64,000 bases of DNA from Firmicutes bacterium HGW-Firmicutes-14 (GCA_002840275.1 PHAB01000019.1:1-64000), one strand, 5' to 3'. Shown: positions 1-64,000, numbered from the stretch's first letter. Translations and numbers: made by a program. Notes: generated from the letters alone by a model not told the origin.

Positions 1-24
1 AACATATTATAAATAATGTTACAT
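1..24 (+). repeat. Left inverted repeat of the recombinase unit
   Basis: This AT-rich repeat begins AACATATTATAAA and ends ATGTTACAT. It pairs with 860-883 in inverted orientation, with one mismatch at repeat position 14. It sits at the window edge, so its outer end is not defined. Confidence 0.6.
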
Positions 25-29
25 TAGTT

Positions 30-77
30 AACATCTTTAAACCCTTATATATCAAGGTTTTAAAGATGTTTTTTTTA
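30..77 (+). terminator. Rho-independent terminator
   Basis: AACATCTTTAAA at 30-41 pairs with TTTAAAGATGTT at 59-70, and a run of T follows at once. On the plus strand it would end transcription entering from left of the window, insulating the recombinase gene. Confidence 0.65.
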
Positions 78-123
78 TTTTTACAGGATAATTGCTTTTA
101 TATGTAATTTTTTATACAATATT

Positions 124-143
124 ATTATAAAATATTACATTAG
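124..143 (+). repeat. Third, imperfect copy of the terminal repeat
   Basis: ATTATAAAATATTACATTAG resembles the left repeat and its inner flank, with a two-base gap. It lies 13 bases before the recombinase start and overlaps the likely promoter region. It may be an operator for the recombinase. Confidence 0.4.
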
Positions 144-156
144 ATGGAGGCGGCAA

Positions 157-723
157 ATGACAGTTGAACCCATACGCAACATGAAAGATATTAAGGCAGT
201 TATTAATTACCTTAAGGAAGGAACCATGAGAGACTACTTGCTTTTTATGTTCGGGGTTAATACCGGCTTGCGAATTGGCGATATTATTATATTGAAATAC
301 AGCGATGTTTTCGATGAAAAGGGTAATTTTAAGCAATACTTGGTAATTCGGGAGCGTAAAACATATAAAGAGAAAAAAATAAAATTAAATGATTCCCTAA
401 AAAAAGCTCTAAAATCGTTTATAAGTCATCATCCGGAACTGCGGAAAAAAGAATTTATATTTGCCAGCAGAAAAGGGGGTTATATCAGTCGAATACAAGC
501 TTACAGAGTACTTAAAAAGGCTGCTAACACCGTAGGCCTTGAAAATTTTGGGACCCATTCAATGCGCAAAACATGGGGTTATCATACCTATAAAGCCTCG
601 AAATATAACATTGGCCTTATTATGGACATGTTTAATCACTCTTCACAAAAAGTGACATTAAGATATATTGGTATTAGTCAGGACCAAAAAGACGAGTTAT
701 TTTCTATTGTGCAGTTTGGTTAA
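157..723 (+). CDS. Short tyrosine recombinase (phage-integrase family), catalytic domain only
   Basis: This 188-residue protein is a DNA-breaking and joining enzyme. The full catalytic set is visible: Arg39 in TGLRIGD, Lys68 in RKTYKEK, His134 and Arg137 in HSMRKTW, His161 in FNHSS and the nucleophile Tyr170 in LRYIG. Ordinary integrases are 300-400 residues and carry an N-terminal core-binding (SAM-like) domain. Here that domain is missing, so DNA recognition must come from the catalytic domain or a partner. GGAGG at 146-150 precedes the ATG. The gene stands alone between the inverted repeats, which suggests it acts on them. A degraded integrase fragment is possible, but all key residues are intact. 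Confidence 0.85.
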   Translation: MTVEPIRNMKDIKAVINYLKEGTMRDYLLFMFGVNTGLRIGDIIILKYSDVFDEKGNFKQYLVIRERKTYKEKKIKLNDSLKKALKSFISHHPELRKKEFIFASRKGGYISRIQAYRVLKKAANTVGLENFGTHSMRKTWGYHTYKASKYNIGLIMDMFNHSSQKVTLRYIGISQDQKDELFSIVQFG

Positions 724-859
724 ATCAACACCAAAAAGGTATTTTTTAGCGAAAAATGTATGAATATGATTGATGAGAACTTTGGCCGTAAAAATATGTC
801 GATAATTAGCAGGATTTATTATTTTTTCATCGTATTACGTATACATAGGAATTATTGTT

Positions 860-883
860 ATGTAACATTCTTTATAATATGTT
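860..883 (-). repeat. Right inverted repeat of the recombinase unit
   Basis: Read on the minus strand, this 24-mer matches window positions 1-24 with one difference. It lies 136 bases after the recombinase stop codon. Confidence 0.6.
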
Positions 884-1095
884 AAGTTGTGTCAACACCT
901 GCCTGGTAACCGGTGGTATGCCGGGCAGTATTAGAGTACATCAAACGTAAAAAGTCCTCACTCCGGAAGCGAATTTTGTTAAATCTTGTTGCGATTTTGG
1001 GGACAAAGGGTTAAAATGAAATTAACGGAAAACGGGAGGGGCTTGGGTATAAATCAGAAATTTCCCGGATATTCTAATTATAAGGAGGAATACAC
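884..1095. other. Intergenic region with a GC-rich hairpin
   Basis: Together with 724-859 this makes a gene-free stretch of about 370 bases. TGCCTGG at 900-906 pairs with CCGGGCA at 921-927, forming a 7-bp stem without a T tract, so it is not a standard terminator. GTATTACGTATAC at about 833-845 is nearly palindromic. I recognise no riboswitch. An AAGGAGG ribosome site at 1081-1087 serves the next gene. Confidence 0.5.
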
Positions 1096-1302
1096 ATGCA
1101 GTATTCCTTGAAAAACACCGGACCATGGATGATAAACATGAACGATAATCAGGGCGACAGGAACAATGATAAACATGCTGAACTTATGGCGGGAATCAAC
1201 AGCGAACGACTCCGGCCCAGTAAGGGCATACTACTGGGGATAGGGCTGAGCGCCGTTATTTGGTTAGCCGTTTATGGTATTTATGCATTGCTTTTCAGAT
1301 AA
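1096..1302 (+). CDS. Small single-pass membrane protein, unknown function
   Basis: This 68-residue protein has an excellent ribosome site (AAGGAGG, 8 bases before the ATG). The first 45 residues are polar and rich in Asn, Asp and Arg. One hydrophobic helix runs from about residue 46 to the end (GILLGIGLSAVIWLAVYGI). This predicts a C-terminally anchored membrane protein with a cytoplasmic tail. An internal Met at residue 12 or 14 is a less likely start. It is monocistronic, converging on the phosphoesterase gene across a shared terminator. I do not recognise a family. Confidence 0.65.
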   Translation: MQYSLKNTGPWMINMNDNQGDRNNDKHAELMAGINSERLRPSKGILLGIGLSAVIWLAVYGIYALLFR

Positions 1303-1325
1303 GAATGCGATGATTACATAATTAA

Positions 1326-1352
1326 TGCAGGGTGTCTTCACCCTGCATTTTG
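1326..1352. terminator. Terminator between convergent genes
   Basis: TGCAGGGTG and CACCCTGCA form a perfect 9-bp stem with a TCTT loop. A T-rich tract follows on the plus strand and an A-rich stretch precedes it, so it can serve both convergent genes. Confidence 0.85.
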
Positions 1353-1356
1353 TCTT

Positions 1357-2220
1357 TCACTTGGGATATAGTGTGATTACTGATATTTCCGGGCGGGCCC
1401 AGAACCTCATGGGTATTTTGGTCATACCCAGCCCCCGGGTAACATACATCTGGGTATTGCCGACAGTGTACAGGCCGGAAACATAGCGCTCATATCCCTT
1501 ACGGACAAAAGTGATAACCCTGGGTACTTTGGGCAGCAGTATCTGCCCCCCATGGGTATGCCCCACCAGAACCAGGTCAAACCCCGCGTCTGCCGCACTG
1601 TCAATAATTTCAGGTGAATGGGCCAGCAGGATGACAGGACCTTCCCCTACCCCCTCCAAGGCCCTGGAGAGGAACGGTTTACCGTCCCTGGGGTCATCCA
1701 CCCCGGCCAGCCAAAGGTTGCCGCCTTCCAGGGAAATGGGCCGGTTCCCGTTAATCAGGACTTTTATCCCCAATTCTTCAAGCCTCCGGGAGACAAGTTC
1801 CTTCCCAGGGTATGAATCATTGTTCCCGAAAACAAAAAAACTGCCGTAACGGGCGCTGATCCCTCCCAGGGCGCTCTCCAGGTATTCAAGCGGCACTTCC
1901 GGATCATCGTCCAGTACATCTCCGGTAATAGCTATAATATCCGGTTCCAGGCGGTTAACCTGGCGCACCAGTTTTTTGTCAGGGAAATGCCTCCCGTGCA
2001 GGTCAGATATCTGGACTATCCGGAAACCCTCAAAAGCCTCCGGCAGCCCTTCCAGGTATACTTTTTGTTCCCTCACCTCGGTCCAGGCAGGTTCCAGCTT
2101 ATACGCATATGTAAAAATAAGTCCCATCACAACCGCAGTGGTCAGCAATGACCTGACAATAAACCAGACCGTTTTCCGCAGTATCAGGGCTGCCTTAATA
2201 AAGTATCGCATATTCATCAT
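1357..2220 (-). CDS. Membrane-anchored metallophosphoesterase (YkuE/YaeI-like)
   Basis: This 287-residue protein belongs to the calcineurin-like phosphoesterase superfamily. A membrane anchor spans about residues 17-40. The metal-binding motifs appear in order: DLHGRH (Asp73, His75), GDVLD (Asp101), GNND (132-135), AHSP, and GHTHGG near residue 220. The enzyme should hydrolyse a phosphate ester at the membrane surface. Family members have been linked to lipid phosphates (UDP-diacylglucosamine pyrophosphatase-like) or unknown substrates. It is the last gene of a three-gene operon after the S26 peptidase and the PqqD-like protein, separated from the latter by two bases. It may belong to the neighbouring peptide system, or simply share its transcript. 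Confidence 0.85.
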   Translation of the reverse strand: MMNMRYFIKAALILRKTVWFIVRSLLTTAVVMGLIFTYAYKLEPAWTEVREQKVYLEGLPEAFEGFRIVQISDLHGRHFPDKKLVRQVNRLEPDIIAITGDVLDDDPEVPLEYLESALGGISARYGSFFVFGNNDSYPGKELVSRRLEELGIKVLINGNRPISLEGGNLWLAGVDDPRDGKPFLSRALEGVGEGPVILLAHSPEIIDSAADAGFDLVLVGHTHGGQILLPKVPRVITFVRKGYERYVSGLYTVGNTQMYVTRGLGMTKIPMRFWARPEISVITLYPK

Positions 2221-2222
2221 GG

Positions 2223-2492
2223 TCAGTCTTCCAGCAAATCCTTTTCCCGCAGAGTGTCCAAAAACTCATCCAGGTCCCCGGCAGCCTGTTCCCTGTCGAC
2301 ATCAAACTCCGAACAGACGGCATCCAGAAGCTGTTCCCTGTTCCGGCTGCCATCAGCCATTTCCCAGATAAAGCTTCCCACTTCATTCAGAGAAAGCACC
2401 TTGCCAAGATCAGGATGCATGATCACCGCTTCCCCGTCGGTAATCCTGGTTATCAATTTAGGGTTTTTCCTGATATTACCTGAATCCATCAT
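2223..2492 (-). CDS. PqqD-like RiPP recognition element protein
   Basis: This protein of about 89 residues has the PqqD family pattern: an N-terminal beta-rich half (ITDGEAVIMHPDLGKVLSLNEVG), then FIWEMADG and a helical half (LLDAVCSEFDVDREQAAGDLDEFLDTL). Proteins of this fold bind the leader of a ribosomally made peptide and present it to modifying enzymes. In lasso-peptide clusters the equivalent is B1. Its start overlaps the end of the peptidase gene by 17 bases, so the two are translationally coupled. Two small peptides with a YxxP leader-like motif lie upstream at 5637-5726 and 7310-7387 and are the obvious candidate partners. No lasso cyclase or B2 protease is nearby. Confidence 0.8.
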   Translation of the reverse strand: MMDSGNIRKNPKLITRITDGEAVIMHPDLGKVLSLNEVGSFIWEMADGSRNREQLLDAVCSEFDVDREQAAGDLDEFLDTLREKDLLED

Positions 2493-2949
2493 CAATGCAG
2501 CTCCTTTTCTTCCGCCTCAGCAAAAACTGGCATATCCTGGCCCAGTACCGGGCTAAAGGTTCGGCCATACAGATTACTTCGGAATAAAGTTTTAAGAATC
2601 CCCTGTTGGGGTTCATATCACCAAGAACCCTGAACCTGAGCTTAACCACCCGGCCCAAAACCTGATTAAGGGGTGTCGGGGGGTCAAAACCCAGGTTAGT
2701 GTCACCTTTTGTTATTACCATGGGATTACCGTTATGACAAACAATTTTCCAGCAGCGGTGGACAGTCAGCCTGCCATCCCGGTTGATCAGGAGGAGGTCA
2801 CCTTTTTCGGGAAATAAAGATCCAAGAGGTGAAATCTCTGCCAAGGTCCCATCAGGAATAACCGGCCACATGGAATACCCGGAAGCGGTAAGATAACCTG
2901 ATGTACCTTCTTTTATCACATTATCACAAAATAACTGATGATAATTCAT
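2476..2949 (-). CDS. S24/S26-family peptidase, SipW-like signal peptidase
   Basis: This 157-residue protein has the signal peptidase I active-site box SGYSMWPVIPDG with Ser26. The usual general-base Lys is replaced by His in LTVHR (His64), as in SipW and ER-type signal peptidases. TKGDTN provides the conserved Gly-Asp region. There is no clear N-terminal membrane helix. A hydrophobic stretch near the C-terminus (residues 115-145) may associate with the membrane. It is the first gene after its own promoter and is followed by pqqD-like and phosphoesterase genes. In this context it may process the small peptides or the secreted repeat proteins upstream. The substrate is inference. Confidence 0.8.
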   Translation of the reverse strand: MNYHQLFCDNVIKEGTSGYLTASGYSMWPVIPDGTLAEISPLGSLFPEKGDLLLINRDGRLTVHRCWKIVCHNGNPMVITKGDTNLGFDPPTPLNQVLGRVVKLRFRVLGDMNPNRGFLKLYSEVICMAEPLARYWARICQFLLRRKKRSCIDDGFR

Positions 2950-2989
2950 TAAACCCGCTCCCCGGAACCAGATTTCTTTATCTCATTCA

Positions 2990-3018
2990 ATCTTACCACG
3001 TTGTAAAAATTTGGTCAA
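2990..3018 (-). promoter_or_regulatory. SigmaA-type promoter for the peptidase-pqqD-phosphoesterase operon
   Basis: On the minus strand TTGACC (3013-3018) is followed after exactly 17 bases by TAAGAT (2990-2995). The same two hexamers with the same spacing occur at 8421-8449 ahead of the HPr-kinase-like gene. Confidence 0.65.
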
Positions 3019-3038
3019 TTCGGGTTTTTTAACATAAC

Positions 3039-3059
3039 AGGACGCCCGGAGGGCGCCCT
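3039..3059 (-). terminator. Stem-loop after the larger repeat protein gene
   Basis: AGGGCGCCC and GGGCGTCCT pair over nine positions with a 3-base loop, just after the repeat protein stop codon. The downstream T tract is weak, so termination may be partial. Confidence 0.5.
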
Positions 3060-3070
3060 GCGACAATTAC

Positions 3071-5581
3071 TTAATCCCTGAATTTAATCCTGCGGGTAAC
3101 CAGAACCCCGGCAGCCACAATCAGTGCGGCTATAACCACATATAGTCCGTAATTTCCGTTTGCAGCCTCCGTACTTTCCTGGTTGGCATTCATCTCATGG
3201 GCAGCCTGGCTGAGAGCAGGCACCACCTGCACTACAGGGGGTTCCCCGACAGGCTTGAGAATGGTCAGGAACATTGATTTGACCACTTCATAACCTGATT
3301 CATCGACAGCGGTAATGACGCCATCTCCTGCCGGAACTGCAGCAGTCCACCAGGAAGACCCGGGGGTCCGTGTTAACAGGGTATCCCCGTGTCCGGGCAC
3401 ACTGTACCTGATGCTGACAGCATTAAACAGCGGTTTAATCTTCAGCATGTAAGTACAGTCAGCCTGGGCCGATGGGTTAATCTTCATCAAAGGCAGGCTG
3501 TTATCAATGGTGATCTTGTAGCTGCATTGCCATGTTTCCCCATTGGCGCCTGCCACATATACCTGGATGTTATAGGGTCCATCGGGGGTACCAAAGGGTA
3601 CCAGGAATGATACCTTCCAGATACCGGGCTCACCTTGTTTAAGATTGAGCTTACGCCCATCGGGGAGAACAGCATATACCTGTTTGGCATCCGGCCCGGT
3701 CTTGACCGTAATGGTCGGGTCACCGGCGGGTACCGCGGTCGGGTATACAATGATAACAGGTTCTTCTTCGGGCGGACCAGATACCGGCGGTATAATAATA
3801 GAGTCTTCCTGATTACCGAAATTCAAGTTGCGAGCGTTTCTATTTCCTGAGTTTATTTCTATAGTATGCGAGCCGGTCGCCGGAGCTGTCTGAGTCCAGT
3901 CATCCTGCTGGACTTCTTCTACGGTGTAACTGCCAAAAGGAAGTCTGTTGAAAATGTAATACCCATTGGCATCGGTTGTTGTAGTCTGGCCGTCATCGAG
4001 GGTGATGGTCCATCCGCTTAACGCGGGTTCATTATCAGCCCAAGCACCGTCTCCGTCTAAATCGTTGAACTTATAACCACTGATGCTGCCATAATCATCA
4101 CCACCACCGCTGGGCTTGTAATTACCGAAGTCCAGATTGTCCTTAATTTTATTTTGTTCATCCAATACTACATCATGGTAATTAGGGTCATTAGGAGCGG
4201 TCTGCTTCCAGCCACTCTTCAGAACTTCCTTAACCCGGTACTCTCCATACTCCAATCCTGCAAATTCGTAATAACCGTTATCGTCAGTCACATCAGTCTG
4301 GCCGTTGCTGAGCTCGATCGTCCAGCCTTTCAGGTAACTTTCGCCCTCGTCATACCGGCCGTTTTTGTTTGCATCATAGTATTTGCGACCACTGATGCTG
4401 GTTTCCGGCGGCTGCTGATAGTTGCCAAAATCAAGGTCATTAGGCGCTCCGAATTCATCAACCACAGTTATGGTCGGGCCAATGAAGTCATCTTCGGTAA
4501 AAGTACGTTTCTCGTTATAAACTTCAGAACTACAGATGAAAGTGTATTCGCCCGGAGTCACACCGTATACCTCAATAATAACAGTAGAATCCCCCCCGCA
4601 AATCAGGGGCTTTGTATAATAGAAACTATTGGGGCCTCCGTAGACCACACCGTCTACAGTGCCGGTCCATTCTATACCGTTGGGGTCTATGGTTACAGTG
4701 TAATAATCCGGATCGTCAGGGCGGGTCTGCTCCCATTCCGGCCGCTGTTCCTCTTCAATAATATATGCACCCGGACGCAAACCGGTAAAAGAGTACACCC
4801 CGTCATCATCGGTATAAACACTTTCCACAACCTGGCCATCATTTAGCAGGCGGATATTCCACCCCTCAATTGGAGGTTCGTTTTCATCCCACTGACCGTT
4901 ACCATTACTATCCCGGAACTTATGGCCGCTGATATCGCCTTCATCTTCCGCAGTAACACGTACTGCCAATATAGCTTCTCAGGGGCCGTAAAGCCCTGTG
5001 ATATTCTGGTATCCGGTATAGGTCTCCTCATCCGGCACCCCATCCCGTTGTATGGTCATTTCCGAGGCCCATCTCAAATCATCATCATAGGAGATGACCG
5101 GAATGTCCATAAAACTATTGGCAGGTACCGAGAGAACAACAGGACTTGCCGTGACCGGCACCGGGGAACCGGCCTCAACAACAGGCACGCTGCAAACGAC
5201 TCCATCACTGTCCTCAAGCCGTTCCCAAACAGAGCCATTGAGTCTTTCCATGAAGATATTTAGTGACGTTATGTAGACAGCGCCTGTAACATCAGGAACC
5301 GTTACGGTTATAATGCCTTTTCCTGTATTAGTGATATTCCCAACCTTAAGGTCTGATGGGTCAATAACATACTGGATTTTTGTGGTGCCACCCACACCGA
5401 TAGTATCGTCGTAACCGGGCATAATACATCCATCCTGTTGTAACTGCCAGATAAACCGTCCTTCCAAATCCAGCTCCTGGGTAACTTCCTGGGCGAAAGC
5501 CGCTGCCGGTATTGATAAAATTATTAGTAAGGCGAGCAATGCGCCGCCGATGATTACACCGTTTTTCCTATGTCTTCTCAC
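3071..5581 (-). CDS. Secreted SdrD/Cna-B repeat protein with in-frame UGA (copy 2, candidate selenoprotein)
   Basis: Read through one TGA at codon 201 (4979-4981), this frame encodes 836 residues. It starts at a GTG with AAAGGAGGTG before it. Residues 1-30 are a signal peptide ending AAAFAQ. Residues 31-200 form a domain shared with copy 1, ending LRWASEMTI...LYGP. The UGA follows, then ILAVRVTAED. Three SdrD-B-like beta repeats come next, each starting ISG.K/Y and ending (D/N)FGN. A proline-rich linker, an Ig-like region and a C-terminal membrane helix with positive tail follow; there is no LPXTG. The reading frame is unbroken on both sides, and the post-UGA sequence is conserved in the divergent paralogue. 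Two separate genes are unlikely because the downstream part would lack both a signal peptide and a good start (only TTG at 4969). Confidence 0.75.
4950..4966 (-). promoter_or_regulatory. SECIS-like hairpin after the UGA codon (copy 2)
   Basis: Starting 12 bases after the UGA, GCAGTA CGTGT TACTGC forms a perfect 6-bp stem with a 5-base loop. The loop begins 18 bases after the UGA and has G at its second position. As I recall the published bacterial SECIS consensus (loop 3-14 nt, G in the first two loop bases, stem 4-16 bp, loop 16-37 nt from UGA), all conditions are met. Confidence 0.55.
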
Positions 5582-5636
5582 TTTTATTTCACCTCCTTTC
5601 GGAAAATTTCAGGTCTCATTTTTGTCTTTTCACATT

Positions 5637-5726
5637 TTACTGTGGTAGATCCCAGCAACTCCAGCCGGTTTCAAAAGTTATTGTCTCCTCGATGACTATT
5701 ATGGGCTTGATGTATTTCCTTTTCAA
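5637..5726 (-). CDS. Small RiPP-precursor-like peptide B (29 aa)
   Basis: This short gene uses a TTG start, 9 bases after GGGAG. The product begins KRKYIKPIIVIEE, continues TITFET and ends GWSCWDLPQ. It aligns with peptide A at RKY.KP.IV.EE...FET, while the C-terminal tails differ (here 9 residues with Trp and Cys). A conserved N-terminal part with YxxPxI and a variable tail is the layout of a leader and core, and YxxP is the leader motif recognised by PqqD-like proteins in lasso clusters. It lies 56 bases upstream of the copy-2 secreted protein, just as peptide A precedes copy 1. Calling it a RiPP precursor is inference. Confidence 0.6.
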   Translation of the reverse strand: MKRKYIKPIIVIEETITFETGWSCWDLPQ

Positions 5727-5742
5727 AACATCTCACTCCCTT

Positions 5743-7281
5743 TTATAAATTGTTAATGTAATCTAACATGTCTTTTACCTCGGTAATCTGCTCACGAGTA
5801 TAGGATGACGGGTCATTAATTATATCAAGAGCCCGGTCTATTACTTCACCTACAGAGATGGACTGTCCGTTATATTCTACTTGGTGACCGGGTAACAGAA
5901 ACGCATTATCCGGGTTAGGCATTTGAGAATCAGAGGATAAATTGATTGTGAGCTGGGCAGCCAGCAGGTGTGCTTTAAGCAGTGTGAGTTCCATGCCTTT
6001 CTTGTTACTATAACTGGCAAACACCGCATCAGCCGCATCTATATCCTGGCCCACAAAGGTACCTTCCAGAAGTTTATTAAACTGCTCCGGTGTATAATGG
6101 TTATCCCAGTTCTTCCAGAACCCGGGGGTAAGGCCGTCGGTTTCCCGGTCGGTATAATTGCCGAAATCCAGGTTATCCGGAGCGCCATTCTCACCAACCA
6201 CAGTTATCGTTGGGCCGGTGCAGCTGTCCTCATCCAAAAACGCTCCATTGGTAGTAGCAATGAGCAGCGCTGTATTTGTAATCTCATATTTGCCTGGTGA
6301 CGCTCCATATACATTGATAACAATCGTAGCACTTCCTCCGCAAATCAGCTGTTTCGTATAGTTTAGGGTGTCAGGGTTAAGTACATTACCGTCAACCGTA
6401 CCTGTCAAAATAATGCCGTCTGAATCCACAGCAACTTCATAATAACCCGGGTTAACAGGGGTTGTCTGAACCCAGCCGGGCTGCTGGACTTCTTCCACGA
6501 TGTAAGTCCCGTCTGGTACATTGGCAAATTCATAATAGCCGTTTTCATCTGTCACATCAGTACGGCCATCGCTGAGCTTGATTGTCCAGCCGGCAAGGGG
6601 AGGTTCACCCTGGTCATATATACCGTTGCCATCAACATCCCAAAACTTGTGTCCACTTATAAAACCTTTGTTCTCCGCAGTAACACTTACTGCAAGGGTA
6701 CCAAATCAGGGGGCGTACCAACGACTGATAATCTGGTAAGCGGAATAAACGTTATCATCCGGGATACCGTTTCGCTCGATCGTCATATATGACGCCCATC
6801 TGAGGTTTTTGCCCACAGTATCATAAGAACTGATGTTGATCGGATAATCAACCGGGAACTGCATTATTGCATTTGTTACCGGTTGGGGGGAGGTCACAAC
6901 AGGGATTATTACATCATTGCCGGCCCTGTCCTGATATGGGACCCAATTATTAAGACCATTCTCAATTTCCAGGTGGATATACAATGAGCTTATACTCACT
7001 GAATCAACTACACCGGAAAAATCAGCAGAAAAGGTACCTAAAACATCTACTTCATGGGGAGCTGTAATTTCAAAAGTAACCTGTGTTGTCTCACCCACAT
7101 TTATAGTATCTGAAGCCACGCTGACAGTCTGTACCAGGGGCTTCCAATCGTTATATCCCTTAAGATCCAATGTTTGGGGGATATCGGAAGCAAAAACCGC
7201 ACCCGGCAGTAAGAACAATAAAACTGCTGTCAGGAAAACAATGTATAAAACAGATTTTTGCCTGCCCAATTGTTTTCTCAT
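5743..7281 (-). CDS. Secreted SdrD/Cna-B repeat protein with in-frame UGA (copy 1, candidate selenoprotein)
   Basis: Read through one TGA at codon 192 (6706-6708), this frame gives 512 residues. The ATG has AAAGAGGTG before it. Residues 1-31 are a signal peptide (AVFAS). Residues 32-191 form the domain shared with copy 2, ending LRWASYMTI...WYAP. After the UGA come GTLAVSVTAEN and ISGHKF, one SdrD-B-like repeat ending LDFGNY, then a distinct C-terminal domain starting TPGFWKNW. That Trp-rich motif is seen in other prokaryotic surface proteins. There is no membrane anchor or LPXTG. The UGA is exactly homologous to that of copy 2, although the N-terminal domains have diverged strongly. A frame error is excluded because the frame is the same on both sides. 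Confidence 0.75.
6677..6693 (-). promoter_or_regulatory. SECIS-like hairpin after the UGA codon (copy 1)
   Basis: GCAGTA AGTGT TACTGC lies 12 bases after the UGA, in the same place as in copy 2. It differs only at the first loop base. The stem codons are identical in the two genes even though most of the surrounding coding sequence has diverged. Confidence 0.55.
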
Positions 7282-7309
7282 AGTTTTTCACCTCTTTCCA
7301 ACAAATCAT

Positions 7310-7387
7310 CTATTCACAACGACTCACAAAGGTTTCAAAAACAACTGATTCTTCAAATACTATGGCCGGTTTGCTATATTTTCTCAT
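7310..7387 (-). CDS. Small RiPP-precursor-like peptide A (25 aa)
   Basis: ATG at 7385-7387 follows AGGAGG at a 9-base spacing. The product begins MRKYSKPAIVFEE, continues SVVFET and ends FVSRCE. The first 19 residues match peptide B in pattern (Y-x-x-P-x-I, EE, FET), while the last six differ but keep one Cys. The gene sits between the HPr-kinase-like gene and the copy-1 secreted protein, whose start is 28 bases downstream. A precursor recognised by the PqqD-like protein and perhaps modified by the kinase is plausible. A short leader controlling the secreted protein is the alternative. Confidence 0.65.
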   Translation of the reverse strand: MRKYSKPAIVFEESVVFETFVSRCE

Positions 7388-7447
7388 AAACAGGTTCCTC
7401 CTCTCTCACCTTAATTGGTGGATTATTAAAAAATGTCATATCAGAAT

Positions 7448-8281
7448 TTATTCTTTAAGATTACAGAGCTCTTCTTCTATACACCTCCAAAACGAACCGT
7501 CCTTTCTAAAATGTAAATCCATGGGGCGTACCTGCCGCAGAAAATCACAGCACAGGTTAAATATCTTAGCCTCATACGGGTTTCGCTCTATAACCGGGAA
7601 AAATATGCAGGGAAGCATCTTAAATAAGGCCTGGGTTTGAGATAGCGGTTCGAGATAAACTTCGGTATCCTGCTTAATGAAAAATATGCCGTTGATTTCA
7701 CCGGAAGGCTCTAATGGTTCAGAATATATCTCACTGCGAAACGGAGAATGGAATATGTGAAAATTGCCGGAGTTATCTTTTCTGACCAATGTAACTTCAT
7801 CTGAATAGAGCAGGGGATTTTCTGTGAGCTTTACGATGGTTGACTTGCCATAACCCGACGGGCCGGAGAAGAGATAAGTTTTTCCGTTTCTCGTGATACA
7901 TGAGGAGTGGACGGCCAGCCCGCCATGGTCAACAATGATGACTGAAAGAATTGTCCGGAGGACGGCGCCTAAAGCAAAATAACCGCTAACCATAACTCTG
8001 CCTTCTTCTCCTTGGATGGAGTAGAAACCCTGATACAACGGGTGATCAACTTTTATAATACCTTCACTTATTTTGACATCGGGAACCAGGACAACATCTG
8101 CACCGCCGCCGTTTTTCATCCCGGGATTAACAATGACTTCTATGTTTATCCGCGGTATATCCTCTGCCGAATCAGCAGCCGGTTCAGTATCGGAGTACCA
8201 GTCCGGCAGCCGGCCAAAATCACCGTCCGGCATAGTCAGACAAAATTGGATCCCTGCACAGTTTAAATAAAATTGCCCCAA
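7448..8281 (-). CDS. HPr-kinase/phosphorylase-like P-loop kinase (peptide-cluster type)
   Basis: This protein of about 277 residues has a Walker A loop GPSGYGKST in its central part, preceded by VHSSCITRNGK and followed by LYSDEVTLV. These are typical of the HprK-like kinases found in RiPP clusters, where a relative phosphorylates the C-terminal Ser of the lasso peptide paeninodin. It lacks the HprK N-terminal DRTT domain. The TTG at 8281 is chosen because GAGGTG lies five bases before it; ATG at 8305 is the alternative. The gene is first behind its own promoter and is followed by peptide A. Peptide A has a Ser and peptide B a Ser and several Thr as possible targets. Confidence 0.75.
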   Translation of the reverse strand: MGQFYLNCAGIQFCLTMPDGDFGRLPDWYSDTEPAADSAEDIPRINIEVIVNPGMKNGGGADVVLVPDVKISEGIIKVDHPLYQGFYSIQGEEGRVMVSGYFALGAVLRTILSVIIVDHGGLAVHSSCITRNGKTYLFSGPSGYGKSTIVKLTENPLLYSDEVTLVRKDNSGNFHIFHSPFRSEIYSEPLEPSGEINGIFFIKQDTEVYLEPLSQTQALFKMLPCIFFPVIERNPYEAKIFNLCCDFLRQVRPMDLHFRKDGSFWRCIEEELCNLKE

Positions 8282-8420
8282 AGTATCACCTCGATCCCGA
8301 ATCAAAAGTCGCTATTTCACGATATTAGTCGTAATTTGGCTTAATTCCCCGGATATCGTTGTTTTTTTGCGCTAACTCCCAATTATCTTCCATTTCCTCG
8401 TTATTACTACTGATAACGTA

Positions 8421-8449
8421 ATCTTAACATGGTTTCATACAACGGTCAA
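8421..8449 (-). promoter_or_regulatory. SigmaA-type promoter for the HprK-like/peptide/repeat-protein operon
   Basis: On the minus strand TTGACC (8444-8449) is followed after 17 bases by TAAGAT (8421-8426). It is identical in both hexamers and spacing to the promoter at 2990-3018. Confidence 0.65.
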
Positions 8450-8486
8450 TATTATATGATTCCATATTACCTTCATTGTTTATGAT

Positions 8487-9608
8487 TCAGCCGTTATTGG
8501 CAGTAACCCGGCGCATTTTCCTGAACAGGTCCAGCCAGCGCCTGGGGTAATAAAAGCATACACAGGCCGTAGAATCAATATTATACAGCAGCCTCATCTT
8601 GGCCTCCGGAGGAAACACAGCCTGCCATGCCTCGGTTAACCCGCCGGCAATTCCTTCATAACGGACCAGCCTCCTGGTTATTTCGGTTAATCCGGTCGGA
8701 GGCCTGTCCGGCAAGCATTCAAGATCTAACCTGTTCCGCAGGTAAGATGCGGGCTGCAATTCTTCCAGCACCCATGCGGGAACGGGAGCCTCCAATAACA
8801 AACCGGCATAGAAAAGGGAGGAGTAGACACGGATGGAAGCATGATATTTCTTGGCTGTATGGATGAAATCAGACCAGTTAATCTGCTGTCCTTCCAGCTT
8901 TAAGGCCGCAGCAACATCGAGAACATGCCTCAGAACACAATAATTATGATTAGCTGAATGGATACACAGGTAAAGCAGGAAATCCCGGGGTGAAAGGTCA
9001 TAAGCTTTAGTCTGCCCTACCTGTACCTTTATGGCTCTGTCCCATATTTCATGCATGTTTATCTCTTTGCCCCTGCCGTCTGTTAGGTGAAAATGGAGTT
9101 CGAAGTACAGACAGCCCATGGCGGTATTTTTTTTATACATTAAATGATTGGAGATTAATCCGAGCCTGGTAGGTATACGTCCCCAGTTGCCCATATCTAT
9201 GAAACCAAGGGAATCTAAGACAGAAGCCGCTTTTTCCAGGTTATGCTCTTCTACCAGCAGATCTATATCAACACTCTTTCTGGCTGCCTGGTCCCCATAA
9301 AGCCGTTCAGCCAACCGGGTTCCTTTAAGGACCATACACCTGATACCCGCAGCATCCAGAGCGGCAAGAGCCTTCTCCGTTTCATCGGCAGCCAGCATGG
9401 TATATAAGAAGTTTCTTTTATAAGCCTTATTTAAACTTTCCATTATTTCCGGAGGAATGCAGCCCTCAGGAGCGGAGCGGGCATAATAGGCAACTAATTC
9501 GGTAACCATGTGTGAATTGGCTTCAGCCAGAAGGGTACTCCAGTCTGCAACCCGGTTTTTTTCTATAGAGCCTGTTTTCATAATGTCGAGCAGGCCTGAA
9601 TTATGCAT
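8487..9608 (-). CDS. Nucleotidyltransferase family protein (NTP_transf_5 type)
   Basis: This protein of about 373 residues belongs to the uncharacterised nucleotidyltransferase family often found beside PqqD- and HprK-like genes and in polysaccharide loci. The motifs are VLKGTRLAERLYGD followed by RKSVDIDLLVEE, where the two Asp residues would bind metal and nucleotide. A long helical C-terminal part follows (HSANHNYCVLRHVLDVAAAL). GGGAGG precedes the ATG at 9608 and is too close to the TTG at 9623. It ends just upstream of the promoter at 8421-8449. The substrate is unknown. A role in tailoring the peptides or a glycan carrier is inference. Confidence 0.75.
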   Translation of the reverse strand: MHNSGLLDIMKTGSIEKNRVADWSTLLAEANSHMVTELVAYYARSAPEGCIPPEIMESLNKAYKRNFLYTMLAADETEKALAALDAAGIRCMVLKGTRLAERLYGDQAARKSVDIDLLVEEHNLEKAASVLDSLGFIDMGNWGRIPTRLGLISNHLMYKKNTAMGCLYFELHFHLTDGRGKEINMHEIWDRAIKVQVGQTKAYDLSPRDFLLYLCIHSANHNYCVLRHVLDVAAALKLEGQQINWSDFIHTAKKYHASIRVYSSLFYAGLLLEAPVPAWVLEELQPASYLRNRLDLECLPDRPPTGLTEITRRLVRYEGIAGGLTEAWQAVFPPEAKMRLLYNIDSTACVCFYYPRRWLDLFRKMRRVTANNG

Positions 9609-9645
9609 GATTGATCCTCCCAAGCTATTGTCATCTCTAGTAGAA

Positions 9646-10812
9646 TTAAATTTTTACTTTGGAACGTTCAATAGCACGATTATAAATGTTCATTAACATC
9701 TTGTAGTTCTGCTGAGCTGTATATTTCTCTTCATATTCCCGGCGGGCATTTAAGCCCATCCGCCTCATCTCATCAGGATTATTAAAAGCCCATTCAACTT
9801 TAGCTGCCAAGCCATCCGGGTCACCGGGGGTAAAATGCAGACCGGTTTGACCATGGTTCACAAGAGTTGCCATGCTCCCCAAATTTGAGGCAATAACCGG
9901 GGTGCCTGTGGCAAAAGCTTCAATTATTGTTTTGGGGAGGCCTTCGTAACACTCTGAAGGGAATATGAGCAAACTGGCATCACCCAATAATTCCAAAACC
10001 TCATTCGGTTCTTTCCTGCCCAGATATTCAATTCCTGGATTGATTTTTACCTTTTCCACTAAGGGCCCATCGCCAACTATTTTTAAAGAATACCTGGGAT
10101 TGAGCGTCCTCCATGCAGTAACCAGGGTATCTATACCCTTTTCAACTGACAGTCTTCCAACAAAGAGAGCATAACCGCCTCCATGAGTTCCAGCAACAGG
10201 TACGGGATAGATAAAATTAGGTTTGACCTCGATTCTCTCCGATGGCAGACCGCCTGCAATAAACTTTGTCCGGGCAAATTCAGTCAAGGCTATATAGGTA
10301 TCCACTTTTTGGGTCCACGTCTGCATTAACCCATGAATAAATTGCATTACAGCAACAACAGAACTTGCCATGAAACTGTCACGGTAGCATTGTTGGAATA
10401 CACCCTTCAATCGAAGATTTTTACTGATGCAGTCTTCACAAATACCGCCTTTATTAAAAAGCAATGCATTGAGACAAAGCAATCGATAATTATGTAAGGT
10501 TTGAATAACTGTTTTCCCCTTAGCGTTTACGGCCCAGTATCCTGAAGGAGAAATTAAGGGAAAAGTGTTATGAAAATGAACTATGTCAGGGTTTATATTA
10601 TCAATTAAATCGGTAAATTTCCTATATGTATCTTTGTTCCAAATGCTGTATAAAGAAGTTCTGATCTTACCTAACCGGTTTATATCATCATTGTTAACCC
10701 GGTAAGTGAAAACTTCATGGCCATACTTTTGCAGAAGATTAAATTCCTCTTTAAAAACCTGGTCTTCGCCTCCGGCTTGCTGGTAATAATTATGAACTAA
10801 TAGGATTTTCAA
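9646..10812 (-). CDS. GT4 family glycosyltransferase
   Basis: About 388 residues with a GT-B fold of the glycogen-synthase-like GT4 family. The N-terminal domain starts KILLVHNYYQQAGGED, and the nucleotide-sugar domain has FVGRLSVEKGIDTL, the EX7E region PSECYEGLPKTIIEA and GTPVIASNLG. The TTG at 10810-10812 is preferred because the ATG at 10869 lies far inside the upstream ligase gene and adds an unrelated extension; GGGGG precedes the TTG. It overlaps the ligase gene by 23 bases. It should add a sugar to the growing exopolysaccharide repeat on undecaprenyl-PP at the cytoplasmic membrane face. Confidence 0.85.
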   Translation of the reverse strand: MKILLVHNYYQQAGGEDQVFKEEFNLLQKYGHEVFTYRVNNDDINRLGKIRTSLYSIWNKDTYRKFTDLIDNINPDIVHFHNTFPLISPSGYWAVNAKGKTVIQTLHNYRLLCLNALLFNKGGICEDCISKNLRLKGVFQQCYRDSFMASSVVAVMQFIHGLMQTWTQKVDTYIALTEFARTKFIAGGLPSERIEVKPNFIYPVPVAGTHGGGYALFVGRLSVEKGIDTLVTAWRTLNPRYSLKIVGDGPLVEKVKINPGIEYLGRKEPNEVLELLGDASLLIFPSECYEGLPKTIIEAFATGTPVIASNLGSMATLVNHGQTGLHFTPGDPDGLAAKVEWAFNNPDEMRRMGLNARREYEEKYTAQQNYKMLMNIYNRAIERSKVKI

Positions 10813-12169
10813 TAGTGTTACCCCCGGCCAATGGCGAAGAAGTAGTTTGCAGATTTTCATTGGGTCCAATTATTCCGTTCTTTAAATGGCTGTAAAAGCG
10901 AAGAACTACACCCCAAAAGAAATAATAAGGTAGGGCGAAAAACGGTTTCTCAAAGGCATCCTCCCCTATTGCATTGACCCATATCAGAACAAAGAATATC
11001 AACAAAACCAACAACCGGTTTGCACCTTCCTGCCAGTTAATTTTGATACACATTTTATGCGCACTTCGCCACACTTTTATTAAGAGATAATGCATCCATA
11101 CAAATGAAATGAATCCAATTAAACCTAAGCGCCCAATTATGGAAATATAAGAATTATGCGGTTCACGGACCGGAACTCCTCCGGTAACTAAGAAGTCAGT
11201 AAGTGGCTCCCCAAAACCCAACCCTATTATTGCTGTTTTAACACTGTATAATAATTTATCAAAAATATTAGCCCACCACGTTAATCGCTGCCCTACCCCG
11301 GATGCTGCCCCTTCTACTCCTTCACTCTCTATTCCACCTATTGCCATAAAGTGGCTGATGATAAAATCCATTGATACATCCTGACCTAAACGTCCTGTTA
11401 TCTGTAAATCAAGAAAAGGTACTGTAATAAGAAAAACCGCAAGCACAAAAAGAATTAATATACCGCTTTTAAAGACTCTTCTTTTGAATAAGGCAAACAA
11501 TAAAAGAAGAGCGATAACCTGAAGATAAACTGTACGAGCCTGAAACAGAAAAATCGTAAAGCCCATCATGAACGTGATAAAAACCCATAGAACATTGCTT
11601 TGAAACCCACGATAATTGCTGAAAAGCATAAAATACGAAATTGCAAATAATACCATTGCTGAAGTACCAGTATAAGTGAAGAAAATGGGTACCTGATTAC
11701 CTGCGCCAGCAATCACTACCGGGGAATACCTCCACAGAGTATCAGAAAAAGGATATCCCAGGGCATAAATACATATGAAAACTGATAACATACCTAACCA
11801 CCGGAAAAATTTTCCTATAGCATTCGGTTGTGCGGCAAAAACAAATCCCACAATCAAAAACAATGATTCTATTACATGAGTAGCATCCCTTAATGCCCAC
11901 ATACCATAATCGGGTACTCCCGCAAAAGCTGTACCTATTCCAAATACCCACCAAATAATAAACGGCCACAAACAAACGGTCCTTGCCAATTTTGGAAATA
12001 ACTTGAGATAATTAATAGTTAACAGGGAAAGGATAAGAACCAGTTCTCCAATAGGAATACCGCTTCCTACCGAAGGGGGAATTCTGACCTGCATAAATCC
12101 GTAATTAAATACAATATATAAACTGAGCAAACCTAATAACACAGTATTACGTATGCTAATTGCGCCCAC
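10790..12169 (-). CDS. O-antigen ligase/Wzy polymerase-like membrane protein
   Basis: This 459-residue, very hydrophobic protein has about 11-12 membrane helices. A large outer loop before residue 330 and the conserved region VREPHNSYISIIGRLGLIGF carry the HxxY/N pattern of O-antigen ligases and Wzy polymerases. In an exopolysaccharide locus with a Wzx/MurJ-like flippase, the likeliest job is polymerisation of the lipid-linked repeat units outside the membrane. It sits between two GT4 genes and overlaps both. Ligase and polymerase cannot be told apart from sequence alone. Confidence 0.8.
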   Translation of the reverse strand: MGAISIRNTVLLGLLSLYIVFNYGFMQVRIPPSVGSGIPIGELVLILSLLTINYLKLFPKLARTVCLWPFIIWWVFGIGTAFAGVPDYGMWALRDATHVIESLFLIVGFVFAAQPNAIGKFFRWLGMLSVFICIYALGYPFSDTLWRYSPVVIAGAGNQVPIFFTYTGTSAMVLFAISYFMLFSNYRGFQSNVLWVFITFMMGFTIFLFQARTVYLQVIALLLLFALFKRRVFKSGILILFVLAVFLITVPFLDLQITGRLGQDVSMDFIISHFMAIGGIESEGVEGAASGVGQRLTWWANIFDKLLYSVKTAIIGLGFGEPLTDFLVTGGVPVREPHNSYISIIGRLGLIGFISFVWMHYLLIKVWRSAHKMCIKINWQEGANRLLVLLIFFVLIWVNAIGEDAFEKPFFALPYYFFWGVVLRFYSHLKNGIIGPNENLQTTSSPLAGGNTIENPISS

Positions 12170-13415
12170 TCCCTTGTGTATTAGCCATTACAGCATTATC
12201 TTGACAAATATCATCATATACCTTTTTTAAAAATAATCCCTTTTTTCTCCATTCAAATAGTTCATTGATTCTGGCACGTCCCTCTTTGCCCATATTTACT
12301 CGCAAGTCCATATCATTTGCTAACTTCAGCATAGATTTCGCAATATCCCGAATCGCTTGATCTGGATTCAAAGCAGGAATTTTATAACCGGTTTTATTTG
12401 TTACCTGGGTCGCGGGTCCACCTAAATCCATGCATATTACCGGCTTACCTGCAGCCATTGCCTCTAAACATACCCAACCACCAGAATCATGTAAACTTGG
12501 ATGCACTAGAACATCACACTCTGCCAACTTTTGTAATGCTTCCATTCTTGGGAGCGCCCCCCAAAATTTTACCCTATTTAGCAAATTGTACTTAATAACA
12601 ATATTTTCTAAACGTTTTCGCTCAGGCCCATCTCCAAGAATCCAATATTCTGAATGGGGGCAATTCGCTTCAGCAAATGCGCGAAGTCCTAAATCATAAC
12701 CTTTTAAATGCACGAGGTTCCCCATACTTATAAAACGAATAGGCTGATATTCGCGAGGCTTTATTTGACCCAATTTTTCTAAATCTTCATCAGATAAACC
12801 CGCTTCTGACCAGACCATGATTTTTTTGACTCCAATCTTTTTAAGCCGGTTTTTTGTTTCATTAGTAGTGGCAAGAACTAACGAACTTTGCTGGGCGGTT
12901 AAGCGCACTAATGGGTCATGTTCTGCTAACCATCGGGCTAAATCTCTTAAAAACTCATATATCTTGCCTCTTAAACTAAAATTTCCATAAAAACTCTGTG
13001 GAGCTGATTCGCCACCACCCACCGGCCCCCAAATAAAAGGGATGGGAAGTCTAACAAAAAGACTTGGGGTCCAATATTTGACGAAAGTTACATGATGCAC
13101 TAAGTCAAACTGTATTTGTCGGTGTAACTGTTTTGCTAACAAATAGGCTCCTATTTGCCACATATAGTAATATAATTGAATACCCCTGCGTTTTTTCTTC
13201 CAAAAACGTGCCCAAGTTGGCAGGTCGAAGTATATCCATTTAACATTGGAAAGTGGCTCGTTCTTTAAAACCTCCTCAATATTTTCGCGGTTGTTTGTTC
13301 TTGTAATAACCCAAACTTCATGATACGTTGATATTTGTCTTACGTTGTTCCAACCCACTCCAGGTTCAGATCCTCTATTAGGCTCACATGCATACGCTGA
13401 TATCAATACTTTCAT
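12156..13415 (-). CDS. GT4 family glycosyltransferase
   Basis: This 419-residue glycosyltransferase begins MKVLISAYACEPNRGSEPG, a signature of a GT4 subfamily common in exopolysaccharide loci. The C-terminal domain has ISMGNLVHLKGYDLGL, ILGDGPERKRLENI, and HPSLHDSGGWVCLEAMAAGKPV as the EX7E-like donor-binding motif. It overlaps the downstream ligase gene by 14 bases. The DNA here is more AT-rich than the housekeeping genes, as often seen in exchanged glycan loci. The sugar transferred cannot be predicted. Confidence 0.85.
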   Translation of the reverse strand: MKVLISAYACEPNRGSEPGVGWNNVRQISTYHEVWVITRTNNRENIEEVLKNEPLSNVKWIYFDLPTWARFWKKKRRGIQLYYYMWQIGAYLLAKQLHRQIQFDLVHHVTFVKYWTPSLFVRLPIPFIWGPVGGGESAPQSFYGNFSLRGKIYEFLRDLARWLAEHDPLVRLTAQQSSLVLATTNETKNRLKKIGVKKIMVWSEAGLSDEDLEKLGQIKPREYQPIRFISMGNLVHLKGYDLGLRAFAEANCPHSEYWILGDGPERKRLENIVIKYNLLNRVKFWGALPRMEALQKLAECDVLVHPSLHDSGGWVCLEAMAAGKPVICMDLGGPATQVTNKTGYKIPALNPDQAIRDIAKSMLKLANDMDLRVNMGKEGRARINELFEWRKKGLFLKKVYDDICQDNAVMANTQGSGRN

Positions 13416-13454
13416 ATCAAAGTCCTTTATTAAAAATGTTAATGAAGAAATCCA

Positions 13455-14486
13455 TTAATTTCTGTAATTTATAATTGCATATCTCCAACACTGAAGCGGC
13501 TCGTCTGAACTATGACCGTCTTCTAATGCCTGATTAATTGCAGAATATGCCGCCAATTTGATTATGCTTTGAGTTTCTTCCTTAGTTAATAGACAACGGC
13601 AACTTGATATAATAAATTTTTCCGCATATTTATATGCCTTCTCTGGTTTAAACCGGTAAATTAATGCTCCAACCTGTAACATATAATAAGCCATATCAAT
13701 GTAAGGAAAGCCTTCTACTGAACCATATTCCCAATCGAAAAGGCGGTAATTATTATCGGGTAGCCTAACCATGTTCCAAGGAGTCATGTCACCATGCAAT
13801 ATTGTTATCGGCCAATCTCGTCCTGATAGTGGTTCAAGCCATTTATCTAAGTCTATTTGACCGCATTCTTTTAGGTAATTAAGCCACGGATGCTTATCTA
13901 AAGAATAATGTTGGGAAAGAATTAACGTCTGTAAAAATGGAACCAACTCAATAGGTGGGGGAAGAGTCACCTTTACTTTCTCCCCATTCAATGGCAATAT
14001 TAGCAAAGCCAAGCCATTCCCAAAACTCCCAAACTTAATAGGGACAGGACCTAGCCCACTAGGGAGGGATGATAAAATTCTATATTCATGCTTGAGTCTT
14101 TTGCATGCCGCTTTTTTTTCCGCATATTTAAGATAACCTATTACATTGTCTTGGATGTCAAGAAGCTGTATTGTAATTTTTTGTGCAGGGTCAGGTGTAC
14201 CAATAAGAGCAGCCGCGCTTTCCACCATAGGTAATTGATCTGAAACAAATTCTTTTAAAATCCAATCGTTAATTCCTGATAACTTTTTTTGACTAAAACC
14301 CAGAGCAGCTTTACCCCTTAAGAAAAGTTTATAGCACTTAGCCATCGGGCGTGATGCCGGATAAAAAGAACTTATGTTCCATCTTTGTATCATACTAGCA
14401 GATTGTAATATGAGTTTCTTGTTTTTCCAATTTGGTAATGCAACAAGTTTGCTGTTAGGAGGAAAAAACATGCTCAATTTTATCAT
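13455..14486 (-). CDS. APH/choline-kinase-fold phosphotransferase
   Basis: This 343-residue protein has the eukaryotic-like small-molecule kinase motifs: ILHGDMTPWNMV as the catalytic loop (HGD...N) and LFDWEYGS as the metal-binding DWE. The N-terminal lobe is poorly conserved, and I see no antibiotic-resistance signature. It overlaps the start of the downstream-acting kinase-fusion gene at 14483 by four bases, so the two are coupled. Inside a glycan locus it may phosphorylate a sugar, an alcohol substituent such as choline or glycerol, or a lipid-linked intermediate. The substrate is inference. Confidence 0.75.
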   Translation of the reverse strand: MIKLSMFFPPNSKLVALPNWKNKKLILQSASMIQRWNISSFYPASRPMAKCYKLFLRGKAALGFSQKKLSGINDWILKEFVSDQLPMVESAAALIGTPDPAQKITIQLLDIQDNVIGYLKYAEKKAACKRLKHEYRILSSLPSGLGPVPIKFGSFGNGLALLILPLNGEKVKVTLPPPIELVPFLQTLILSQHYSLDKHPWLNYLKECGQIDLDKWLEPLSGRDWPITILHGDMTPWNMVRLPDNNYRLFDWEYGSVEGFPYIDMAYYMLQVGALIYRFKPEKAYKYAEKFIISSCRCLLTKEETQSIIKLAAYSAINQALEDGHSSDEPLQCWRYAIINYRN

Positions 14487-15841
14487 AAGCTTATTCCTAA
14501 CCTTAGTGTTGTTCGCCTGGCCATGTAATCAAGAATAACCGTCTCCGCATCCGCCACAACAGTATCGATGTCCTTGGAAGCATCAATTATATGACCATTA
14601 GATAAATGATTTATTAAGCCCAAATATTTCTCGCGTTGCCGAATGGTTTCTTCAAATGAAATTTCTTGTTTTCTGGATTGTAGGACTTCTGGCGGTGCAT
14701 CAAGAAGTAGAAAAATGTCAGGTCTTGCAATCACCTTCGCTACCTCCCCCGCAATCCACAGGGGCCCACCGTAACGGTATCTCTTTTGATCAACTAAGAT
14801 ATCTTGGTAATATCTATCAAATAGGACAAGCGTGGAACAGACAAGTAGCGGAAAAATATTTATTATATGACCAAATGTATATTTTATCCACCATATTATT
14901 AGCTTAGCTATAGAGATTACTTTATTCCAGGGAGGCTTTGCATGTGGGTCTTGAACAGGGTTGTTTCCCTCGTTATTAATTTCAGACCATGGAAACAAAT
15001 GAAACTTTTTTGTCCTACGAAAAGCCGGAGCCAAATCCTTTTCCACCTGATTCAATACCGTAGTTTTACCAGAACCATCTGTCCCCAAAAAACATATCAT
15101 TGCGCCGGTACTAAACCTTACTCGCCTAATATACCGCAAAAATTCTTTTATCCAATAGAATAGAGAAGCGCCTGGACTAGTTATCGTGACTGACATAATT
15201 ATATTTTTACGTAAGGTTTTAATTTGATTAATTATGTAAAACCAATCTTTCGTTTCAATGGCATTACTTATCATGAAGGCATTATCCTTGCTAAAGAAAC
15301 GTCTTAAAATTTGTTTGCATTCATTGGGTTGCTTAATGAACAAATTATTTAGATATACCATATGTTCATTGGTGATAGTACCTTTGAGTATTTTTTTAGT
15401 TATGTAATATGCAAATTCTAATTCAATACTAGGTATCCAAAACAGACCTTTAAATTTATTTTTATTCGTGTTAAGCTCTTCAGACGATAGCAATACTATA
15501 CCGTTACGCCGATAATCTGCGGATACATCAAATTGAATAAATACAGGAGGGTAATTATTATTGTAACGTCCTATTATATAGTAAAAAGCCATAGATTCAT
15601 GCTGAATGCATTGTATTATCTTAGCATTCGGCACCATATACAAAGCATTGGGAATGCGCTTTAGATCGCTTTCGCAAACTGTACAATCAATATCTGAACC
15701 TATTTTTTTAGGAAACTCAGCATATCCGTGAAGAACTGTTAACTTGATGCCTTGTTGTTTTAATGCTTTCAATATGTCTCTAAATAAACTGCAGCGCAAT
15801 TCATTATATAATTCTTCTGTGTTAATCTGTACTATTACCAA
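14483..15841 (-). CDS. Fusion protein: nucleotidyltransferase-like N-domain and thymidylate-kinase-like P-loop C-domain
   Basis: About 452 residues in two parts. The N-terminal part has LTVLHGYAEFP and GSDIDCTV, matching a nucleotidyltransferase fold with a DxD-like pair. The C-terminal part has CFLGTDGSGKTTVLNQ (Walker A) and LFDRYYQDILVDQ, the DR(Y/H) motif of thymidylate kinases. The TTG at 15841 is chosen because GAGGTG lies six bases upstream. Similar two-part proteins occur in polysaccharide loci with unknown substrates, so nucleotide-sugar or lipid-linked phosphorylation is a guess. The first ~130 residues are duplicated as a decayed copy at 16406-16694. Confidence 0.7.
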   Translation of the reverse strand: MVIVQINTEELYNELRCSLFRDILKALKQQGIKLTVLHGYAEFPKKIGSDIDCTVCESDLKRIPNALYMVPNAKIIQCIQHESMAFYYIIGRYNNNYPPVFIQFDVSADYRRNGIVLLSSEELNTNKNKFKGLFWIPSIELEFAYYITKKILKGTITNEHMVYLNNLFIKQPNECKQILRRFFSKDNAFMISNAIETKDWFYIINQIKTLRKNIIMSVTITSPGASLFYWIKEFLRYIRRVRFSTGAMICFLGTDGSGKTTVLNQVEKDLAPAFRRTKKFHLFPWSEINNEGNNPVQDPHAKPPWNKVISIAKLIIWWIKYTFGHIINIFPLLVCSTLVLFDRYYQDILVDQKRYRYGGPLWIAGEVAKVIARPDIFLLLDAPPEVLQSRKQEISFEETIRQREKYLGLINHLSNGHIIDASKDIDTVVADAETVILDYMARRTTLRLGISL

Positions 15842-16330
15842 TATGGTCACCTCTATAACAAGAAACATTAGATGATTGCAATATTGTATTGTAGGATTTT
15901 ACATATGTTTTAGACACATTTCCCCAATTTAATAAATCTGCCAATCTATTAACTCCTACCTTATGTTTGCTGATTACGTTCTTATTTCTTGCAATATTAA
16001 CAATCATCCGAGCTAATTCACTACTATCTAATGAAACAACCTCTCCAGCCCCTTCATTTTTCACCAGCTCCCCCATGTTGGTTTCCCAACTAATTATAAC
16101 CGCAGTTCCCACACTAAGAGCTTCCCTTATCGGACGAGGAGGGCCACCCCACCTACTGAGAAAACAAAGGTAATCATGCTGAATCAATAAACTGCTTTTG
16201 TCTTCTTCGGAAATAGACCCAATCATCTTAACATAATCATGCAAATCATTTTTCCTAACTAACTCCTGTATCCGCAGGTCACTATCTTCCCTTGGCTTAC
16301 CGGCAATTGTTAGAGTTATTCCTTTTTTTT
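15822..16330 (-). pseudogene. C-terminal remnant of a glycosyltransferase
   Basis: The open part (to 16244 and a little beyond) reads LTIAGKPREDSDLRIQELV, then the typical GT donor-domain end REALSVGTAVIISWETNMGE. The entire N-terminal half is missing. Upstream, the frame breaks at an eight-A run near 16322-16329, where one extra A would join it to MNKKKGITLTIAG. A truncated, frameshifted GT4 is the simplest reading. Translation from an internal start would yield only half a domain. Confidence 0.65.
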
Positions 16331-16405
16331 ATTCATGTAAACTCTACATCCGCATTAGGCACCATAAACATATCTTGTTACTTTATATTATCGTGGGTTA
16401 ATTGC

Positions 16406-16694
16406 TCATAAGTAAAAATTTCTGCAATCTCGCCGATAATCCGAGGAAACATCTAATTTAATAAACGTTAGTGGATGATACCTGTCTTCTTTGACTAACA
16501 TAAAATAGAATGCTGTAGAATTCATGTTGAAGGCATTGAACTAATTTTACATCTGGTATTGGTAAGTTTTTGTATCCATGCAAAATTGTTAATTTTATGT
16601 TTTCTTTTTTTAAAATTCTGAAAAGATCTGTTAAAAAAGTAATATGATATAAAGAGTCATTTTTAACAGTTTCGCAAGCACGAATCTTGGCCAT
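16406..16694 (-). pseudogene. Decayed copy of the nucleotidyltransferase-like N-domain
   Basis: The open frame from 16694 reads KENIKLTILHGYKNLP, closely matching QQGIKLTVLHGYAEFP of the intact gene at 14483-15841. It then lacks the GSDIDCTV segment. After a frameshift the similarity continues as FIKLDVSSDYRRD against FIQFDVSADYRRN, ending at a TGA at 16406-16408. The copy has an internal deletion, a frame change and no kinase domain, so it is a remnant of a duplication. Confidence 0.7.
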
Positions 16695-17259
16695 TTGTTA
16701 GACGGTCACCCCTATATCTGATTACTTTTGCCGGATTGCCAACCGCTATTCCTCTTGGCGGGACATCTTTAGTTACAACACTTGCAGCTCCTATAACAGC
16801 TTTATCTCCAATTGTTACACCGGGCAAAATAATTACTCTTGTACCAATCCATACATCATTACCAATAGTGACAGGTCTTCGTGGGAGTGAACCTTGCCTG
16901 TTAATAGTAACATCTAATTGTTCAAACGCGTGAGCTGAAGACATTATTATCACGTCAGGACCCATTACAACATCGTCCCCCATAATTAAATCAGATTCAA
17001 CTTTACAATTGTTGCCTAATTGAGAACGATTGCCCATAACAACGCTGTTTCCTTTACCAAAATAAGCTTTACTTTTAATAATTACATCCAGACCACATTT
17101 CTTAAATATTAATTTAACAATTATCCTTCTAACAAAATAAGACATGCGCCAGCCTGGTCGGGGTTGACTAGGTAAATATTGCGCAAACCCATAATAAATA
17201 ATTAAGGCAAAAAATCTTAGGAATTTTCTTGTATTTGCACGTATTTGTTTAAATAGCAC
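16663..17259 (-). CDS. Hexapeptide-repeat O-acetyltransferase
   Basis: This 198-residue protein has the left-handed beta-helix pattern of hexapeptide repeats: [58 protein letters not shown]. The end [11 protein letters not shown] is typical of maltose/capsule O-acetyltransferases, and the catalytic His is in SSAHAF. It would transfer acetyl from acetyl-CoA to a sugar hydroxyl, probably decorating the polysaccharide. An N-terminal hydrophobic stretch near residues 10-30 may touch the membrane. Its start overlaps the flippase gene by 11 bases. Confidence 0.85.
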
Positions 17260-18835
17260 CCCTCTTACCCCTCAAATGAAATTTCTTAAAAATTTTGGCA
17301 TAAAGAAACAGCTTAAACTTAACCAATTCGTCAACCCCAAATATATATACCAAAAAAAAGTATATTAAGGCTGAAAAGAATATCGTAACAACAAGAACTA
17401 ATGAAGGGCTCAATGGTAAGGTAGCCAGAAATATATGAATAACATGTGCAAAACATCCCATGATAAACGCTGCAGCCCCACATTTGCCATAGGTTACAAG
17501 CATTCTTTTTTCATCAATGCTGCCAATTTTAGTTCTTATCTTCCTGAATAACAGTAACGACAGCACGGTTGCAGAAATTGAAGTTGACAATGCTAACCCG
17601 GTATGTCCAATCTTTTTAATTAACAGCAAATTTAAAACTATATTTAAAATTACTGCGATAACCGCATTGATTGTAGGTGATTTGGTGTCCTTTAGTGCAT
17701 AAAAACTGCTGTTAAGAATATCCCTTATGCTTATACCTACCAGTCCGAGGGAATAAAACCCTAAAGCTGAAGCAGTTCTCTGCACCGCAATTTCATCAAA
17801 GGAACCGCCTTTAAATAGGACTGTAATTATTTGTTCTCTCAGGACAAATAACCCGGCAACCATGGGAATAATCAATATACCCATTAAACAAATGTTTTCC
17901 CCAACAGCGTCTTTAAACCCGGCGTAATCCTTTTTGGACACAAGTACAGATAAGGATTGCAAAGAAACTAAATATACAGCAGAAATAAAAATTCCTACAA
18001 CAAACGTATTAAGTTTAAAGGCGTAATTCAACGCGGCAATGGAACCATCTGGCAGACCGCTGGCCATTATCCGGTCAACCACAATACCTGCATAATAAAC
18101 CGCGCTGCCGATAATAACCGGACCGGCCATTTTCAAACCCTTAAACATGTTAACATCTTTAAAATCGGGTAAGAACCTTGGCCTGTAACCATATCTAATC
18201 ATCCAGGGAAGAACCAGCAAAAGTTGTCCGCCAACTCCTAAAAGGGTTCCAATTGCCAGTGAATAAATACCCTGGGTTTTTGATAATAACACTACAGTAA
18301 TAATTATTACAATGTTTTGAGGCACTCCAATAAGGGTAGCAACCCAAAAGACCCGGTTAGCATTAAGAAGACCTGTTCCAACCCCTGTGATGGCACTGAT
18401 AACAATCATTGGAAACATTATTGTAGTCAGCTGAACTGTCAGCAGATACTTATCCCCACTAAAACCAGGAGCAACAAGCTTTACCAGTAAGGATTTACTC
18501 AGTATACCAGTTATAAGGATACCTAAGCTGACTAAAATAATGAATGAGGCCAGGTTGTTAATAAAATCACCGGCTGTTTTTTCTCCTTTTGATTGTTTTA
18601 TTTCTGTATATAAAGGTACAATTACTGTGGATATAGCATTGAGGAAAATCAGGTTAAAAAGAATGAGCGGTATAATAGTGGCAATCTGATAAGCATCAAC
18701 TTCTAAGGATGCTCCAAAATATCTGGCAATAATAACTTCTCTCACAAAACCAAGTATTTTGCTTAACAAGAGTACAGCGCTTACACTCGACGCAGCTAAA
18801 ACTGTTTTTTTCAGTCCCGACATCCTAATAGGCAC
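17249..18835 (-). CDS. MurJ/Wzx-type lipid-linked oligosaccharide flippase (MVF family)
   Basis: This 528-residue polytopic protein has about 14 membrane helices. It starts [20 protein letters not shown], the hallmark of MurJ/MviN proteins. Being embedded in a polysaccharide operon, it more likely flips the undecaprenyl-PP-linked exopolysaccharide unit than lipid II, but the family resemblance is to MurJ rather than to Wzx of the PST family. It overlaps the sugar transferase gene upstream by 11 bases. Confidence 0.85.
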
Positions 18836-19535
18836 CCTTCGACCCCAGCAGGGCCGGGACTGTCTTAAGGATCAGCTTCAAATCATACCATATAGACCTG
18901 TTCTCTATGTACTCCAAATCCAACTTGATCATCTCATCAAAGCTCAGGTTGCTTCTCCCGCTTACCTGCCACAAACCGGTCATGCCCTGCTCTACCAGGA
19001 GCCTCTGGCGCTGCCACGGCTTGTATTGCTCTACCTCATGAGGCAGGCCCGGGCGCGGTCCGACCAGGGACATTTCACCGATCAGAACGTTTATCAATTG
19101 GGGCAGTTCATCCAGGCTGGTCTTGCGGAGAATGGACCCGGTTCTCGTGATCCTGGGGTCGCCCTTTATCTTAAACAGAGGCCCGTCAGCTTCATTCTTC
19201 TCTTTCAGGCTGTCCAGGAGTTCCTCGGCATTGGTCACCATTGACCTGAATTTGTACATATAGAACTCTTTTCCGCCTTTCCCTACCCGTTTCTGCCGGA
19301 AGAATACCGGGCCGGGCTTTTCTATCACAACAGCCAGGGAAATCAAAATTAATACGGGTGAAAGGAAAATCAGCCCGAGCAGTGCCCCTGTAAAGTCCAA
19401 CAGCCTTTTGGTTATTTTGTAAAACCCATTATCCCTGACACTCACAAAGGGAAATTTTTCAGCATGAGCATATGAAAATTTATTTGCCCTGACATCAACA
19501 TATGAGGCTTTATTTGATTTGGCATGAACATGCAT
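18825..19535 (-). CDS. Undecaprenyl-phosphate sugar phosphotransferase (priming enzyme)
   Basis: This 236-residue protein is of the bacterial sugar transferase (WcaJ/PglC-type) family. One reentrant or membrane helix lies at about residues 45-70 (LLDFTGALLGLIFLSPVLI). The catalytic core follows: RVGKGGKEFYMYKFRSMV, ITRTGSILRKTSLDELPQL, MSLVGPRPGLP and GMTGLWQVSGRS. It transfers a sugar-1-phosphate from a UDP-sugar to undecaprenyl phosphate, starting each repeat unit. It lacks the large N-terminal membrane domain of WbaP-type enzymes. It lies between the WecG/TagA gene and the flippase gene. Confidence 0.9.
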   Translation of the reverse strand: MHVHAKSNKASYVDVRANKFSYAHAEKFPFVSVRDNGFYKITKRLLDFTGALLGLIFLSPVLILISLAVVIEKPGPVFFRQKRVGKGGKEFYMYKFRSMVTNAEELLDSLKEKNEADGPLFKIKGDPRITRTGSILRKTSLDELPQLINVLIGEMSLVGPRPGLPHEVEQYKPWQRQRLLVEQGMTGLWQVSGRSNLSFDEMIKLDLEYIENRSIWYDLKLILKTVPALLGSKGAY

Positions 19536-19559
19536 TAATAATCACCTGCTCAATAGAAT

Positions 19560-20348
19560 CTAGAACTTCTTTAAGCCTGTCACCTGCAGCAAAAACAAAA
19601 ACATAAATGCCGTATTTGTCTGTAAATACCTTTTCCACAAACGGCGCGGTTCGGAACAAAGCCGGTGGACCCACTCCAGGCCGTTCTTACGCATCCACAG
19701 GGGAGCCCTTTTTATTGTTCCGGCATGAAAATCAAAAGCCGCTCCCACGCCAATCATGACTGCATTAATTCTTCCCCTGTTTTTGGCAATCCAGTTTTCC
19801 TGTTTTGGGCATCCAATACCGGCAAAAACGATATTGGCCCCGCTTTCATTAATCATCTCTGTTTCTGCCACAGCCTCTTCAGGCGATAACTCCCTGAAGG
19901 GCGGGGCATAATACCCGGCAATCTGGAGGCCCGGATACCTTTTCAATAAGTTTTGCTTCAATAGCCTGAGGGTATTGTCAGTACTGCCATAGAGATAGAT
20001 TTTCAGGTCATCCCGGACCGCCCTCTCACATAATGAGAGCATCAGGCTGGGGCCGTCTACCCGGTTTTGACCGCTGAAACCCATTTTGCGCAGCGCCCAG
20101 ACCAGGGGCATTCCATCCGGTGCAGCTGTGTCGGCACTGTTGAGAATATTACGAAAAGCCGGGTCAAAATAAGCGGTTACAACGGAGTGAACATTACATA
20201 TGCAAACATATCTCGATTCCCTGTTTTGTGCCCAGCCTGTCAGGGTATTAAGTATTCTGTCATATTTCTCTGCTGAAATAAGTGAACCCAGTATATTTCC
20301 CCTTTTCAGCTTACTCAATCCCTTTCCGGCAATTATTGGGCGCCTCAC
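19560..20348 (-). CDS. WecG/TagA/CpsF family glycosyltransferase
   Basis: This 262-residue GT26 enzyme has VCNVHSVVTAYFDPAF with its substrate Thr/Asn region, PDGMPLVWALRKMG, and FAGIGCPKQENWIAKN near the active site. The C-terminal arm RRLWKRYLQTN is thought to place the enzyme at the membrane. The family adds a ManNAc-type sugar to a lipid-linked GlcNAc. Its start overlaps the CpsD gene end by 4 bases, so the genes are coupled. The exact sugar is unknown. Confidence 0.9.
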   Translation of the reverse strand: MRRPIIAGKGLSKLKRGNILGSLISAEKYDRILNTLTGWAQNRESRYVCICNVHSVVTAYFDPAFRNILNSADTAAPDGMPLVWALRKMGFSGQNRVDGPSLMLSLCERAVRDDLKIYLYGSTDNTLRLLKQNLLKRYPGLQIAGYYAPPFRELSPEEAVAETEMINESGANIVFAGIGCPKQENWIAKNRGRINAVMIGVGAAFDFHAGTIKRAPLWMRKNGLEWVHRLCSEPRRLWKRYLQTNTAFMFLFLLQVTGLKKF

Positions 20349-20971
20349 ACCCCATTCAGGACAGTCCCGATTATCCTGGCATTTACCCTTTTCAACCGGT
20401 CCCCGGCCTGTTTTACAGCGTCAATTTTCGTTTTGCCTGCCTTAATCACCAGCAGCACCCCGTCAAGCAACGACGACAGGACTGCCGCATCTGACCTGAT
20501 CAGGGCCGGCGGTGAATCTGACAGGACAAAATCAGCCATATCGGCCAGTTCGGCCAAAACTGATTTTGCCTTTTCGGACTGGAGCAGTTCAGAGGGGTTT
20601 GGCGCCATGGGCCCGCTGGTGACAACCTGAAGTCCCGGTATGGACGTATCCTGCAGGACATCTTCGATTCCGGCGCTTCCCACCAGCAGATTGGTCAGGC
20701 CTTTATTATTTGAAAGGCCAAACTTCGTATGCAGTTCAGGCCGCCTGAGGTCACAATCCACAATGATTACACGGATCCCGGTCTGGGCCAGGACTGTTCC
20801 CAGGTTGGCCACTGTGTCTGTTTTCCCTTCCATCGGCCCGGCGCTGGTGATCAACAGTGATTTGAACGGTTTGTCCACTGCCGCAAACTTAAGGTTTGTT
20901 CTCAGGACCCGGAATGCCTCAGCCACCGGTGACATGGGGTCAAATTCGGCTACTACACTGTTGTTTTTCAT
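20345..20971 (-). CDS. CpsD/CapB-type tyrosine kinase-like ATPase of polysaccharide export
   Basis: About 208 residues. The motifs are Walker A SAGPMEGKTDTVANL, Walker A' IVDCDLRRPELH and Walker B LSDSPPAL. Two things are unusual. The P-loop has Met where most BY-kinases have Gly (PGEGKS), and the C-terminal tail ends at IIGTVLNGV without the Tyr cluster that is autophosphorylated. It may therefore control chain length through ATP binding rather than Tyr phosphorylation, or phosphorylate other proteins. It pairs with the Wzz-like protein encoded immediately upstream, which supplies the membrane anchor and activator. Confidence 0.85.
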   Translation of the reverse strand: MKNNSVVAEFDPMSPVAEAFRVLRTNLKFAAVDKPFKSLLITSAGPMEGKTDTVANLGTVLAQTGIRVIIVDCDLRRPELHTKFGLSNNKGLTNLLVGSAGIEDVLQDTSIPGLQVVTSGPMAPNPSELLQSEKAKSVLAELADMADFVLSDSPPALIRSDAAVLSSLLDGVLLVIKAGKTKIDAVKQAGDRLKRVNARIIGTVLNGV

Positions 20972-20998
20972 AATCTGCCAGCCTTTCAAATTAACTTA

Positions 20999-22378
20999 TT
21001 ACATACCCAGGGGTTGTCCCGCGCTTTCTGCCTGACGGAGAGTGCTTTCCCCTTTGAAAGGTTTATATACAGGGATTTGCCCCAAAACGGGCAGTCCCAG
21101 GAAATCTTCCACTTCTTCGGCCGTTTTCACCGTATTGTCCAGGTAGTTCAGCAAAAATGCCAGGGCCACGGAAACCATCAGGCCGATTACCAGGGCTGCC
21201 GCCATGTTCACTGTCTTGTTGGGTTTTACCGGGTAATCCGGCGCGGTGGCGGGTGATACCAGGAGCAGGCTTGTCTCCCCCAGTTTCATTGATTTCCCGA
21301 TTTCGGTCTCATTTATCTTGGTCTTAAAGAGGGCATTTGTCTGTTCCAGCCTGGCCACCTCTTTTTGGGCCAGTTCCAGAGTAGTCTTGTTTTTGGCCAG
21401 TTCTTCCCGGAGAGACTTTAGTTCTCCTTCCAGCCGGGCCACAACACTCCTGGCTCCGGCTGCTTCTGCGGTCTTTTCTGCCAGGGCTACTGTTTTTTCA
21501 TTAATAATAGCCTGTAATTGTGTATAGGACGGGTTGACCTGCTCTACCTCCACCGGAGTGCCCGATTGGTCATAACCGGTCACCACTTTGAGCATGGGGG
21601 CGGTGACAGCCAGTTTCTTCTCAGCTTCCTGTTTGCCGGTTAGGATCTGCCTGTATTCCAGGTCAGCTTTGACCATTTGAGACTGGTATCTGGACAGTTC
21701 TTCGCTCTTTGTCTTAAACAGGGATTCGGTCAGGATTACATTCCCAGACTGGAGTTCCATGTCATTCAGCGCCGCCACGGCCCTGTTCAGTTCCTCACCC
21801 GCTTCCGCCGCCTGCTTCTGCAGGAAAACAACGGATTTACCCATCTGCTGTTCATTTGTCTCTGATATAAAGGCCAGGAATTCCTCTGTTAGTGTATTGG
21901 CTATTTTGGCGGTCATATAGGGGTCTGTATGTCTCACATGGACTTCTATCAGGCTGGAATCCCTTGGGTTGACTACCTCTATATACCTGGCCAGCCCCAT
22001 TGGAGAATAACCCTGCCTGTCCAGCTTAAGTTTCTTTATTACCCGGTTCATCATTGCTTCGCTATTGAGCTGTCCCAGATATGTGTTAATCGTCATATCC
22101 GGCGGCCGGGAGAGCTGGTTCATCAGTCCCTCCAGCCCGTCTCCGGTGAGCTGCCTGGCTGCAGATGACCCATCCGGAGCTGCCTGGGTAACCATCAGCA
22201 CCGCCTTGGTTTCATATACCGGTTTTACTACAAAGAAAGTCAGTATGCCCGCTGTCAGTACGGAAATTGCCGTAATAATCAGCATGAGTTTGTATCGCTT
22301 CTTCAGTGCGGCAAACACCTGCCGCAGGTCAATTTCTTCGCTGTAATGGTTATTGACGTTTTTGTTCAATTGCTCCAT
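20999..22378 (-). CDS. Wzz-like chain-length/polysaccharide co-polymerase
   Basis: About 459 residues. The ATG at 22378 has GGGGAG eight bases upstream and is preferred to 22456. The N-terminal Wzz domain starts EEIDLRQVFAALKKRYK with a membrane helix at about residues 30-52. A long coiled-coil extracellular region follows (residues 170-370). A second membrane helix (AAALVIGLMVSVALAFLL) leads to the cytoplasmic tail EDFLGLPVLGQIP, the typical contact with a CpsD kinase. It sets polymer length and is the first gene of the exopolysaccharide operon. Confidence 0.9.
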   Translation of the reverse strand: MEQLNKNVNNHYSEEIDLRQVFAALKKRYKLMLIITAISVLTAGILTFFVVKPVYETKAVLMVTQAAPDGSSAARQLTGDGLEGLMNQLSRPPDMTINTYLGQLNSEAMMNRVIKKLKLDRQGYSPMGLARYIEVVNPRDSSLIEVHVRHTDPYMTAKIANTLTEEFLAFISETNEQQMGKSVVFLQKQAAEAGEELNRAVAALNDMELQSGNVILTESLFKTKSEELSRYQSQMVKADLEYRQILTGKQEAEKKLAVTAPMLKVVTGYDQSGTPVEVEQVNPSYTQLQAIINEKTVALAEKTAEAAGARSVVARLEGELKSLREELAKNKTTLELAQKEVARLEQTNALFKTKINETEIGKSMKLGETSLLLVSPATAPDYPVKPNKTVNMAAALVIGLMVSVALAFLLNYLDNTVKTAEEVEDFLGLPVLGQIPVYKPFKGESTLRQAESAGQPLGM

Positions 22379-22880
22379 TTGCGTATCTCCCCGTGCAAAA
22401 ATATCCGAAAGAGAAAAAAAACACTGCCACTGTATGAACCTTAGTTTCGAGATCAACCTAATCTAACCATCCTTGGTTTTTGGCAGCTGTGCTTAATTTT
22501 TTTGGGTATTTTTGTCAAGCTTACGCGTTCTATATACATTTTATAAATTTTAAATTTCTTTGTCTATAAAAAGGTGTCGAACTATTTCGACAATTATTTA
22601 GAGAGAACTGCCCTTATATTTGCTTAATATCTACAATTATTAGTTAGCATTATTCTTTTCTTATCAATCTCTTCATTTGCCGCCGCTTATCGTAATAGCT
22701 AATTTATCTTAATAGGTGCTTTTACTATTAATTAACAGGCGTTTTTCGACAATATTTCTATTTAGTGTTTCATTTTTTTTATTTTGTTTCTAGCTTTAAC
22801 AATTTAGCTGTTGACAGGGACGCTAATTCTATGTAAATTGAACATGTTCAAATAGTGTTTGATGCAAACAGGAGGATCGC
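22379..22880. promoter_or_regulatory. Divergent control region of the exopolysaccharide operon with three Spo0A boxes
   Basis: This 502-base AT-rich gap holds three perfect Spo0A boxes (TGTCGAA): an inverted pair at 22575-22581 and 22586-22592 separated by four bases, and a single box at 22745-22751. On the minus strand TTGACA at 22513-22518 is a possible -35 for the wzz operon, but its -10 is poor, consistent with a promoter that needs an activator. Spo0A control of matrix genes is well known in Bacillus; here it is inference from the sites. Confidence 0.6.
22811..22839 (+). promoter_or_regulatory. SigmaA-type promoter for the truncated reductase gene
   Basis: TTGACA (22811-22816) is followed after 17 bases by TAAATT (22834-22839), 41 bases before the ATG at 22881. 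Confidence 0.55.
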
Positions 22881-23375
22881 ATGTGTTTTATTTTTCACCG
22901 GCCCTGCTTTTTTGGCAAAGCCTCGTTTTCCATCGTCAGCCAGGGGGTTTACGGGGGCAAAGATATTGTTAAATACCTGGATACAGTTGGAGACTTCTGG
23001 GGTTTCAATCCCTGCCCGGGGATCGCTGTAACAACGCCCTGGGGAGTGGCAAATCCCAGAACCGCCTGGCCGCAAAACGAAAAGGAGAAAATAGACCGGG
23101 CATTAAAACAGGCAGCCGGGCGTTTCTACAAAACACTGACTGCCTCGGAAGCCCCTGAACCAAGCCTGAAAAAGCTGATGATATTTCGTTTTACCCGGTC
23201 GTATCACAAGCATTCGGAGAACCGGATGCGTGACTACGAATATTTCAGGGATCACAATTGGTTTGAGCTGCCATACTTTTATGATACCAAACTCAGCTGG
23301 TATAAAAGGATTTTTGGCTGGTTTATCGACACACAGCAGGCCAGGCAGAGCAGAAAATCGAAAAGTCCGGCTTAG
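22881..23375 (+). pseudogene. C-terminal part of a flavodoxin-like NAD(P)H oxidoreductase, N-terminus missing
   Basis: The 164-residue frame reads FHRPCFFGKASFSIVSQGVYGGKDIVKYL and WGFNPCPGIAVTTPWG (split here for length), like the second half of flavodoxin-family NADPH-dependent reductases. The FMN-binding N-terminal half is absent. It nevertheless has a good ribosome site (AGGAGG) and a credible promoter, so it may be expressed as a truncated protein. The C-terminal half (FTRSYHKHSENRMRDYEYF) is polar and without known catalytic motifs. A remnant is the safer call. Confidence 0.55.
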
Positions 23376-23394
23376 AAGCTTGCATGCCTGATTT

Positions 23395-23589
23395 TTACCT
23401 CGCTTTAAACTTTTCAGGTTTTTCGGCTCTTAGATTAACTATAAATCCACATTCTGTACAGACTTCCGCGAACACTCTTGAGCCCATACTTAAAAATCTG
23501 CCGACCGGCCGTAAGACAGCATATCCGTCCCATCGGCCTTTTCCTATTTTAGTGCTTCCACATTCAGGGCACTCTTTTCTACGGTCCAT
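23395..23589 (-). CDS. Small zinc-ribbon protein
   Basis: This 64-residue protein has two Cys pairs, CPECG and CTECG, about 34 residues apart, forming a zinc ribbon. The middle has GYAVLRPVGRFLSMGSRV. The ATG at 23589 has GGGGAGGG upstream and is preferred to 23610. Small ribbons of this kind are usually adaptors or nucleic-acid-binding; the function here is unknown. It follows the small membrane protein gene at 23615 by 25 bases, suggesting a two-gene unit. Confidence 0.7.
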   Translation of the reverse strand: MDRRKECPECGSTKIGKGRWDGYAVLRPVGRFLSMGSRVFAEVCTECGFIVNLRAEKPEKFKAR

Positions 23590-23614
23590 TAATTTCCCTC
23601 CCCAGCACAAGATG

Positions 23615-23782
23615 TCACTTGTCCAGTCTTCGTAAGAGCTCTTTTAAGCTTTTATCTATAGAATTGATCTTCGTCACCAGCCAGATCGGCAGCGCTAAAA
23701 ACAATCCCAAAACAACTAAGTTCACCAGCTGCCATAAAAGTTTTGGCGCCTCAAAGCCCGTCTGCTCCAAAAAACCGCCCAA
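23615..23782 (-). CDS. Small membrane protein (55 aa), unknown
   Basis: A TTG start lies seven bases after GGGGGG. The product begins MGGFLEQTGFEAPKLLW. It has one hydrophobic helix (LVNLVVLGLFLALPIWLV) and ends in a charged amphipathic helix (KINSIDKSLKELLRRLDK). This suggests a single-pass protein with a cytoplasmic helical tail, in the style of small membrane regulators. The codon pattern and the ribosome site support a real gene. I recognise no family. Confidence 0.6.
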   Translation of the reverse strand: MGGFLEQTGFEAPKLLWQLVNLVVLGLFLALPIWLVTKINSIDKSLKELLRRLDK

Positions 23783-23910
23783 TTTAAGACCCCCCTTTAT
23801 CAGATTTTTCGTCTAAGTCTGAGTATTGTCATTCGTGACCGTTACCATTGTAAATTATACCACGATTAATGTTTCAAGGGTACCATGCCTGTGGCGGGTT
23901 ATATCTATAC

Positions 23911-23932
23911 GTGCAATATATTTACAATGCAC
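23911..23932. promoter_or_regulatory. Candidate operator of the toxin-antitoxin pair
   Basis: GTGCAAT and a near-complementary ATGCAC arm flank an AT-rich centre, 44 bases before the antitoxin ATG. TATAAT at 23953-23958 is the probable -10 element. RelB-type antitoxins normally repress their own promoter through such inverted repeats. Confidence 0.4.
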
Positions 23933-23975
23933 ATATTTTGTGTTAAACTGTATATAATGACTCTTAAAGGAGGAT

Positions 23976-24263
23976 TTGCACATGGCTGAAACGACGAATT
24001 TAACCATCCGCATGGATAAAAAACTAAAAGAGCACGCGGAACAGCTTTTTTCTGAATTGGGCATGAATATGACGACAGCATTTAACATCTTTGTCCGGCA
24101 GGCTGTGCGGCAGGGGAAAATACCCTTTGAAATTTCCCTGAATGTTCCGAATGCCGAAACAATAGCGGCTATGGAAGAAGCCGATAAAATAAGCAGCGAC
24201 CCAAATACAAAACGCTATTCAAGTTTTGAAGAACTGGTAGCGGAGGTTCAGAATGAAGTATGA
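23976..24263 (+). CDS. relB: RelB/DinJ-type antitoxin
   Basis: This 95-residue protein begins MAETTNLTIRMDKKLKEHAEQLF, with the ribbon-helix-helix DNA-binding pattern, followed by LGMNMTTAFNIFVRQAVRQG. The C-terminal part should bind and block the toxin. AAAGGAGG precedes the ATG. The stop overlaps the toxin start by 11 bases, ensuring coupled translation. It should repress its own promoter at 23911-23958. Confidence 0.9.
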   Translation: MHMAETTNLTIRMDKKLKEHAEQLFSELGMNMTTAFNIFVRQAVRQGKIPFEISLNVPNAETIAAMEEADKISSDPNTKRYSSFEELVAEVQNEV

Positions 24264-24528
24264 GATTTTGGCAACGGGAAGATTTAAAAAGGACTTGAAG
24301 GCTATTATCAAGCGAGGGTATAACATTCAACTGCTGCAAGACGTTGTTTCCCTGCTGGCGGATGGAAGCCCCCTGCCGGAGAAAAACAAGGACCATGCGC
24401 TATCTGGCAATTGGACCAGGCATAGAGAATGCCATATTACTCCTGATTGGCTTTTGGTTTACAAGATTGATGACGATATTTTAGTTTTGACGCTTACCAG
24501 AACAGGTACGCACAGCGACTTGTTTTAA
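24253..24528 (+). CDS. YafQ/RelE-family toxin
   Basis: This 91-residue protein of the ParE/RelE superfamily has RFKKDLKAIIKRGYN at the start and LSGNWTRHRECHITPDWLLVY, then LTLTRTGTHSDLF at the end. That matches YafQ toxins, whose conserved C-terminal His and Asp/Phe belong to the ribosome-dependent mRNA cleavage site. It is expected to cut translated mRNA when the antitoxin is degraded. It is intact. Confidence 0.9.
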   Translation: MKYEILATGRFKKDLKAIIKRGYNIQLLQDVVSLLADGSPLPEKNKDHALSGNWTRHRECHITPDWLLVYKIDDDILVLTLTRTGTHSDLF

Positions 24529-24540
24529 CCCGCACCGTAA

Positions 24541-24578
24541 GGAGGACTGCCCGACATGAGCAGTCCTCCTGTGTTTTA
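24541..24578 (+). terminator. Terminator after the toxin-antitoxin operon
   Basis: GGAGGACTGC and GCAGTCCTCC form a perfect 10-bp stem with a 9-base loop, followed by a T-rich tract. Confidence 0.85.
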
Positions 24579-24672
24579 TTACCCGTCGGCCTTGCGCAAG
24601 GGAGACTGTTGCCCATCCCTCCCCCGGGCGGCATAGGCAATGACCTGGGCCTGGTTTTCCAGGCGAAGCAGT

Positions 24673-25350
24673 TCATATCAAATCTTGTCTGAGCATTTCC
24701 ATTTCTATTTCACTTGTTTTACTATCCATAAAATCCTTAAAGGCTTTATCTTTTCGCTGGATAAATTCTTTAGGTGTTTCAGTTGGTCCCTGTATAATAT
24801 CTTCAGTGATACTCTTACCTGCATTAATCATAGCCAATTCCCGTTCATATTGAGGTACTGCCCACTCATTCCAATATTCATCCAATGTAATCCCCAGGCC
24901 TTCCACATATGCTTCCATTTCCTCAGGATTATTTGACTCCTCAATCATCTTTCTTTGCTGAATCATATAATTTTTTACATCTTGTTTTGAAGGATATACA
25001 TTTCGTTTTTTGGCTTCATTCATTAAAACTTCCTGTCTTTTGAGAGAATCCGTTATTTTATCCAGGGATACCTTGGGATCGGAAACCTGATACCCGTATT
25101 TCCTATCCAGGAATTGTTCGAGAGTATATTCGGTATCGCCTATTTTTAACACCGGAACATCTTTATTCGGATTATTCGAAATGGCTTTCCGTTTTAGGCC
25201 CAACTCTTTCATCTGCTTTTTAAAACGTGCCGGGTCACTGCTTTCTGCTATAGCGCTTTTATTAGCCTTATACTGTAATACTCCTGCTACAATGCCGGCA
25301 AGCAAAAATAATGACAATATGCCGGTAACTGTCTTTTTTATTACTGACAC
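24673..25350 (-). CDS. Membrane-anchored SurA/PrsA-N-like protein without a PPIase domain
   Basis: This 225-residue protein starts at a GTG after AAGGGGGA. Residues 6-26 form a membrane anchor or uncleaved signal. The extracellular part has VLKIGDTEYTLEQFLDRKYG and ITDSLKRQEVLMNEAKKRNV, the helical pattern of the SurA N-terminal domain that cradles unfolded proteins. No parvulin-type isomerase domain follows. It is encoded 13 bases after the secreted protein gene at 25364, so it may be that protein's dedicated chaperone. The family assignment is moderate. Confidence 0.6.
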   Translation of the reverse strand: MSVIKKTVTGILSLFLLAGIVAGVLQYKANKSAIAESSDPARFKKQMKELGLKRKAISNNPNKDVPVLKIGDTEYTLEQFLDRKYGYQVSDPKVSLDKITDSLKRQEVLMNEAKKRNVYPSKQDVKNYMIQQRKMIEESNNPEEMEAYVEGLGITLDEYWNEWAVPQYERELAMINAGKSITEDIIQGPTETPKEFIQRKDKAFKDFMDSKTSEIEMEMLRQDLI

Positions 25351-25363
25351 TATAAATTCCCCC

Positions 25364-25888
25364 TTAATTTAATCCCATATTTGTTATAACAGTTCTCATG
25401 GTTGGAGTAGTATCCTCTGATGAAAAAAGTAAAGCTGTTGTAACCTTACGGTATAGACCAAGTGTAAACCACCTATCATCTGTATTGCCACCGCCAACAC
25501 GAGTGTACCCGGAAGGCAGATATGCAGGTTCAAGTTCATCAGGCCACGACCAAATTGTTGCTCCTATTTTAGTACTACCGTTATAATATGTGGCTGAAAT
25601 GTCTACCTCCCATGTAAAATTTGGTCCATAGCAATAATAATCCCAAAATGCTTCTCTGGTCCTGTAGTAATCAGACATTTTGCTACTATAATAATATGCA
25701 TAATCTACTTGATTTAGTTTTGCCCATACAGGTTTTAAACCATAATCGGGATGCCAAAGTGTTGTTGAAAGATACAGCGTTTCCGTAAAATAAGTTTTTT
25801 TGTAGTCTGCAAACGCCGGTAGGGATACAATAAGAGATAACACCAAAATAATCCCAAAAATTATTGTTGTAAGCTTCTTCTTTTTCAA
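25364..25888 (-). CDS. Secreted Tyr/Trp-rich protein, unknown
   Basis: About 174 residues. The TTG at 25888 lies eight bases after AGGAGG and is preferred. The signal peptide ends SLPAFA. The mature protein is rich in aromatic residues (FWDYYCYGPNFTWEVDISATYY, shown across two beta-like segments) and has repeated Tyr-Tyr pairs and a single Cys. This composition suggests a beta-rich secreted protein, perhaps a toxin, coat or matrix component. No family is recognised. The next gene encodes a SurA-N-like protein. Confidence 0.6.
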   Translation of the reverse strand: MKKKKLTTIIFGIILVLSLIVSLPAFADYKKTYFTETLYLSTTLWHPDYGLKPVWAKLNQVDYAYYYSSKMSDYYRTREAFWDYYCYGPNFTWEVDISATYYNGSTKIGATIWSWPDELEPAYLPSGYTRVGGGNTDDRWFTLGLYRKVTTALLFSSEDTTPTMRTVITNMGLN

Positions 25889-26082
25889 AAACAAAACCTC
25901 CTTTTAAAATTATTGTAAGTTGCATCCATTAATTACATTTTTTCCATATGTTTAATGTTATTTCCTTTTTAGAAAGGCTAAATTGCGGAGTTCGCGGGTT
26001 GAAAAACAGGTTTTGCGGGTTAAAAGTCCACATTATACATTAATGTAATTTTATGGCACAAGAGGGTCTAATAATTCATAAT
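25889..26082. other. Upstream region of the secreted-protein operon
   Basis: This AT-rich gap has a perfect 12-base palindrome TACATTAATGTA at 26037-26048 and two copies of GCGGGTTRAAA near 25990 and 26015. The palindrome may be an operator, but no regulator is adjacent. I see no clear promoter. Confidence 0.35.
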
Positions 26083-26112
26083 AAAAAAACAACCATGCTG
26101 TGATGGTTGTTT
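26083..26112 (-). terminator. Terminator after dnaB
   Basis: On the minus strand AAACAACCAT and ATGGTTGTTT form a 10-bp stem with a 6-base loop, followed by seven T. It lies 11 bases past the dnaB stop. Confidence 0.9.
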
Positions 26113-26122
26113 CTCTCAAACA

Positions 26123-27460
26123 TTATTCTTCCACTCTTCGCTCCAGGTTCACAAACTTTGTATACTCCTTCAAAAATCCTAATTCGGCGGAGCCGGTCGG
26201 ACCGTTTCTCTGTTTTGCCACAATTATCTCGGCGATTCCTTTTTTATCAGTTTCATCAGGCCGGTAGTATTCATCCCTGTATATAAACATGACGATATCG
26301 GCATCCTGTTCGAGGGAACCGCTTTCCCGCAGGTCAGACATCATCGGCTTCTTTTCCTGCCTCTGTTCCACGGCCCGGCTGAGCTGGGACAGGGCGATTA
26401 CCGGAATATCTATTTCCCTGGCCAGGGCTTTAAGGGAGCGGGATATTTCAGATATTTCCTGCTGCCTGTTTTCCGTGCGGCGGCTCCCCTGCATTAACTG
26501 CAGGTAATCTATGATTACCATGGACAGGCCGTGTTTGGACTTAAGCCGCCTGCATTTGGCCCGCATCTCCATGGACGTAATCCCGGGGGAATCATCAATA
26601 TACAGGGGGGCTTCGGACAGGGGTCCTGATACCCGGGCAATCTTTTGCCAGTCTTCATCTGAAAGGTTGCCTGTCCGCACCTTCTGCTGGTCAACCATGG
26701 CTTCTGCACACAGCATCCGGGTAACAAGCTGCTCCCTGGACATTTCCAGGCTGAATATGGCGACCGGGAGCTTTTTCCGGATGCCTGCATACTGGGCAAT
26801 GTTCAGGCACAAAGCCGTTTTCCCCATTGACGGCCTTGCCGCAACAATAATCAGGTCTGAATTCTGAAAACCCGATGTCAGCTTGTCCATATCGCCAAAA
26901 CCGCTGGGGACTCCGGTAATGCCTCCCTTTCTCCGGTGAAGCTCTTCAATTTTCTCAAAAGTCTTATCCAAAATCTCTTTTAACGGTATAAAACCTGAAT
27001 GGACCTTTCTCTGGGTCAGGTCAAAGATCATCTGTTCCGCTTTTTCCAGAAGGGAGTCAACATCTTCTTCGGCCTCATAACCCATCTGGGCAAGTTTGGT
27101 GGAAGCGCTTATCAGGCTCCGCAGCAAGCTTTTTTCCTTAACAATCCTGGCATAATGCTCCACATTCGCAGCAGTCGGGACTGAGTTGGCCAGCCCGGCC
27201 ACATAGGCGATTCCGCCTACCTGGTCAAGAAGCCCGCTCTGTCTGAGCTGTTCTGTCAGGGTTATCAGGTCAACGGCTTCCCTTCGTTCATAAAGGCCGG
27301 CAATCGCCTGAAAAACATGGCCGTTGGCATCCCTGTAAAAGTCTTCGGGCCTGAGGACCTCCATAGTTTTATCAACGGCTTCTTTTTCAATCAGCATTGC
27401 CCCCAGTACCGATTGTTCGGCATCCAGGTTCTGGGGCGGGATTTTCTCCAGGACGCTCAC
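26123..27460 (-). CDS. dnaB: Replicative DNA helicase DnaB
   Basis: This 445-residue hexameric helicase opens the replication fork. The N-terminal helical domain starts PPQNLDAEQSVLGAML. The RecA-like domain has Walker A ARPSMGKTAL, Walker B IIDYLQLM and the DnaB-type QLSRAVEQR and GSLEQDAD motifs. Its start is a GTG after AGGAGG. It follows lonC by 11 bases in the rplI-lonC-dnaB arrangement typical of Clostridia. The length is normal and there is no intein. Confidence 0.97.
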   Translation of the reverse strand: MSVLEKIPPQNLDAEQSVLGAMLIEKEAVDKTMEVLRPEDFYRDANGHVFQAIAGLYERREAVDLITLTEQLRQSGLLDQVGGIAYVAGLANSVPTAANVEHYARIVKEKSLLRSLISASTKLAQMGYEAEEDVDSLLEKAEQMIFDLTQRKVHSGFIPLKEILDKTFEKIEELHRRKGGITGVPSGFGDMDKLTSGFQNSDLIIVAARPSMGKTALCLNIAQYAGIRKKLPVAIFSLEMSREQLVTRMLCAEAMVDQQKVRTGNLSDEDWQKIARVSGPLSEAPLYIDDSPGITSMEMRAKCRRLKSKHGLSMVIIDYLQLMQGSRRTENRQQEISEISRSLKALAREIDIPVIALSQLSRAVEQRQEKKPMMSDLRESGSLEQDADIVMFIYRDEYYRPDETDKKGIAEIIVAKQRNGPTGSAELGFLKEYTKFVNLERRVEE

Positions 27461-27471
27461 ACACCCACCTC

Positions 27472-29415
27472 CTAACTGAGCAAATGAGATTCAAACATGT
27501 GTTCCAACGCCTCATCAGCAGTATCAACCAGGATTACTTCGATGCCTTTGAGGCCGGTGGGTATGTCTTTCTTGTTTTCCATGGGAACAATAACCTTTGT
27601 CATTCCTGCCTGTTTGGCGCCATAAATCTTTTCAAAAACTCCGCCAACCGCCTTGACCCTGCCCTGGATTGATATTTCTCCAGTTACGGCCAGGTCCTGC
27701 CGGAGCGGCCGGTCCTGAATAGCGCTTAAAACCGCAGCCGTGATGGCCATACCGGCAGAAGGCCCGTCGATTCTGCCTCCACCGATTATATTGACATGGA
27801 TATCATAGTTAGAGATTTCTTCTCCGGATAATCGCCGTATTACAGAAGCCGCATTAAAAACAGAATCCTTGGCCATACTGCCGGCCGTATCATTAAACCG
27901 GAGAGAACCCTTTCCTTCTTTTTGGGCCGGGAAAGCAACCGCCTCAATTTCCAGGACTGAACCTACAAAACCATGTACTCCCAGGCCAAATACCTTTCCT
28001 GTTTCACAGACCGGCGAACCTTTCATCAGCACATATGGAGAAAGCCGGCTTACCTGGATAACTTCCAGCACATCCTCAACCTGGATGGAAATACTCTCTC
28101 CGGTTTCTTCTTCAATGCCCTGACGCTTATAGAGAGCCATCCCATAGGCTTCCGCCAGGATGTTTATAGCTTTACGCCCTTCAATGGTATATTCACTGAT
28201 CATCTCGGGAATGTTGTCATCCAGGAGTACATCCAGCTTTTTGGCGGCTTCCCTGACTATTTTTTCGATTTCCCTGGGGGTTAACGGTTCAAAGTAAACT
28301 TCGGTACAACGGGAACGGATGGCAGGATTAATATCAGCAGGGTCTCTTGTGGTGGCACCTATAAGGATAAAATCTGCAGGCGCCCCTTCTTCGAACAGTT
28401 TCTTGATATATTGGGGTACATTGGTATCATCCGGGTCATAATAAGCGGAATCAAAAGAAACCCTCTTGTCTTCCAGGACCTTCAGCAGTTTGTTCTGCAG
28501 CATCGGGTCAAGTTCCCCTATTTCATCTATAAACATAACGCCCCCGTGGGCTTCGGTCACCAGTCCGAGTTTGGGTTCGGGTATCCCGGTATCAGCCAGG
28601 TCCCTTCTTGCTCCCTGGTATATGGGGTCATGCACAGAGCCTAAAAGCGGGTTTGTCACATCCCGCGGGTCCCACCTCAGGGTGGTACCGTCAACTTCAA
28701 CAAATGGAGCGTCTTCCTCAAAAGGTGTGCCCTTCAGTTTCTTGGCCACTTTCAGGGCCAGGCGGGCAGCCGTGGTCTTACCCACCCCGGGAGGGCCATA
28801 AAGAATAATGTGCTGGGGAAACGGGCAGGCCAGCTTGGACATCAGGGATTTTATGGCCCTGTCCTGGCCCACTATCTCCTGGAAGGAATCCGGCCTTAGT
28901 GTTTCAATGGCAGACTGGGAAAGCTTCTTCTGTTCCATTTTTTCAATTACGGCAAGTTTTTTTAGGGTCTGGGCATTTTCCGGCCCGGCGGTTTCTTTGA
29001 TAATCTGCATTTTTATTTCTTTGACATATTCTTCATGGCGCAGCTGCATCTTTTCGGATATCTTTTTCTCCAGCTTATCTTCCACAGACCGGCGGGCAAT
29101 GAGGTCAGCAATTTCATCTTCAATATCATCCACTATCTTGGGCACTTCTTCAATTGTAGGCACTGTGTCAATGGTGGGGTCCTCAAACACTATCCTCTGC
29201 AGGGCAAGGACACGTTCTTCAAAGATGTCTGACCGCATAAGGTTGAGGGCTTCCAGTTTGCCGGCCTTAAGAACAACCCGGTCTGAACCAAGTATATTGG
29301 TCAACAGGTTGAACAGGGCATTTACCTGGCGCCTGAGATGCTCCTCTTCAGACAGTCTTTCGGTAAAATCCATTCTGTCGGTCCTGGTGATAAACTTTTC
29401 CAGAAAACTTTTCAT
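27472..29415 (-). CDS. lonC: ATP-dependent protease LonC
   Basis: This 647-residue protein joins a AAA+ ATPase and a Lon protease domain. The ATPase part has IILYGPPGVGKTTAARL (Walker A) and GGVMFIDEIGEL (Walker B). The C-terminal protease part has GGGRIDGPSAGMA with the nucleophile Ser, and GGVFEKIYGAKQAG with the catalytic Lys. The N-terminal region is coiled-coil. LonC lies between rplI and dnaB in many Clostridia. It differs from LonB by lacking membrane helices, so it should be cytoplasmic. Confidence 0.93.
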   Translation of the reverse strand: MKSFLEKFITRTDRMDFTERLSEEEHLRRQVNALFNLLTNILGSDRVVLKAGKLEALNLMRSDIFEERVLALQRIVFEDPTIDTVPTIEEVPKIVDDIEDEIADLIARRSVEDKLEKKISEKMQLRHEEYVKEIKMQIIKETAGPENAQTLKKLAVIEKMEQKKLSQSAIETLRPDSFQEIVGQDRAIKSLMSKLACPFPQHIILYGPPGVGKTTAARLALKVAKKLKGTPFEEDAPFVEVDGTTLRWDPRDVTNPLLGSVHDPIYQGARRDLADTGIPEPKLGLVTEAHGGVMFIDEIGELDPMLQNKLLKVLEDKRVSFDSAYYDPDDTNVPQYIKKLFEEGAPADFILIGATTRDPADINPAIRSRCTEVYFEPLTPREIEKIVREAAKKLDVLLDDNIPEMISEYTIEGRKAINILAEAYGMALYKRQGIEEETGESISIQVEDVLEVIQVSRLSPYVLMKGSPVCETGKVFGLGVHGFVGSVLEIEAVAFPAQKEGKGSLRFNDTAGSMAKDSVFNAASVIRRLSGEEISNYDIHVNIIGGGRIDGPSAGMAITAAVLSAIQDRPLRQDLAVTGEISIQGRVKAVGGVFEKIYGAKQAGMTKVIVPMENKKDIPTGLKGIEVILVDTADEALEHMFESHLLS

Positions 29416-29432
29416 GTCAGTGTTACCCCTTT

Positions 29433-29879
29433 CTACTCCTCCACAACATGTACATCAAAGTTTGCATGGACTTTGGGATGAATTTTTGCGGTAACGGTAA
29501 ACACTCCAAGGGATTTAACAGGCTGTTCCAGTTCAATTTTTTTCTTATCTATATCTATATTATGACGTAATTTCATTTCTTCAGAGATATCCTTACTGGT
29601 AACAGACCCAAAAAGCCTTCCCCCTTCTCCGACTTTTGTGTGTAGTTTTATGTTGAGGGTTTCTATTTTTGCGGCAAGCTTTTTGGCGTTTTCCAGTTCC
29701 CGGGCTTTCTTCCGGGCTTCAAATACCTTTTTCTGTTCAAGGTCCTTCATATGACCCTGGGTAGCTTCAATCGCCAGTTTTCGGGGAAAAAGAAAATTCC
29801 TTGCATAACCCTCGGCCGCTTCCACCACATCTCCTTTTTTGCCCAGTTTTTTTACATCCTGCATCAAAATCACTTTCAT
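29433..29879 (-). CDS. rplI: Ribosomal protein L9
   Basis: This 148-residue protein has the L9 N-terminal signature [17 protein letters not shown] and [13 protein letters not shown], a long connecting helix, and a C-terminal domain ending FDVHVVEE. It binds 23S rRNA. It lies 13 bases after yybS and precedes lonC by 17 bases in one operon. Confidence 0.98.
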
Positions 29880-29892
29880 AAATCACACCTCA

Positions 29893-30843
29893 CTATTCCT
29901 TTGGTTTCCTCCACTTACGGAAAGAAACCAGGGGGTCAAATACTCCGATAAGGGTAAGCAGTACGATGCTCCCACTGAAATTGACCGCCAGCACCACTAT
30001 AATTAAAATTTTTATCCATCTGGGAATCTTCCATGTCTTAAAAATATAAGTAACCACAGAAAGTCCGATAATAAAATACAGGGGTATAACAATAAACACC
30101 ATGTTTTTCCCGGTATAGGCCAAAGAGGTAAGACCATACTGGTCTCCCAGCAAACTAAGGGCCAGCCCCGAGATCATCAGCCATACCGAGTACCATGGCA
30201 GCCTCCATTCGCTGAAGGGCGGAAGACCGGATACAGGATAATTCAGTCTGCGCAGAACTCCGGCAGCAACAATATATGTCAAAAAGGCACGAACTACCGA
30301 CGTAACGGCAATAGTACTGGGAATAAGAATAACCGTCATCTTCAGGGCCGTTTCAGCAAACAACCGCGCCTGTTTAATATCCATACCCATTTTTACGTAA
30401 AAATCCATGAATTGGTCTATCTGTGTCCTGAGGACTTGTTCAGTCGGAATAAGTTTTTCTCCGGCAAGATAAAAGTATCCCAGTATTACCAGGATATCGG
30501 ATACCACTGATACAACTGCCCCGGCGGTCAGCGTGACGCCGGGTGAATCCGTATTTTTGAACAGTATCGCATAAACAATGGCCAGGGGCGCCAGTTCAAT
30601 AAAAAGCAGAAACGATATAACCGGCTCGGCAAGTACCAGGGTGATCAGGAATGTGGTCACAAGGGCCAGCAGCCCTGTGCGCAGGTCATACCTTTTGACC
30701 AGAATTATCAACGGTATTCCCCAGATGAAATCCACCAGAAACTTTACCGGAAAAAAATATATGGCCAGGGCACCCATAACGGCAGTCATTAAGCCCAGAA
30801 AAGCCCCCTCGGTCAGCGGCGTGACCCGCCGGTTGTCTGTCAA
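29893..30843 (-). CDS. yybS: YybS-family (DUF2232) membrane protein
   Basis: This 316-residue protein has about eight membrane helices and the DUF2232 pattern (LTEGAFLGLMTAVMGAL, IWGIPLIILVKRYDLRTGLL). The family sits next to rplI in most Firmicutes, as here. The function is not established; resemblance to substrate-binding S-components of transporters has been noted. It lies between the MazG-like gene and rplI. Confidence 0.88.
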   Translation of the reverse strand: MTDNRRVTPLTEGAFLGLMTAVMGALAIYFFPVKFLVDFIWGIPLIILVKRYDLRTGLLALVTTFLITLVLAEPVISFLLFIELAPLAIVYAILFKNTDSPGVTLTAGAVVSVVSDILVILGYFYLAGEKLIPTEQVLRTQIDQFMDFYVKMGMDIKQARLFAETALKMTVILIPSTIAVTSVVRAFLTYIVAAGVLRRLNYPVSGLPPFSEWRLPWYSVWLMISGLALSLLGDQYGLTSLAYTGKNMVFIVIPLYFIIGLSVVTYIFKTWKIPRWIKILIIVVLAVNFSGSIVLLTLIGVFDPLVSFRKWRKPKE

Positions 30844-30848
30844 TTAGT

Positions 30849-31166
30849 TCACCTCATTTTGTCACTTCTGTACTTTAAAAATGCCGTCAGGTCCCCATAC
30901 CAGTCTTCTACCTCGTGTTTCTCTTTTACCGCGTTCCGGATTTTGCTTTCCACCCTGACATCCAGCCGGGCAAAACTAATACCCAGCCTGCGCGCCATGA
31001 CATAAACGGTGACTACCATACTGGCCAAAGCATCTTCAATTGCTTCCTCACTGTTTTTCATCATAGCTTTAAAAAGCGCTGCCACAGTCCCTACCAGTTC
31101 CGTTTTAAGCCACTCAATAACCCGGATATTCCTGGTTATATCTACCCCCTGGTTAAAAACGGGCAT
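30849..31166 (-). CDS. MazG-like family protein
   Basis: This 105-residue all-helical protein matches the MazG-like family (PF12643-type) in NIRVIEWLKTELVGTVAALF and AIEDALASMVVTVYVMARRLG. The four-helix fold is related to nucleotide pyrophosphohydrolases, but the metal-binding EEXXD motifs are incomplete, so activity is doubtful. It lies immediately before yybS, a common order in spore-forming Firmicutes. Confidence 0.75.
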   Translation of the reverse strand: MPVFNQGVDITRNIRVIEWLKTELVGTVAALFKAMMKNSEEAIEDALASMVVTVYVMARRLGISFARLDVRVESKIRNAVKEKHEVEDWYGDLTAFLKYRSDKMR

Positions 31167-31266
31167 ATTAACCCCTCCCTAACCCCAAATGTCTTTCTAC
31201 TATTCTTCACAGGTTTCTCTTTTTCCTTCATCTAAAGGGCATCAATTTATTCCATGGAAAGTATTA

Positions 31267-31287
31267 AAGGGAGCCCTGTGCTCCCTT
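31267..31287 (-). terminator. Terminator after rpsR
   Basis: AAGGGAG and CTCCCTT form a 7-bp stem with a 7-base loop. On the minus strand a short T stretch follows. It closes the rpsF-ssb-rpsR operon. Confidence 0.65.
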
Positions 31288-31294
31288 CTTTTGA

Positions 31295-31525
31295 TTATTC
31301 AGCGGTAAATGGCAGTAATGCCATATGACGTGCCCGCTTGATAGCTATTGTAAGCTGTCTCTGGTGTTTGGCGCAGTTTCCCGAAATCCGGCGGGGGAGA
31401 ATTTTTCCCCGCTCTGTTACGTATTTCCTAAGTTTTGAGCCTTCTTTATAATCAATGCTTTCGACTTTATCTATGCAGAAAGCGCAAACCCGTTTCCTGG
31501 GTCTTCTGCCGCGGTCGCGTCTCAT
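31295..31525 (-). CDS. rpsR: Ribosomal protein S18
   Basis: This 76-residue protein ends [17 protein letters not shown], the conserved S18 end, with [19 protein letters not shown] before it. It carries CAFC and one further Cys, so it is of the zinc-binding Cys-containing type at least in part. It pairs with S6 on the 30S platform. It is the last gene after rpsF and ssb. Confidence 0.98.
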
Positions 31526-31542
31526 TGTATCCCTCCTATACC

Positions 31543-31935
31543 CTAGAATGGTATGTCATCATCTGAAAAGTCAACTTCACTGCCCATGCTGGCGGGTCCT
31601 GCTGAATCACCGGAACTTTTAGGACTCAGGAAACGGACATTATCGGCAACCACTTCGGTAACCCACCGGCGCTGGCCGTCCTGTCCATCATAGGAACGGA
31701 TCTGGAGCCTGCCGTCTACTGCCGCCAATTTACCTTTGGCCAGGTAGTTGGCGCTGTTTTCAGCCTGGTTGCCCCATACGACAATATTGATAAAATCTGC
31801 TTCCCGTTCTCCCTGCTGATTCTTAAAAGGCCGGTCAACTGCCAGCGTAAAACCCGCTACTGCCTTGCCGTTTGGTGTATATCTCAGTTCAGGGTCTTTT
31901 GTCAGTCTTCCGATCAAAACAATCCGGTTTAACAT
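31543..31935 (-). CDS. ssb: Single-stranded DNA-binding protein
   Basis: This 130-residue protein has the OB-fold start [40 protein letters not shown] and a short linker. The acidic tip DFSDDDIPF recruits replication and repair proteins. It is flanked by rpsF and rpsR as in most Firmicutes. The linker is short compared with many Ssb proteins. Confidence 0.98.
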
Positions 31936-31980
31936 TCAGATTACACTCCCTTGGAAGTTTTCCCCAGCATTTCCATATAC

Positions 31981-32268
31981 TTAATTTTCTTTCCGCATAA
32001 TCATGTGTTTCAATATTTCATCAGTAATACGGAATACCCGGTCAAGTTCGGATGAAGTACCGGCCTCACCGTTGAACTCCATCAAAACATAAAACCCTTC
32101 CCGGCTATGTTTGATTTCGTATGCGAGTTTGCGTTTCCCCCACTTATCGAGTTTGGTAATTTCTCCACCGTTATTTTCAATCAGGGTTTTGAACTTTTCC
32201 ACCACTTCGTTTGTGGGCTCCTCTTCCAGGTCAGGCTTGATGATGTACAGCACCTCATAAGCTCGCAT
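31981..32268 (-). CDS. rpsF: Ribosomal protein S6
   Basis: This 95-residue protein begins [17 protein letters not shown] and has the central [20 protein letters not shown], both diagnostic of S6. It binds 16S rRNA with S18. It is the first gene of the rpsF-ssb-rpsR operon, with GGAGGTG eight bases before the ATG and a structured leader. Confidence 0.98.
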
Positions 32269-32356
32269 AACAATTCACCTCCTCCCTACGGACTAGCGGC
32301 CCTGCCACAAGGGCAGAGCAGGGCTGTAAAACGAGACCCGAAGGCCTCGATGAATT
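32269..32356 (-). promoter_or_regulatory. Structured 5' leader of the rpsF operon
   Basis: The leader folds into CGAGGCC-TTCG-GGTCTCG and a second, longer hairpin built from CAGCCCTG and CAGGGC. Many Firmicutes rpsF leaders carry an S6:S18-binding motif that represses the operon. I cannot confirm the conserved motif by eye, so this is a candidate only. Confidence 0.4.
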
Positions 32357-32385
32357 ATTATAACATATAAAGTCAGGTCTGGCAA
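32357..32385 (-). promoter_or_regulatory. Strong sigmaA promoter of the rpsF operon
   Basis: On the minus strand TTGCCA (32380-32385) is followed after 17 bases by a perfect TATAAT (32357-32362). It lies 20 bases past the end of metY. Confidence 0.8.
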
Positions 32386-32405
32386 GAAAATGATGGGAGC
32401 TTTTC

Positions 32406-33704
<1,299 letters not shown>

Positions 33705-33750
33705 TTAATTCCGAGTATTTTGATGTGTTTTATAAAGATAGGTTTCCTCT

Positions 33751-33779
33751 ATTTTAAATTAGCCCCCTACTATTGTCAA
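33751..33779 (-). promoter_or_regulatory. SigmaA promoter of metY
   Basis: On the minus strand a perfect TTGACA (33774-33779) is followed after 17 bases by TAAAAT (33751-33756), 61 bases before the metY start. Confidence 0.75.
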
Positions 33780-33850
33780 TAGTATTTCCGGACAAATCTA
33801 CTTCCGCACAAAAATATTTTCGCCCCCTTTTTTTTGGGGGCAAAATTCAT

Positions 33851-34945
33851 CTAAACATTAAAACGAAAATAAACCACATCTCCGTCTTTAATTATGTAAT
33901 CCCGTCCCTCCAGGCGCAGGTGCCCTTTTTCTCTGGCCACTGCCTGGGAACCGTCGGAATCAATGTCACTGTAAGACATTACCTCTGCCCTGATAAAGCC
34001 GCGTTCCATGTCTGTGTGGATTTTTCCGGCCGCCTGCTGGGCCCTGGTATCTTTCCTCAGGGTCCAGGCCCTGACCTGGTTCGGTCCTGCCGTAAAGAAG
34101 GTAATCAACCCCAACAGGTGGTACCCGGTCCTGATCAGCCTATCCAGCCCGGATTCCTGCAGCCCCAGGTCATTCAGGAACTCTTCCTTTTCCTCATCCT
34201 GAAGTTCAGCTATCTCTGCTTCGATTTTGGCACAGACAACCACCACTTCAGAACCCTCTTCTGCCGCAATAGCCTTAACTTCATCAACAAGGCTGTTCCC
34301 CTCTGCTTCAGGGAGGTCTTCCTCCCCCACGTTTGCCGCATACAAAACAGGCTTGGCGGTCAATAGGTTGGCATCTTTTATCATCAGCATTTCTTCGGGG
34401 GAAAGAGCCACACCGCGCACAGGCCTGCCTGTATCCAGGGCCGCCTGGATCTTTTCCAAAACCTGAAGTTCCACTTCGTATTTTTTGTCATGGGTTTTCA
34501 GCATTTTCCGGGTACGCTCAATGCGCCTTTCCAGGGTTTCCATGTCGGCCAGGATAAGTTCCATGTTAATTGTATCAATATCCCTGGCCGGGCCGATATC
34601 CCCCTCCACATGGGTCACATTGCTGTCCTGGAAGCACCTGACCACATGTACGATGGCATCAACTTCCCTGATGTGGGACAAAAACTTGTTCCCTAACCCC
34701 TCCCCTTGGCTGGCGCCCCGGACCAGCCCGGCAATATCCACAAATTCCGTAACGGTAGGGACAACTTCCTCGGGTTTATATATTTCTGTAATCCGGGCCA
34801 GCCTTCGGTCAGGTACTTCAACAACCCCGACATTGGGGTCAATGGTGCAAAAAGGGTAATTAGCGGCCTCGGCCCCCGCTTTTGTAATCGCATTGAATAA
34901 GGTTGATTTTCCGACATTGGGTAAACCAACGATTCCTAGCTGCAT
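33851..34945 (-). CDS. ychF: Ribosome-binding ATPase YchF
   Basis: About 364 residues of the Obg-related YchF family. The start is set at the ATG of MQLGIVGLPNVGKSTLF, with AAAGG upstream. Walker A is GLPNVGKS, and the G4 region is altered (AANVGEEDLPEAEG) as in this ATP-preferring family. A coiled-coil segment follows, then a TGS domain (FFTAGPNQVRAWTLRKDT) ending VVYFRFNV. It binds ribosomes and takes part in stress and redox responses. Confidence 0.95.
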   Translation of the reverse strand: MQLGIVGLPNVGKSTLFNAITKAGAEAANYPFCTIDPNVGVVEVPDRRLARITEIYKPEEVVPTVTEFVDIAGLVRGASQGEGLGNKFLSHIREVDAIVHVVRCFQDSNVTHVEGDIGPARDIDTINMELILADMETLERRIERTRKMLKTHDKKYEVELQVLEKIQAALDTGRPVRGVALSPEEMLMIKDANLLTAKPVLYAANVGEEDLPEAEGNSLVDEVKAIAAEEGSEVVVVCAKIEAEIAELQDEEKEEFLNDLGLQESGLDRLIRTGYHLLGLITFFTAGPNQVRAWTLRKDTRAQQAAGKIHTDMERGFIRAEVMSYSDIDSDGSQAVAREKGHLRLEGRDYIIKDGDVVYFRFNV

Positions 34946-35026
34946 CTGTCTCATCCTTTCAACATTATTTGCTGGTATATATTACATTATCTACTGGTAT
35001 GCATTACTTTTATCTGCCTGTATATA

Positions 35027-35221
35027 CTACAGGTCAGTGGAAGACCGGAGCACTTTTTTTACCCCCTTCTCGAACTTGGGGCGGGGAAGCATAACCTGCC
35101 TGCCGCAGCCCAGGCACTTTATCCTGAAATCCATGCCTGTGCGGGTGACCTCCCACTCATCACTCCCGCAGGGGTGGGGTTTTCTCATTTTAACTATGTC
35201 CCCGACTATGTATTTATGCAT
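35027..35221 (-). CDS. DUF951 family protein
   Basis: This 64-residue protein begins MHKYIVGDIVKMRKPHPCG and has RIKCLGCGRQVMLPRPKFEK. The Cys residues probably bind zinc. The family is small, widespread in Firmicutes and usually encoded next to ychF or a MscS channel, as here. Its start overlaps the MscS gene by eight bases. The function is not known; nucleic-acid binding is plausible. Confidence 0.85.
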   Translation of the reverse strand: MHKYIVGDIVKMRKPHPCGSDEWEVTRTGMDFRIKCLGCGRQVMLPRPKFEKGVKKVLRSSTDL

Positions 35222-36083
35222 TTGGCTCGCCTCCTGAACGGTATATTAATACCTGGCGTGGATAAGGAATTTCTATCCCGTTTTGGTCAAAGGCCTCTTT
35301 AAACCGCTTTCGCAGTACCCTTTCGACTGTCCACTGTTCAAGGGGTTTTGTTTTGGCCACTGCCCTGATAACCACTTCACTGGGACCAAGGGCCACTACC
35401 CCGAGGATTTCCGGTCCTTCTACGATGACATCACTCAATTCACGGCAGACTTCTGCGGCCACAGATCTCATTACTTCCATCGCCCTGTCAATATCCTCTT
35501 CATATGCTATTCCCACTTCCACCAGGGCCCTCATGCTCCCCCGGCTGTAATTGGTTACCACAGATATCTGGCCATTGGGGATTATATGGAATTCCCCTCC
35601 CCAGTCCCTGATTTTTGTTACCCTTAATTCAAGTTCCTCCACGATTCCGGAAAACTCCCCAGTCTTGATATACTCCCCTACGGTATACTGGTTTTCCATC
35701 AGGATAAAAAATCCGCTGATAACATCTTTTACCAGGCTCTGAGCGCCAAATCCCAAGGCCACTCCAAGGATTCCCGCACCGGCCAGGAAACCCTTCAGGT
35801 CTGTCCCGGACAGGGCAGCCAGCTGTCCCAGGATGGTAAATCCAATCACAAAGTACACCACATACCTCAGGATACTCTTGGCCAGGGTCCTGAGGGTGAG
35901 GACTCTTCGTTCATCGAAATAATACTTTTGTTCCCTGGGCCTTAATATCCGGGAGATTAATGCATCACCCAGTTTTATCCCTAACCAGGCCAAAACAAGG
36001 ATCCCCAGGATTGTCCCGGCTGATTTTAAGATTTTATCACTGTTGTCTGCTATAATCCTGCTTACTGTTTCTAACAAATCCAT
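35214..36083 (-). CDS. Small-conductance mechanosensitive channel (MscS family)
   Basis: About 289 residues. The ATG at 36083 has AGGTG upstream. Three membrane helices occupy about residues 20-125, the third being the pore-lining GLVALGFGAQSLVKDVISG-type helix (here GVALGFGAQSLVKD). The beta domain (YTVGEYIKTGEFSGIVEEL) and C-terminal domain follow. It releases solutes upon hypo-osmotic shock. It is cotranscribed with the DUF951 gene. Confidence 0.92.
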   Translation of the reverse strand: MDLLETVSRIIADNSDKILKSAGTILGILVLAWLGIKLGDALISRILRPREQKYYFDERRVLTLRTLAKSILRYVVYFVIGFTILGQLAALSGTDLKGFLAGAGILGVALGFGAQSLVKDVISGFFILMENQYTVGEYIKTGEFSGIVEELELRVTKIRDWGGEFHIIPNGQISVVTNYSRGSMRALVEVGIAYEEDIDRAMEVMRSVAAEVCRELSDVIVEGPEILGVVALGPSEVVIRAVAKTKPLEQWTVERVLRKRFKEAFDQNGIEIPYPRQVLIYRSGGEPNA

Positions 36084-36155
36084 TGTTTCACCTGTCCCTG
36101 TTATCATCTGAAAACCCTATATGAAACCATTATCTGATGCCTCTGTCTGAAACCT

Positions 36156-37109
36156 CTATTTATATTTAATGGTGACCTTTGTGTCAGCCGCTGTTGTACC
36201 TGCCGTTGTACCTGCCGTTGTACCTGCTGTCGTTCCTGCCGTTGTTCCCGCGGTTACCGGCATACCCGCTTCCTTAAGGATTTCCCCGGCTTTTTCGGCG
36301 GCAGGGTGCCCGTCGGAAAGGGCGGCTGCCTCTATCACATCCATGCCTTCCCGGCCCATTTTCTTTAACGCATCCAGGGCCGCGAACCGCACAGCTGGGT
36401 CAGAGTGGGCTGCCATACCGGCCAGCCGCTGGACCGCCTCTGCACCGCCGATTTTCCCGATAGACCGGATTGACTGCACCTTAACCTTTATTTCCGGGTC
36501 ATCCAGGGCCTCCACTAGGAAAGCCACAGAACCCGGGTATCCGATCCGGCCCAAAGCCCGGGCCGCCTGAAGCCTGATGTTTGCCACCTCATCCTGCAAA
36601 GCATGGTGGAGTACGTCTGCCGTAGCCTGGTCACCGGTTTCCCCCAGAACCTCTATAACATAACCCCTGAAAACAGGGTCACTGTCACCCAGGGCAGACT
36701 GAAGGGCAGGGACAGCTCCCTGCCCAAGGGATACCAGGACATCCGCCACCCTGGCGGGAAGCCATTTATTTGGTTCCTTTAATGCATTCACCAGCATTTC
36801 CGCTGTTCCGGCATCTCCCAGTTTTTTAAGGGCCGAGGAAGCGGCCAGCTGTACCTCTTCATTCTTGTCGGCCATGGCCCGGAACAGCAGCTCTGCCGCA
36901 CCCTGGCCCCCCATCTCCCCAAGCCGTTCGGCGCTGGCAGCCCTAACCTTGAAGTCACGGTCTTCCAGGCCGGTTTTCAGGGTGTCAGGAGAAACAGGTT
37001 CTTTCTTTTCCCCATCAGGGAGTCCTGTTTTTTCCTTCCGGCCAAAAAGAAAAAAGCCTATAACCAGTATTATTCCCAAAACCAACAGGACACCGCCTGT
37101 AAGCTCCAT
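36156..37109 (-). CDS. Membrane-anchored HEAT-repeat protein
   Basis: About 317 residues. An N-terminal helix (GGVLLVLGIILVIGFFLFG) anchors it in the membrane. About seven HEAT/PBS-lyase-type repeats follow (LEDRDFKVRAASAERLGEMG, KNEEVQLAASSALKKLGDA), forming a protein-binding solenoid. The C-terminus is a low-complexity AGTT repeat encoded by tandem 12-base units, ending ADTKVTIKYK. It is a scaffold of unknown partners. The ATG at 37109 or the GTG at 37121 could be the start. Confidence 0.75.
   Translation of the reverse strand: MELTGGVLLVLGIILVIGFFLFGRKEKTGLPDGEKKEPVSPDTLKTGLEDRDFKVRAASAERLGEMGGQGAAELLFRAMADKNEEVQLAASSALKKLGDAGTAEMLVNALKEPNKWLPARVADVLVSLGQGAVPALQSALGDSDPVFRGYVIEVLGETGDQATADVLHHALQDEVANIRLQAARALGRIGYPGSVAFLVEALDDPEIKVKVQSIRSIGKIGGAEAVQRLAGMAAHSDPAVRFAALDALKKMGREGMDVIEAAALSDGHPAAEKAGEILKEAGMPVTAGTTAGTTAGTTAGTTAGTTAADTKVTIKYK
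36193..36252. repeat. Five tandem 12-base units inside the HEAT-repeat gene
   Basis: The unit GTTGTACCTGCC is present twice exactly and three times with changes. Being a multiple of three, it can expand or shrink without a frameshift, changing the length of the AGTT tail. Confidence 0.85.
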
Positions 37110-37241
37110 ATCCTCACCCACTTTATGGTTCCATTCGAAATGTTTTTTACTTCGACGGCAGGCTTTTAAATCCTTCTATTAATCCAGGTTTTATACTCCC
37201 ATTGTTCTGCCCGAAACAGAAAAATCCGGGGGACCCGGATT

Positions 37242-38681
37242 TCAGCTGTTCAGAAAAGCCCTATAGGCCTTAAAAGACATATATATGTCTCCTTTATGGG
37301 CAATTTCCACAGGTGAGTGCATACTCAGGACCGCCGGGCCGCAATCAAGGACATCCATACCGTACCTGGCCATAAACTGGGCGATGGTGCCTCCCCCTCC
37401 CTGGTCAACCTTTCCCAGCTCACCTGTCTGCCAGATTATTTTATTTTCATTGAAGACCTTCCTGATATCGGCCACAAATTCGGCACCCGCTTCACTGGTG
37501 GAGTATTTCCCACCTGAACCGGTATATTTGGTCATCACGATACCATAACCTACCCGGGCCGCATTGTATTTATCATGCACATCCTCCCATGTTGGATCCA
37601 CAGCGGCACTGACATCGGCCGACAGAGCTCTGCCGTTGGCCAGGGCTTTCCGGCAGTAAATTTCATCATAGTCACCGGTAACAAAATAAAGCAGTTCTGC
37701 TATTGTATTCTCGAAAAATCTGGACCGCATACCAGTATTGCCGGTACTGCCGGTTTCCTCTTTATCAACAAACAGGGCGACGGCGGTACGGGCAGGATTG
37801 GAACATTCCAGTACAGCCCGCAGGGAGGTATAGGCACATATACGGTCATCCTGGCCGTAAGCCCCAACCAGACTCCTGTCGAATCCGATGTCCCTGGCCG
37901 GTGTGGCCGGCACCAGTTCAAGCTCGGCGCTGGTCAGATCCTCCTCAATGATTCCGTATTTAAGCTTTAAAAGTTCCAGTATGGCCAGTTTAACCCGTTC
38001 CGGGGCCTCTTTTTCTTCCAGGGGCAGGGTGCCTGCAAGAATATTAAGGGCCTCCCCGCTCACTGCTTCACCCAGCTTTTTTTTGAGCTGTTCCTTGGCC
38101 AAATGAGGCAGCAGGTCGGTAATTACAAAGACAGGGTCATTTTCCTTGTCCCCAATCCTGATATCCACTTTCTCCCCGTTCTGCTTTACCACCAACCCAT
38201 GCATGGCAAGCGGATATGACAGCCAATGATATTTTTTTATCCCCCCGTAATAATGGGTTTTCAGCAGTCCCAGCCCCTGGCTTTCATACAGGGGCATCGG
38301 TTTCAGGTCAAGCCGGGGTGAATCAATGTGGGAACCGATGACATTCATGCTGCGCCACATCGGTTCTTTCCCGATTATAATGAGAGCCAAATTTTTCTCC
38401 CTGTTAACGGCATAAACCTTGTTTCCGGGGCGTAGTTTCCTGCCCTTGGCTGTCATTTGGTCAAGGGAAACAAACCCGTTGGTTTCGGCCATGGCCACAA
38501 GTTCGCGCACAGCTTCTCTTTCCGTTTTTGCCTTATTCAGGAATTCTTTGTACTCCTCGGCAAACCGGCTGGCCTCCTCTCTCTCCGGGTGACTGAGTTC
38601 CGGCCATACGGCGCTCTTTTTAAATTCCAGTTCTTCTTTGAGTCTTTTCCACCTTTCACCACTCTTGTTTTCTTTTTCCAT
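37242..38681 (-). CDS. M18 family aminopeptidase
   Basis: This 479-residue metalloaminopeptidase has the dinuclear metal motifs of clan MH: IGSHIDSPRLD (His, Asp), VDKEETGSTGNTG (the two Glu) and a C-terminal HSPVEIAHKGD (His). It removes N-terminal residues, usually acidic ones, from peptides in the cytoplasm. It is monocistronic. The length is normal for clostridial M18 enzymes. Confidence 0.92.
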   Translation of the reverse strand: MEKENKSGERWKRLKEELEFKKSAVWPELSHPEREEASRFAEEYKEFLNKAKTEREAVRELVAMAETNGFVSLDQMTAKGRKLRPGNKVYAVNREKNLALIIIGKEPMWRSMNVIGSHIDSPRLDLKPMPLYESQGLGLLKTHYYGGIKKYHWLSYPLAMHGLVVKQNGEKVDIRIGDKENDPVFVITDLLPHLAKEQLKKKLGEAVSGEALNILAGTLPLEEKEAPERVKLAILELLKLKYGIIEEDLTSAELELVPATPARDIGFDRSLVGAYGQDDRICAYTSLRAVLECSNPARTAVALFVDKEETGSTGNTGMRSRFFENTIAELLYFVTGDYDEIYCRKALANGRALSADVSAAVDPTWEDVHDKYNAARVGYGIVMTKYTGSGGKYSTSEAGAEFVADIRKVFNENKIIWQTGELGKVDQGGGGTIAQFMARYGMDVLDCGPAVLSMHSPVEIAHKGDIYMSFKAYRAFLNS

Positions 38682-38798
38682 GGAAACCTCCTCGTTTCAG
38701 GACGATATTAGACAGGCACAATACTAGTATTAGTATTTCTTTACCGTTTATTAAGTATGTTTAGCAAGTGTTCCTTTCGGCAATGTTGACCTGGGGCA

Positions 38799-39503
38799 CT
38801 AGAAAAACCCTTGCATCCGGGTCATTATGGCGCTGGCAAATACCGATTCAGAAAGCAGGCCGGCCAGGGTACTTTCATTTCCCTTAAAAGCTCCCAATGA
38901 GGCCACCGGTGTAAGGATAGCCACAAGGATAACCACAGAAAGCAGCCCACCCGCTGCCCCCATGGCAGCTCCTCCAAGTTTATCTAAAAATCTAACCGGC
39001 CTCGGGTTAACTGTATTAAATATTTTTGGCACGATAATCCGGAATATTATGGACAGGCCTGCATACAGCAATATAAAGCTGAGGGCGCTTATCAGAAATG
39101 TGCTTAAGGTATAAGATATACCCTCACCAAGGGTCTGAATACCTTCAGTCACCGGTAACTCGGAAATGGTGCTGACATATTCCATCATTACATCCTTAAA
39201 AACGGCCGGGAGCTGCTGCTGGTCTATCAGTTCTGCGGCTTTATCCAGGGCCATTTCATTAATCCGGGTTTCAAACGAGGATGCCGGCAAGGCAATTTTT
39301 TCGGCTACCCAGGGCGACAAGGCGGTCTTTAAGCCCATCTGGTCCCCCAGGAAAATAGCCATCGGCTGGTATAAGAGAGCCGCGCCCAATAAACCTATTA
39401 TATAACCTGCCAGGGAGGAAACAGATGCGATAATCCCCCTGTTAAATCCCCGGTATGTGCTAAACCCCAAAATGATTAGAAAAATAATGTCCAATGAATT
39501 CAA
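38799..39503 (-). CDS. cvpA: CvpA family membrane protein
   Basis: This 234-residue protein has four predicted membrane helices, with MNSLDIIFLIILGFSTYRGF at the start and LDKLGGAAMGAAGGLLSVVI near residue 170, matching the CvpA/colicin V production family. Homologues affect envelope stress and biofilm traits; the molecular role is unclear. It begins two bases after hypB ends, so it may be cotranscribed with the hydrogenase operon. Confidence 0.85.
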   Translation of the reverse strand: MNSLDIIFLIILGFSTYRGFNRGIIASVSSLAGYIIGLLGAALLYQPMAIFLGDQMGLKTALSPWVAEKIALPASSFETRINEMALDKAAELIDQQQLPAVFKDVMMEYVSTISELPVTEGIQTLGEGISYTLSTFLISALSFILLYAGLSIIFRIIVPKIFNTVNPRPVRFLDKLGGAAMGAAGGLLSVVILVAILTPVASLGAFKGNESTLAGLLSESVFASAIMTRMQGFF

Positions 39504-39505
39504 TT

Positions 39506-40162
39506 TTATCCCTTCTTTTCATTTACCTTTTGTCCCAGCCATGCCGCCCATTCTCCGATACCCTGGCCGGTCCGGGCAGAGACCTCAAATATCTCAATAT
39601 TGGAATTTATTTTCCTGATATCCCTCTTAAGAGAATCCATATCCACATCTGTAAAGTCCAGCAGGTCCACTTTATTGATAATAACCGCCTGGGATTCCCT
39701 GAACAGCAGTGGGTATTTCATGGGTTTATCATCACCCTCGGTAATACTTAATACGGCAATCTTCAAATCTTCCCCCAGGTTAAACTCCACCGGACAGACC
39801 AGGTTTCCCACATTTTCGATTATCAGGAGCTGCCGGGCATCCAGGTCGAAGTCCTTAAGCGCTTTGGCGACCATTTTGGCGTCCAGGTGGCAGGCTCCCC
39901 CTGTATTAATCTGTTTAACCGGCACACCGTGTTTTTCAATTCTCCGGGCATCTTTGCTGGTGTAGATATCCCCTTCTATCACGGCCAATTTCAGGGAGCC
40001 GGCCAGTATGTCGATGGTTTTTTCCAGCACGGTCGTCTTCCCTGCCCCGGGTGATCCCATAATATTTATTACCAAAAGCCCATGCCCGGAAAACTGTTCT
40101 TTGTTTTCTGCCGCGATACGGTCATTGGCACTCAAAATCCCGGTATTCACATTTATCTCCAA
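39506..40162 (-). CDS. hypB: Hydrogenase nickel incorporation GTPase HypB
   Basis: This 218-residue GTPase has Walker A NIMGSPGAGKTTVLEK, IEGDIYTSKDA, and INKVDLLDF for guanine binding. The metal site Cys-His pair is in GGACHLDAKM, with another Cys in VGNLVCP. It lacks the N-terminal CxxCGC nickel motif and the His-rich stretch found in some HypB proteins. It drives nickel delivery to the hydrogenase large subunit. It follows hypA directly. Its presence is puzzling here because the linked large subunit has no nickel ligands. Confidence 0.95.
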   Translation of the reverse strand: MEINVNTGILSANDRIAAENKEQFSGHGLLVINIMGSPGAGKTTVLEKTIDILAGSLKLAVIEGDIYTSKDARRIEKHGVPVKQINTGGACHLDAKMVAKALKDFDLDARQLLIIENVGNLVCPVEFNLGEDLKIAVLSITEGDDKPMKYPLLFRESQAVIINKVDLLDFTDVDMDSLKRDIRKINSNIEIFEVSARTGQGIGEWAAWLGQKVNEKKG

Positions 40163-40504
40163 TCAGTCCACCTCCAGGCTGTCTACATATAATTCCCGCC
40201 CTGATTTTATTTCCATGGAAAGGGAGGAACAGGCAGGGCACACAAACATGTGTTTCTCTATTCTTCCTTCCCGCCCGCATTCCGTACAACGGGCTAAAAG
40301 CGGTATCTCTTTTATGACCAGTTCCGCCCCTTCAACATTCGTAGAGTTGGCATACACCTCAAATGCCGCTTCCAGGGCCTCCGGTACTGCATTAGTCATT
40401 TCTCCAACCACCAGGGTAACTTTGGTCACCCTTTTCTCCGGGAAATCCGCAGTATACCTGCTGATTATCTCAAATACCCCGGCCATTAATGCCATTTCAT
40501 GCAA
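40163..40504 (-). CDS. hypA: Hydrogenase nickel chaperone HypA
   Basis: This 113-residue protein begins MHEMALM, with the nickel-binding His2. It carries a zinc ribbon with CTECG and CPAC pairs about 16 residues apart. It hands nickel to the large subunit together with HypB. Its start overlaps the cytochrome gene by 19 bases and its stop abuts hypB. Confidence 0.95.
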   Translation of the reverse strand: MHEMALMAGVFEIISRYTADFPEKRVTKVTLVVGEMTNAVPEALEAAFEVYANSTNVEGAELVIKEIPLLARCTECGREGRIEKHMFVCPACSSLSMEIKSGRELYVDSLEVD

Positions 40505-41142
40505 TGTTCCGCAACCTCCTCGACATCTTCCGATACGGGCTGCATGCTCTCCCCCTCAGGAAAATACCCGGTAATCATGGATTTAATGACACTCCATCCT
40601 CCTAAGAAGGATAGGTATATATGCAAGGCCACGGTTACTATGAAGACCCAGGTAAGTATAAAGTGAAACTGTCTTAAAACTACCGGCCCTCCCAGCGCCC
40701 GGACAAAACCGGCCAGGGCATCGGGGAAATAAAGGGAAAATCCCGTGACTGCCTGTAAAAAGACCAGGACTGCCCACGCATTGTACAGCAGTTTCTGGCC
40801 TGCGTTATATTTCCCGGATTCCGGGGTCGTTTTACTCACAAAAAGGTAGTACCTGATCAGGGCCGGAAAACCTTTGAAGTCCCGGAATCTGAATAACAGC
40901 TCCCGGTAATCTTTGCTGACCCAGGAATAGTATATCCTGATCACGATACCGTATATGATAAGGTACATGGCAATAAAATGAATTTTTCTTGCTATGTCCA
41001 TGTTGGCAAAAAGCGGGAAATGATAAGGATCTCTTATATACAGTCCGGTTGTTGTAAGGAGCCCGATGTTGGCGGCATTGATCCAGTGGAGTATCCGGGC
41101 AGGCAGGGTATGATAATATAGTTCTCTGGCCAATACGGTCAC
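40486..41142 (-). CDS. Ni/Fe-hydrogenase b-type cytochrome subunit
   Basis: This 218-residue membrane protein has four helices and the HyaC/HydC-type pattern: ILHWINAANIGLLTTTGLYI with the first heme His, HFIAMYLIIYG in helix 2, and LRQFHFILTWVFIVTVALHIY with two further His. It would pass electrons from the small subunit to the quinone pool. It starts at a GTG three bases after the large subunit stop. Its heme ligands look intact, so electron transfer to or from the membrane is retained. Confidence 0.9.
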   Translation of the reverse strand: MTVLARELYYHTLPARILHWINAANIGLLTTTGLYIRDPYHFPLFANMDIARKIHFIAMYLIIYGIVIRIYYSWVSKDYRELLFRFRDFKGFPALIRYYLFVSKTTPESGKYNAGQKLLYNAWAVLVFLQAVTGFSLYFPDALAGFVRALGGPVVLRQFHFILTWVFIVTVALHIYLSFLGGWSVIKSMITGYFPEGESMQPVSEDVEEVAEHCMKWH

Positions 41143-41145
41143 CTC

Positions 41146-42492
41146 TCAGAAAGACCTGGCAACCCTGTATATCTCTACAGGGCTCTCGGGTATAGCAATG
41201 GCAACCCCTGTCAGGGCATGTTCCACAGGCCCGTTTTTTCGGTTCGCGGTAAGGGGGCACAAATTCCAGGAAAATGCGTCAAAGACATTATACCGGTGAA
41301 TCTTATTGTTCTTTACAGAAACATAATGCACCACCGGTCCATGGGAGGCTTCGGCAGTCCCTACCGCCTCACCTTCCTCAGGCACGTAACTTTTCAGCGC
41401 GTATTCCTCATCCGGCAGCAACTGTGCAAGCCAGCCGTTTATCCTGGCTATAAGTATTTGACACTCCTCAAAACGAGCCCTGCTTCGCCCCAGGACCGAA
41501 ACAGCCGTTTCCCCCAGCCCCATAATGGCCGGGTTTCCGGATACAGTCATCCTTGCCAGGGCCCCGACTTCACACGTAGTTCCGGCAAAAACCGCACCCT
41601 TAACCCACGAATACCCTCCCGGCTTGTCTGGAACCGGCTCAAGTTCGGCGGCCAGGGAACCTTCCGGCCCCAGGGATTTGTACTTTGACCCTGTACAATC
41701 CATGGATATCATTTCTTTATCGACTTCCACGGTTTTGTTTCCGATAAGGGCCCTGGCAGGTATCAGGGAACCCGCAGGTCCTCCGGTTGTAAATTCCCCG
41801 GTGGAAAGGAAATTGCCTGCCCCGGCGCCTATATTGAAATAATCCCTGTAATTATTCTCCAGAGTCCCCAGGTCATCGGCATATTCACCGGTGATAAACC
41901 GGGATATGTCCTTTAGGATAGCCTGTATTTTCAAAATATCCGGTGAATTAACCAGGTATGTTATTCCACCATAGACGACATTACAGATATGGGGTACCTT
42001 ACCCCCTATTACCGCCATGGTCCTGTGTATCAGCTCCCGGGCGGCAAAGGATGCCCAAATGTTTTTCTGTATTTTAGCCGCCGGTTCCCCGTTTATTCTT
42101 AAATCCGGGAGACCATACGAAGAACCGCCAGGCGGAAAAGGAACATAATCCGGCACAACGGTCTGATAAAAATGAGTAATATGCCCATATATTATGTCCA
42201 GGCCCAGGAGTATATTCCGGCAAAGAACAGAATTTTGGGGCGGCTTTACCCCGGCCATCTCTTCCAGGGCCCTGACAGAGGCCGTTGTATGGGCAACAAA
42301 ATCGAGACCGTTAGTCCTCTGGGTAATCTGAACAGCATCCAGGGGGTCTTTTCCCCTGAGAGTCTTCTCGAAATCCCAATAATAAGTGGTGCCTGCCCGC
42401 GCACTTGTGATACGTCCTGATTCTGCTTCCACTTCAAGGCGGAGCGGGCGCAAACCCCTGTTCAGTGGGTGAATTGTTATCCTCTCAGCCAC
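41146..42492 (-). CDS. [NiFe]-hydrogenase large subunit homologue lacking all nickel ligands
   Basis: This 448-residue protein aligns with group 1 large subunits along its length (WDFEKTLRGKDPLDAVQIT, AHTTASVRALEE, FSWNLCP). But the nickel-binding RICGVC motif reads RTNGLD (residues 59-64). The L0 motif RIEGH reads RGLRP. The catalytic-Arg motif APRGAL reads ASHGPV (residues 382-387). The protein stops at VARSF, exactly where DPCxxCxxH would begin. No frame downstream restores it. The remainder is well conserved and in frame with its operon. It is therefore most likely a nickel-free paralogue with a new function, rather than a decaying gene. No C-terminal peptide remains for a maturation protease to remove. 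Confidence 0.85.
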   Translation of the reverse strand: MAERITIHPLNRGLRPLRLEVEAESGRITSARAGTTYYWDFEKTLRGKDPLDAVQITQRTNGLDFVAHTTASVRALEEMAGVKPPQNSVLCRNILLGLDIIYGHITHFYQTVVPDYVPFPPGGSSYGLPDLRINGEPAAKIQKNIWASFAARELIHRTMAVIGGKVPHICNVVYGGITYLVNSPDILKIQAILKDISRFITGEYADDLGTLENNYRDYFNIGAGAGNFLSTGEFTTGGPAGSLIPARALIGNKTVEVDKEMISMDCTGSKYKSLGPEGSLAAELEPVPDKPGGYSWVKGAVFAGTTCEVGALARMTVSGNPAIMGLGETAVSVLGRSRARFEECQILIARINGWLAQLLPDEEYALKSYVPEEGEAVGTAEASHGPVVHYVSVKNNKIHRYNVFDAFSWNLCPLTANRKNGPVEHALTGVAIAIPESPVEIYRVARSF

Positions 42493-43556
42493 TAAACATC
42501 CTCCTCCTCTTTGTGTTTCCTGGGACCAATCCGGCCGGTGAAATAATTCCCCGCCAGGTGTGCTCCCAGTCCGGCAGCAGTGGCCACACCCAGCCCAATA
42601 CCTATGGCATCCGCAGTAGAAGTGATTCCAGGGCCTTTAATTTCAGGCATCCTTTTATAAAAGGGCATGGTCAGGTCAGGAAAACTCGGGTCTGTACAAC
42701 CTATACAGGGGGCATTTACATCCACACACCATGATGATGTACTGTTCCACAATCTTGTTGGACAGTCCCCGTGGGCCAGGGGTCCCTTGCACCCTAAATA
42801 TAGAAGGCAGCCGTCTTCTCCGAAGTTTTTGGCAAAAATACTGTTGTCAAAATACTGTCTCCTGGGACAGTTGTTGTGTATCAGGCCGCCGTAAAACATT
42901 TTAGGGCGGCCATAGTCATCAAGAACCGGCGGTCCATACAAAAGCAGGTGGGCAAGAGTACCGACAATCCAGTCAGGGTGCGGCGGGCACCCTGGTATGT
43001 TGATAACCTTGTTCACTTCTATAAATTTTTCCAGCCCGACACATTCAGCATAATTAGGTTCGGCAGCAGATATGCCCCCAAATGATGCGCAGGACCCGAC
43101 CGCAATAATAAACCTGGCGCTGCCACTGATGTTCTTTAACAAATCAATAAGGGTAACGGCTTTTCCGGACGAGTCTTCACCGATAGTGTTCAAGGCCCCT
43201 TTGTGGGCAAGGGGAATGGCCCCCTCCACCACCAGGATGAATTTCCCCTTGTTTTCCGTGGCAATCCTGTAGAGACCGTCTATGAAAAGGTTCCCGGCTC
43301 CTGATGATAAGCCGGGATGAAATGACAGGTCAATTATTTCCGAAAGCAATTCCCTCATATCAGGGTGTACCGTGTTAACCAGGGATGTGGAGCACCCGTT
43401 ACATGCCGATCCCTGAATCCATATGATGGGTGGATTTCCTCCGGCCGCTTTTCTGTATGCCTCCCCAATCGCCGGAACCCAAAGCTGGGATAAGCCCACA
43501 GCCGCCGCTGACGCGGTGCAGAGCTTCAGAAATTGCCGGCGGTCGATATTTGCCAT
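42492..43556 (-). CDS. [NiFe]-hydrogenase-type small subunit with TAT signal and membrane tail
   Basis: This 354-residue protein begins with a twin-arginine signal (DRRQFLKLC). Proximal cluster Cys are in GSACNGCS, VGSCASFGG and PGCPPHP. The medial and distal cluster ligands are in HNNCPRR, GCLLYLGCKGP, GDCPTRLWN, WCVD and APCIGCTDP. A C-terminal helix (GIGLGVATAAGLGAHLAG) anchors it outside the membrane. All iron-sulfur ligands appear intact, in contrast to the large subunit. It is the first gene of the operon; its stop shares a base with the large subunit start. Confidence 0.93.
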   Translation of the reverse strand: MANIDRRQFLKLCTASAAAVGLSQLWVPAIGEAYRKAAGGNPPIIWIQGSACNGCSTSLVNTVHPDMRELLSEIIDLSFHPGLSSGAGNLFIDGLYRIATENKGKFILVVEGAIPLAHKGALNTIGEDSSGKAVTLIDLLKNISGSARFIIAVGSCASFGGISAAEPNYAECVGLEKFIEVNKVINIPGCPPHPDWIVGTLAHLLLYGPPVLDDYGRPKMFYGGLIHNNCPRRQYFDNSIFAKNFGEDGCLLYLGCKGPLAHGDCPTRLWNSTSSWCVDVNAPCIGCTDPSFPDLTMPFYKRMPEIKGPGITSTADAIGIGLGVATAAGLGAHLAGNYFTGRIGPRKHKEEEDV

Positions 43557-43612
43557 GATTTTTCCTCCAGCCTATATGCGGTTAATTCAAATTATACATT
43601 TAAAATTACTTT

Positions 43613-43619
43613 TTCGACA
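43613..43619. promoter_or_regulatory. Spo0A box between the hydrogenase operon and yyaC
   Basis: A perfect TTCGACA (TGTCGAA on the other strand) lies 57 bases upstream of the small subunit start and 96 bases upstream of yyaC. A single 7-mer can occur by chance, so this is tentative. Confidence 0.35.
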
Positions 43620-43714
43620 AATGCCAATTAAACTCCTTTTTTAGCCAAATAAGTATATTTTGATTTTCATTTACATATAAATATTGCGGAGAAATTCCTT
43701 GTCGGAGGTAAAAT

Positions 43715-44332
43715 ATGCCCCTGTTCTCCCCTCGGCACCATACAAATCCTGCTCCGGTGAAAATACATATTGAAGAAAAAGAAGCCCTGGGCAAATTTGT
43801 ATCTGCTTTTTCAAAGAAACTCCGGGTTTGCAGACTGGTTCCGGACCGTCCGAAAATACTTGTCTGCATAGGGACCGACAGGTCAACAGGGGACAGTCTG
43901 GGACCTATTACCGGCACCCGGCTGACGGAAATTAACCATACCTTTTTTAAGGTTCTGGGAACCCTGGAAACCCCTGTTCATGCCACAAACCTGGCCACAT
44001 ACCTGAAGGTAATCAACGAAATGCATGACCCGTTTGTTATCGCCATCGATGCCTGCCTGGGAAACATAGATAATGTGGGTTATATCAATATCGGGGACGG
44101 CGCGTTGAAACCGGGGGCAGGAGTAAACAAACACCTTCCTCCTGTAGGGCACCTGCATATCACCGGGATAGTCAATGTGGGCGGGTTTATGGAATATTTT
44201 GTCCTGCAGAATACCCGTTTGAATATAGTAATGAAAATGGCAAAAATAATCAGCCAGGGAATCCATGAAGCCACACAGACAGTCCTGGCTGACCCGAAAC
44301 CTGTATCCGGCAGATACAAAAAACAAACTTAA
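43715..44332 (+). CDS. yyaC: Sporulation protein YyaC (DUF1256, spore protease-like)
   Basis: This 205-residue protein has the YyaC signatures ILVCIGTDRSTGDSLGPITG and VIAIDACLGNIDNVGYINI, and GHLHITGIVNVGGFMEYFVL. The fold is related to the GPR/hydrogenase-maturation protease group. YyaC is conserved in endospore formers and expressed during sporulation, supporting a spore-forming host. GGAGG precedes the ATG. It is divergent from the hydrogenase operon and ends at its own terminator. Confidence 0.92.
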   Translation: MPLFSPRHHTNPAPVKIHIEEKEALGKFVSAFSKKLRVCRLVPDRPKILVCIGTDRSTGDSLGPITGTRLTEINHTFFKVLGTLETPVHATNLATYLKVINEMHDPFVIAIDACLGNIDNVGYINIGDGALKPGAGVNKHLPPVGHLHITGIVNVGGFMEYFVLQNTRLNIVMKMAKIISQGIHEATQTVLADPKPVSGRYKKQT

Positions 44333-44369
44333 GCCGGAGTATATGCTCTGTCTTAAGTTTATTTTTTTT
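44325..44369 (+). terminator. Terminator after yyaC
   Basis: AAACTTAAG and CTTAAGTTT pair over nine bases across an 18-base loop, followed by a run of eight T. The left arm includes the stop codon. Confidence 0.75.
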
Positions 44370-44429
44370 GAGTATTTTCCCCTGTTGCTGAACACACTAA
44401 TAGATAAATGGTTAACAGGGGGTGTACTT

Positions 44430-44825
44430 ATGCAGTTATCGCCGGGAGAACATTCGATTCTGGCCTATTTTCCCAGCAGCACAAAGGCCAGGGAAGCCGC
44501 GAGAGCCCTAAAGCAGGCCGGTTTTGGCAATATCCAGATTGACCGGGTGGGCAGGTATGGGGTGTCAAATGATGCAAACTACAATAACCCTATTGCCGGC
44601 CGGGCAGGGACCCTCACAGGACTGACCCTTTTCTCTGCCAATACCGACAGCTTCTCGGAAGATGATACAGGGGTCCTGCTTGGCGCCGATCCTTCGGTAG
44701 AAGGATACGCTCCCATAGAATACGGAGCGGCGGGTGGACGGGCTTTTCTTGTCACGGTAGTCACAGAAACTGAACAGTTGGACCAGGCAGCCGCCATATT
44801 AAAAGATAAAGGCGCCTATTTATAA
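44430..44825 (+). CDS. Hypothetical protein, stress-protein-like
   Basis: About 131 residues. The ATG at 44430 has AGGGGG eight bases upstream, so the longer frame that reaches back into yyaC is not used. The N-terminal ILAYFPSSTKAREAARALKQ and QIDRVGRYG resemble the alpha-beta start of YflT-like stress proteins, with a glycine-rich middle and TVVTETEQLDQAAAIL at the end. The family is not certain. It is followed 12 bases later by another small gene. Confidence 0.6.
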   Translation: MQLSPGEHSILAYFPSSTKAREAARALKQAGFGNIQIDRVGRYGVSNDANYNNPIAGRAGTLTGLTLFSANTDSFSEDDTGVLLGADPSVEGYAPIEYGAAGGRAFLVTVVTETEQLDQAAAILKDKGAYL

Positions 44826-44837
44826 GGAGGTTTTGCT

Positions 44838-45032
44838 ATGGATTCCCGCAAAAGGGCACAGCGCCTTGCATCCAAAATAAAAACTGAAAAGGAACTCCCG
44901 ATATTTTCTGAAGCCCAGATCAGTACTTTTAATTCAGACTATGTGGACAGCCTTGACGAAGCCCTTGCCGTATTGGATGAAGATAACAAGCTTATTACTT
45001 CCGAGTCAGGTGTTTCTTCAAAATCTGTATAA
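44838..45032 (+). CDS. Small hydrophilic protein, unknown
   Basis: This 64-residue protein has an excellent ribosome site (AAGGAGG, eight bases before the ATG). It begins MDSRKRAQRLASKIKTEKE and has an acidic centre SLDEALAVLDEDNK. No family is recognised. Its last 94 bases overlap, tail to tail, the end of the phosphoribosyltransferase gene on the other strand, which is unusual. Confidence 0.55.
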   Translation: MDSRKRAQRLASKIKTEKELPIFSEAQISTFNSDYVDSLDEALAVLDEDNKLITSESGVSSKSV

Positions 45033-45616
45033 AACTGTCCCACGGCATAAAAAAGCTCCGGCATTTCCAGGCAGACAAGATTATCCACCTTATTCTTCAA
45101 GTCTCTGACAGTATCCGGAGGGGCCACAGGAACAGCCAGGACCAGTTCCCTGGGATTCATCCTGCGAACTGACTCCAGGGCCGCCTGGACAGTAAAACCG
45201 GTGGCGATACCGTCATCTGCCACGATAACCGTCTTGCCCCGGAGGTCCAGGCCAGGCCGGCCTTTTCGGTATGTACCGACTCTTCTCGATATCTCTGCTA
45301 AAACACCTGCCGCCAGGTGTTGGACCTGTTCACTGGATATGCCCAGGAGGTGAACCATTGCTTCATCTGTAATGATGGTTCCGTCCTGGGTCACCGCTCC
45401 TATAGCCACCTCAGGGTTATGAGGCGCTCCAATCTTACGGGGAATTATGACATCAAGAGGCGCTCCCAGATAGTCTGCCACTTCGGCAGCAACTACCACT
45501 CCTCCCCTCGGTATACCCAGGATCACTGTATCTTCTTTTTTATATTTCTCCAAGGCCAGGGCCAGTTTTTTTCCGGCATCCTGCCGATCCTGAAAGAACA
45601 AATTTACCCCCTCCAT
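44939..45616 (-). CDS. Phosphoribosyltransferase family protein
   Basis: This 225-residue protein has a type I PRTase fold: VILGIPRGGVVVAAEVAD with the PPi loop, and the PRPP-binding VIVADDGIATGFTVQAA. The hood PRKIGAPHNPEVAIGAV is typical of the erythromycin-esterase-linked or free PRTase group of unknown substrate. The conserved end is YAVGQFYTDFEETPDSEVI; the last 20 residues look dispensable and overlap the convergent gene. It follows the UPF0180 gene directly. Confidence 0.85.
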   Translation of the reverse strand: MEGVNLFFQDRQDAGKKLALALEKYKKEDTVILGIPRGGVVVAAEVADYLGAPLDVIIPRKIGAPHNPEVAIGAVTQDGTIITDEAMVHLLGISSEQVQHLAAGVLAEISRRVGTYRKGRPGLDLRGKTVIVADDGIATGFTVQAALESVRRMNPRELVLAVPVAPPDTVRDLKNKVDNLVCLEMPELFYAVGQFYTDFEETPDSEVISLLSSSNTARASSRLST

Positions 45617-45895
45617 TTAACTCAAGCGGCTGTTTATTATAGAAACCACCTGTTCTGGAGAATGACTGTGGGCATTTACCAGCATCACGCCTGACGGATT
45701 GCTGACCCCCATCGTTAGCCCGTCACCGTAAAAATCTACTGTATCAAATCCTGTAAGGTCATTGGATACCCCTGAATATACAATCACATCTACCGGACCG
45801 GTATTATCCTCCATCCCCACTACTTCATAACCCCGCCCGGCCAGTCCCCTGGCAATCTCTTCCAATCCCCTCTGAACAGCAACCTTAAGTGGCAT
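45617..45895 (-). CDS. UPF0180 (YkuS-like) family protein
   Basis: This 92-residue protein has VAVQRGLEEIARGLAGRGYEVV, VDVIVYSGVSNDLTG and VMLVNAHSHSPEQVVSIIN, matching the UPF0180 family of Firmicutes. The function is unknown. It abuts the phosphoribosyltransferase gene. Confidence 0.85.
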   Translation of the reverse strand: MPLKVAVQRGLEEIARGLAGRGYEVVGMEDNTGPVDVIVYSGVSNDLTGFDTVDFYGDGLTMGVSNPSGVMLVNAHSHSPEQVVSIINSRLS

Positions 45896-45931
45896 GATAA
45901 TCCCCTCCCTAACCGGGTTTAAAGTTCAGGA

Positions 45932-46450
45932 TTATTTTGTATTAAAGGACGGAATATTATTCAGGGCTTTGGTTATTGCCTCCTGCTCCTCATCAGACAA
46001 GTGATATGTTGACCTTCCTTCTGTTACCGGTTTGGCATAAGTCCTGGTTTCATTGCGTCCGAACAGGCTGCTTATAACCATCCCGTTTCCGCGGAAATCA
46101 AGAAGGGCTATCGCAAAACTGAGGTCACTGCCGGTATCGCTGAATGCATTATACCTGACGATACCTACATTCTGTATAGACCTCTCGGCCATTGCCCTGA
46201 CGTTTTTTAACGCATTTTCCATCTCCAGGGTCTTAAAAGAAACCTTTGATACTTTTTCGATATGTGTTGTCAACATTTGTTCAAGGTTTTTTGTTTCAAC
46301 CCCACTCATCATCTTTTCATATTTTCTCAGCATCCGGCCTGCCCGCAAGGAATTAATAATTGTCAAAACCAGGGTAATTACGGATAAACAAAGTATTGCC
46401 AGAATAATGATGTGATTGTAGGCTGAGATAAATGAATAAATCTCTTCCAA
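45932..46450 (-). CDS. DUF4446 family membrane protein
   Basis: This 172-residue protein has one N-terminal helix (HIIILAILCLSVITLVLTI), a coiled-coil region (residues 35-95) and the DUF4446 domain VGIVRYNAFSDTGSDLSFAIALLD. The family is common in Clostridia, often encoded near parB and the origin as here. The function is unknown. Confidence 0.85.
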   Translation of the reverse strand: MEEIYSFISAYNHIIILAILCLSVITLVLTIINSLRAGRMLRKYEKMMSGVETKNLEQMLTTHIEKVSKVSFKTLEMENALKNVRAMAERSIQNVGIVRYNAFSDTGSDLSFAIALLDFRGNGMVISSLFGRNETRTYAKPVTEGRSTYHLSDEEQEAITKALNNIPSFNTK

Positions 46451-46554
46451 CTGTCCGAACCCCCTTCACAATTCTGTGATGTAATTCCACAAATTCTGAT
46501 GAATTCCTCTCATCCGGTTAAATATTTTAATATAACCGGCCCAAGACGCCACTG

Positions 46555-46583
46555 TTGACATGGTTTTATGCCTGTATTAAAAT
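46555..46583 (+). promoter_or_regulatory. SigmaA promoter of larE-larB
   Basis: A perfect TTGACA (46555-46560) is followed after 17 bases by TAAAAT (46578-46583), 51 bases before the larE start. Confidence 0.75.
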
Positions 46584-46633
46584 GTAAGCACATTAGCACC
46601 ATATTACATTATTGAAAAGGGAGATGCAACAGA

Positions 46634-47458
46634 ATGCACAGGAAAGGCCTCGACACCGTTCGACAATTGTTAAGGGAGATGGGTTCTGTCCTTATTGCTT
46701 ATTCCGGAGGAATAGACAGCACTCTGTTGCTTCAAACCGCCATTGAGACCCTCGGTACCGAAAGGGTTCTGGCAGTTACCGCCATCTCACAACTATACCC
46801 TCAGCAGGAACTTGAAAACGCTCAGAACATAGCCGGATTACTTGGGGCAAAACATTTGGTTATTACTACCTGTGAGATGGAAGACAGCAGTTTTACCCGA
46901 AACCCTCCCGACAGGTGCTATCACTGCAAGAAAGCCCTTTTTACAAAATTGCAGGGGCTGGCCTCAGACTATAACCTTGCTTATGTGGTTGACGGCGCAA
47001 ATGCCGATGACCTCAGGGATTACAGGCCAGGCTCAATGGCCGCAAAAGAACTGGGGGTCAGAAGCCCCCTTCTGGAGGCAGGGATAAAGAAGGACAGCAT
47101 TCGTGTCCTGGCCAAAAACAAAGGACTGCCTAACTGGGATAAGCCCAGCCAGCCCTGCCTGGCATCAAGAATTCCTTATAATAATTCCATTACACCGGAA
47201 AAGCTGGACCAGATTGAACGGGCCGAGAGTTTTCTGGCCACTTTCGGGTATGATAATTTACGGGTGAGACATCACGGCGAACTGGCCAGAATTGAGGTGC
47301 CTTTGTCCGGGTTCCGGATCATTCTTGACCCCCAGTCGAGAGAGAAGATTGTATCCGCATTTATAGCCTTTGGTTTTAGTTATGTTACTTTGGACCTGAA
47401 AGGATTCCGCAGTGGCAGTATGAATGAAGTTTTATCAAAGGAGACTCTGCATGGATAA
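46634..47458 (+). CDS. larE: Pyridinium dithiocarboxylate synthase LarE (sulfur donor)
   Basis: This 274-residue protein of the PP-loop superfamily has the ATP motif AYSGGIDSTLLL. It adenylates the nickel-pincer precursor and gives up the sulfur of its own Cys. The candidate sacrificial Cys is in PSQPCLASRIPY; CYHCKK provides two more Cys, as in versions that may bind a cluster. It overlaps larB by eight bases. LarC, the nickel-inserting step, is not in the window. Confidence 0.9.
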   Translation: MHRKGLDTVRQLLREMGSVLIAYSGGIDSTLLLQTAIETLGTERVLAVTAISQLYPQQELENAQNIAGLLGAKHLVITTCEMEDSSFTRNPPDRCYHCKKALFTKLQGLASDYNLAYVVDGANADDLRDYRPGSMAAKELGVRSPLLEAGIKKDSIRVLAKNKGLPNWDKPSQPCLASRIPYNNSITPEKLDQIERAESFLATFGYDNLRVRHHGELARIEVPLSGFRIILDPQSREKIVSAFIAFGFSYVTLDLKGFRSGSMNEVLSKETLHG

Positions 47459-48209
47459 AATTGCATTAAAAAAACTGCTCCTAAAGGTAAGAAATGGAGT
47501 TATTGACCCTGATGAAGCGGTTGAATCTTTGCATAAACTTCCCTTCGAAGACCTGGGTTTCGCAAAGGTTGACCTCCATAGGAACATCAGAAAGGGTTAT
47601 CCCGAGGTTATTTTCTGCCAGGGAAAGAACCCTGTCCAAGTTGTCGAAATTGTCAGAAAACTTGTTTCGGCAAACCAGAATGTCCTGGCGACCCGTGCCG
47701 GGAAGGAACTGTTTTCCCATATAGAAAGAGATTTTTCTGATGCCCGGTACTACCCTGAAGCCCGGTGTTTTACCATAGAAAGATTTGAAAAAAACATTTA
47801 TCAATCTGCCTTACTGGTTGTAAGCGCCGGTACAGCTGACATTCCTGTGGCCGAAGAGGCAGCTGTTACTGCAGAAGCCATGGGCCACTCCGTAACCAGA
47901 ATGTATGATGTGGGTGTGGCCGGGATCCACCGGCTGTTTCACCATAAAAAGGTGATAGACAGCGCTGCAGTAATTATAGTAGTTGCCGGAATGGAGGGCG
48001 CATTAGCCAGTGTTGTTGGAGGCCTGGTGGATGTCCCGGTGATCGCTGTCCCCACCAGTGTGGGATATGGGGCCAGTTTTAACGGGCTGGCGGCGCTCCT
48101 GGCAATGTTGAACTCATGTGCTTCAGGTATTGCCGTAGTAAATATTGATAATGGGTTTGGCGCGGCAGCCATGGCCAATTCTATAATAAGACTGAAGGAA
48201 AGTGAGTAA
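47451..48209 (+). CDS. larB: Nickel pincer cofactor carboxylase LarB
   Basis: About 252 residues. The ATG at 47451 has AAGGAG upstream and is preferred over 47424. LarB carboxylates and hydrolyses nicotinic acid adenine dinucleotide to start the nickel-pincer nucleotide. The PurE-like domain shows VVSAGTADIPVAEEAAVTAE, GVAGIHRLFHH and VVAGMEGALASVVGGLVDVP. It is coupled to larE. A cofactor for lactate racemase or a relative is implied. Confidence 0.92.
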   Translation: MDKIALKKLLLKVRNGVIDPDEAVESLHKLPFEDLGFAKVDLHRNIRKGYPEVIFCQGKNPVQVVEIVRKLVSANQNVLATRAGKELFSHIERDFSDARYYPEARCFTIERFEKNIYQSALLVVSAGTADIPVAEEAAVTAEAMGHSVTRMYDVGVAGIHRLFHHKKVIDSAAVIIVVAGMEGALASVVGGLVDVPVIAVPTSVGYGASFNGLAALLAMLNSCASGIAVVNIDNGFGAAAMANSIIRLKESE

Positions 48210-48217
48210 AGCGGGCC

Positions 48218-48282
48218 TGAGCCGGTATAGAACAATTTGTTAACAGGTCGCTTATAAGGCTCGGTTCCTCCTTACCGGCTCA
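48218..48282. repeat. Perfect 10-base inverted repeat between larB and the desulfurase gene
   Basis: TGAGCCGGTA at 48218-48227 and TACCGGCTCA at 48273-48282 are exact complements 45 bases apart, at the end of two convergent genes. The right arm includes the desulfurase stop codon. It may act as a weak bidirectional terminator; there is no T tract. Confidence 0.5.
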
Positions 48283-49423
48283 ATTCGGCGATTGTCTGGG
48301 AGAGAGCTTCCAGGGTCCGGTCAACTTCATCACAGGTATTGAAGATAGAAAAACTGAACCTTACAGTTCCCCGGTCGAGGGTCCCAATGGTCTTATGGGC
48401 AGAAGGTGCGCAATGAAGTCCGCTCCGGCAAGCTATACCAAATACCCGGTCCAGTACAAAGGCTATCTCCGAAGAGTCCTGACCGTTAACATTTATGGAA
48501 ACAACAGGCACCCGTTTTGATGGATCATCAGGGCCATAAATCTGAATCTTCCGCATCTGACTCAGGCCATCTAGGAACCGTGTAACCAACCCCTGTTCAT
48601 GTTTCCATATTTCTGCCAGCCCCCGGGATTTCACATAACGGATTCCGGCCCCTAACCCAGCTATTCCGGGGGTGTTGGGAGTTCCGCTCTCAAATTTGTC
48701 AGGTATTTCATCAGGCTGATCCAGGGATTCTGATTTGCTGCCCGTACCGCCCTCTTTAAGAGGTTCCAGGTTTATGCCCTCACGGATAAAGAGGCCGCCT
48801 GTACCCTGCGGCCCATAGAGGCTCTTATGTCCGGCAAAAGCCAGCATATCTATATGCAGCCGGTTTACATCTATGTCCAGCAGCCCGGCTGTCTGGGCAG
48901 TATCAACAATAAAGGCAGCTCCGTTCTCCCTTGCCATCAACCCAATCTCTTCAACCGGCATGACTGTTCCGGTTACATTTGAGGCATGTATCATAACCAC
49001 AGCAGAGGTGTTTTTTCTAAAGGCTTTCCTTACTTCTGCAGGGTCAACCTGCCCGTCTGCCGCACACCGGATCTCAGTCACATCCACTCCCCGGCGCAGC
49101 CTCAGTACATTCAGAGGCCTTGCCACAGCGTTGTGTTCCATTGACCCGGTAATTACATGGTCACCTTCTTTAAGGAACCCTTTAAGGGCAAGGTTGATGG
49201 CCTCAGTAGCATTACCGGTAAGCACTATCCGCAGCGGGTCTGATACTCCAAAGAGACCGGCCAGTTCCTCCCTGGTCTCAAGGATTATTCTGCCGGCCGC
49301 AAGGGACATCTGGTGTCCGCCTCTTCCCGGGTTAGCCCCTGCATTCTTTATACAATCAACCATGGCGCTGATTGTTTCATCCGGTTTAGGCCATGTGGTT
49401 GCAGCATTATCTAAGTAAATCAC
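48272..49423 (-). CDS. Cysteine desulfurase family aminotransferase
   Basis: This 383-residue class V PLP enzyme has IYLDNAATTWPKPDE at the start, the PLP Lys in LAFAGHKSLYGPQG, and Cys in GIACRSGLHCAPSAH as the sulfur-accepting loop. It should release sulfur from cysteine as a persulfide. This SufS-like group (sometimes annotated CsdB) is found near parB in Clostridia. Proximity to larE raises the possibility of supplying sulfur to that pathway, but the genes face each other. Confidence 0.88.
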   Translation of the reverse strand: MIYLDNAATTWPKPDETISAMVDCIKNAGANPGRGGHQMSLAAGRIILETREELAGLFGVSDPLRIVLTGNATEAINLALKGFLKEGDHVITGSMEHNAVARPLNVLRLRRGVDVTEIRCAADGQVDPAEVRKAFRKNTSAVVMIHASNVTGTVMPVEEIGLMARENGAAFIVDTAQTAGLLDIDVNRLHIDMLAFAGHKSLYGPQGTGGLFIREGINLEPLKEGGTGSKSESLDQPDEIPDKFESGTPNTPGIAGLGAGIRYVKSRGLAEIWKHEQGLVTRFLDGLSQMRKIQIYGPDDPSKRVPVVSINVNGQDSSEIAFVLDRVFGIACRSGLHCAPSAHKTIGTLDRGTVRFSFSIFNTCDEVDRTLEALSQTIAELSR

Positions 49424-49443
49424 CGGCTCACCTCCCCAGGAAT

Positions 49444-49459
49444 TGTTTCACGTGAAACA
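49444..49459. promoter_or_regulatory. parS: parS centromere site 1
   Basis: A perfect copy of the 16-base palindrome TGTTTCACGTGAAACA. It is the ParB loading site, placed just beyond the 3' end of parB. Confidence 0.97.
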
Positions 49460-49482
49460 TTTCCTGCGCCAACCAACAAGAA

Positions 49483-49498
49483 TGTTTCACGTGAAACA
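49483..49498. promoter_or_regulatory. parS: parS centromere site 2
   Basis: A second perfect TGTTTCACGTGAAACA, 39 bases from the first (start to start), ending two bases before the parB stop codon. Confidence 0.97.
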
Positions 49499-49499
49499 A

Positions 49500-50363
49500 T
49501 TACATGTCTGTATATTCCAGAAGTATCTCCAATATCCTCTGTAACTCATCTTCTCCGTAATATTCGATTTCTATTCGTCCGCCTTTCTTACCCCTCCGTA
49601 TATTTACTTTTGTGCTAAACTTCCTTCTCAGGTCTTCTTCTAAAGATAACATTACCGGATTCTCTTCCTTTTCCTTGATTGGTCTCCTGTTTACTTTTCT
49701 CGTCAGTCCTTTGACAGCCTCCTCTGTCTGCCTGACCGACAATCCTCTTTTGGCGATCACCTGGGCAATTTCCTCGATTTCCTTCTCTCCGGCAATCCCC
49801 AGTAGTGTACGGGCATGACCGGCTGACAGAATTCCCTGGACAACCATGTCCCTGACTTTTTCCGGCAGGGATAACAGCCGGACAGTGTTTGCTATAAATG
49901 GCCTGCTTTTTCCCACTTTTCTGGAAAGTTCATCTTGGGTTATATCATGTTCCTCCATGAGTGTCCTATATGCTTCAGCTTCCTCTATAGGGTTTAAGTC
50001 CTCTCTTTGGATGTTTTCAATCAGAGCAATCTCCGATATTTTCTTCTCATCAATTTCTTTTACTATAGCAGGTATCTTTTTTGCTCCAATTATTTTACAG
50101 GCTCGAAGCCGCCGTTCTCCGGCGACCAGCTCGTATTCCCCGTCTTTTAGAGCCCTGAGTAATACAGGCTGCACAACACCGTGTTCTTTTATTGACATTG
50201 CCAGTTCCTTGAGTTTTTCCTCATCGAACTTTTTCCTGGGCTGTTTTCTGTTCTGTTTTATATCATCTACCACTACCTCGATAATGTTTCCTTCAGCGGC
50301 TTCTTCCTTGCCGATATCAGGCAGTAATGCCTGCAATCCTCTTCCCAAACCCCTTTTACTCAT
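49500..50363 (-). CDS. parB: Chromosome partition protein ParB (Spo0J)
   Basis: This 287-residue CTP-dependent DNA clamp begins KRGLGRGLQALLP. It has the CTP-binding YELVAGERRLRACK, the helix-turn-helix ITQDELSRKVGKSRPFIANTV for parS, and a C-terminal dimer domain ending IEYYGEDELQRILEILL. It loads at the two adjacent parS sites. It overlaps parA by eight bases. Confidence 0.97.
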   Translation of the reverse strand: MSKRGLGRGLQALLPDIGKEEAAEGNIIEVVVDDIKQNRKQPRKKFDEEKLKELAMSIKEHGVVQPVLLRALKDGEYELVAGERRLRACKIIGAKKIPAIVKEIDEKKISEIALIENIQREDLNPIEEAEAYRTLMEEHDITQDELSRKVGKSRPFIANTVRLLSLPEKVRDMVVQGILSAGHARTLLGIAGEKEIEEIAQVIAKRGLSVRQTEEAVKGLTRKVNRRPIKEKEENPVMLSLEEDLRRKFSTKVNIRRGKKGGRIEIEYYGEDELQRILEILLEYTDM

Positions 50364-51117
50364 TTTCTGTCACTTCCTTTGCCAGCTCTTGATATACCTC
50401 GGCTCCCCGGGACTTCGGGTCATAGAGAATTATTGGTTTGCCATGGCTGGGCGCTTCACTAAGTCTTACATTCCTTGGTATTATATTTCTATATACCCTG
50501 GTTTTAAAGTAAGCCTTGACCTCGTCAACAACCTGTATAGAAAGGTTTGTCCTGGCATCAAACATGGTTAATAATACCCCTTCTATCTGGAGAGACGGAT
50601 TTAGGTGTTTCTTAATCAGTTCTATTGTATTCATAAGCTGTCCCAAACCCTCCAGGGCATAATACTCACACTGGATTGGTATCATTAAGGAATCTGCTGC
50701 CGACAGGGCATTTATGGTCAGCAATCCCAGCGAAGGGGGGCAATCAACAAAAATATAGTCATACTTCTCTTTTATCTCCTGAAGCGCCTTTTTAAGCTTC
50801 ATTTCCCTGGATATTGCGGTCACCAGCTCAATCTCTGCCCCGGCCAGCTGTATCGATGCAGGTACTACTTCCAAGCCTTCAATTTCACTCTTATTTACTA
50901 CTGTTGCCATCGGAAGTCCATTTATTAATACATCGTAAATACAATATGTAAGGCTGTTTTTGTCTATCCCCAGTCCGCTGCTGGCATTTCCCTGAGGATC
51001 TATGTCTATCAAAAGCACCCTTTTCCCCTGAGCAGCTATACATGCGGCCACATTCACAGCTGTGGTGGTTTTCGCTACACCACCCTTCTGGTTCGCAATA
51101 GAGATTACCCTGCCCAT
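50356..51117 (-). CDS. parA: Chromosome partition ATPase ParA (Soj)
   Basis: About 253 residues; the ATG of MGRVISIANQKGGVAKTT has AGGTGG upstream. The deviant Walker A is KGGVAKTT, with LLIDIDPQGNAS and FVDCPPSLG. It positions origins and regulates DnaA in Bacillus. It is cotranscribed with parB. Confidence 0.97.
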   Translation of the reverse strand: MGRVISIANQKGGVAKTTTAVNVAACIAAQGKRVLLIDIDPQGNASSGLGIDKNSLTYCIYDVLINGLPMATVVNKSEIEGLEVVPASIQLAGAEIELVTAISREMKLKKALQEIKEKYDYIFVDCPPSLGLLTINALSAADSLMIPIQCEYYALEGLGQLMNTIELIKKHLNPSLQIEGVLLTMFDARTNLSIQVVDEVKAYFKTRVYRNIIPRNVRLSEAPSHGKPIILYDPKSRGAEVYQELAKEVTENE

Positions 51118-51437
51118 TTTATACACCACCTAATTCTTTTGCCATTTTTTCTTTAATTCCACACGGTTATTTTCTTTTCCTTCCGTTTTCTTAGTTTTTG
51201 GTCTATTTAATTTAGGCCATGGCGATATACCGCAAAACCTTCTCCCATTTATTACCACATTGCCTGTTTTGGCTTTCTTTTGCCTTTTAAGCCTCTATTT
51301 CTATGTCCAAAGGGTTTTATATTCTCATTCCATTTTCATAACCTTATACGCAAAACTGGCCCGGGAACACGTGTTCGCCATTGTGCCAAATAAAGGAGGC
51401 CAAATGAACTCTCAACGAAAGTCATTGGCCTCATGTT
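51118..51437. other. Intergenic region parA-rsmG with a hairpin
   Basis: This 320-base gap has AGGCCAAATGA near 51400 pairing with TCATTGGCCT near 51425, a 10-bp stem that may terminate rsmG transcription on the minus strand; the T tract is weak. No gene with a ribosome site is evident. The parA promoter should lie near 51140-51200, but I cannot define its boxes. Confidence 0.45.
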
Positions 51438-52160
51438 TCACAAAGGTCTTTTTTCCGGCATCCCCGCTTTTCTTGGATATTTCTCCGGTGTGGTTTTCTC
51501 TTTTTCTATTACTATAATATTTCTTTGTTCCTTATTAAAGGGAAGCTCCACATTAATTATTTCCCTTATTCTTCCTCCGAGAATTGTTATTGCATTTTCT
51601 GCTTCCTCAAGTTCGTCATCTGCCCCGGGTCCCTTATAGGCGGCAAACACTCCGCCAATCTTTACATAAGGCAGACAGAGTTCTGATAAAATTGAAAGTT
51701 TTGCCACCGCCCTTGATACCACCAAATCATAATTTTCCCGGTGTTTTTGATCCCTGCCATATTCTTCGGCTCTCCCATGAACTGCCTTAATTCCTGTGAG
51801 CCTCAATTCCCTTATCACAAGTTCAAGGAAATTAACCCTTTTTTTCAAAGAATCAAGCAAAACTACATCTTTTCCGGGAAAGGTTATCTTGAGCGGAATC
51901 CCTGGAAATCCGGCCCCGGTGCCAATATCTATGACTTTTTTTAGCCCTTCTGAATTTATGCAGGGGAGGGGAGATAAGCTGTCTAAAAAATGTTTAATTA
52001 CCACATCTTTAGGGTCGGTAATGGACGTTAGGTTAACTTTTTCATTCCACTCCAGAAGAAGCTGCAAATACTTTTTATAAAGTAATACTTTATCTTTGCT
52101 CACTTCTATGCCAAGTTCTGCAGCGCCTTTCACCAACATTTCTTCAATCTGTACCCTCAT
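51438..52160 (-). CDS. rsmG: 16S rRNA (guanine527-N7)-methyltransferase RsmG
   Basis: This 240-residue SAM enzyme (GidB) methylates G527 of 16S rRNA. The SAM site is [17 protein letters not shown], preceded by [26 protein letters not shown]-type sequence (split) and followed by [15 protein letters not shown]. It overlaps mnmG by four bases, the usual arrangement. Confidence 0.96.
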
Positions 52161-54055
52161 TTATTTTGGTCTCCCTCAGAAAGTTCTCTTCTTTTCTGCT
52201 CCATATAGACCAGCAATATAGATATATCGGCAGGGGAGACCCCGGAAATCCTTGACGCCTGTCCCACAGATCCTGGCTGTATCCTGCCCAGTTTTTGCCT
52301 GGCTTCAGAAGAAAGGCCTTTAATTTCTTCAAACTTTATCCATTCAGGTATTTTTTTTCTTTCAATCTTTTGAAATCTTTCGACCTGTTCCATCTGTTTC
52401 TTGATGTAACCGTCATATTTTACCTGTATCTCAATCTGTTCGACAACTTCTTCCGGCAGGTCCGGAAAACCTTCCGCCATTTTTTTCAGGTCTGCATAAT
52501 TTATCTCCGGCCGCTTCAAAATCTCCAGCAGGCTTGTGTTTTGCTTTATTTCAGAACTTCCTTTTCCCACCAGAATCTCCTGGACCTGTTCTACAGGATG
52601 TATTCTCACTTCAGCAAGCCTTTCTTTTTCTGCTTCAATAAGTTTTCTCTTTTCTTCAAATTTCCCATATTGTTCATCACTGATCAGGCCTATTTCCCGC
52701 CCTTTTTCCGTAAGCCTCAGGTCTGCATTATCCTGCCTTAGCAGCAGCCTGTACTCCGCCCTTGAGGTCATAATCCGGTATGGTTCATTTGTCCCTTTTG
52801 TAACCAGGTCATCGATAAGCACACCTATATATCCCTCTGACCGCCGGATTATCAACGGTTCTTTTCCCCGGGCGTAACGGGCCGCATTAATCCCCGCCAA
52901 AATCCCCTGGGCAGCGGCTTCTTCATATCCCGATGTACCGTTGATCTGTCCGGCCGAAAACAATCCGTTTATTGTTTTTGTTTCCAGGGAAAGTTTCAGC
53001 TGGGCAGGGGGGAGGTGGTCATATTCTATGGCATAAGCTGTCCTCATTATTTCTGCCTTTGCCAGACCCGGAATTGTCCTCAGCATTTTGACCTGCACAT
53101 CTTCCGGCAGACTTGTGGAAAAACCCTGGACATACATTTCTTCCGTATCCCGGCCTTCAGGTTCAAGAAAAATCTGGTGACTGGGCTTATCTGCAAACCT
53201 CACAACTTTATCTTCTATAGATGGACAGTATCTTGGCCCAACACCTTCAATCCTGCCGCTGAACAAGGGGGACCGGTGCAGGTTTTCCCTGATCACATTA
53301 TGGGTTTCCTCAGATGTATAAGTAAGCCAGCAGGGAAGCTGTTCCCTTAACCGGGGTTTTCCGGTAAAGGAAAACCTGTAGGGTTTTTCATCACCGGGCT
53401 GGATAATCATTTTTGAAAAATCAACACTCTTCCTGTGGATGCGGGGCGGGGTGCCTGTTTTAAACCTTCCCAGGCTCAGACCCAGGTCCCGCAGACTCTC
53501 CGCCAGTGTCACCGACGGTTCCTGTCCGTTGGGTCCGCCGCTGTATGCCACATCTCCGATAATAATTTTCCCTTTTAAAAAAGTCCCTGTTGTAATCACC
53601 ACTGCTCGCGAATGAAAAACAGCCCCGTTCCTGGTGACAATGCCTTTGATGTTTTCTCCTTCGACAAGGATCCTTTCAACCATGGCCTGCTTTAAATCGA
53701 GGTTTGGCTGCATCTCCAGTACTTTCTTCATCCTGACATGGTACATCTTTTTGTCAGCCTGGGCTCTTAATGCATGAACCGCCGGGCCCTTTCCGGTGTT
53801 GAGCATCCTCATTTGGATGCTTGTCTCATCAGTGTTTATAGCCATTTCACCACCCAGGGCATCAATCTCCCGGACCAAGTGGCCCTTTGCCGGGCCACCA
53901 ACCGCGGGATTGCAGGGCATAAAAGCCACGTTTTCCATGTTCAGGGTCAATACCAGTGTCCGGCAGCCCATCCTTGCTGCCGCCAGCGCCGCTTCACAAC
54001 CGGCATGGCCCGCTCCTATAACTATTACATCATACTTCCCGGCTAAGTATTCCAT
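52157..54055 (-). CDS. mnmG: tRNA uridine-5-carboxymethylaminomethyl modification enzyme MnmG
   Basis: About 632 residues. The ATG of [19 protein letters not shown] has GGGAGG five bases upstream. FAD binding is in [19 protein letters not shown], with the MnmG motifs [20 protein letters not shown] and [12 protein letters not shown]. It works with MnmE on the wobble uridine of tRNA. The helical C-terminal domain ends with [17 protein letters not shown]. Confidence 0.97.
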
Positions 54056-54121
54056 GATATCCTCCCAAACTGCTCCAGAAGCTTTCACAGCTGCTCCGAA
54101 ACCATTCCAAATGCTCCCGGC

Positions 54122-55501
54122 CTATTTACCGATACAGAACCTGCTGAAAATCTGGTCAACCAAGTCCTCAGAAACTGTCTCGCCTGTTATCTCACCCAGG
54201 CTTTCCCAGGCTGCTTTAAGGTCTATAGCCATACAGTCCGTCGGTAATTTTTCCTCCAGGGCAGAGATAACGCCTTCCATGCTGCAGGCTGTCCTTTCCA
54301 ATGTGTGCTTATGCCTGATATTTGAGACCATCAGTTCGTCCTGCTTAGAAACCAAACCCGCATATGCTATATCTTCAATCCTTTTTTCGAGTTTTTCAAG
54401 ACCTTGTCCGGTTAACAGGGACATTTCTATAATATCATGCCGGCCGGTATATTTTTCTATTTCTTTATATGTTGTTTCTTTTTTAATATCTATTTTGTTA
54501 ATTAGAACAAGGGTTTTTTTCCCCCGGGCAAGGGGAAATATCTCTTTGTCTTCCTGTCCTATTCCTGAAGAGGCATCTATCATAAGAAAGATAAGGTCGG
54601 CATCGGCAAACATTTCCTTGGTTTTTTCTACCCCTATTTTTTCGACCAGGTCTTCTGTTTCCCTGATACCGGCTGTATCCACCAGTTTTAAGGGTATCCC
54701 TCTTATATTTACAATCTCTTCTATAACGTCCCTGGTGGTCCCCGGAATATCTGTCACTATTGCTCTGTTTTCCTTCAGCAGGGCATTTAGCAGAGATGAT
54801 TTTCCCACATTGGGTTTCCCGGCAATTACTGTTTTCAGGCCCTCCCTGAAAATTTTTCCCGTCTCTGATGTATTAATTAATTTTTTGATGTTGTGCAGAA
54901 TCTCTTTTGACCTTTCCTCAATCATGGCCAGGCTGATTTCCTCTATATCATGTTCCGGAAAATCTATTCCTGCTTCAATATGGGCCAATAACTCCATTAG
55001 TTGTGCTCTCATTTTTCTTATCTCCTGGGAAAGTATCCCCTCAAGCTGGTTTACTGCCACGTTCAGGCTTTTTTCCGTTTTGGCAGTAATCAGGTCAATA
55101 ATTGATTCTGCCTGGGCCAGGTCAATCCTGCCGTTTAAAAAAGCCCTTTTACTGAATTCACCGGCTTCAGCAGGTCTTGCTCCGGCTTCCAGTACCGCGG
55201 CCAGGGTCCTCCTTACAGCTATCAGGCCGCCATGACAGTTGATTTCCACCACATCTTCGGCCGTAAAACTGTGCGGGCCCCTCATAACTGAAACAAGTAC
55301 TTCATCCACCACATCACCGGATTTGTCCACAATGAACCCGTGCAGCAGCCTGTACGTCCCGGCATCTTCAATTTTCCTCTCTCTGCTGCTGCGGAATACT
55401 CTTTCTACGATGGACACCGCAGCAGAGCCGCTCACCCTTATTATACCTATTCCTGCCGCCCCTATAGGGGTGGAGATAGCCGCAATGGTATCATTTATCA
55501 T
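54122..55501 (-). CDS. mnmE: tRNA modification GTPase MnmE
   Basis: This 459-residue protein has an N-terminal folate-binding domain (DTIAAISTPIGAAGIGIIRVSG), a central GTPase domain (GKPNVGKSSLLN, DTAGIRETED, NKID) and the C-terminal Cys-containing end FCIGK. It forms the modification complex with MnmG. It is followed by mnmG after about 66 bases. Confidence 0.97.
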   Translation of the reverse strand: MINDTIAAISTPIGAAGIGIIRVSGSAAVSIVERVFRSSRERKIEDAGTYRLLHGFIVDKSGDVVDEVLVSVMRGPHSFTAEDVVEINCHGGLIAVRRTLAAVLEAGARPAEAGEFSKRAFLNGRIDLAQAESIIDLITAKTEKSLNVAVNQLEGILSQEIRKMRAQLMELLAHIEAGIDFPEHDIEEISLAMIEERSKEILHNIKKLINTSETGKIFREGLKTVIAGKPNVGKSSLLNALLKENRAIVTDIPGTTRDVIEEIVNIRGIPLKLVDTAGIRETEDLVEKIGVEKTKEMFADADLIFLMIDASSGIGQEDKEIFPLARGKKTLVLINKIDIKKETTYKEIEKYTGRHDIIEMSLLTGQGLEKLEKRIEDIAYAGLVSKQDELMVSNIRHKHTLERTACSMEGVISALEEKLPTDCMAIDLKAAWESLGEITGETVSEDLVDQIFSRFCIGK

Positions 55502-55559
55502 CCTTAAATCACCTTCTTTACTCCTGCTGCTGACCGGGCCGTTAAAACATATTCTTTGT

Positions 55560-55593
55560 AAAAAGCCCAGTAATAATATTATTTATTACTGGG
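55560..55593 (-). terminator. Terminator after jag
   Basis: CCCAGTAATAA and TTATTACTGGG form an 11-bp stem. On the minus strand it is followed by CTTTTT. It separates the yidC-jag unit from mnmE. Confidence 0.8.
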
Positions 55594-55631
55594 TTTAAGA
55601 AAATTTATGAACATTTTATTTAGATACATAC

Positions 55632-56252
55632 TTATTTTTTTGGTGCTATGATGATTTTACGAAACGGTTCCTCTCCTTCACTGTATGTAAAAACATCCCT
55701 GTGGTTCTGTAAAGCCGTATGAATGACCCTTCTCTCATGGGGGTTCATCGGCTCAAGGACCACATCTTTGCCTTTTCTCCGAGCCTTATCTGCCAGCCTG
55801 TGGGCCAGTTTACTTAATGTTTCCTCTCTTCTCTGGCGGTAACCCTCAACATCCAGCACGAACCGGTTACGTTTCTCGGCGTTTTTGTTCGCGGCCAGGT
55901 TAATATAGTACTGAAGCGCATCCAGGGTGTCACCCCTGCGCCCAATCAATATCCCCAAATCAGGCCCGATAAGGTTGAGTTTTGTATAGCCTTCACTTTC
56001 CTCTGTTTCAATATTAACTTCTATTTTCATGTGGTTGAATATCTCTTTAAGCAGCCGTATTGCTTTTTTTCCGGGATTGATTATTTCCCTGACCTTTACT
56101 TTTGCGTCCTTGGAACCCAGCAGACCAAAAAGTCCCTTACTCGGTTCTTCCAGAACCTCTATTTCTGTTTCATCCTTATCCAGACCAAGTTCTCTTAAAG
56201 CTGCCTCAATTGCTTCCTCGATCGTTTTTCCGCGTTTTACTACTTCCTTCAT
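55632..56252 (-). CDS. jag: RNA-binding protein Jag/KhpB
   Basis: About 206 residues. The Jag-N domain starts KEVVKRGKTIEEAIEAAL. A KH-like domain has LNLIGPDLGILIGRRGDTLDAL, and the R3H domain has LEPMNPHERRVIHTALQ. It binds RNA with KhpA and affects division and envelope growth. The ATG at 56252 fits the spacing to GGAGG better than 56261. It overlaps the end of yidC by about 47 bases. Confidence 0.93.
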   Translation of the reverse strand: MKEVVKRGKTIEEAIEAALRELGLDKDETEIEVLEEPSKGLFGLLGSKDAKVKVREIINPGKKAIRLLKEIFNHMKIEVNIETEESEGYTKLNLIGPDLGILIGRRGDTLDALQYYINLAANKNAEKRNRFVLDVEGYRQRREETLSKLAHRLADKARRKGKDVVLEPMNPHERRVIHTALQNHRDVFTYSEGEEPFRKIIIAPKK

Positions 56253-56910
56253 TCTTGGCACCTTCCTCCTTCACGACAACAGGCAACGGCTGTTTGTTTA
56301 TAAAGTACTGCTGAATTGCACCTACAATATTGGTAACAACCCAGTATAATCCCAAACCGGATGGCAGCTTATATGTAATAAAGCCTATAAACAGAGGCAT
56401 AGCATACAACATTGTTTTTTGAGTCGGATCCTGAGTATTAGAAGTCATTCTCTGAAGTGCAAAGGTAGTGACAGCTGCAAGTACCGGCATAACAAACAGA
56501 CGGTCAGGGTCTTTCAGGCTTTCTATCCATAAAAAGCCGGCATGTGCCTTTACAGCAAAATCAAATTTATACAATGCCTGGTATAATGCTATCAATATGG
56601 GCATCTGGATCAAAAGCGGCAGGCACCCGGACAGTGGACTTGCCCCGTATTGTTTATACAGTTCCATCATAGCCGCCTGGGCTTTTTGCGGATCTTTTTT
56701 GTGCCTTTCCTGCAGTTCTTTAATTTTCGGCTGAAGCTGCTGGGTTATCTTTAATGACCTCATCTGTTTTAAACTGAGAGGGTAGAGGAGCATTTTTATG
56801 ACAACCGTCAGAAAAATTATTGCCAAACCATAACTGGGAAATCCTATGCTTTTTGTTATGTCATAAAAAAAATTAAGTACCTGTGTAATCCAGTCGACTA
56901 TCGGACCCAA
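56206..56910 (-). CDS. yidC: Membrane protein insertase YidC
   Basis: This 234-residue Gram-positive type insertase has five helices. Motifs are SYGLAIIFLTVVIKMLLYPL with the groove Arg region, LQERHKKDPQKAQAAMMELY and GCLPLLIQMPILIALY. No long periplasmic domain is present. The tail is basic (TRKNDRGSN). It inserts proteins alone or with Sec. Confidence 0.95.
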   Translation of the reverse strand: MGPIVDWITQVLNFFYDITKSIGFPSYGLAIIFLTVVIKMLLYPLSLKQMRSLKITQQLQPKIKELQERHKKDPQKAQAAMMELYKQYGASPLSGCLPLLIQMPILIALYQALYKFDFAVKAHAGFLWIESLKDPDRLFVMPVLAAVTTFALQRMTSNTQDPTQKTMLYAMPLFIGFITYKLPSGLGLYWVVTNIVGAIQQYFINKQPLPVVVKEEGAKNEGSSKTRKNDRGSN

Positions 56911-56943
56911 TACCTCGACCTCCTTAAGCTTATTTAATACCGT

Positions 56944-57156
56944 TTAAACCGGGTCATATCCTCCCGGATTGAAAGGATGACAGCGGCTTATTCTTTTCAG
57001 GCTTTTAATAATTCCTTTAAATACACCGTATTTCTCCACGGCTTCAACCGCATATTGTGAACACGTTGGGTAAAAACGGCAACATCCGGGTTTTAAAGGT
57101 GAAATGGCGCTCCGGTAAAATTTAATTGCCATTACTACCAGTTTTTTCAAGGTCAT
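56944..57156 (-). CDS. yidD: Membrane protein insertion efficiency factor YidD
   Basis: This 70-residue protein has [22 protein letters not shown] (split at Pro), the diagnostic YidD motif with three Cys, and [15 protein letters not shown] at the end. It aids YidC-dependent insertion. It overlaps rnpA by 35 bases. Confidence 0.96.
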
Positions 57157-57496
57157 TCATCTCTCTTTTCAGCAGTTTGGCCCTCTTTACCAGCCTGAGG
57201 AAACACTTCTCCAGGGTCCGGAAGTCTTCATCCAGGCTTCCTGCTCTAACAACAATCAAACAATCAAAACCTGGCTTCATGCTTTCAATATGTTTCCTGT
57301 ATATCTCCCGCATCAGTCTCTTATGCCGGTTCCTGACCACAGCTCCACCAATTTTTTTCCCAACTGAAAAACCTATCCTCTTTTTTTCTGTTCCATTTGG
57401 AAGATAGTAAAAAGTCATCATTTTATCTACGACAAATCTGCCGTTTTTAAAAATGTTGTCAAATTCTTTTTTTTTTAAAGTATTTATAACACCCAT
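57122..57496 (-). CDS. rnpA: Ribonuclease P protein component
   Basis: About 124 residues; the ATG of [19 protein letters not shown] has GGGAGA upstream. The RNR motif is [15 protein letters not shown]. It is the protein cofactor of the tRNA 5'-end-processing ribozyme. Confidence 0.96.
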
Positions 57497-57584
57497 TTGC
57501 GTTCTCCCGGGCAAAAAGTGGTCAACATATATATATTAACCGAAAATATTCCCCCGTATTCCGATGACTTGGGAAATAAACCAA

Positions 57585-57605
57585 AAGGCCACTAAAAGCG
57601 GCCTT
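57585..57605 (-). terminator. Terminator/attenuator after rpmH
   Basis: AAGGCC and GGCCTT form a short stem around the rpmH stop, followed on the minus strand by TTTTGGTTTATTT. It probably lets rpmH be expressed above rnpA. Confidence 0.7.
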
Positions 57606-57738
57606 AGGCAGACAGTTTGGTTCTTCCTTTCAGACGTCGTCTTTTAATAAGATTGCGACCTGCTTTGGAACTCATTCTCTTCAAAAAGCCATGAACTCTC
57701 TTGTGCTTGCGGTTCTTTGGCTGATATGTCCTTTTCAA
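57604..57738 (-). CDS. rpmH: Ribosomal protein L34
   Basis: The 44-residue product reads [19 protein letters not shown] and ends KGRTKLSA. The start is a TTG at 57736-57738, nine bases after GGAGG, giving the normal L34 length. The longer ORF to 57804 would add an extension foreign to L34. It heads the rpmH-rnpA operon. Confidence 0.97.
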
Positions 57739-57805
57739 CCAGGAGCACCTCCTTCTGCATTCCCATATACCAAATTTTGTCTTTTTCTTAAGACATACAT
57801 ACAAA

Positions 57806-57834
57806 ATTATATATTAATAAAACTTCAACGTCAA
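57806..57834 (-). promoter_or_regulatory. Strong promoter of rpmH-rnpA
   Basis: On the minus strand TTGACG (57829-57834) is followed after 17 bases by a perfect TATAAT (57806-57811). Confidence 0.85.
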
Positions 57835-58369
57835 GAGGAGAGACTCTTTCTAAATTAGTTGTTGATAACCCTCCGGAAATTTGATATCATTAACTTACCA
57901 AAATCAAGCCAATCCGGAAATAAATAAGAAAAACGGGACATTACCATATGCATCTTTTTCATAAATTTGAGTACGGGCTGGGGATCGAATGTGAATCATA
58001 AAAATTTATCTTTTAACTTTATACCATTTTAGAAAATGGTATTTTTATTTCTATTTCCCGTTTTTTAAATATTTTAAGGGTTTGTTAACAAAATATTTTT
58101 CTTGTGGAAAAGCTGTGGATAACTCCTTTGTGTTGCATCATTTCTGCCTTTCCAGCGTTTTCTTGTTTTAATAATTTTCCTTATCTTTTTTTACGAAAAG
58201 AGCTTGTATTCCTTGATACCGTAGGAAATCTTCTCATATTTTATCTAAATAACTGCCTAAACTGAGGGGGATTCCGTTTCTAAACAAATTCTTTCCGTTG
58301 TTGTGGATAACTTTTAATAATTATTCTTAATAATACTGTTTTTCTTTGAACACATTAGGAGGTTTTGAA
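57835..58369. other. oriC: Replication origin oriC, left part (upstream of dnaA)
   Basis: This AT-rich gap contains two perfect DnaA boxes TGTGGATAA at 58114-58122 and 58302-58310, with one-mismatch boxes at 57860-57868 and 58103-58111. A hairpin ATACCATTTT/AAAATGGTAT with a T-rich tail at 58021-58048 could end transcripts coming toward dnaA. A 17-codon ATG frame at 57946-57999 precedes it but has no ribosome site. Bipartite origins flanking dnaA are usual in Firmicutes. Confidence 0.85.
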
Positions 58370-59725
58370 ATGCTGCCCATGGAAATCGAAGAAATATGGC
58401 AAAAAACGTTGGATAATATAGAAAAGCAAATAAGTAAACCTTCTTTCGAAACATGGGTCAAATGCACTAAACCAATAACCTTTTCTAATTATACTATGGT
58501 TATTGAAGTACCCAATGATTTTGCCAAAGACTGGCTGGAAAGCCGTTATTATGACCTAATAAAGGATTGTATTGAAGAATCGGTCAATCATGAAATAGCT
58601 TTATCTTTTGTTCTTCCCGATTCAGGGCAGATTTATGTTGGTGACAACTATTTTAATAAATCCCCTTTTGCAAAAAATAATTCAGATGACATCGCTTCAT
58701 CTTATTTGAATCCTAAATATACTTTTGATACTTTCGTCGTCGGCAACAGCAATCGTTTTGCCCATGCAGCAGCCCTTGCCGTTGCGGAATCACCGGCCAA
58801 GTCCTATAACCCTCTTTTCATATACGGAGGAGTAGGATTGGGAAAAACTCACATTATGCAGGCTATAGGACATTACATACTTGATTACAATCCTTCCACA
58901 AGGGTCTTTTACGTTTCTTCCGAAAAATTCACCAATGAACTTATTAATGCCATCAGGGATGATAAAACCGTAGAATTCAGAAATAAATACAGGACCATGG
59001 ATATTTTGCTGGTAGATGACATCCAGTTCCTGGCCGGTAAAGAAAGGACCCAGGAAGAGTTTTTTCATACCTTTAATGCCCTTTATGAAGCCAACAAACA
59101 GATAATCATATCAAGTGACAGGCAGCCAAAGGAGATCCCCACCCTGGAGGACAGGCTTCGTTCCAGGTTTGAATGGGGATTAATAACTGACATTCAGCCA
59201 CCTGACCTGGAAACCAGGATAGCAATTCTCAGAAAAAAGGCAAAAATTGAGAACCTTCATATTTCAGATGATGTTCTTACCTATATAGCTGACCAGGTTA
59301 GGTCAAATATCAGAGAACTTGAAGGCGCCCTGATCAGGGTTATGGCATTTTCTTCTATAAAACACAGCCCTATAACCACTGAATTGGCCTGGGAAGCTTT
59401 AAAGGACATTCTCCCTGAAAAGAAACCAAAAACCATATCTATAAATATGATTCAAAAAGCTGTTTCTGAATACTTTAACTTAAGGATGGATGATTTTAAG
59501 ACAAAGAAAAGGACCCGTTCTGTGGCTTTCCCCCGGCAGATAGCAATGTATCTTGCCCGGGAGCTTACTGATAATTCCCTGCCCAAAATAGGAGAAGAAT
59601 TCGGCGGCAGGGATCATACTACAGTTATGCATGCCCATGAGAAAATCAGCCTGGGTTTGAAGGAAGACACCATTCTCCAGTCTACAGTGAAAGAAATAAA
59701 AAACATTATTATCCAATCAGGTTAA
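58370..59725 (+). CDS. dnaA: Chromosomal replication initiator DnaA
   Basis: About 451 residues. The ATG at 58370 follows AGGAGG at seven bases and is preferred over TTG at 58346. Domain I starts [16 protein letters not shown]. The AAA+ domain has [18 protein letters not shown] and [13 protein letters not shown]. Domain IV has the DnaA-box signature [19 protein letters not shown]. It opens the adjacent origin. Confidence 0.98.
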
Positions 59726-59989
59726 ATGGGGATAAACTTCCGGATAATAAGTGGATTAATTGTTAATTAAAAATATTGTCCTTTTGCCCTCTTCTTTTTT
59801 TGTTAACAACGAACTTACTTATCTACATTTTCTCAACATTTAAAACATGAACAGGGACAAGCTTTAAAAAGGGATATCCACTTATGCACATGTATTACTA
59901 CTATTACTGTTTTATTTAAATAAATATAAACATCTATGGGTCCCAGCAGATTTAAAAAATATGCCCTGTGGATAAAGGAGGATTTATCA
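59726..59989. other. oriC right part (dnaA-dnaN spacer) with DnaA boxes
   Basis: This 264-base AT-rich spacer has DnaA-box-like TTATCTACA (59819-59827), TTATGCACA (59882-59890) and a perfect TGTGGATAA (59967-59975). The duplex unwinding region is likely here, as in B. subtilis. AAAGGAGG at about 59974-59981 serves dnaN. Confidence 0.75.
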
Positions 59990-61099
59990 TTGAAATTTTC
60001 AGCTTCAAAGGATAGCCTGTCTTATGTTGTACAGGTTGTACAAAGAGCCGTATCCACAAAAAACCCTCTTCCGGTTCTTTCAGGTATTCTCCTTAAGGTT
60101 AATGAAGGTAATCTTACACTAACAGCTACAGACCTTGAACTTGGTATTGAATGTACGGTCCCGGTCACGGTGGAAGAAGAGGGGGGGGTCGTTCTTCCGG
60201 CCAGGTATCTTGGTGATATAGTGAGGAGACTGCCTGATGTAAAAATACGTGTGGAAGTAAATAAAGAAAACAATAATACCTGTATAAGGTACGGCCAGTC
60301 AGAGTTTAATCTCCTGGGTATTTCTGCCGGTGATTTTCCAATGTTACCTACCGTGGATGGGGAAACCACTATAAGCATAAAACAGGATTTGCTTAAAAAT
60401 ATGATCAGGCAGGTTGGGTTTTCTGTTTCTTCTGATGATAACAGGCCTATATTTACCGGTGTTCTGATGGAAATAGAAAAAGGAACCATCAAACTGGTAG
60501 CAACTGATACTCACAGGCTGGCATACAGGTTAGGTAATATAGGGGAAAAGGAAACGGATTTAGTAAAATCAGTTATAATACCCGGAAAAACCCTAAATGA
60601 ATTGAACAGGATAATGTCTGGAGAAGATGATGATCTAAAAATAGCTTTTGGAGATAATCAGGTAGTTTTTGAGATGCCGGGTATAAGATTTATATCAAGG
60701 CTGATAGAAGGACAATTTCCCAACTACAAACAGGTGATTCCCCAGGGCTGCAAATCTAAGATAAAAATAAAAACCAGGGACCTTCTTGAATCAACGGAAA
60801 GGGCATCATTATTGGCTAAAGAAGGATCCAATGTGGTTAGGTTCAGTGTGGAAAAGAATAATATGATTATAAGTTCCAACAGTCCGGAAATAGGCAAGAT
60901 TGAAGAACAAATTCCTGTGGAGACAGAAGGGGAAGAAACTCAGATAGCTTTTAATTCAAGGTATATCATAGATGTTCTGAAGGTTATAGATGCTGAAGAA
61001 ATACTCCTTGAACTGACAGGTTCTCTAAGCCCGGGAATAATAAAACCGGCTGATAATGAAAACTATATATATCTGATACTGCCCATAAGAATTGTTTAA
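59990..61099 (+). CDS. dnaN: DNA polymerase III sliding clamp, beta subunit
   Basis: About 369 residues. The TTG at 59990 lies eight bases after AAAGGAGG and gives the normal clamp start KFSASKDSLSYVVQVVQRAV; the ATG at 59936 adds 18 unrelated residues. Three clamp domains are visible (NPLPVLSGILL, DNRPIFTGVLMEI, LPIRIV end). It holds the polymerase on DNA. Confidence 0.97.
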   Translation: MKFSASKDSLSYVVQVVQRAVSTKNPLPVLSGILLKVNEGNLTLTATDLELGIECTVPVTVEEEGGVVLPARYLGDIVRRLPDVKIRVEVNKENNNTCIRYGQSEFNLLGISAGDFPMLPTVDGETTISIKQDLLKNMIRQVGFSVSSDDNRPIFTGVLMEIEKGTIKLVATDTHRLAYRLGNIGEKETDLVKSVIIPGKTLNELNRIMSGEDDDLKIAFGDNQVVFEMPGIRFISRLIEGQFPNYKQVIPQGCKSKIKIKTRDLLESTERASLLAKEGSNVVRFSVEKNNMIISSNSPEIGKIEEQIPVETEGEETQIAFNSRYIIDVLKVIDAEEILLELTGSLSPGIIKPADNENYIYLILPIRIV

Positions 61100-61128
61100 A
61101 GATGTTTTGACAGAGGAGTTGCGGATAG

Positions 61129-62253
61129 GTGCTCGTTCACGGGATTTCTCTTTTTAATTACAGAAATTATAGGGAACAGCAGCTGAATTTTCACCCGTCT
61201 TTAAACATTATTATTGGAGATAATGCCCAGGGAAAAACAAATATACTGGAATCGATATATTACGCGGTCACTGGAAAATCCCACAGGACAAATTATGATA
61301 ATGAAATGATTAGATGGGGAGAAAGTTTTTTAAGAGTCGTATTGGCCGGAGAAAGATATTCAGGAAAAATAAAAATCGAAATAATTGTGAGGACAGACGG
61401 TAAAAAAATACTTAAAATAAATAATAAACCAAAAAAAAAGCTTAGTGAACTGATTGGAGCGATCAACACAGTTCTTTTTTCCCCGGAAGATATGATGATG
61501 GTAAAAGGCAGTCCTTCAGTGAGAAGGAGGTTTTTGGATATGGAGATATCCCAGACAAGCCCTTCTTACTGTCATAACCTGGTCAGTTACAACAAAGCAC
61601 TTTCCCAGCGGAATAACCTTTTAAAAGCTGTCAGAGAAGGAGAAGAAAATGACCAGCTGATTGATATATGGGATACCCAGTTAGTAAATTACGGGGTTCC
61701 GATTATAAAAAAAAGATCTGAAGTTATAGGTAAAATTAAACCTATTGCCAGGGAAATCCATAGAAAGATAACAGATGGAAAGGAAGAAATAAATGTTTCT
61801 TATATTTCTTCTGTAAACTTTAAGAATATGGATGATGGAGTAAAAGAAGAAGAATTTTTTTTAAAAAAGCTTAAAGAAAACCGAAAAATGGAGATAATAA
61901 AAGGTGTGACTTCCTTAGGACCGCACAGAGATGACATGGGACTTAAAATAGGGAGTACTGACATAAAGTCTTTCGGTTCCCAGGGACAACAAAGGACAGG
62001 AGCATTGAGTCTGAAGCTTTCTGAAATAGAATTTATAAAAATGGAAACAGGTGAAAGCCCTGTCCTGCTTCTCGATGATGTTATGTCAGAACTGGATGAA
62101 AAACGCAGGAAGTTCTTGTTAGAAGTAGTGCGGGAAAAGGTGCAGACATTTATAACATCAACAGGGGTAGAGGATATCGTTGAAAAGGTAAATGGGCCGG
62201 GCAGGATTTTTGAGGTAAAAGAAGGAAAAACAAGTTTATTACAGGAGGGTTAA
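61129..62253 (+). CDS. recF: Recombination mediator RecF
   Basis: This 374-residue SMC-like ATPase has Walker A IIGDNAQGKTNILESIYY, the signature LSLKLSEIEF and Walker B VLLLDDVMSELDEKRR. It loads RecA at gaps. It starts at a GTG. remB follows at once. Confidence 0.96.
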   Translation: MLVHGISLFNYRNYREQQLNFHPSLNIIIGDNAQGKTNILESIYYAVTGKSHRTNYDNEMIRWGESFLRVVLAGERYSGKIKIEIIVRTDGKKILKINNKPKKKLSELIGAINTVLFSPEDMMMVKGSPSVRRRFLDMEISQTSPSYCHNLVSYNKALSQRNNLLKAVREGEENDQLIDIWDTQLVNYGVPIIKKRSEVIGKIKPIAREIHRKITDGKEEINVSYISSVNFKNMDDGVKEEEFFLKKLKENRKMEIIKGVTSLGPHRDDMGLKIGSTDIKSFGSQGQQRTGALSLKLSEIEFIKMETGESPVLLLDDVMSELDEKRRKFLLEVVREKVQTFITSTGVEDIVEKVNGPGRIFEVKEGKTSLLQEG

Positions 62254-62254
62254 A

Positions 62255-62518
62255 ATGTTTATCCATCTTGGAGGAGACACAGTAGTACATAAAGAAGAAG
62301 TTATCGCCATTCTCAGCTCCAAACTTCTAAAGAAATCTGAAATAAACAGGGAATTTATAGAAGTTGCCAAAGAAGACGGTTTTATAGAGGAAATAGCGGA
62401 AAAGAACAATTTCAAATCTTTTATTATTACCACAAAAAAGGTTTACCTGTCTCCTATTTCATCTCTTACTTTAAAAAAGAGATCAGACGAAATGCTAAAA
62501 AAATTTTTGGCTGAATGA
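62255..62518 (+). CDS. remB: DUF370 family protein RemB/YaaB
   Basis: This 87-residue protein begins MFIHLGGDTVVHKEEVIAIL. It belongs to the DUF370 family, whose members RemA/RemB are DNA-binding activators of matrix genes in Bacillus. Its place between recF and gyrB is conserved. GGAGG precedes the ATG by seven bases. Together with the Spo0A boxes at 22.6 kb it may contribute to matrix control; that is inference. Confidence 0.9.
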   Translation: MFIHLGGDTVVHKEEVIAILSSKLLKKSEINREFIEVAKEDGFIEEIAEKNNFKSFIITTKKVYLSPISSLTLKKRSDEMLKKFLAE

Positions 62519-62525
62519 AAATGGG

Positions 62526-62551
62526 AACCGTGGTCTTATCCACGGTTTTAT
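62526..62551 (+). terminator. Terminator after remB
   Basis: AACCGTGG and CCACGGTT form an 8-bp stem with a 6-base loop, followed by a T-rich tract. It separates dnaN-recF-remB from gyrB. Confidence 0.85.
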
Positions 62552-62555
62552 CTTA

Positions 62556-62584
62556 TTGTTATATACTAAACAATATGATAAAAT
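62556..62584 (+). promoter_or_regulatory. Promoter of gyrB
   Basis: TTGTTA (62556-62561) is followed after 17 bases by TAAAAT (62579-62584), 38 bases before the gyrB ATG. Confidence 0.65.
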
Positions 62585-62606
62585 TATTATTTAGAGATAA
62601 AGATGA

Positions 62607-64000
<1,394 letters not shown>

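Follow-up and report, generated by a model that had tools for sequence, protein, structure and literature searches.

Two neighbouring genes and their homologues share one in-frame UGA

Whether the single UGA codon inside each of two neighbouring genes is read as selenocysteine (Sec) or ends translation is the question raised by this locus. The genes lie on the minus strand of a 64,000-nucleotide stretch of DNA, hereafter the window, from Firmicutes bacterium HGW-Firmicutes-14, a Thermincola-related anaerobe (Table 1). Judging from the sequence, the internal UGA of both genes is very probably read as Sec.

Table 1. Features of the selenoprotein locus, in window coordinates
Feature	Position	Strand	Remarks
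PqqD-like peptide chaperone	2223..2495	-	PF05402
Signal-peptidase-I-like protein	2476..2949	-	Below cut-off
Predicted selenoprotein gene 1	3071..5581	-	836 aa with Sec201; signal peptide, new N-domain, Sec, SdrD-B repeats, LICGG domain, C-terminal hydrophobic segment and basic tail
LICGG domain, gene 1	4421..4696	-	Holds the only invariant Cys, C328
SECIS hairpin, gene 1	4950..4966	-	GCAGUA-CGUGU-UACUGC, 12 nt after UGA
In-frame UGA, gene 1	4979..4981	-	Codon 201, putatively read as Sec201
Short peptide gene upstream of gene 1	5637..5726	-	LKRKYIKPIIVIEETITFETGWSCWDLPQ; TTG start; sequence read directly
Predicted selenoprotein gene 2	5743..7281	-	512 aa with Sec192; signal peptide, N-domain, Sec, SdrD-B repeat, LICGG domain, further C-terminal region
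LICGG domain, gene 2	6157..6438	-	Holds the only invariant Cys, C314
SECIS hairpin, gene 2	6677..6693	-	GCAGUA-AGUGU-UACUGC, 12 nt after UGA
In-frame UGA, gene 2	6706..6708	-	Codon 192, putatively read as Sec192
Short peptide gene upstream of gene 2	7310..7387	-	MRKYSKPAIVFEESVVFETFVSRCE
HprK-like kinase, ScmC-related	7448..8305	-	Below the model's cut-off; co-occurs with the selenoprotein
NTP_transf_5 nucleotidyltransferase	8487..9623	-	

Each gene has exactly one internal TGA, located at the same alignment column in both, and the reading frame continues past it without a frameshift for 635 (gene 1) or 320 (gene 2) open codons before a TAA is reached. The surrounding sequences are ...GLYGP*EAILAVRVTAE... 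in gene 1 and ...SRWYAP*FGTLAVSVTAE... in gene 2. A preliminary description of the locus had placed the two TGAs at these positions, in frame, and had pointed to the conservation of LAV(R/S)VTAE behind them; both observations were correct. It had also described UGA as an ordinary stop elsewhere in the window and, genes 1 and 2 apart, 12 of the 55 larger ORFs picked there indeed end in TGA, none of them with the SECIS motif described below.

One other TGA in the window that precedes a long open frame was considered and rejected. The gene that it ends (window 41146-42492, minus strand) encodes a [NiFe]-hydrogenase large-subunit-like protein, seemingly without the Cys ligand motifs, which finishes with ...PVEIYRVARSF; active [NiFe]-hydrogenase large subunits continue DPCxxCxxH at that end. 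A cytochrome-b-like gene (40486-41142, minus strand) follows in the same frame two codons past this TGA and the motif is absent, and the TGA looks like an ordinary stop.

Two more members of the family were found in related genomes, one in a MAG labelled Thermincola ferriacetica BL5_bin.1 (G004) and one in a genome placed in the same genus (G007), each with exactly one internal TGA. The UGA stands in one alignment column in all four homologues, which come from three genomes and two genera and make up the whole family evidence. When 398 genomes from across the phylum were searched with a profile, no further member came up; the one partial match (G340, E 8.6e-4) covers the N-terminal part of the profile only and belongs to an unrelated protein. 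The GTDB contig set, viral contigs, plasmids and phages likewise yielded none, and a homologue with Cys or another sense codon at the UGA column was found in none of these sets. A Cys homologue at the Sec position is a usual supporting criterion for a bacterial selenoprotein, not a defining one. Of what the preliminary description had looked for in homologues, the UGA is thus present throughout, and the usual Cys/Sec pair is missing.

The genome encodes the selenocysteine machinery

Recoding as Sec had been tied to the presence of selA, selB, selC and selD, and all four were found in the genome: selA (E 3e-192) with selD adjoining it, selB, and selC, the gene for a tRNA-Sec with anticodon UCA (75 bits).

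The selD gene (own genome C15; L002 7180-8190, minus strand) has an in-frame UGA of its own in the N-terminal part (...SCKAG*AAK...). It is probably itself a selenoprotein gene missed by ordinary ORF calling.

A hairpin with fdhA geometry follows each UGA

The four genes share one layout, in which a 6-bp Watson-Crick stem that starts 12 nt after the UGA encloses a 5-nt NGUNU loop, and the 17-nt hairpin GCAGTA-NGTGT-TACTGC claimed earlier for genes 1 and 2 does begin exactly 12 nt past each UGA. The hairpins of the Thermincola genes read GAAGUA-AGU(A/U)U-UACUUC. At stem pair 2 the window genes have C-G and the Thermincola genes A-U, with a difference on both sides, and the encoded residues differ as well, by replacements between Ala and Glu and between Ala and Ser in one direction or the other. 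Because the stem changed on both sides by way of amino-acid changes, the pairing is not explained by conserved protein sequence; the change between C-G and A-U may have been a single evolutionary event. When the protein was kept fixed in a control with randomly drawn synonymous codons, six Watson-Crick pairs and the loop G arose with P 0.012-0.031 per gene.

The known selenoprotein gene fdhA served as an independent yardstick for this geometry. Among 18 in-frame UGA sites of the fdhA family, from ten genomes of the same bacterial family, 12 have the identical geometry of 12 nt and 6 bp, with the loop GG(U/G)CU, and the other six take a second form outside this geometry. The SECIS elements of the new family and of fdhA were compared in a fixed register, since a joint MAFFT alignment gapped them wrongly. 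A scan for UGA-N12-6bp-NG[G/U]NN-6bp over 10,758 distinct UGA triplets, in 315 kb of the own and related genomes, gave 21 matches. Those in an open frame, defined as 20 codons open on both sides of the UGA, numbered 15, and all 15 were the four genes of the new family and 11 fdhA sites, which is more than chance. The motif was drawn up with these genes already in view, and the fdhA sites are the independent check.

Published criteria for a bSECIS are a loop of 3-9 nt, a stem of 4-16 bp, G within the first two loop positions, a spacing of 16-37 nt and an MFE at or below -7.5 kcal/mol (PMC13188914). All these hairpins, including the two singled out in the preliminary description, lie within every one of these limits, with MFE values of -8.4 to -9.4 kcal/mol. 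Folding energy alone is unexceptional compared with shuffles (z -0.8 to -2.6), so that it is position, geometry, covariation and the match to fdhA that carry the case.

The preliminary description had named programmed readthrough, with short and long products, as the alternative. Without Sec, a near-cognate tRNA, for example tRNA-Trp, would read the UGA at low frequency with the aid of the hairpin. An in-frame UGA, a downstream structure and a conserved extension fit this in general, and tRNA-Trp(CCA) is present. However, the hairpin shares its spacing, stem and loop with the fdhA SECIS of the same genomes, which a generic stimulator does not need, and the genome has a full Sec system. Plain readthrough is very unlikely because one SECIS class is common to the new family and fdhA.

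The coding sequence past the UGA is under purifying selection

The two Thermincola genes gave a dN/dS of 0.385 ahead of the UGA and 0.286 past it. For the pair in the window the upstream value was 0.27, and downstream dS was saturated. The coding sequence downstream of the UGA is under purifying selection. These values bear on whether the UGA is a true stop, with the genes decaying or with the N-domain as a finished short protein and the repeats as a separate downstream gene. In-frame starts do occur after the UGA, a TTG four codons on in gene 1 and an ATG 16 codons on in G004, but they are unshared: no start codon lies in frame in the first 50 codons past the UGA of gene 2, or in the 79 codons checked in G007. 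Given purifying selection past the UGA and no shared restart, restart and decay are poor explanations, and a pseudogene or a split gene is rejected on the same grounds. Furthermore, the UGA is common to four genes, and a true stop, which we consider extremely unlikely, would leave the fdhA-SECIS-type hairpin unexplained. A conserved true stop with a separate downstream start was also sought in the homologues and was absent, the UGA being conserved instead.

Reading of the UGA as an ordinary amino acid, through reassignment or through a UCA-anticodon suppressor tRNA of the Cys or Trp type, such as are known elsewhere, is to all intents ruled out, since among the 46 of 47 genome tRNA matches read with ARAGORN UCA was found on tRNA-Sec only, with CCA on tRNA-Trp and GCA on tRNA-Cys. 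Such decoding would also need no SECIS, yet the SECIS is conserved, and other genes end at UGA in the ordinary way.

Recoding of the UGA as Sec in a secreted surface protein, as first proposed, is supported by the machinery, the bSECIS, the UGA-containing homologues and the fdhA-type hairpin.

Domain architecture and the invariant Cys

Both proteins begin with a signal-peptide-like segment, and the hydrophobic segment and basic tail at the C-terminus of the gene 1 product look like a membrane anchor. The N-domain of ~160 residues has no Pfam match. AlphaFold models it as a beta-sandwich (pLDDT 80), similar at borderline significance to generic folds of that kind, for example ApaG-like proteins. 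The SdrD-B repeats (PF17210) were recognised with E 8e-34 in gene 1 and 2e-12 in gene 2. After them, in both proteins, stands a domain with the motif TKxLICGG, which was found in no protein beyond these four. They have a single invariant Cys, and it lies in this LICGG domain, 122-137 residues after Sec. There is no CxxU or UxxC motif in these proteins.

The full-length structure model (pLDDT 56) is too weak for placing Sec relative to the invariant Cys, and neither the full-length nor the domain-only model puts the two near each other. A position of the UGA just before the last N-domain strand appears in the full-length model and is absent from the domain-only model, and we make no claim for it.

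A RiPP-like neighbourhood

Directly upstream of all four selenoprotein genes is a short peptide gene whose product starts with Y-x-K-P and has one Cys near the end. Sec was also considered in the small peptide of G007 (...MFCP*C...) and rejected, as the stop is TAA. The HprK-like kinase is present in all three genomes with the selenoprotein and in none of the seven others searched, one marginal match aside. PqqD-like, HprK-like, radical SAM and ABC genes lie beside the Thermincola members, and the neighbourhood of the selenoprotein genes is RiPP-like.

Within the Thermincola genus, L018 (8500-16200) and L019 (3500-9600) were seen to hold RiPP-like clusters. These encode PqqD-like proteins and HprK-like kinases, two of each, together with a radical SAM protein and an ABC transporter; there are also several short YxKP peptides, some of which have Gly-rich tails. 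In the window, genes for glycosyltransferases and an O-antigen-ligase-like (Wzy_C) protein (9646-13415, minus strand) adjoin the cluster, which suggests a surface polysaccharide locus.

Discussion

If the UGA is read as Sec, SelD would activate the selenium with which SelA makes Sec on tRNA-Sec, and SelB would bind the hairpin 12 nt downstream and bring Sec to the UGA, as at fdhA. The full-length proteins would then be exported, with Sec sitting between the new beta-sandwich domain and the SdrD-B repeats. Outside the cell, Sec may act together with the single invariant Cys, as a selenenylsulfide or as another redox or metal site, and the exported pair could serve the neighbouring RiPP-like cluster; a possible task is the handling of the Cys-containing peptide whose gene lies immediately upstream.

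This functional part is put forward because one invariant Cys lies in a domain confined to the family, the peptide gene is upstream in all four cases and the kinase co-occurs. Our confidence in any specific function of Sec is low, and we infer its chemistry; a redox or selenenylsulfide role with the LICGG Cys is a tentative suggestion. It is conceivable, and on balance unlikely, that Sec bonds extracellularly with the Cys of the upstream YxKP peptide, through a selenenylsulfide or similar link, and that the peptide is matured on, carried by or displayed from the repeat-protein stalk.

The mode of Sec insertion is known, whereas the protein family is new. As in fdhA, where Sec is inserted through a bSECIS and SelB, there is a UGA, a 12-nt spacer, a 6-bp stem and a 5-nt loop with G at position 2, served by the same machinery in the same genomes. 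Unlike fdhA, the host is an exported beta-repeat surface protein and not a molybdenum or tungsten enzyme, the stem and spacer sequences differ, and the new family is without a Cys homologue in the sets searched. An exported B-repeat protein is not among the 119 prokaryotic selenoprotein families listed in a 2026 review (PMC13188914), in line with the earlier expectation that a secreted selenoprotein of this type would be new. No NCBIfam selenoprotein model (June 2026) matches these proteins, and a literature search that combined selenocysteine with terms for SdrD-type proteins or adhesins turned up no relevant paper. SdrD-type MSCRAMM adhesins and other SdrD_B proteins (PF17210) share the SdrD-B repeats, the export signal and the surface-type architecture, but the Pfam-less N-domain, Sec and the LICGG domain set the new family apart; the NCBIfam SdrD/SdrC model scores 58.7 bits against a cut-off of 2500, with only the repeats in common.

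The neighbourhood also has known counterparts. Some lasso peptides are tailored by HprK-like kinases and nucleotidyltransferases (PMC8498205). Lasso-peptide clusters of the paeninodin and pseudomycoidin type (PMC8498205) resemble this one in the PqqD-like chaperone, the HprK-like kinase, NTP_transf_5 and short YxxP-type peptides; however, a B2 protease and a C cyclase were not recognised here among the annotated genes, the model scores are below cut-off, and the selenoprotein and the signal-peptidase-like protein are extra. The SynChlorMet (Scm) cassettes are similar in that the HprK-like kinase matches ScmC (E 1.6e-14) and the PqqD-like protein matches ScmD (E 9e-10), although both matches are below the curated cut-offs. 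To our knowledge, the definition of the Scm cassette includes no selenoprotein. Sec is also listed under a bacteriocin family, the selenobacteriocin TIGR04081, with the motif SGUG (PMC13188914). Like the present case, that family places Sec in a setting of ribosomal peptide products; here, by contrast, Sec is in the large repeat protein and Cys in the small peptides.

The known prokaryotic selenoproteins are mostly redox enzymes or thioredoxin-fold proteins. Sec in an exported adhesin-like beta-repeat protein, with neither CxxU nor a Cys homologue, lies outside the current catalogue, and detection methods based on Cys/Sec pairs would miss this family. This suggests that selenoproteins are hidden in truncated 'hypothetical protein' annotations of surface proteins. 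The family offers a concrete test case for the role of extracellular Sec, and its tight link to a RiPP-like cluster makes the function testable. If the link between Sec and the peptide were true, this would be a peptide system built around extracellular selenocysteine.
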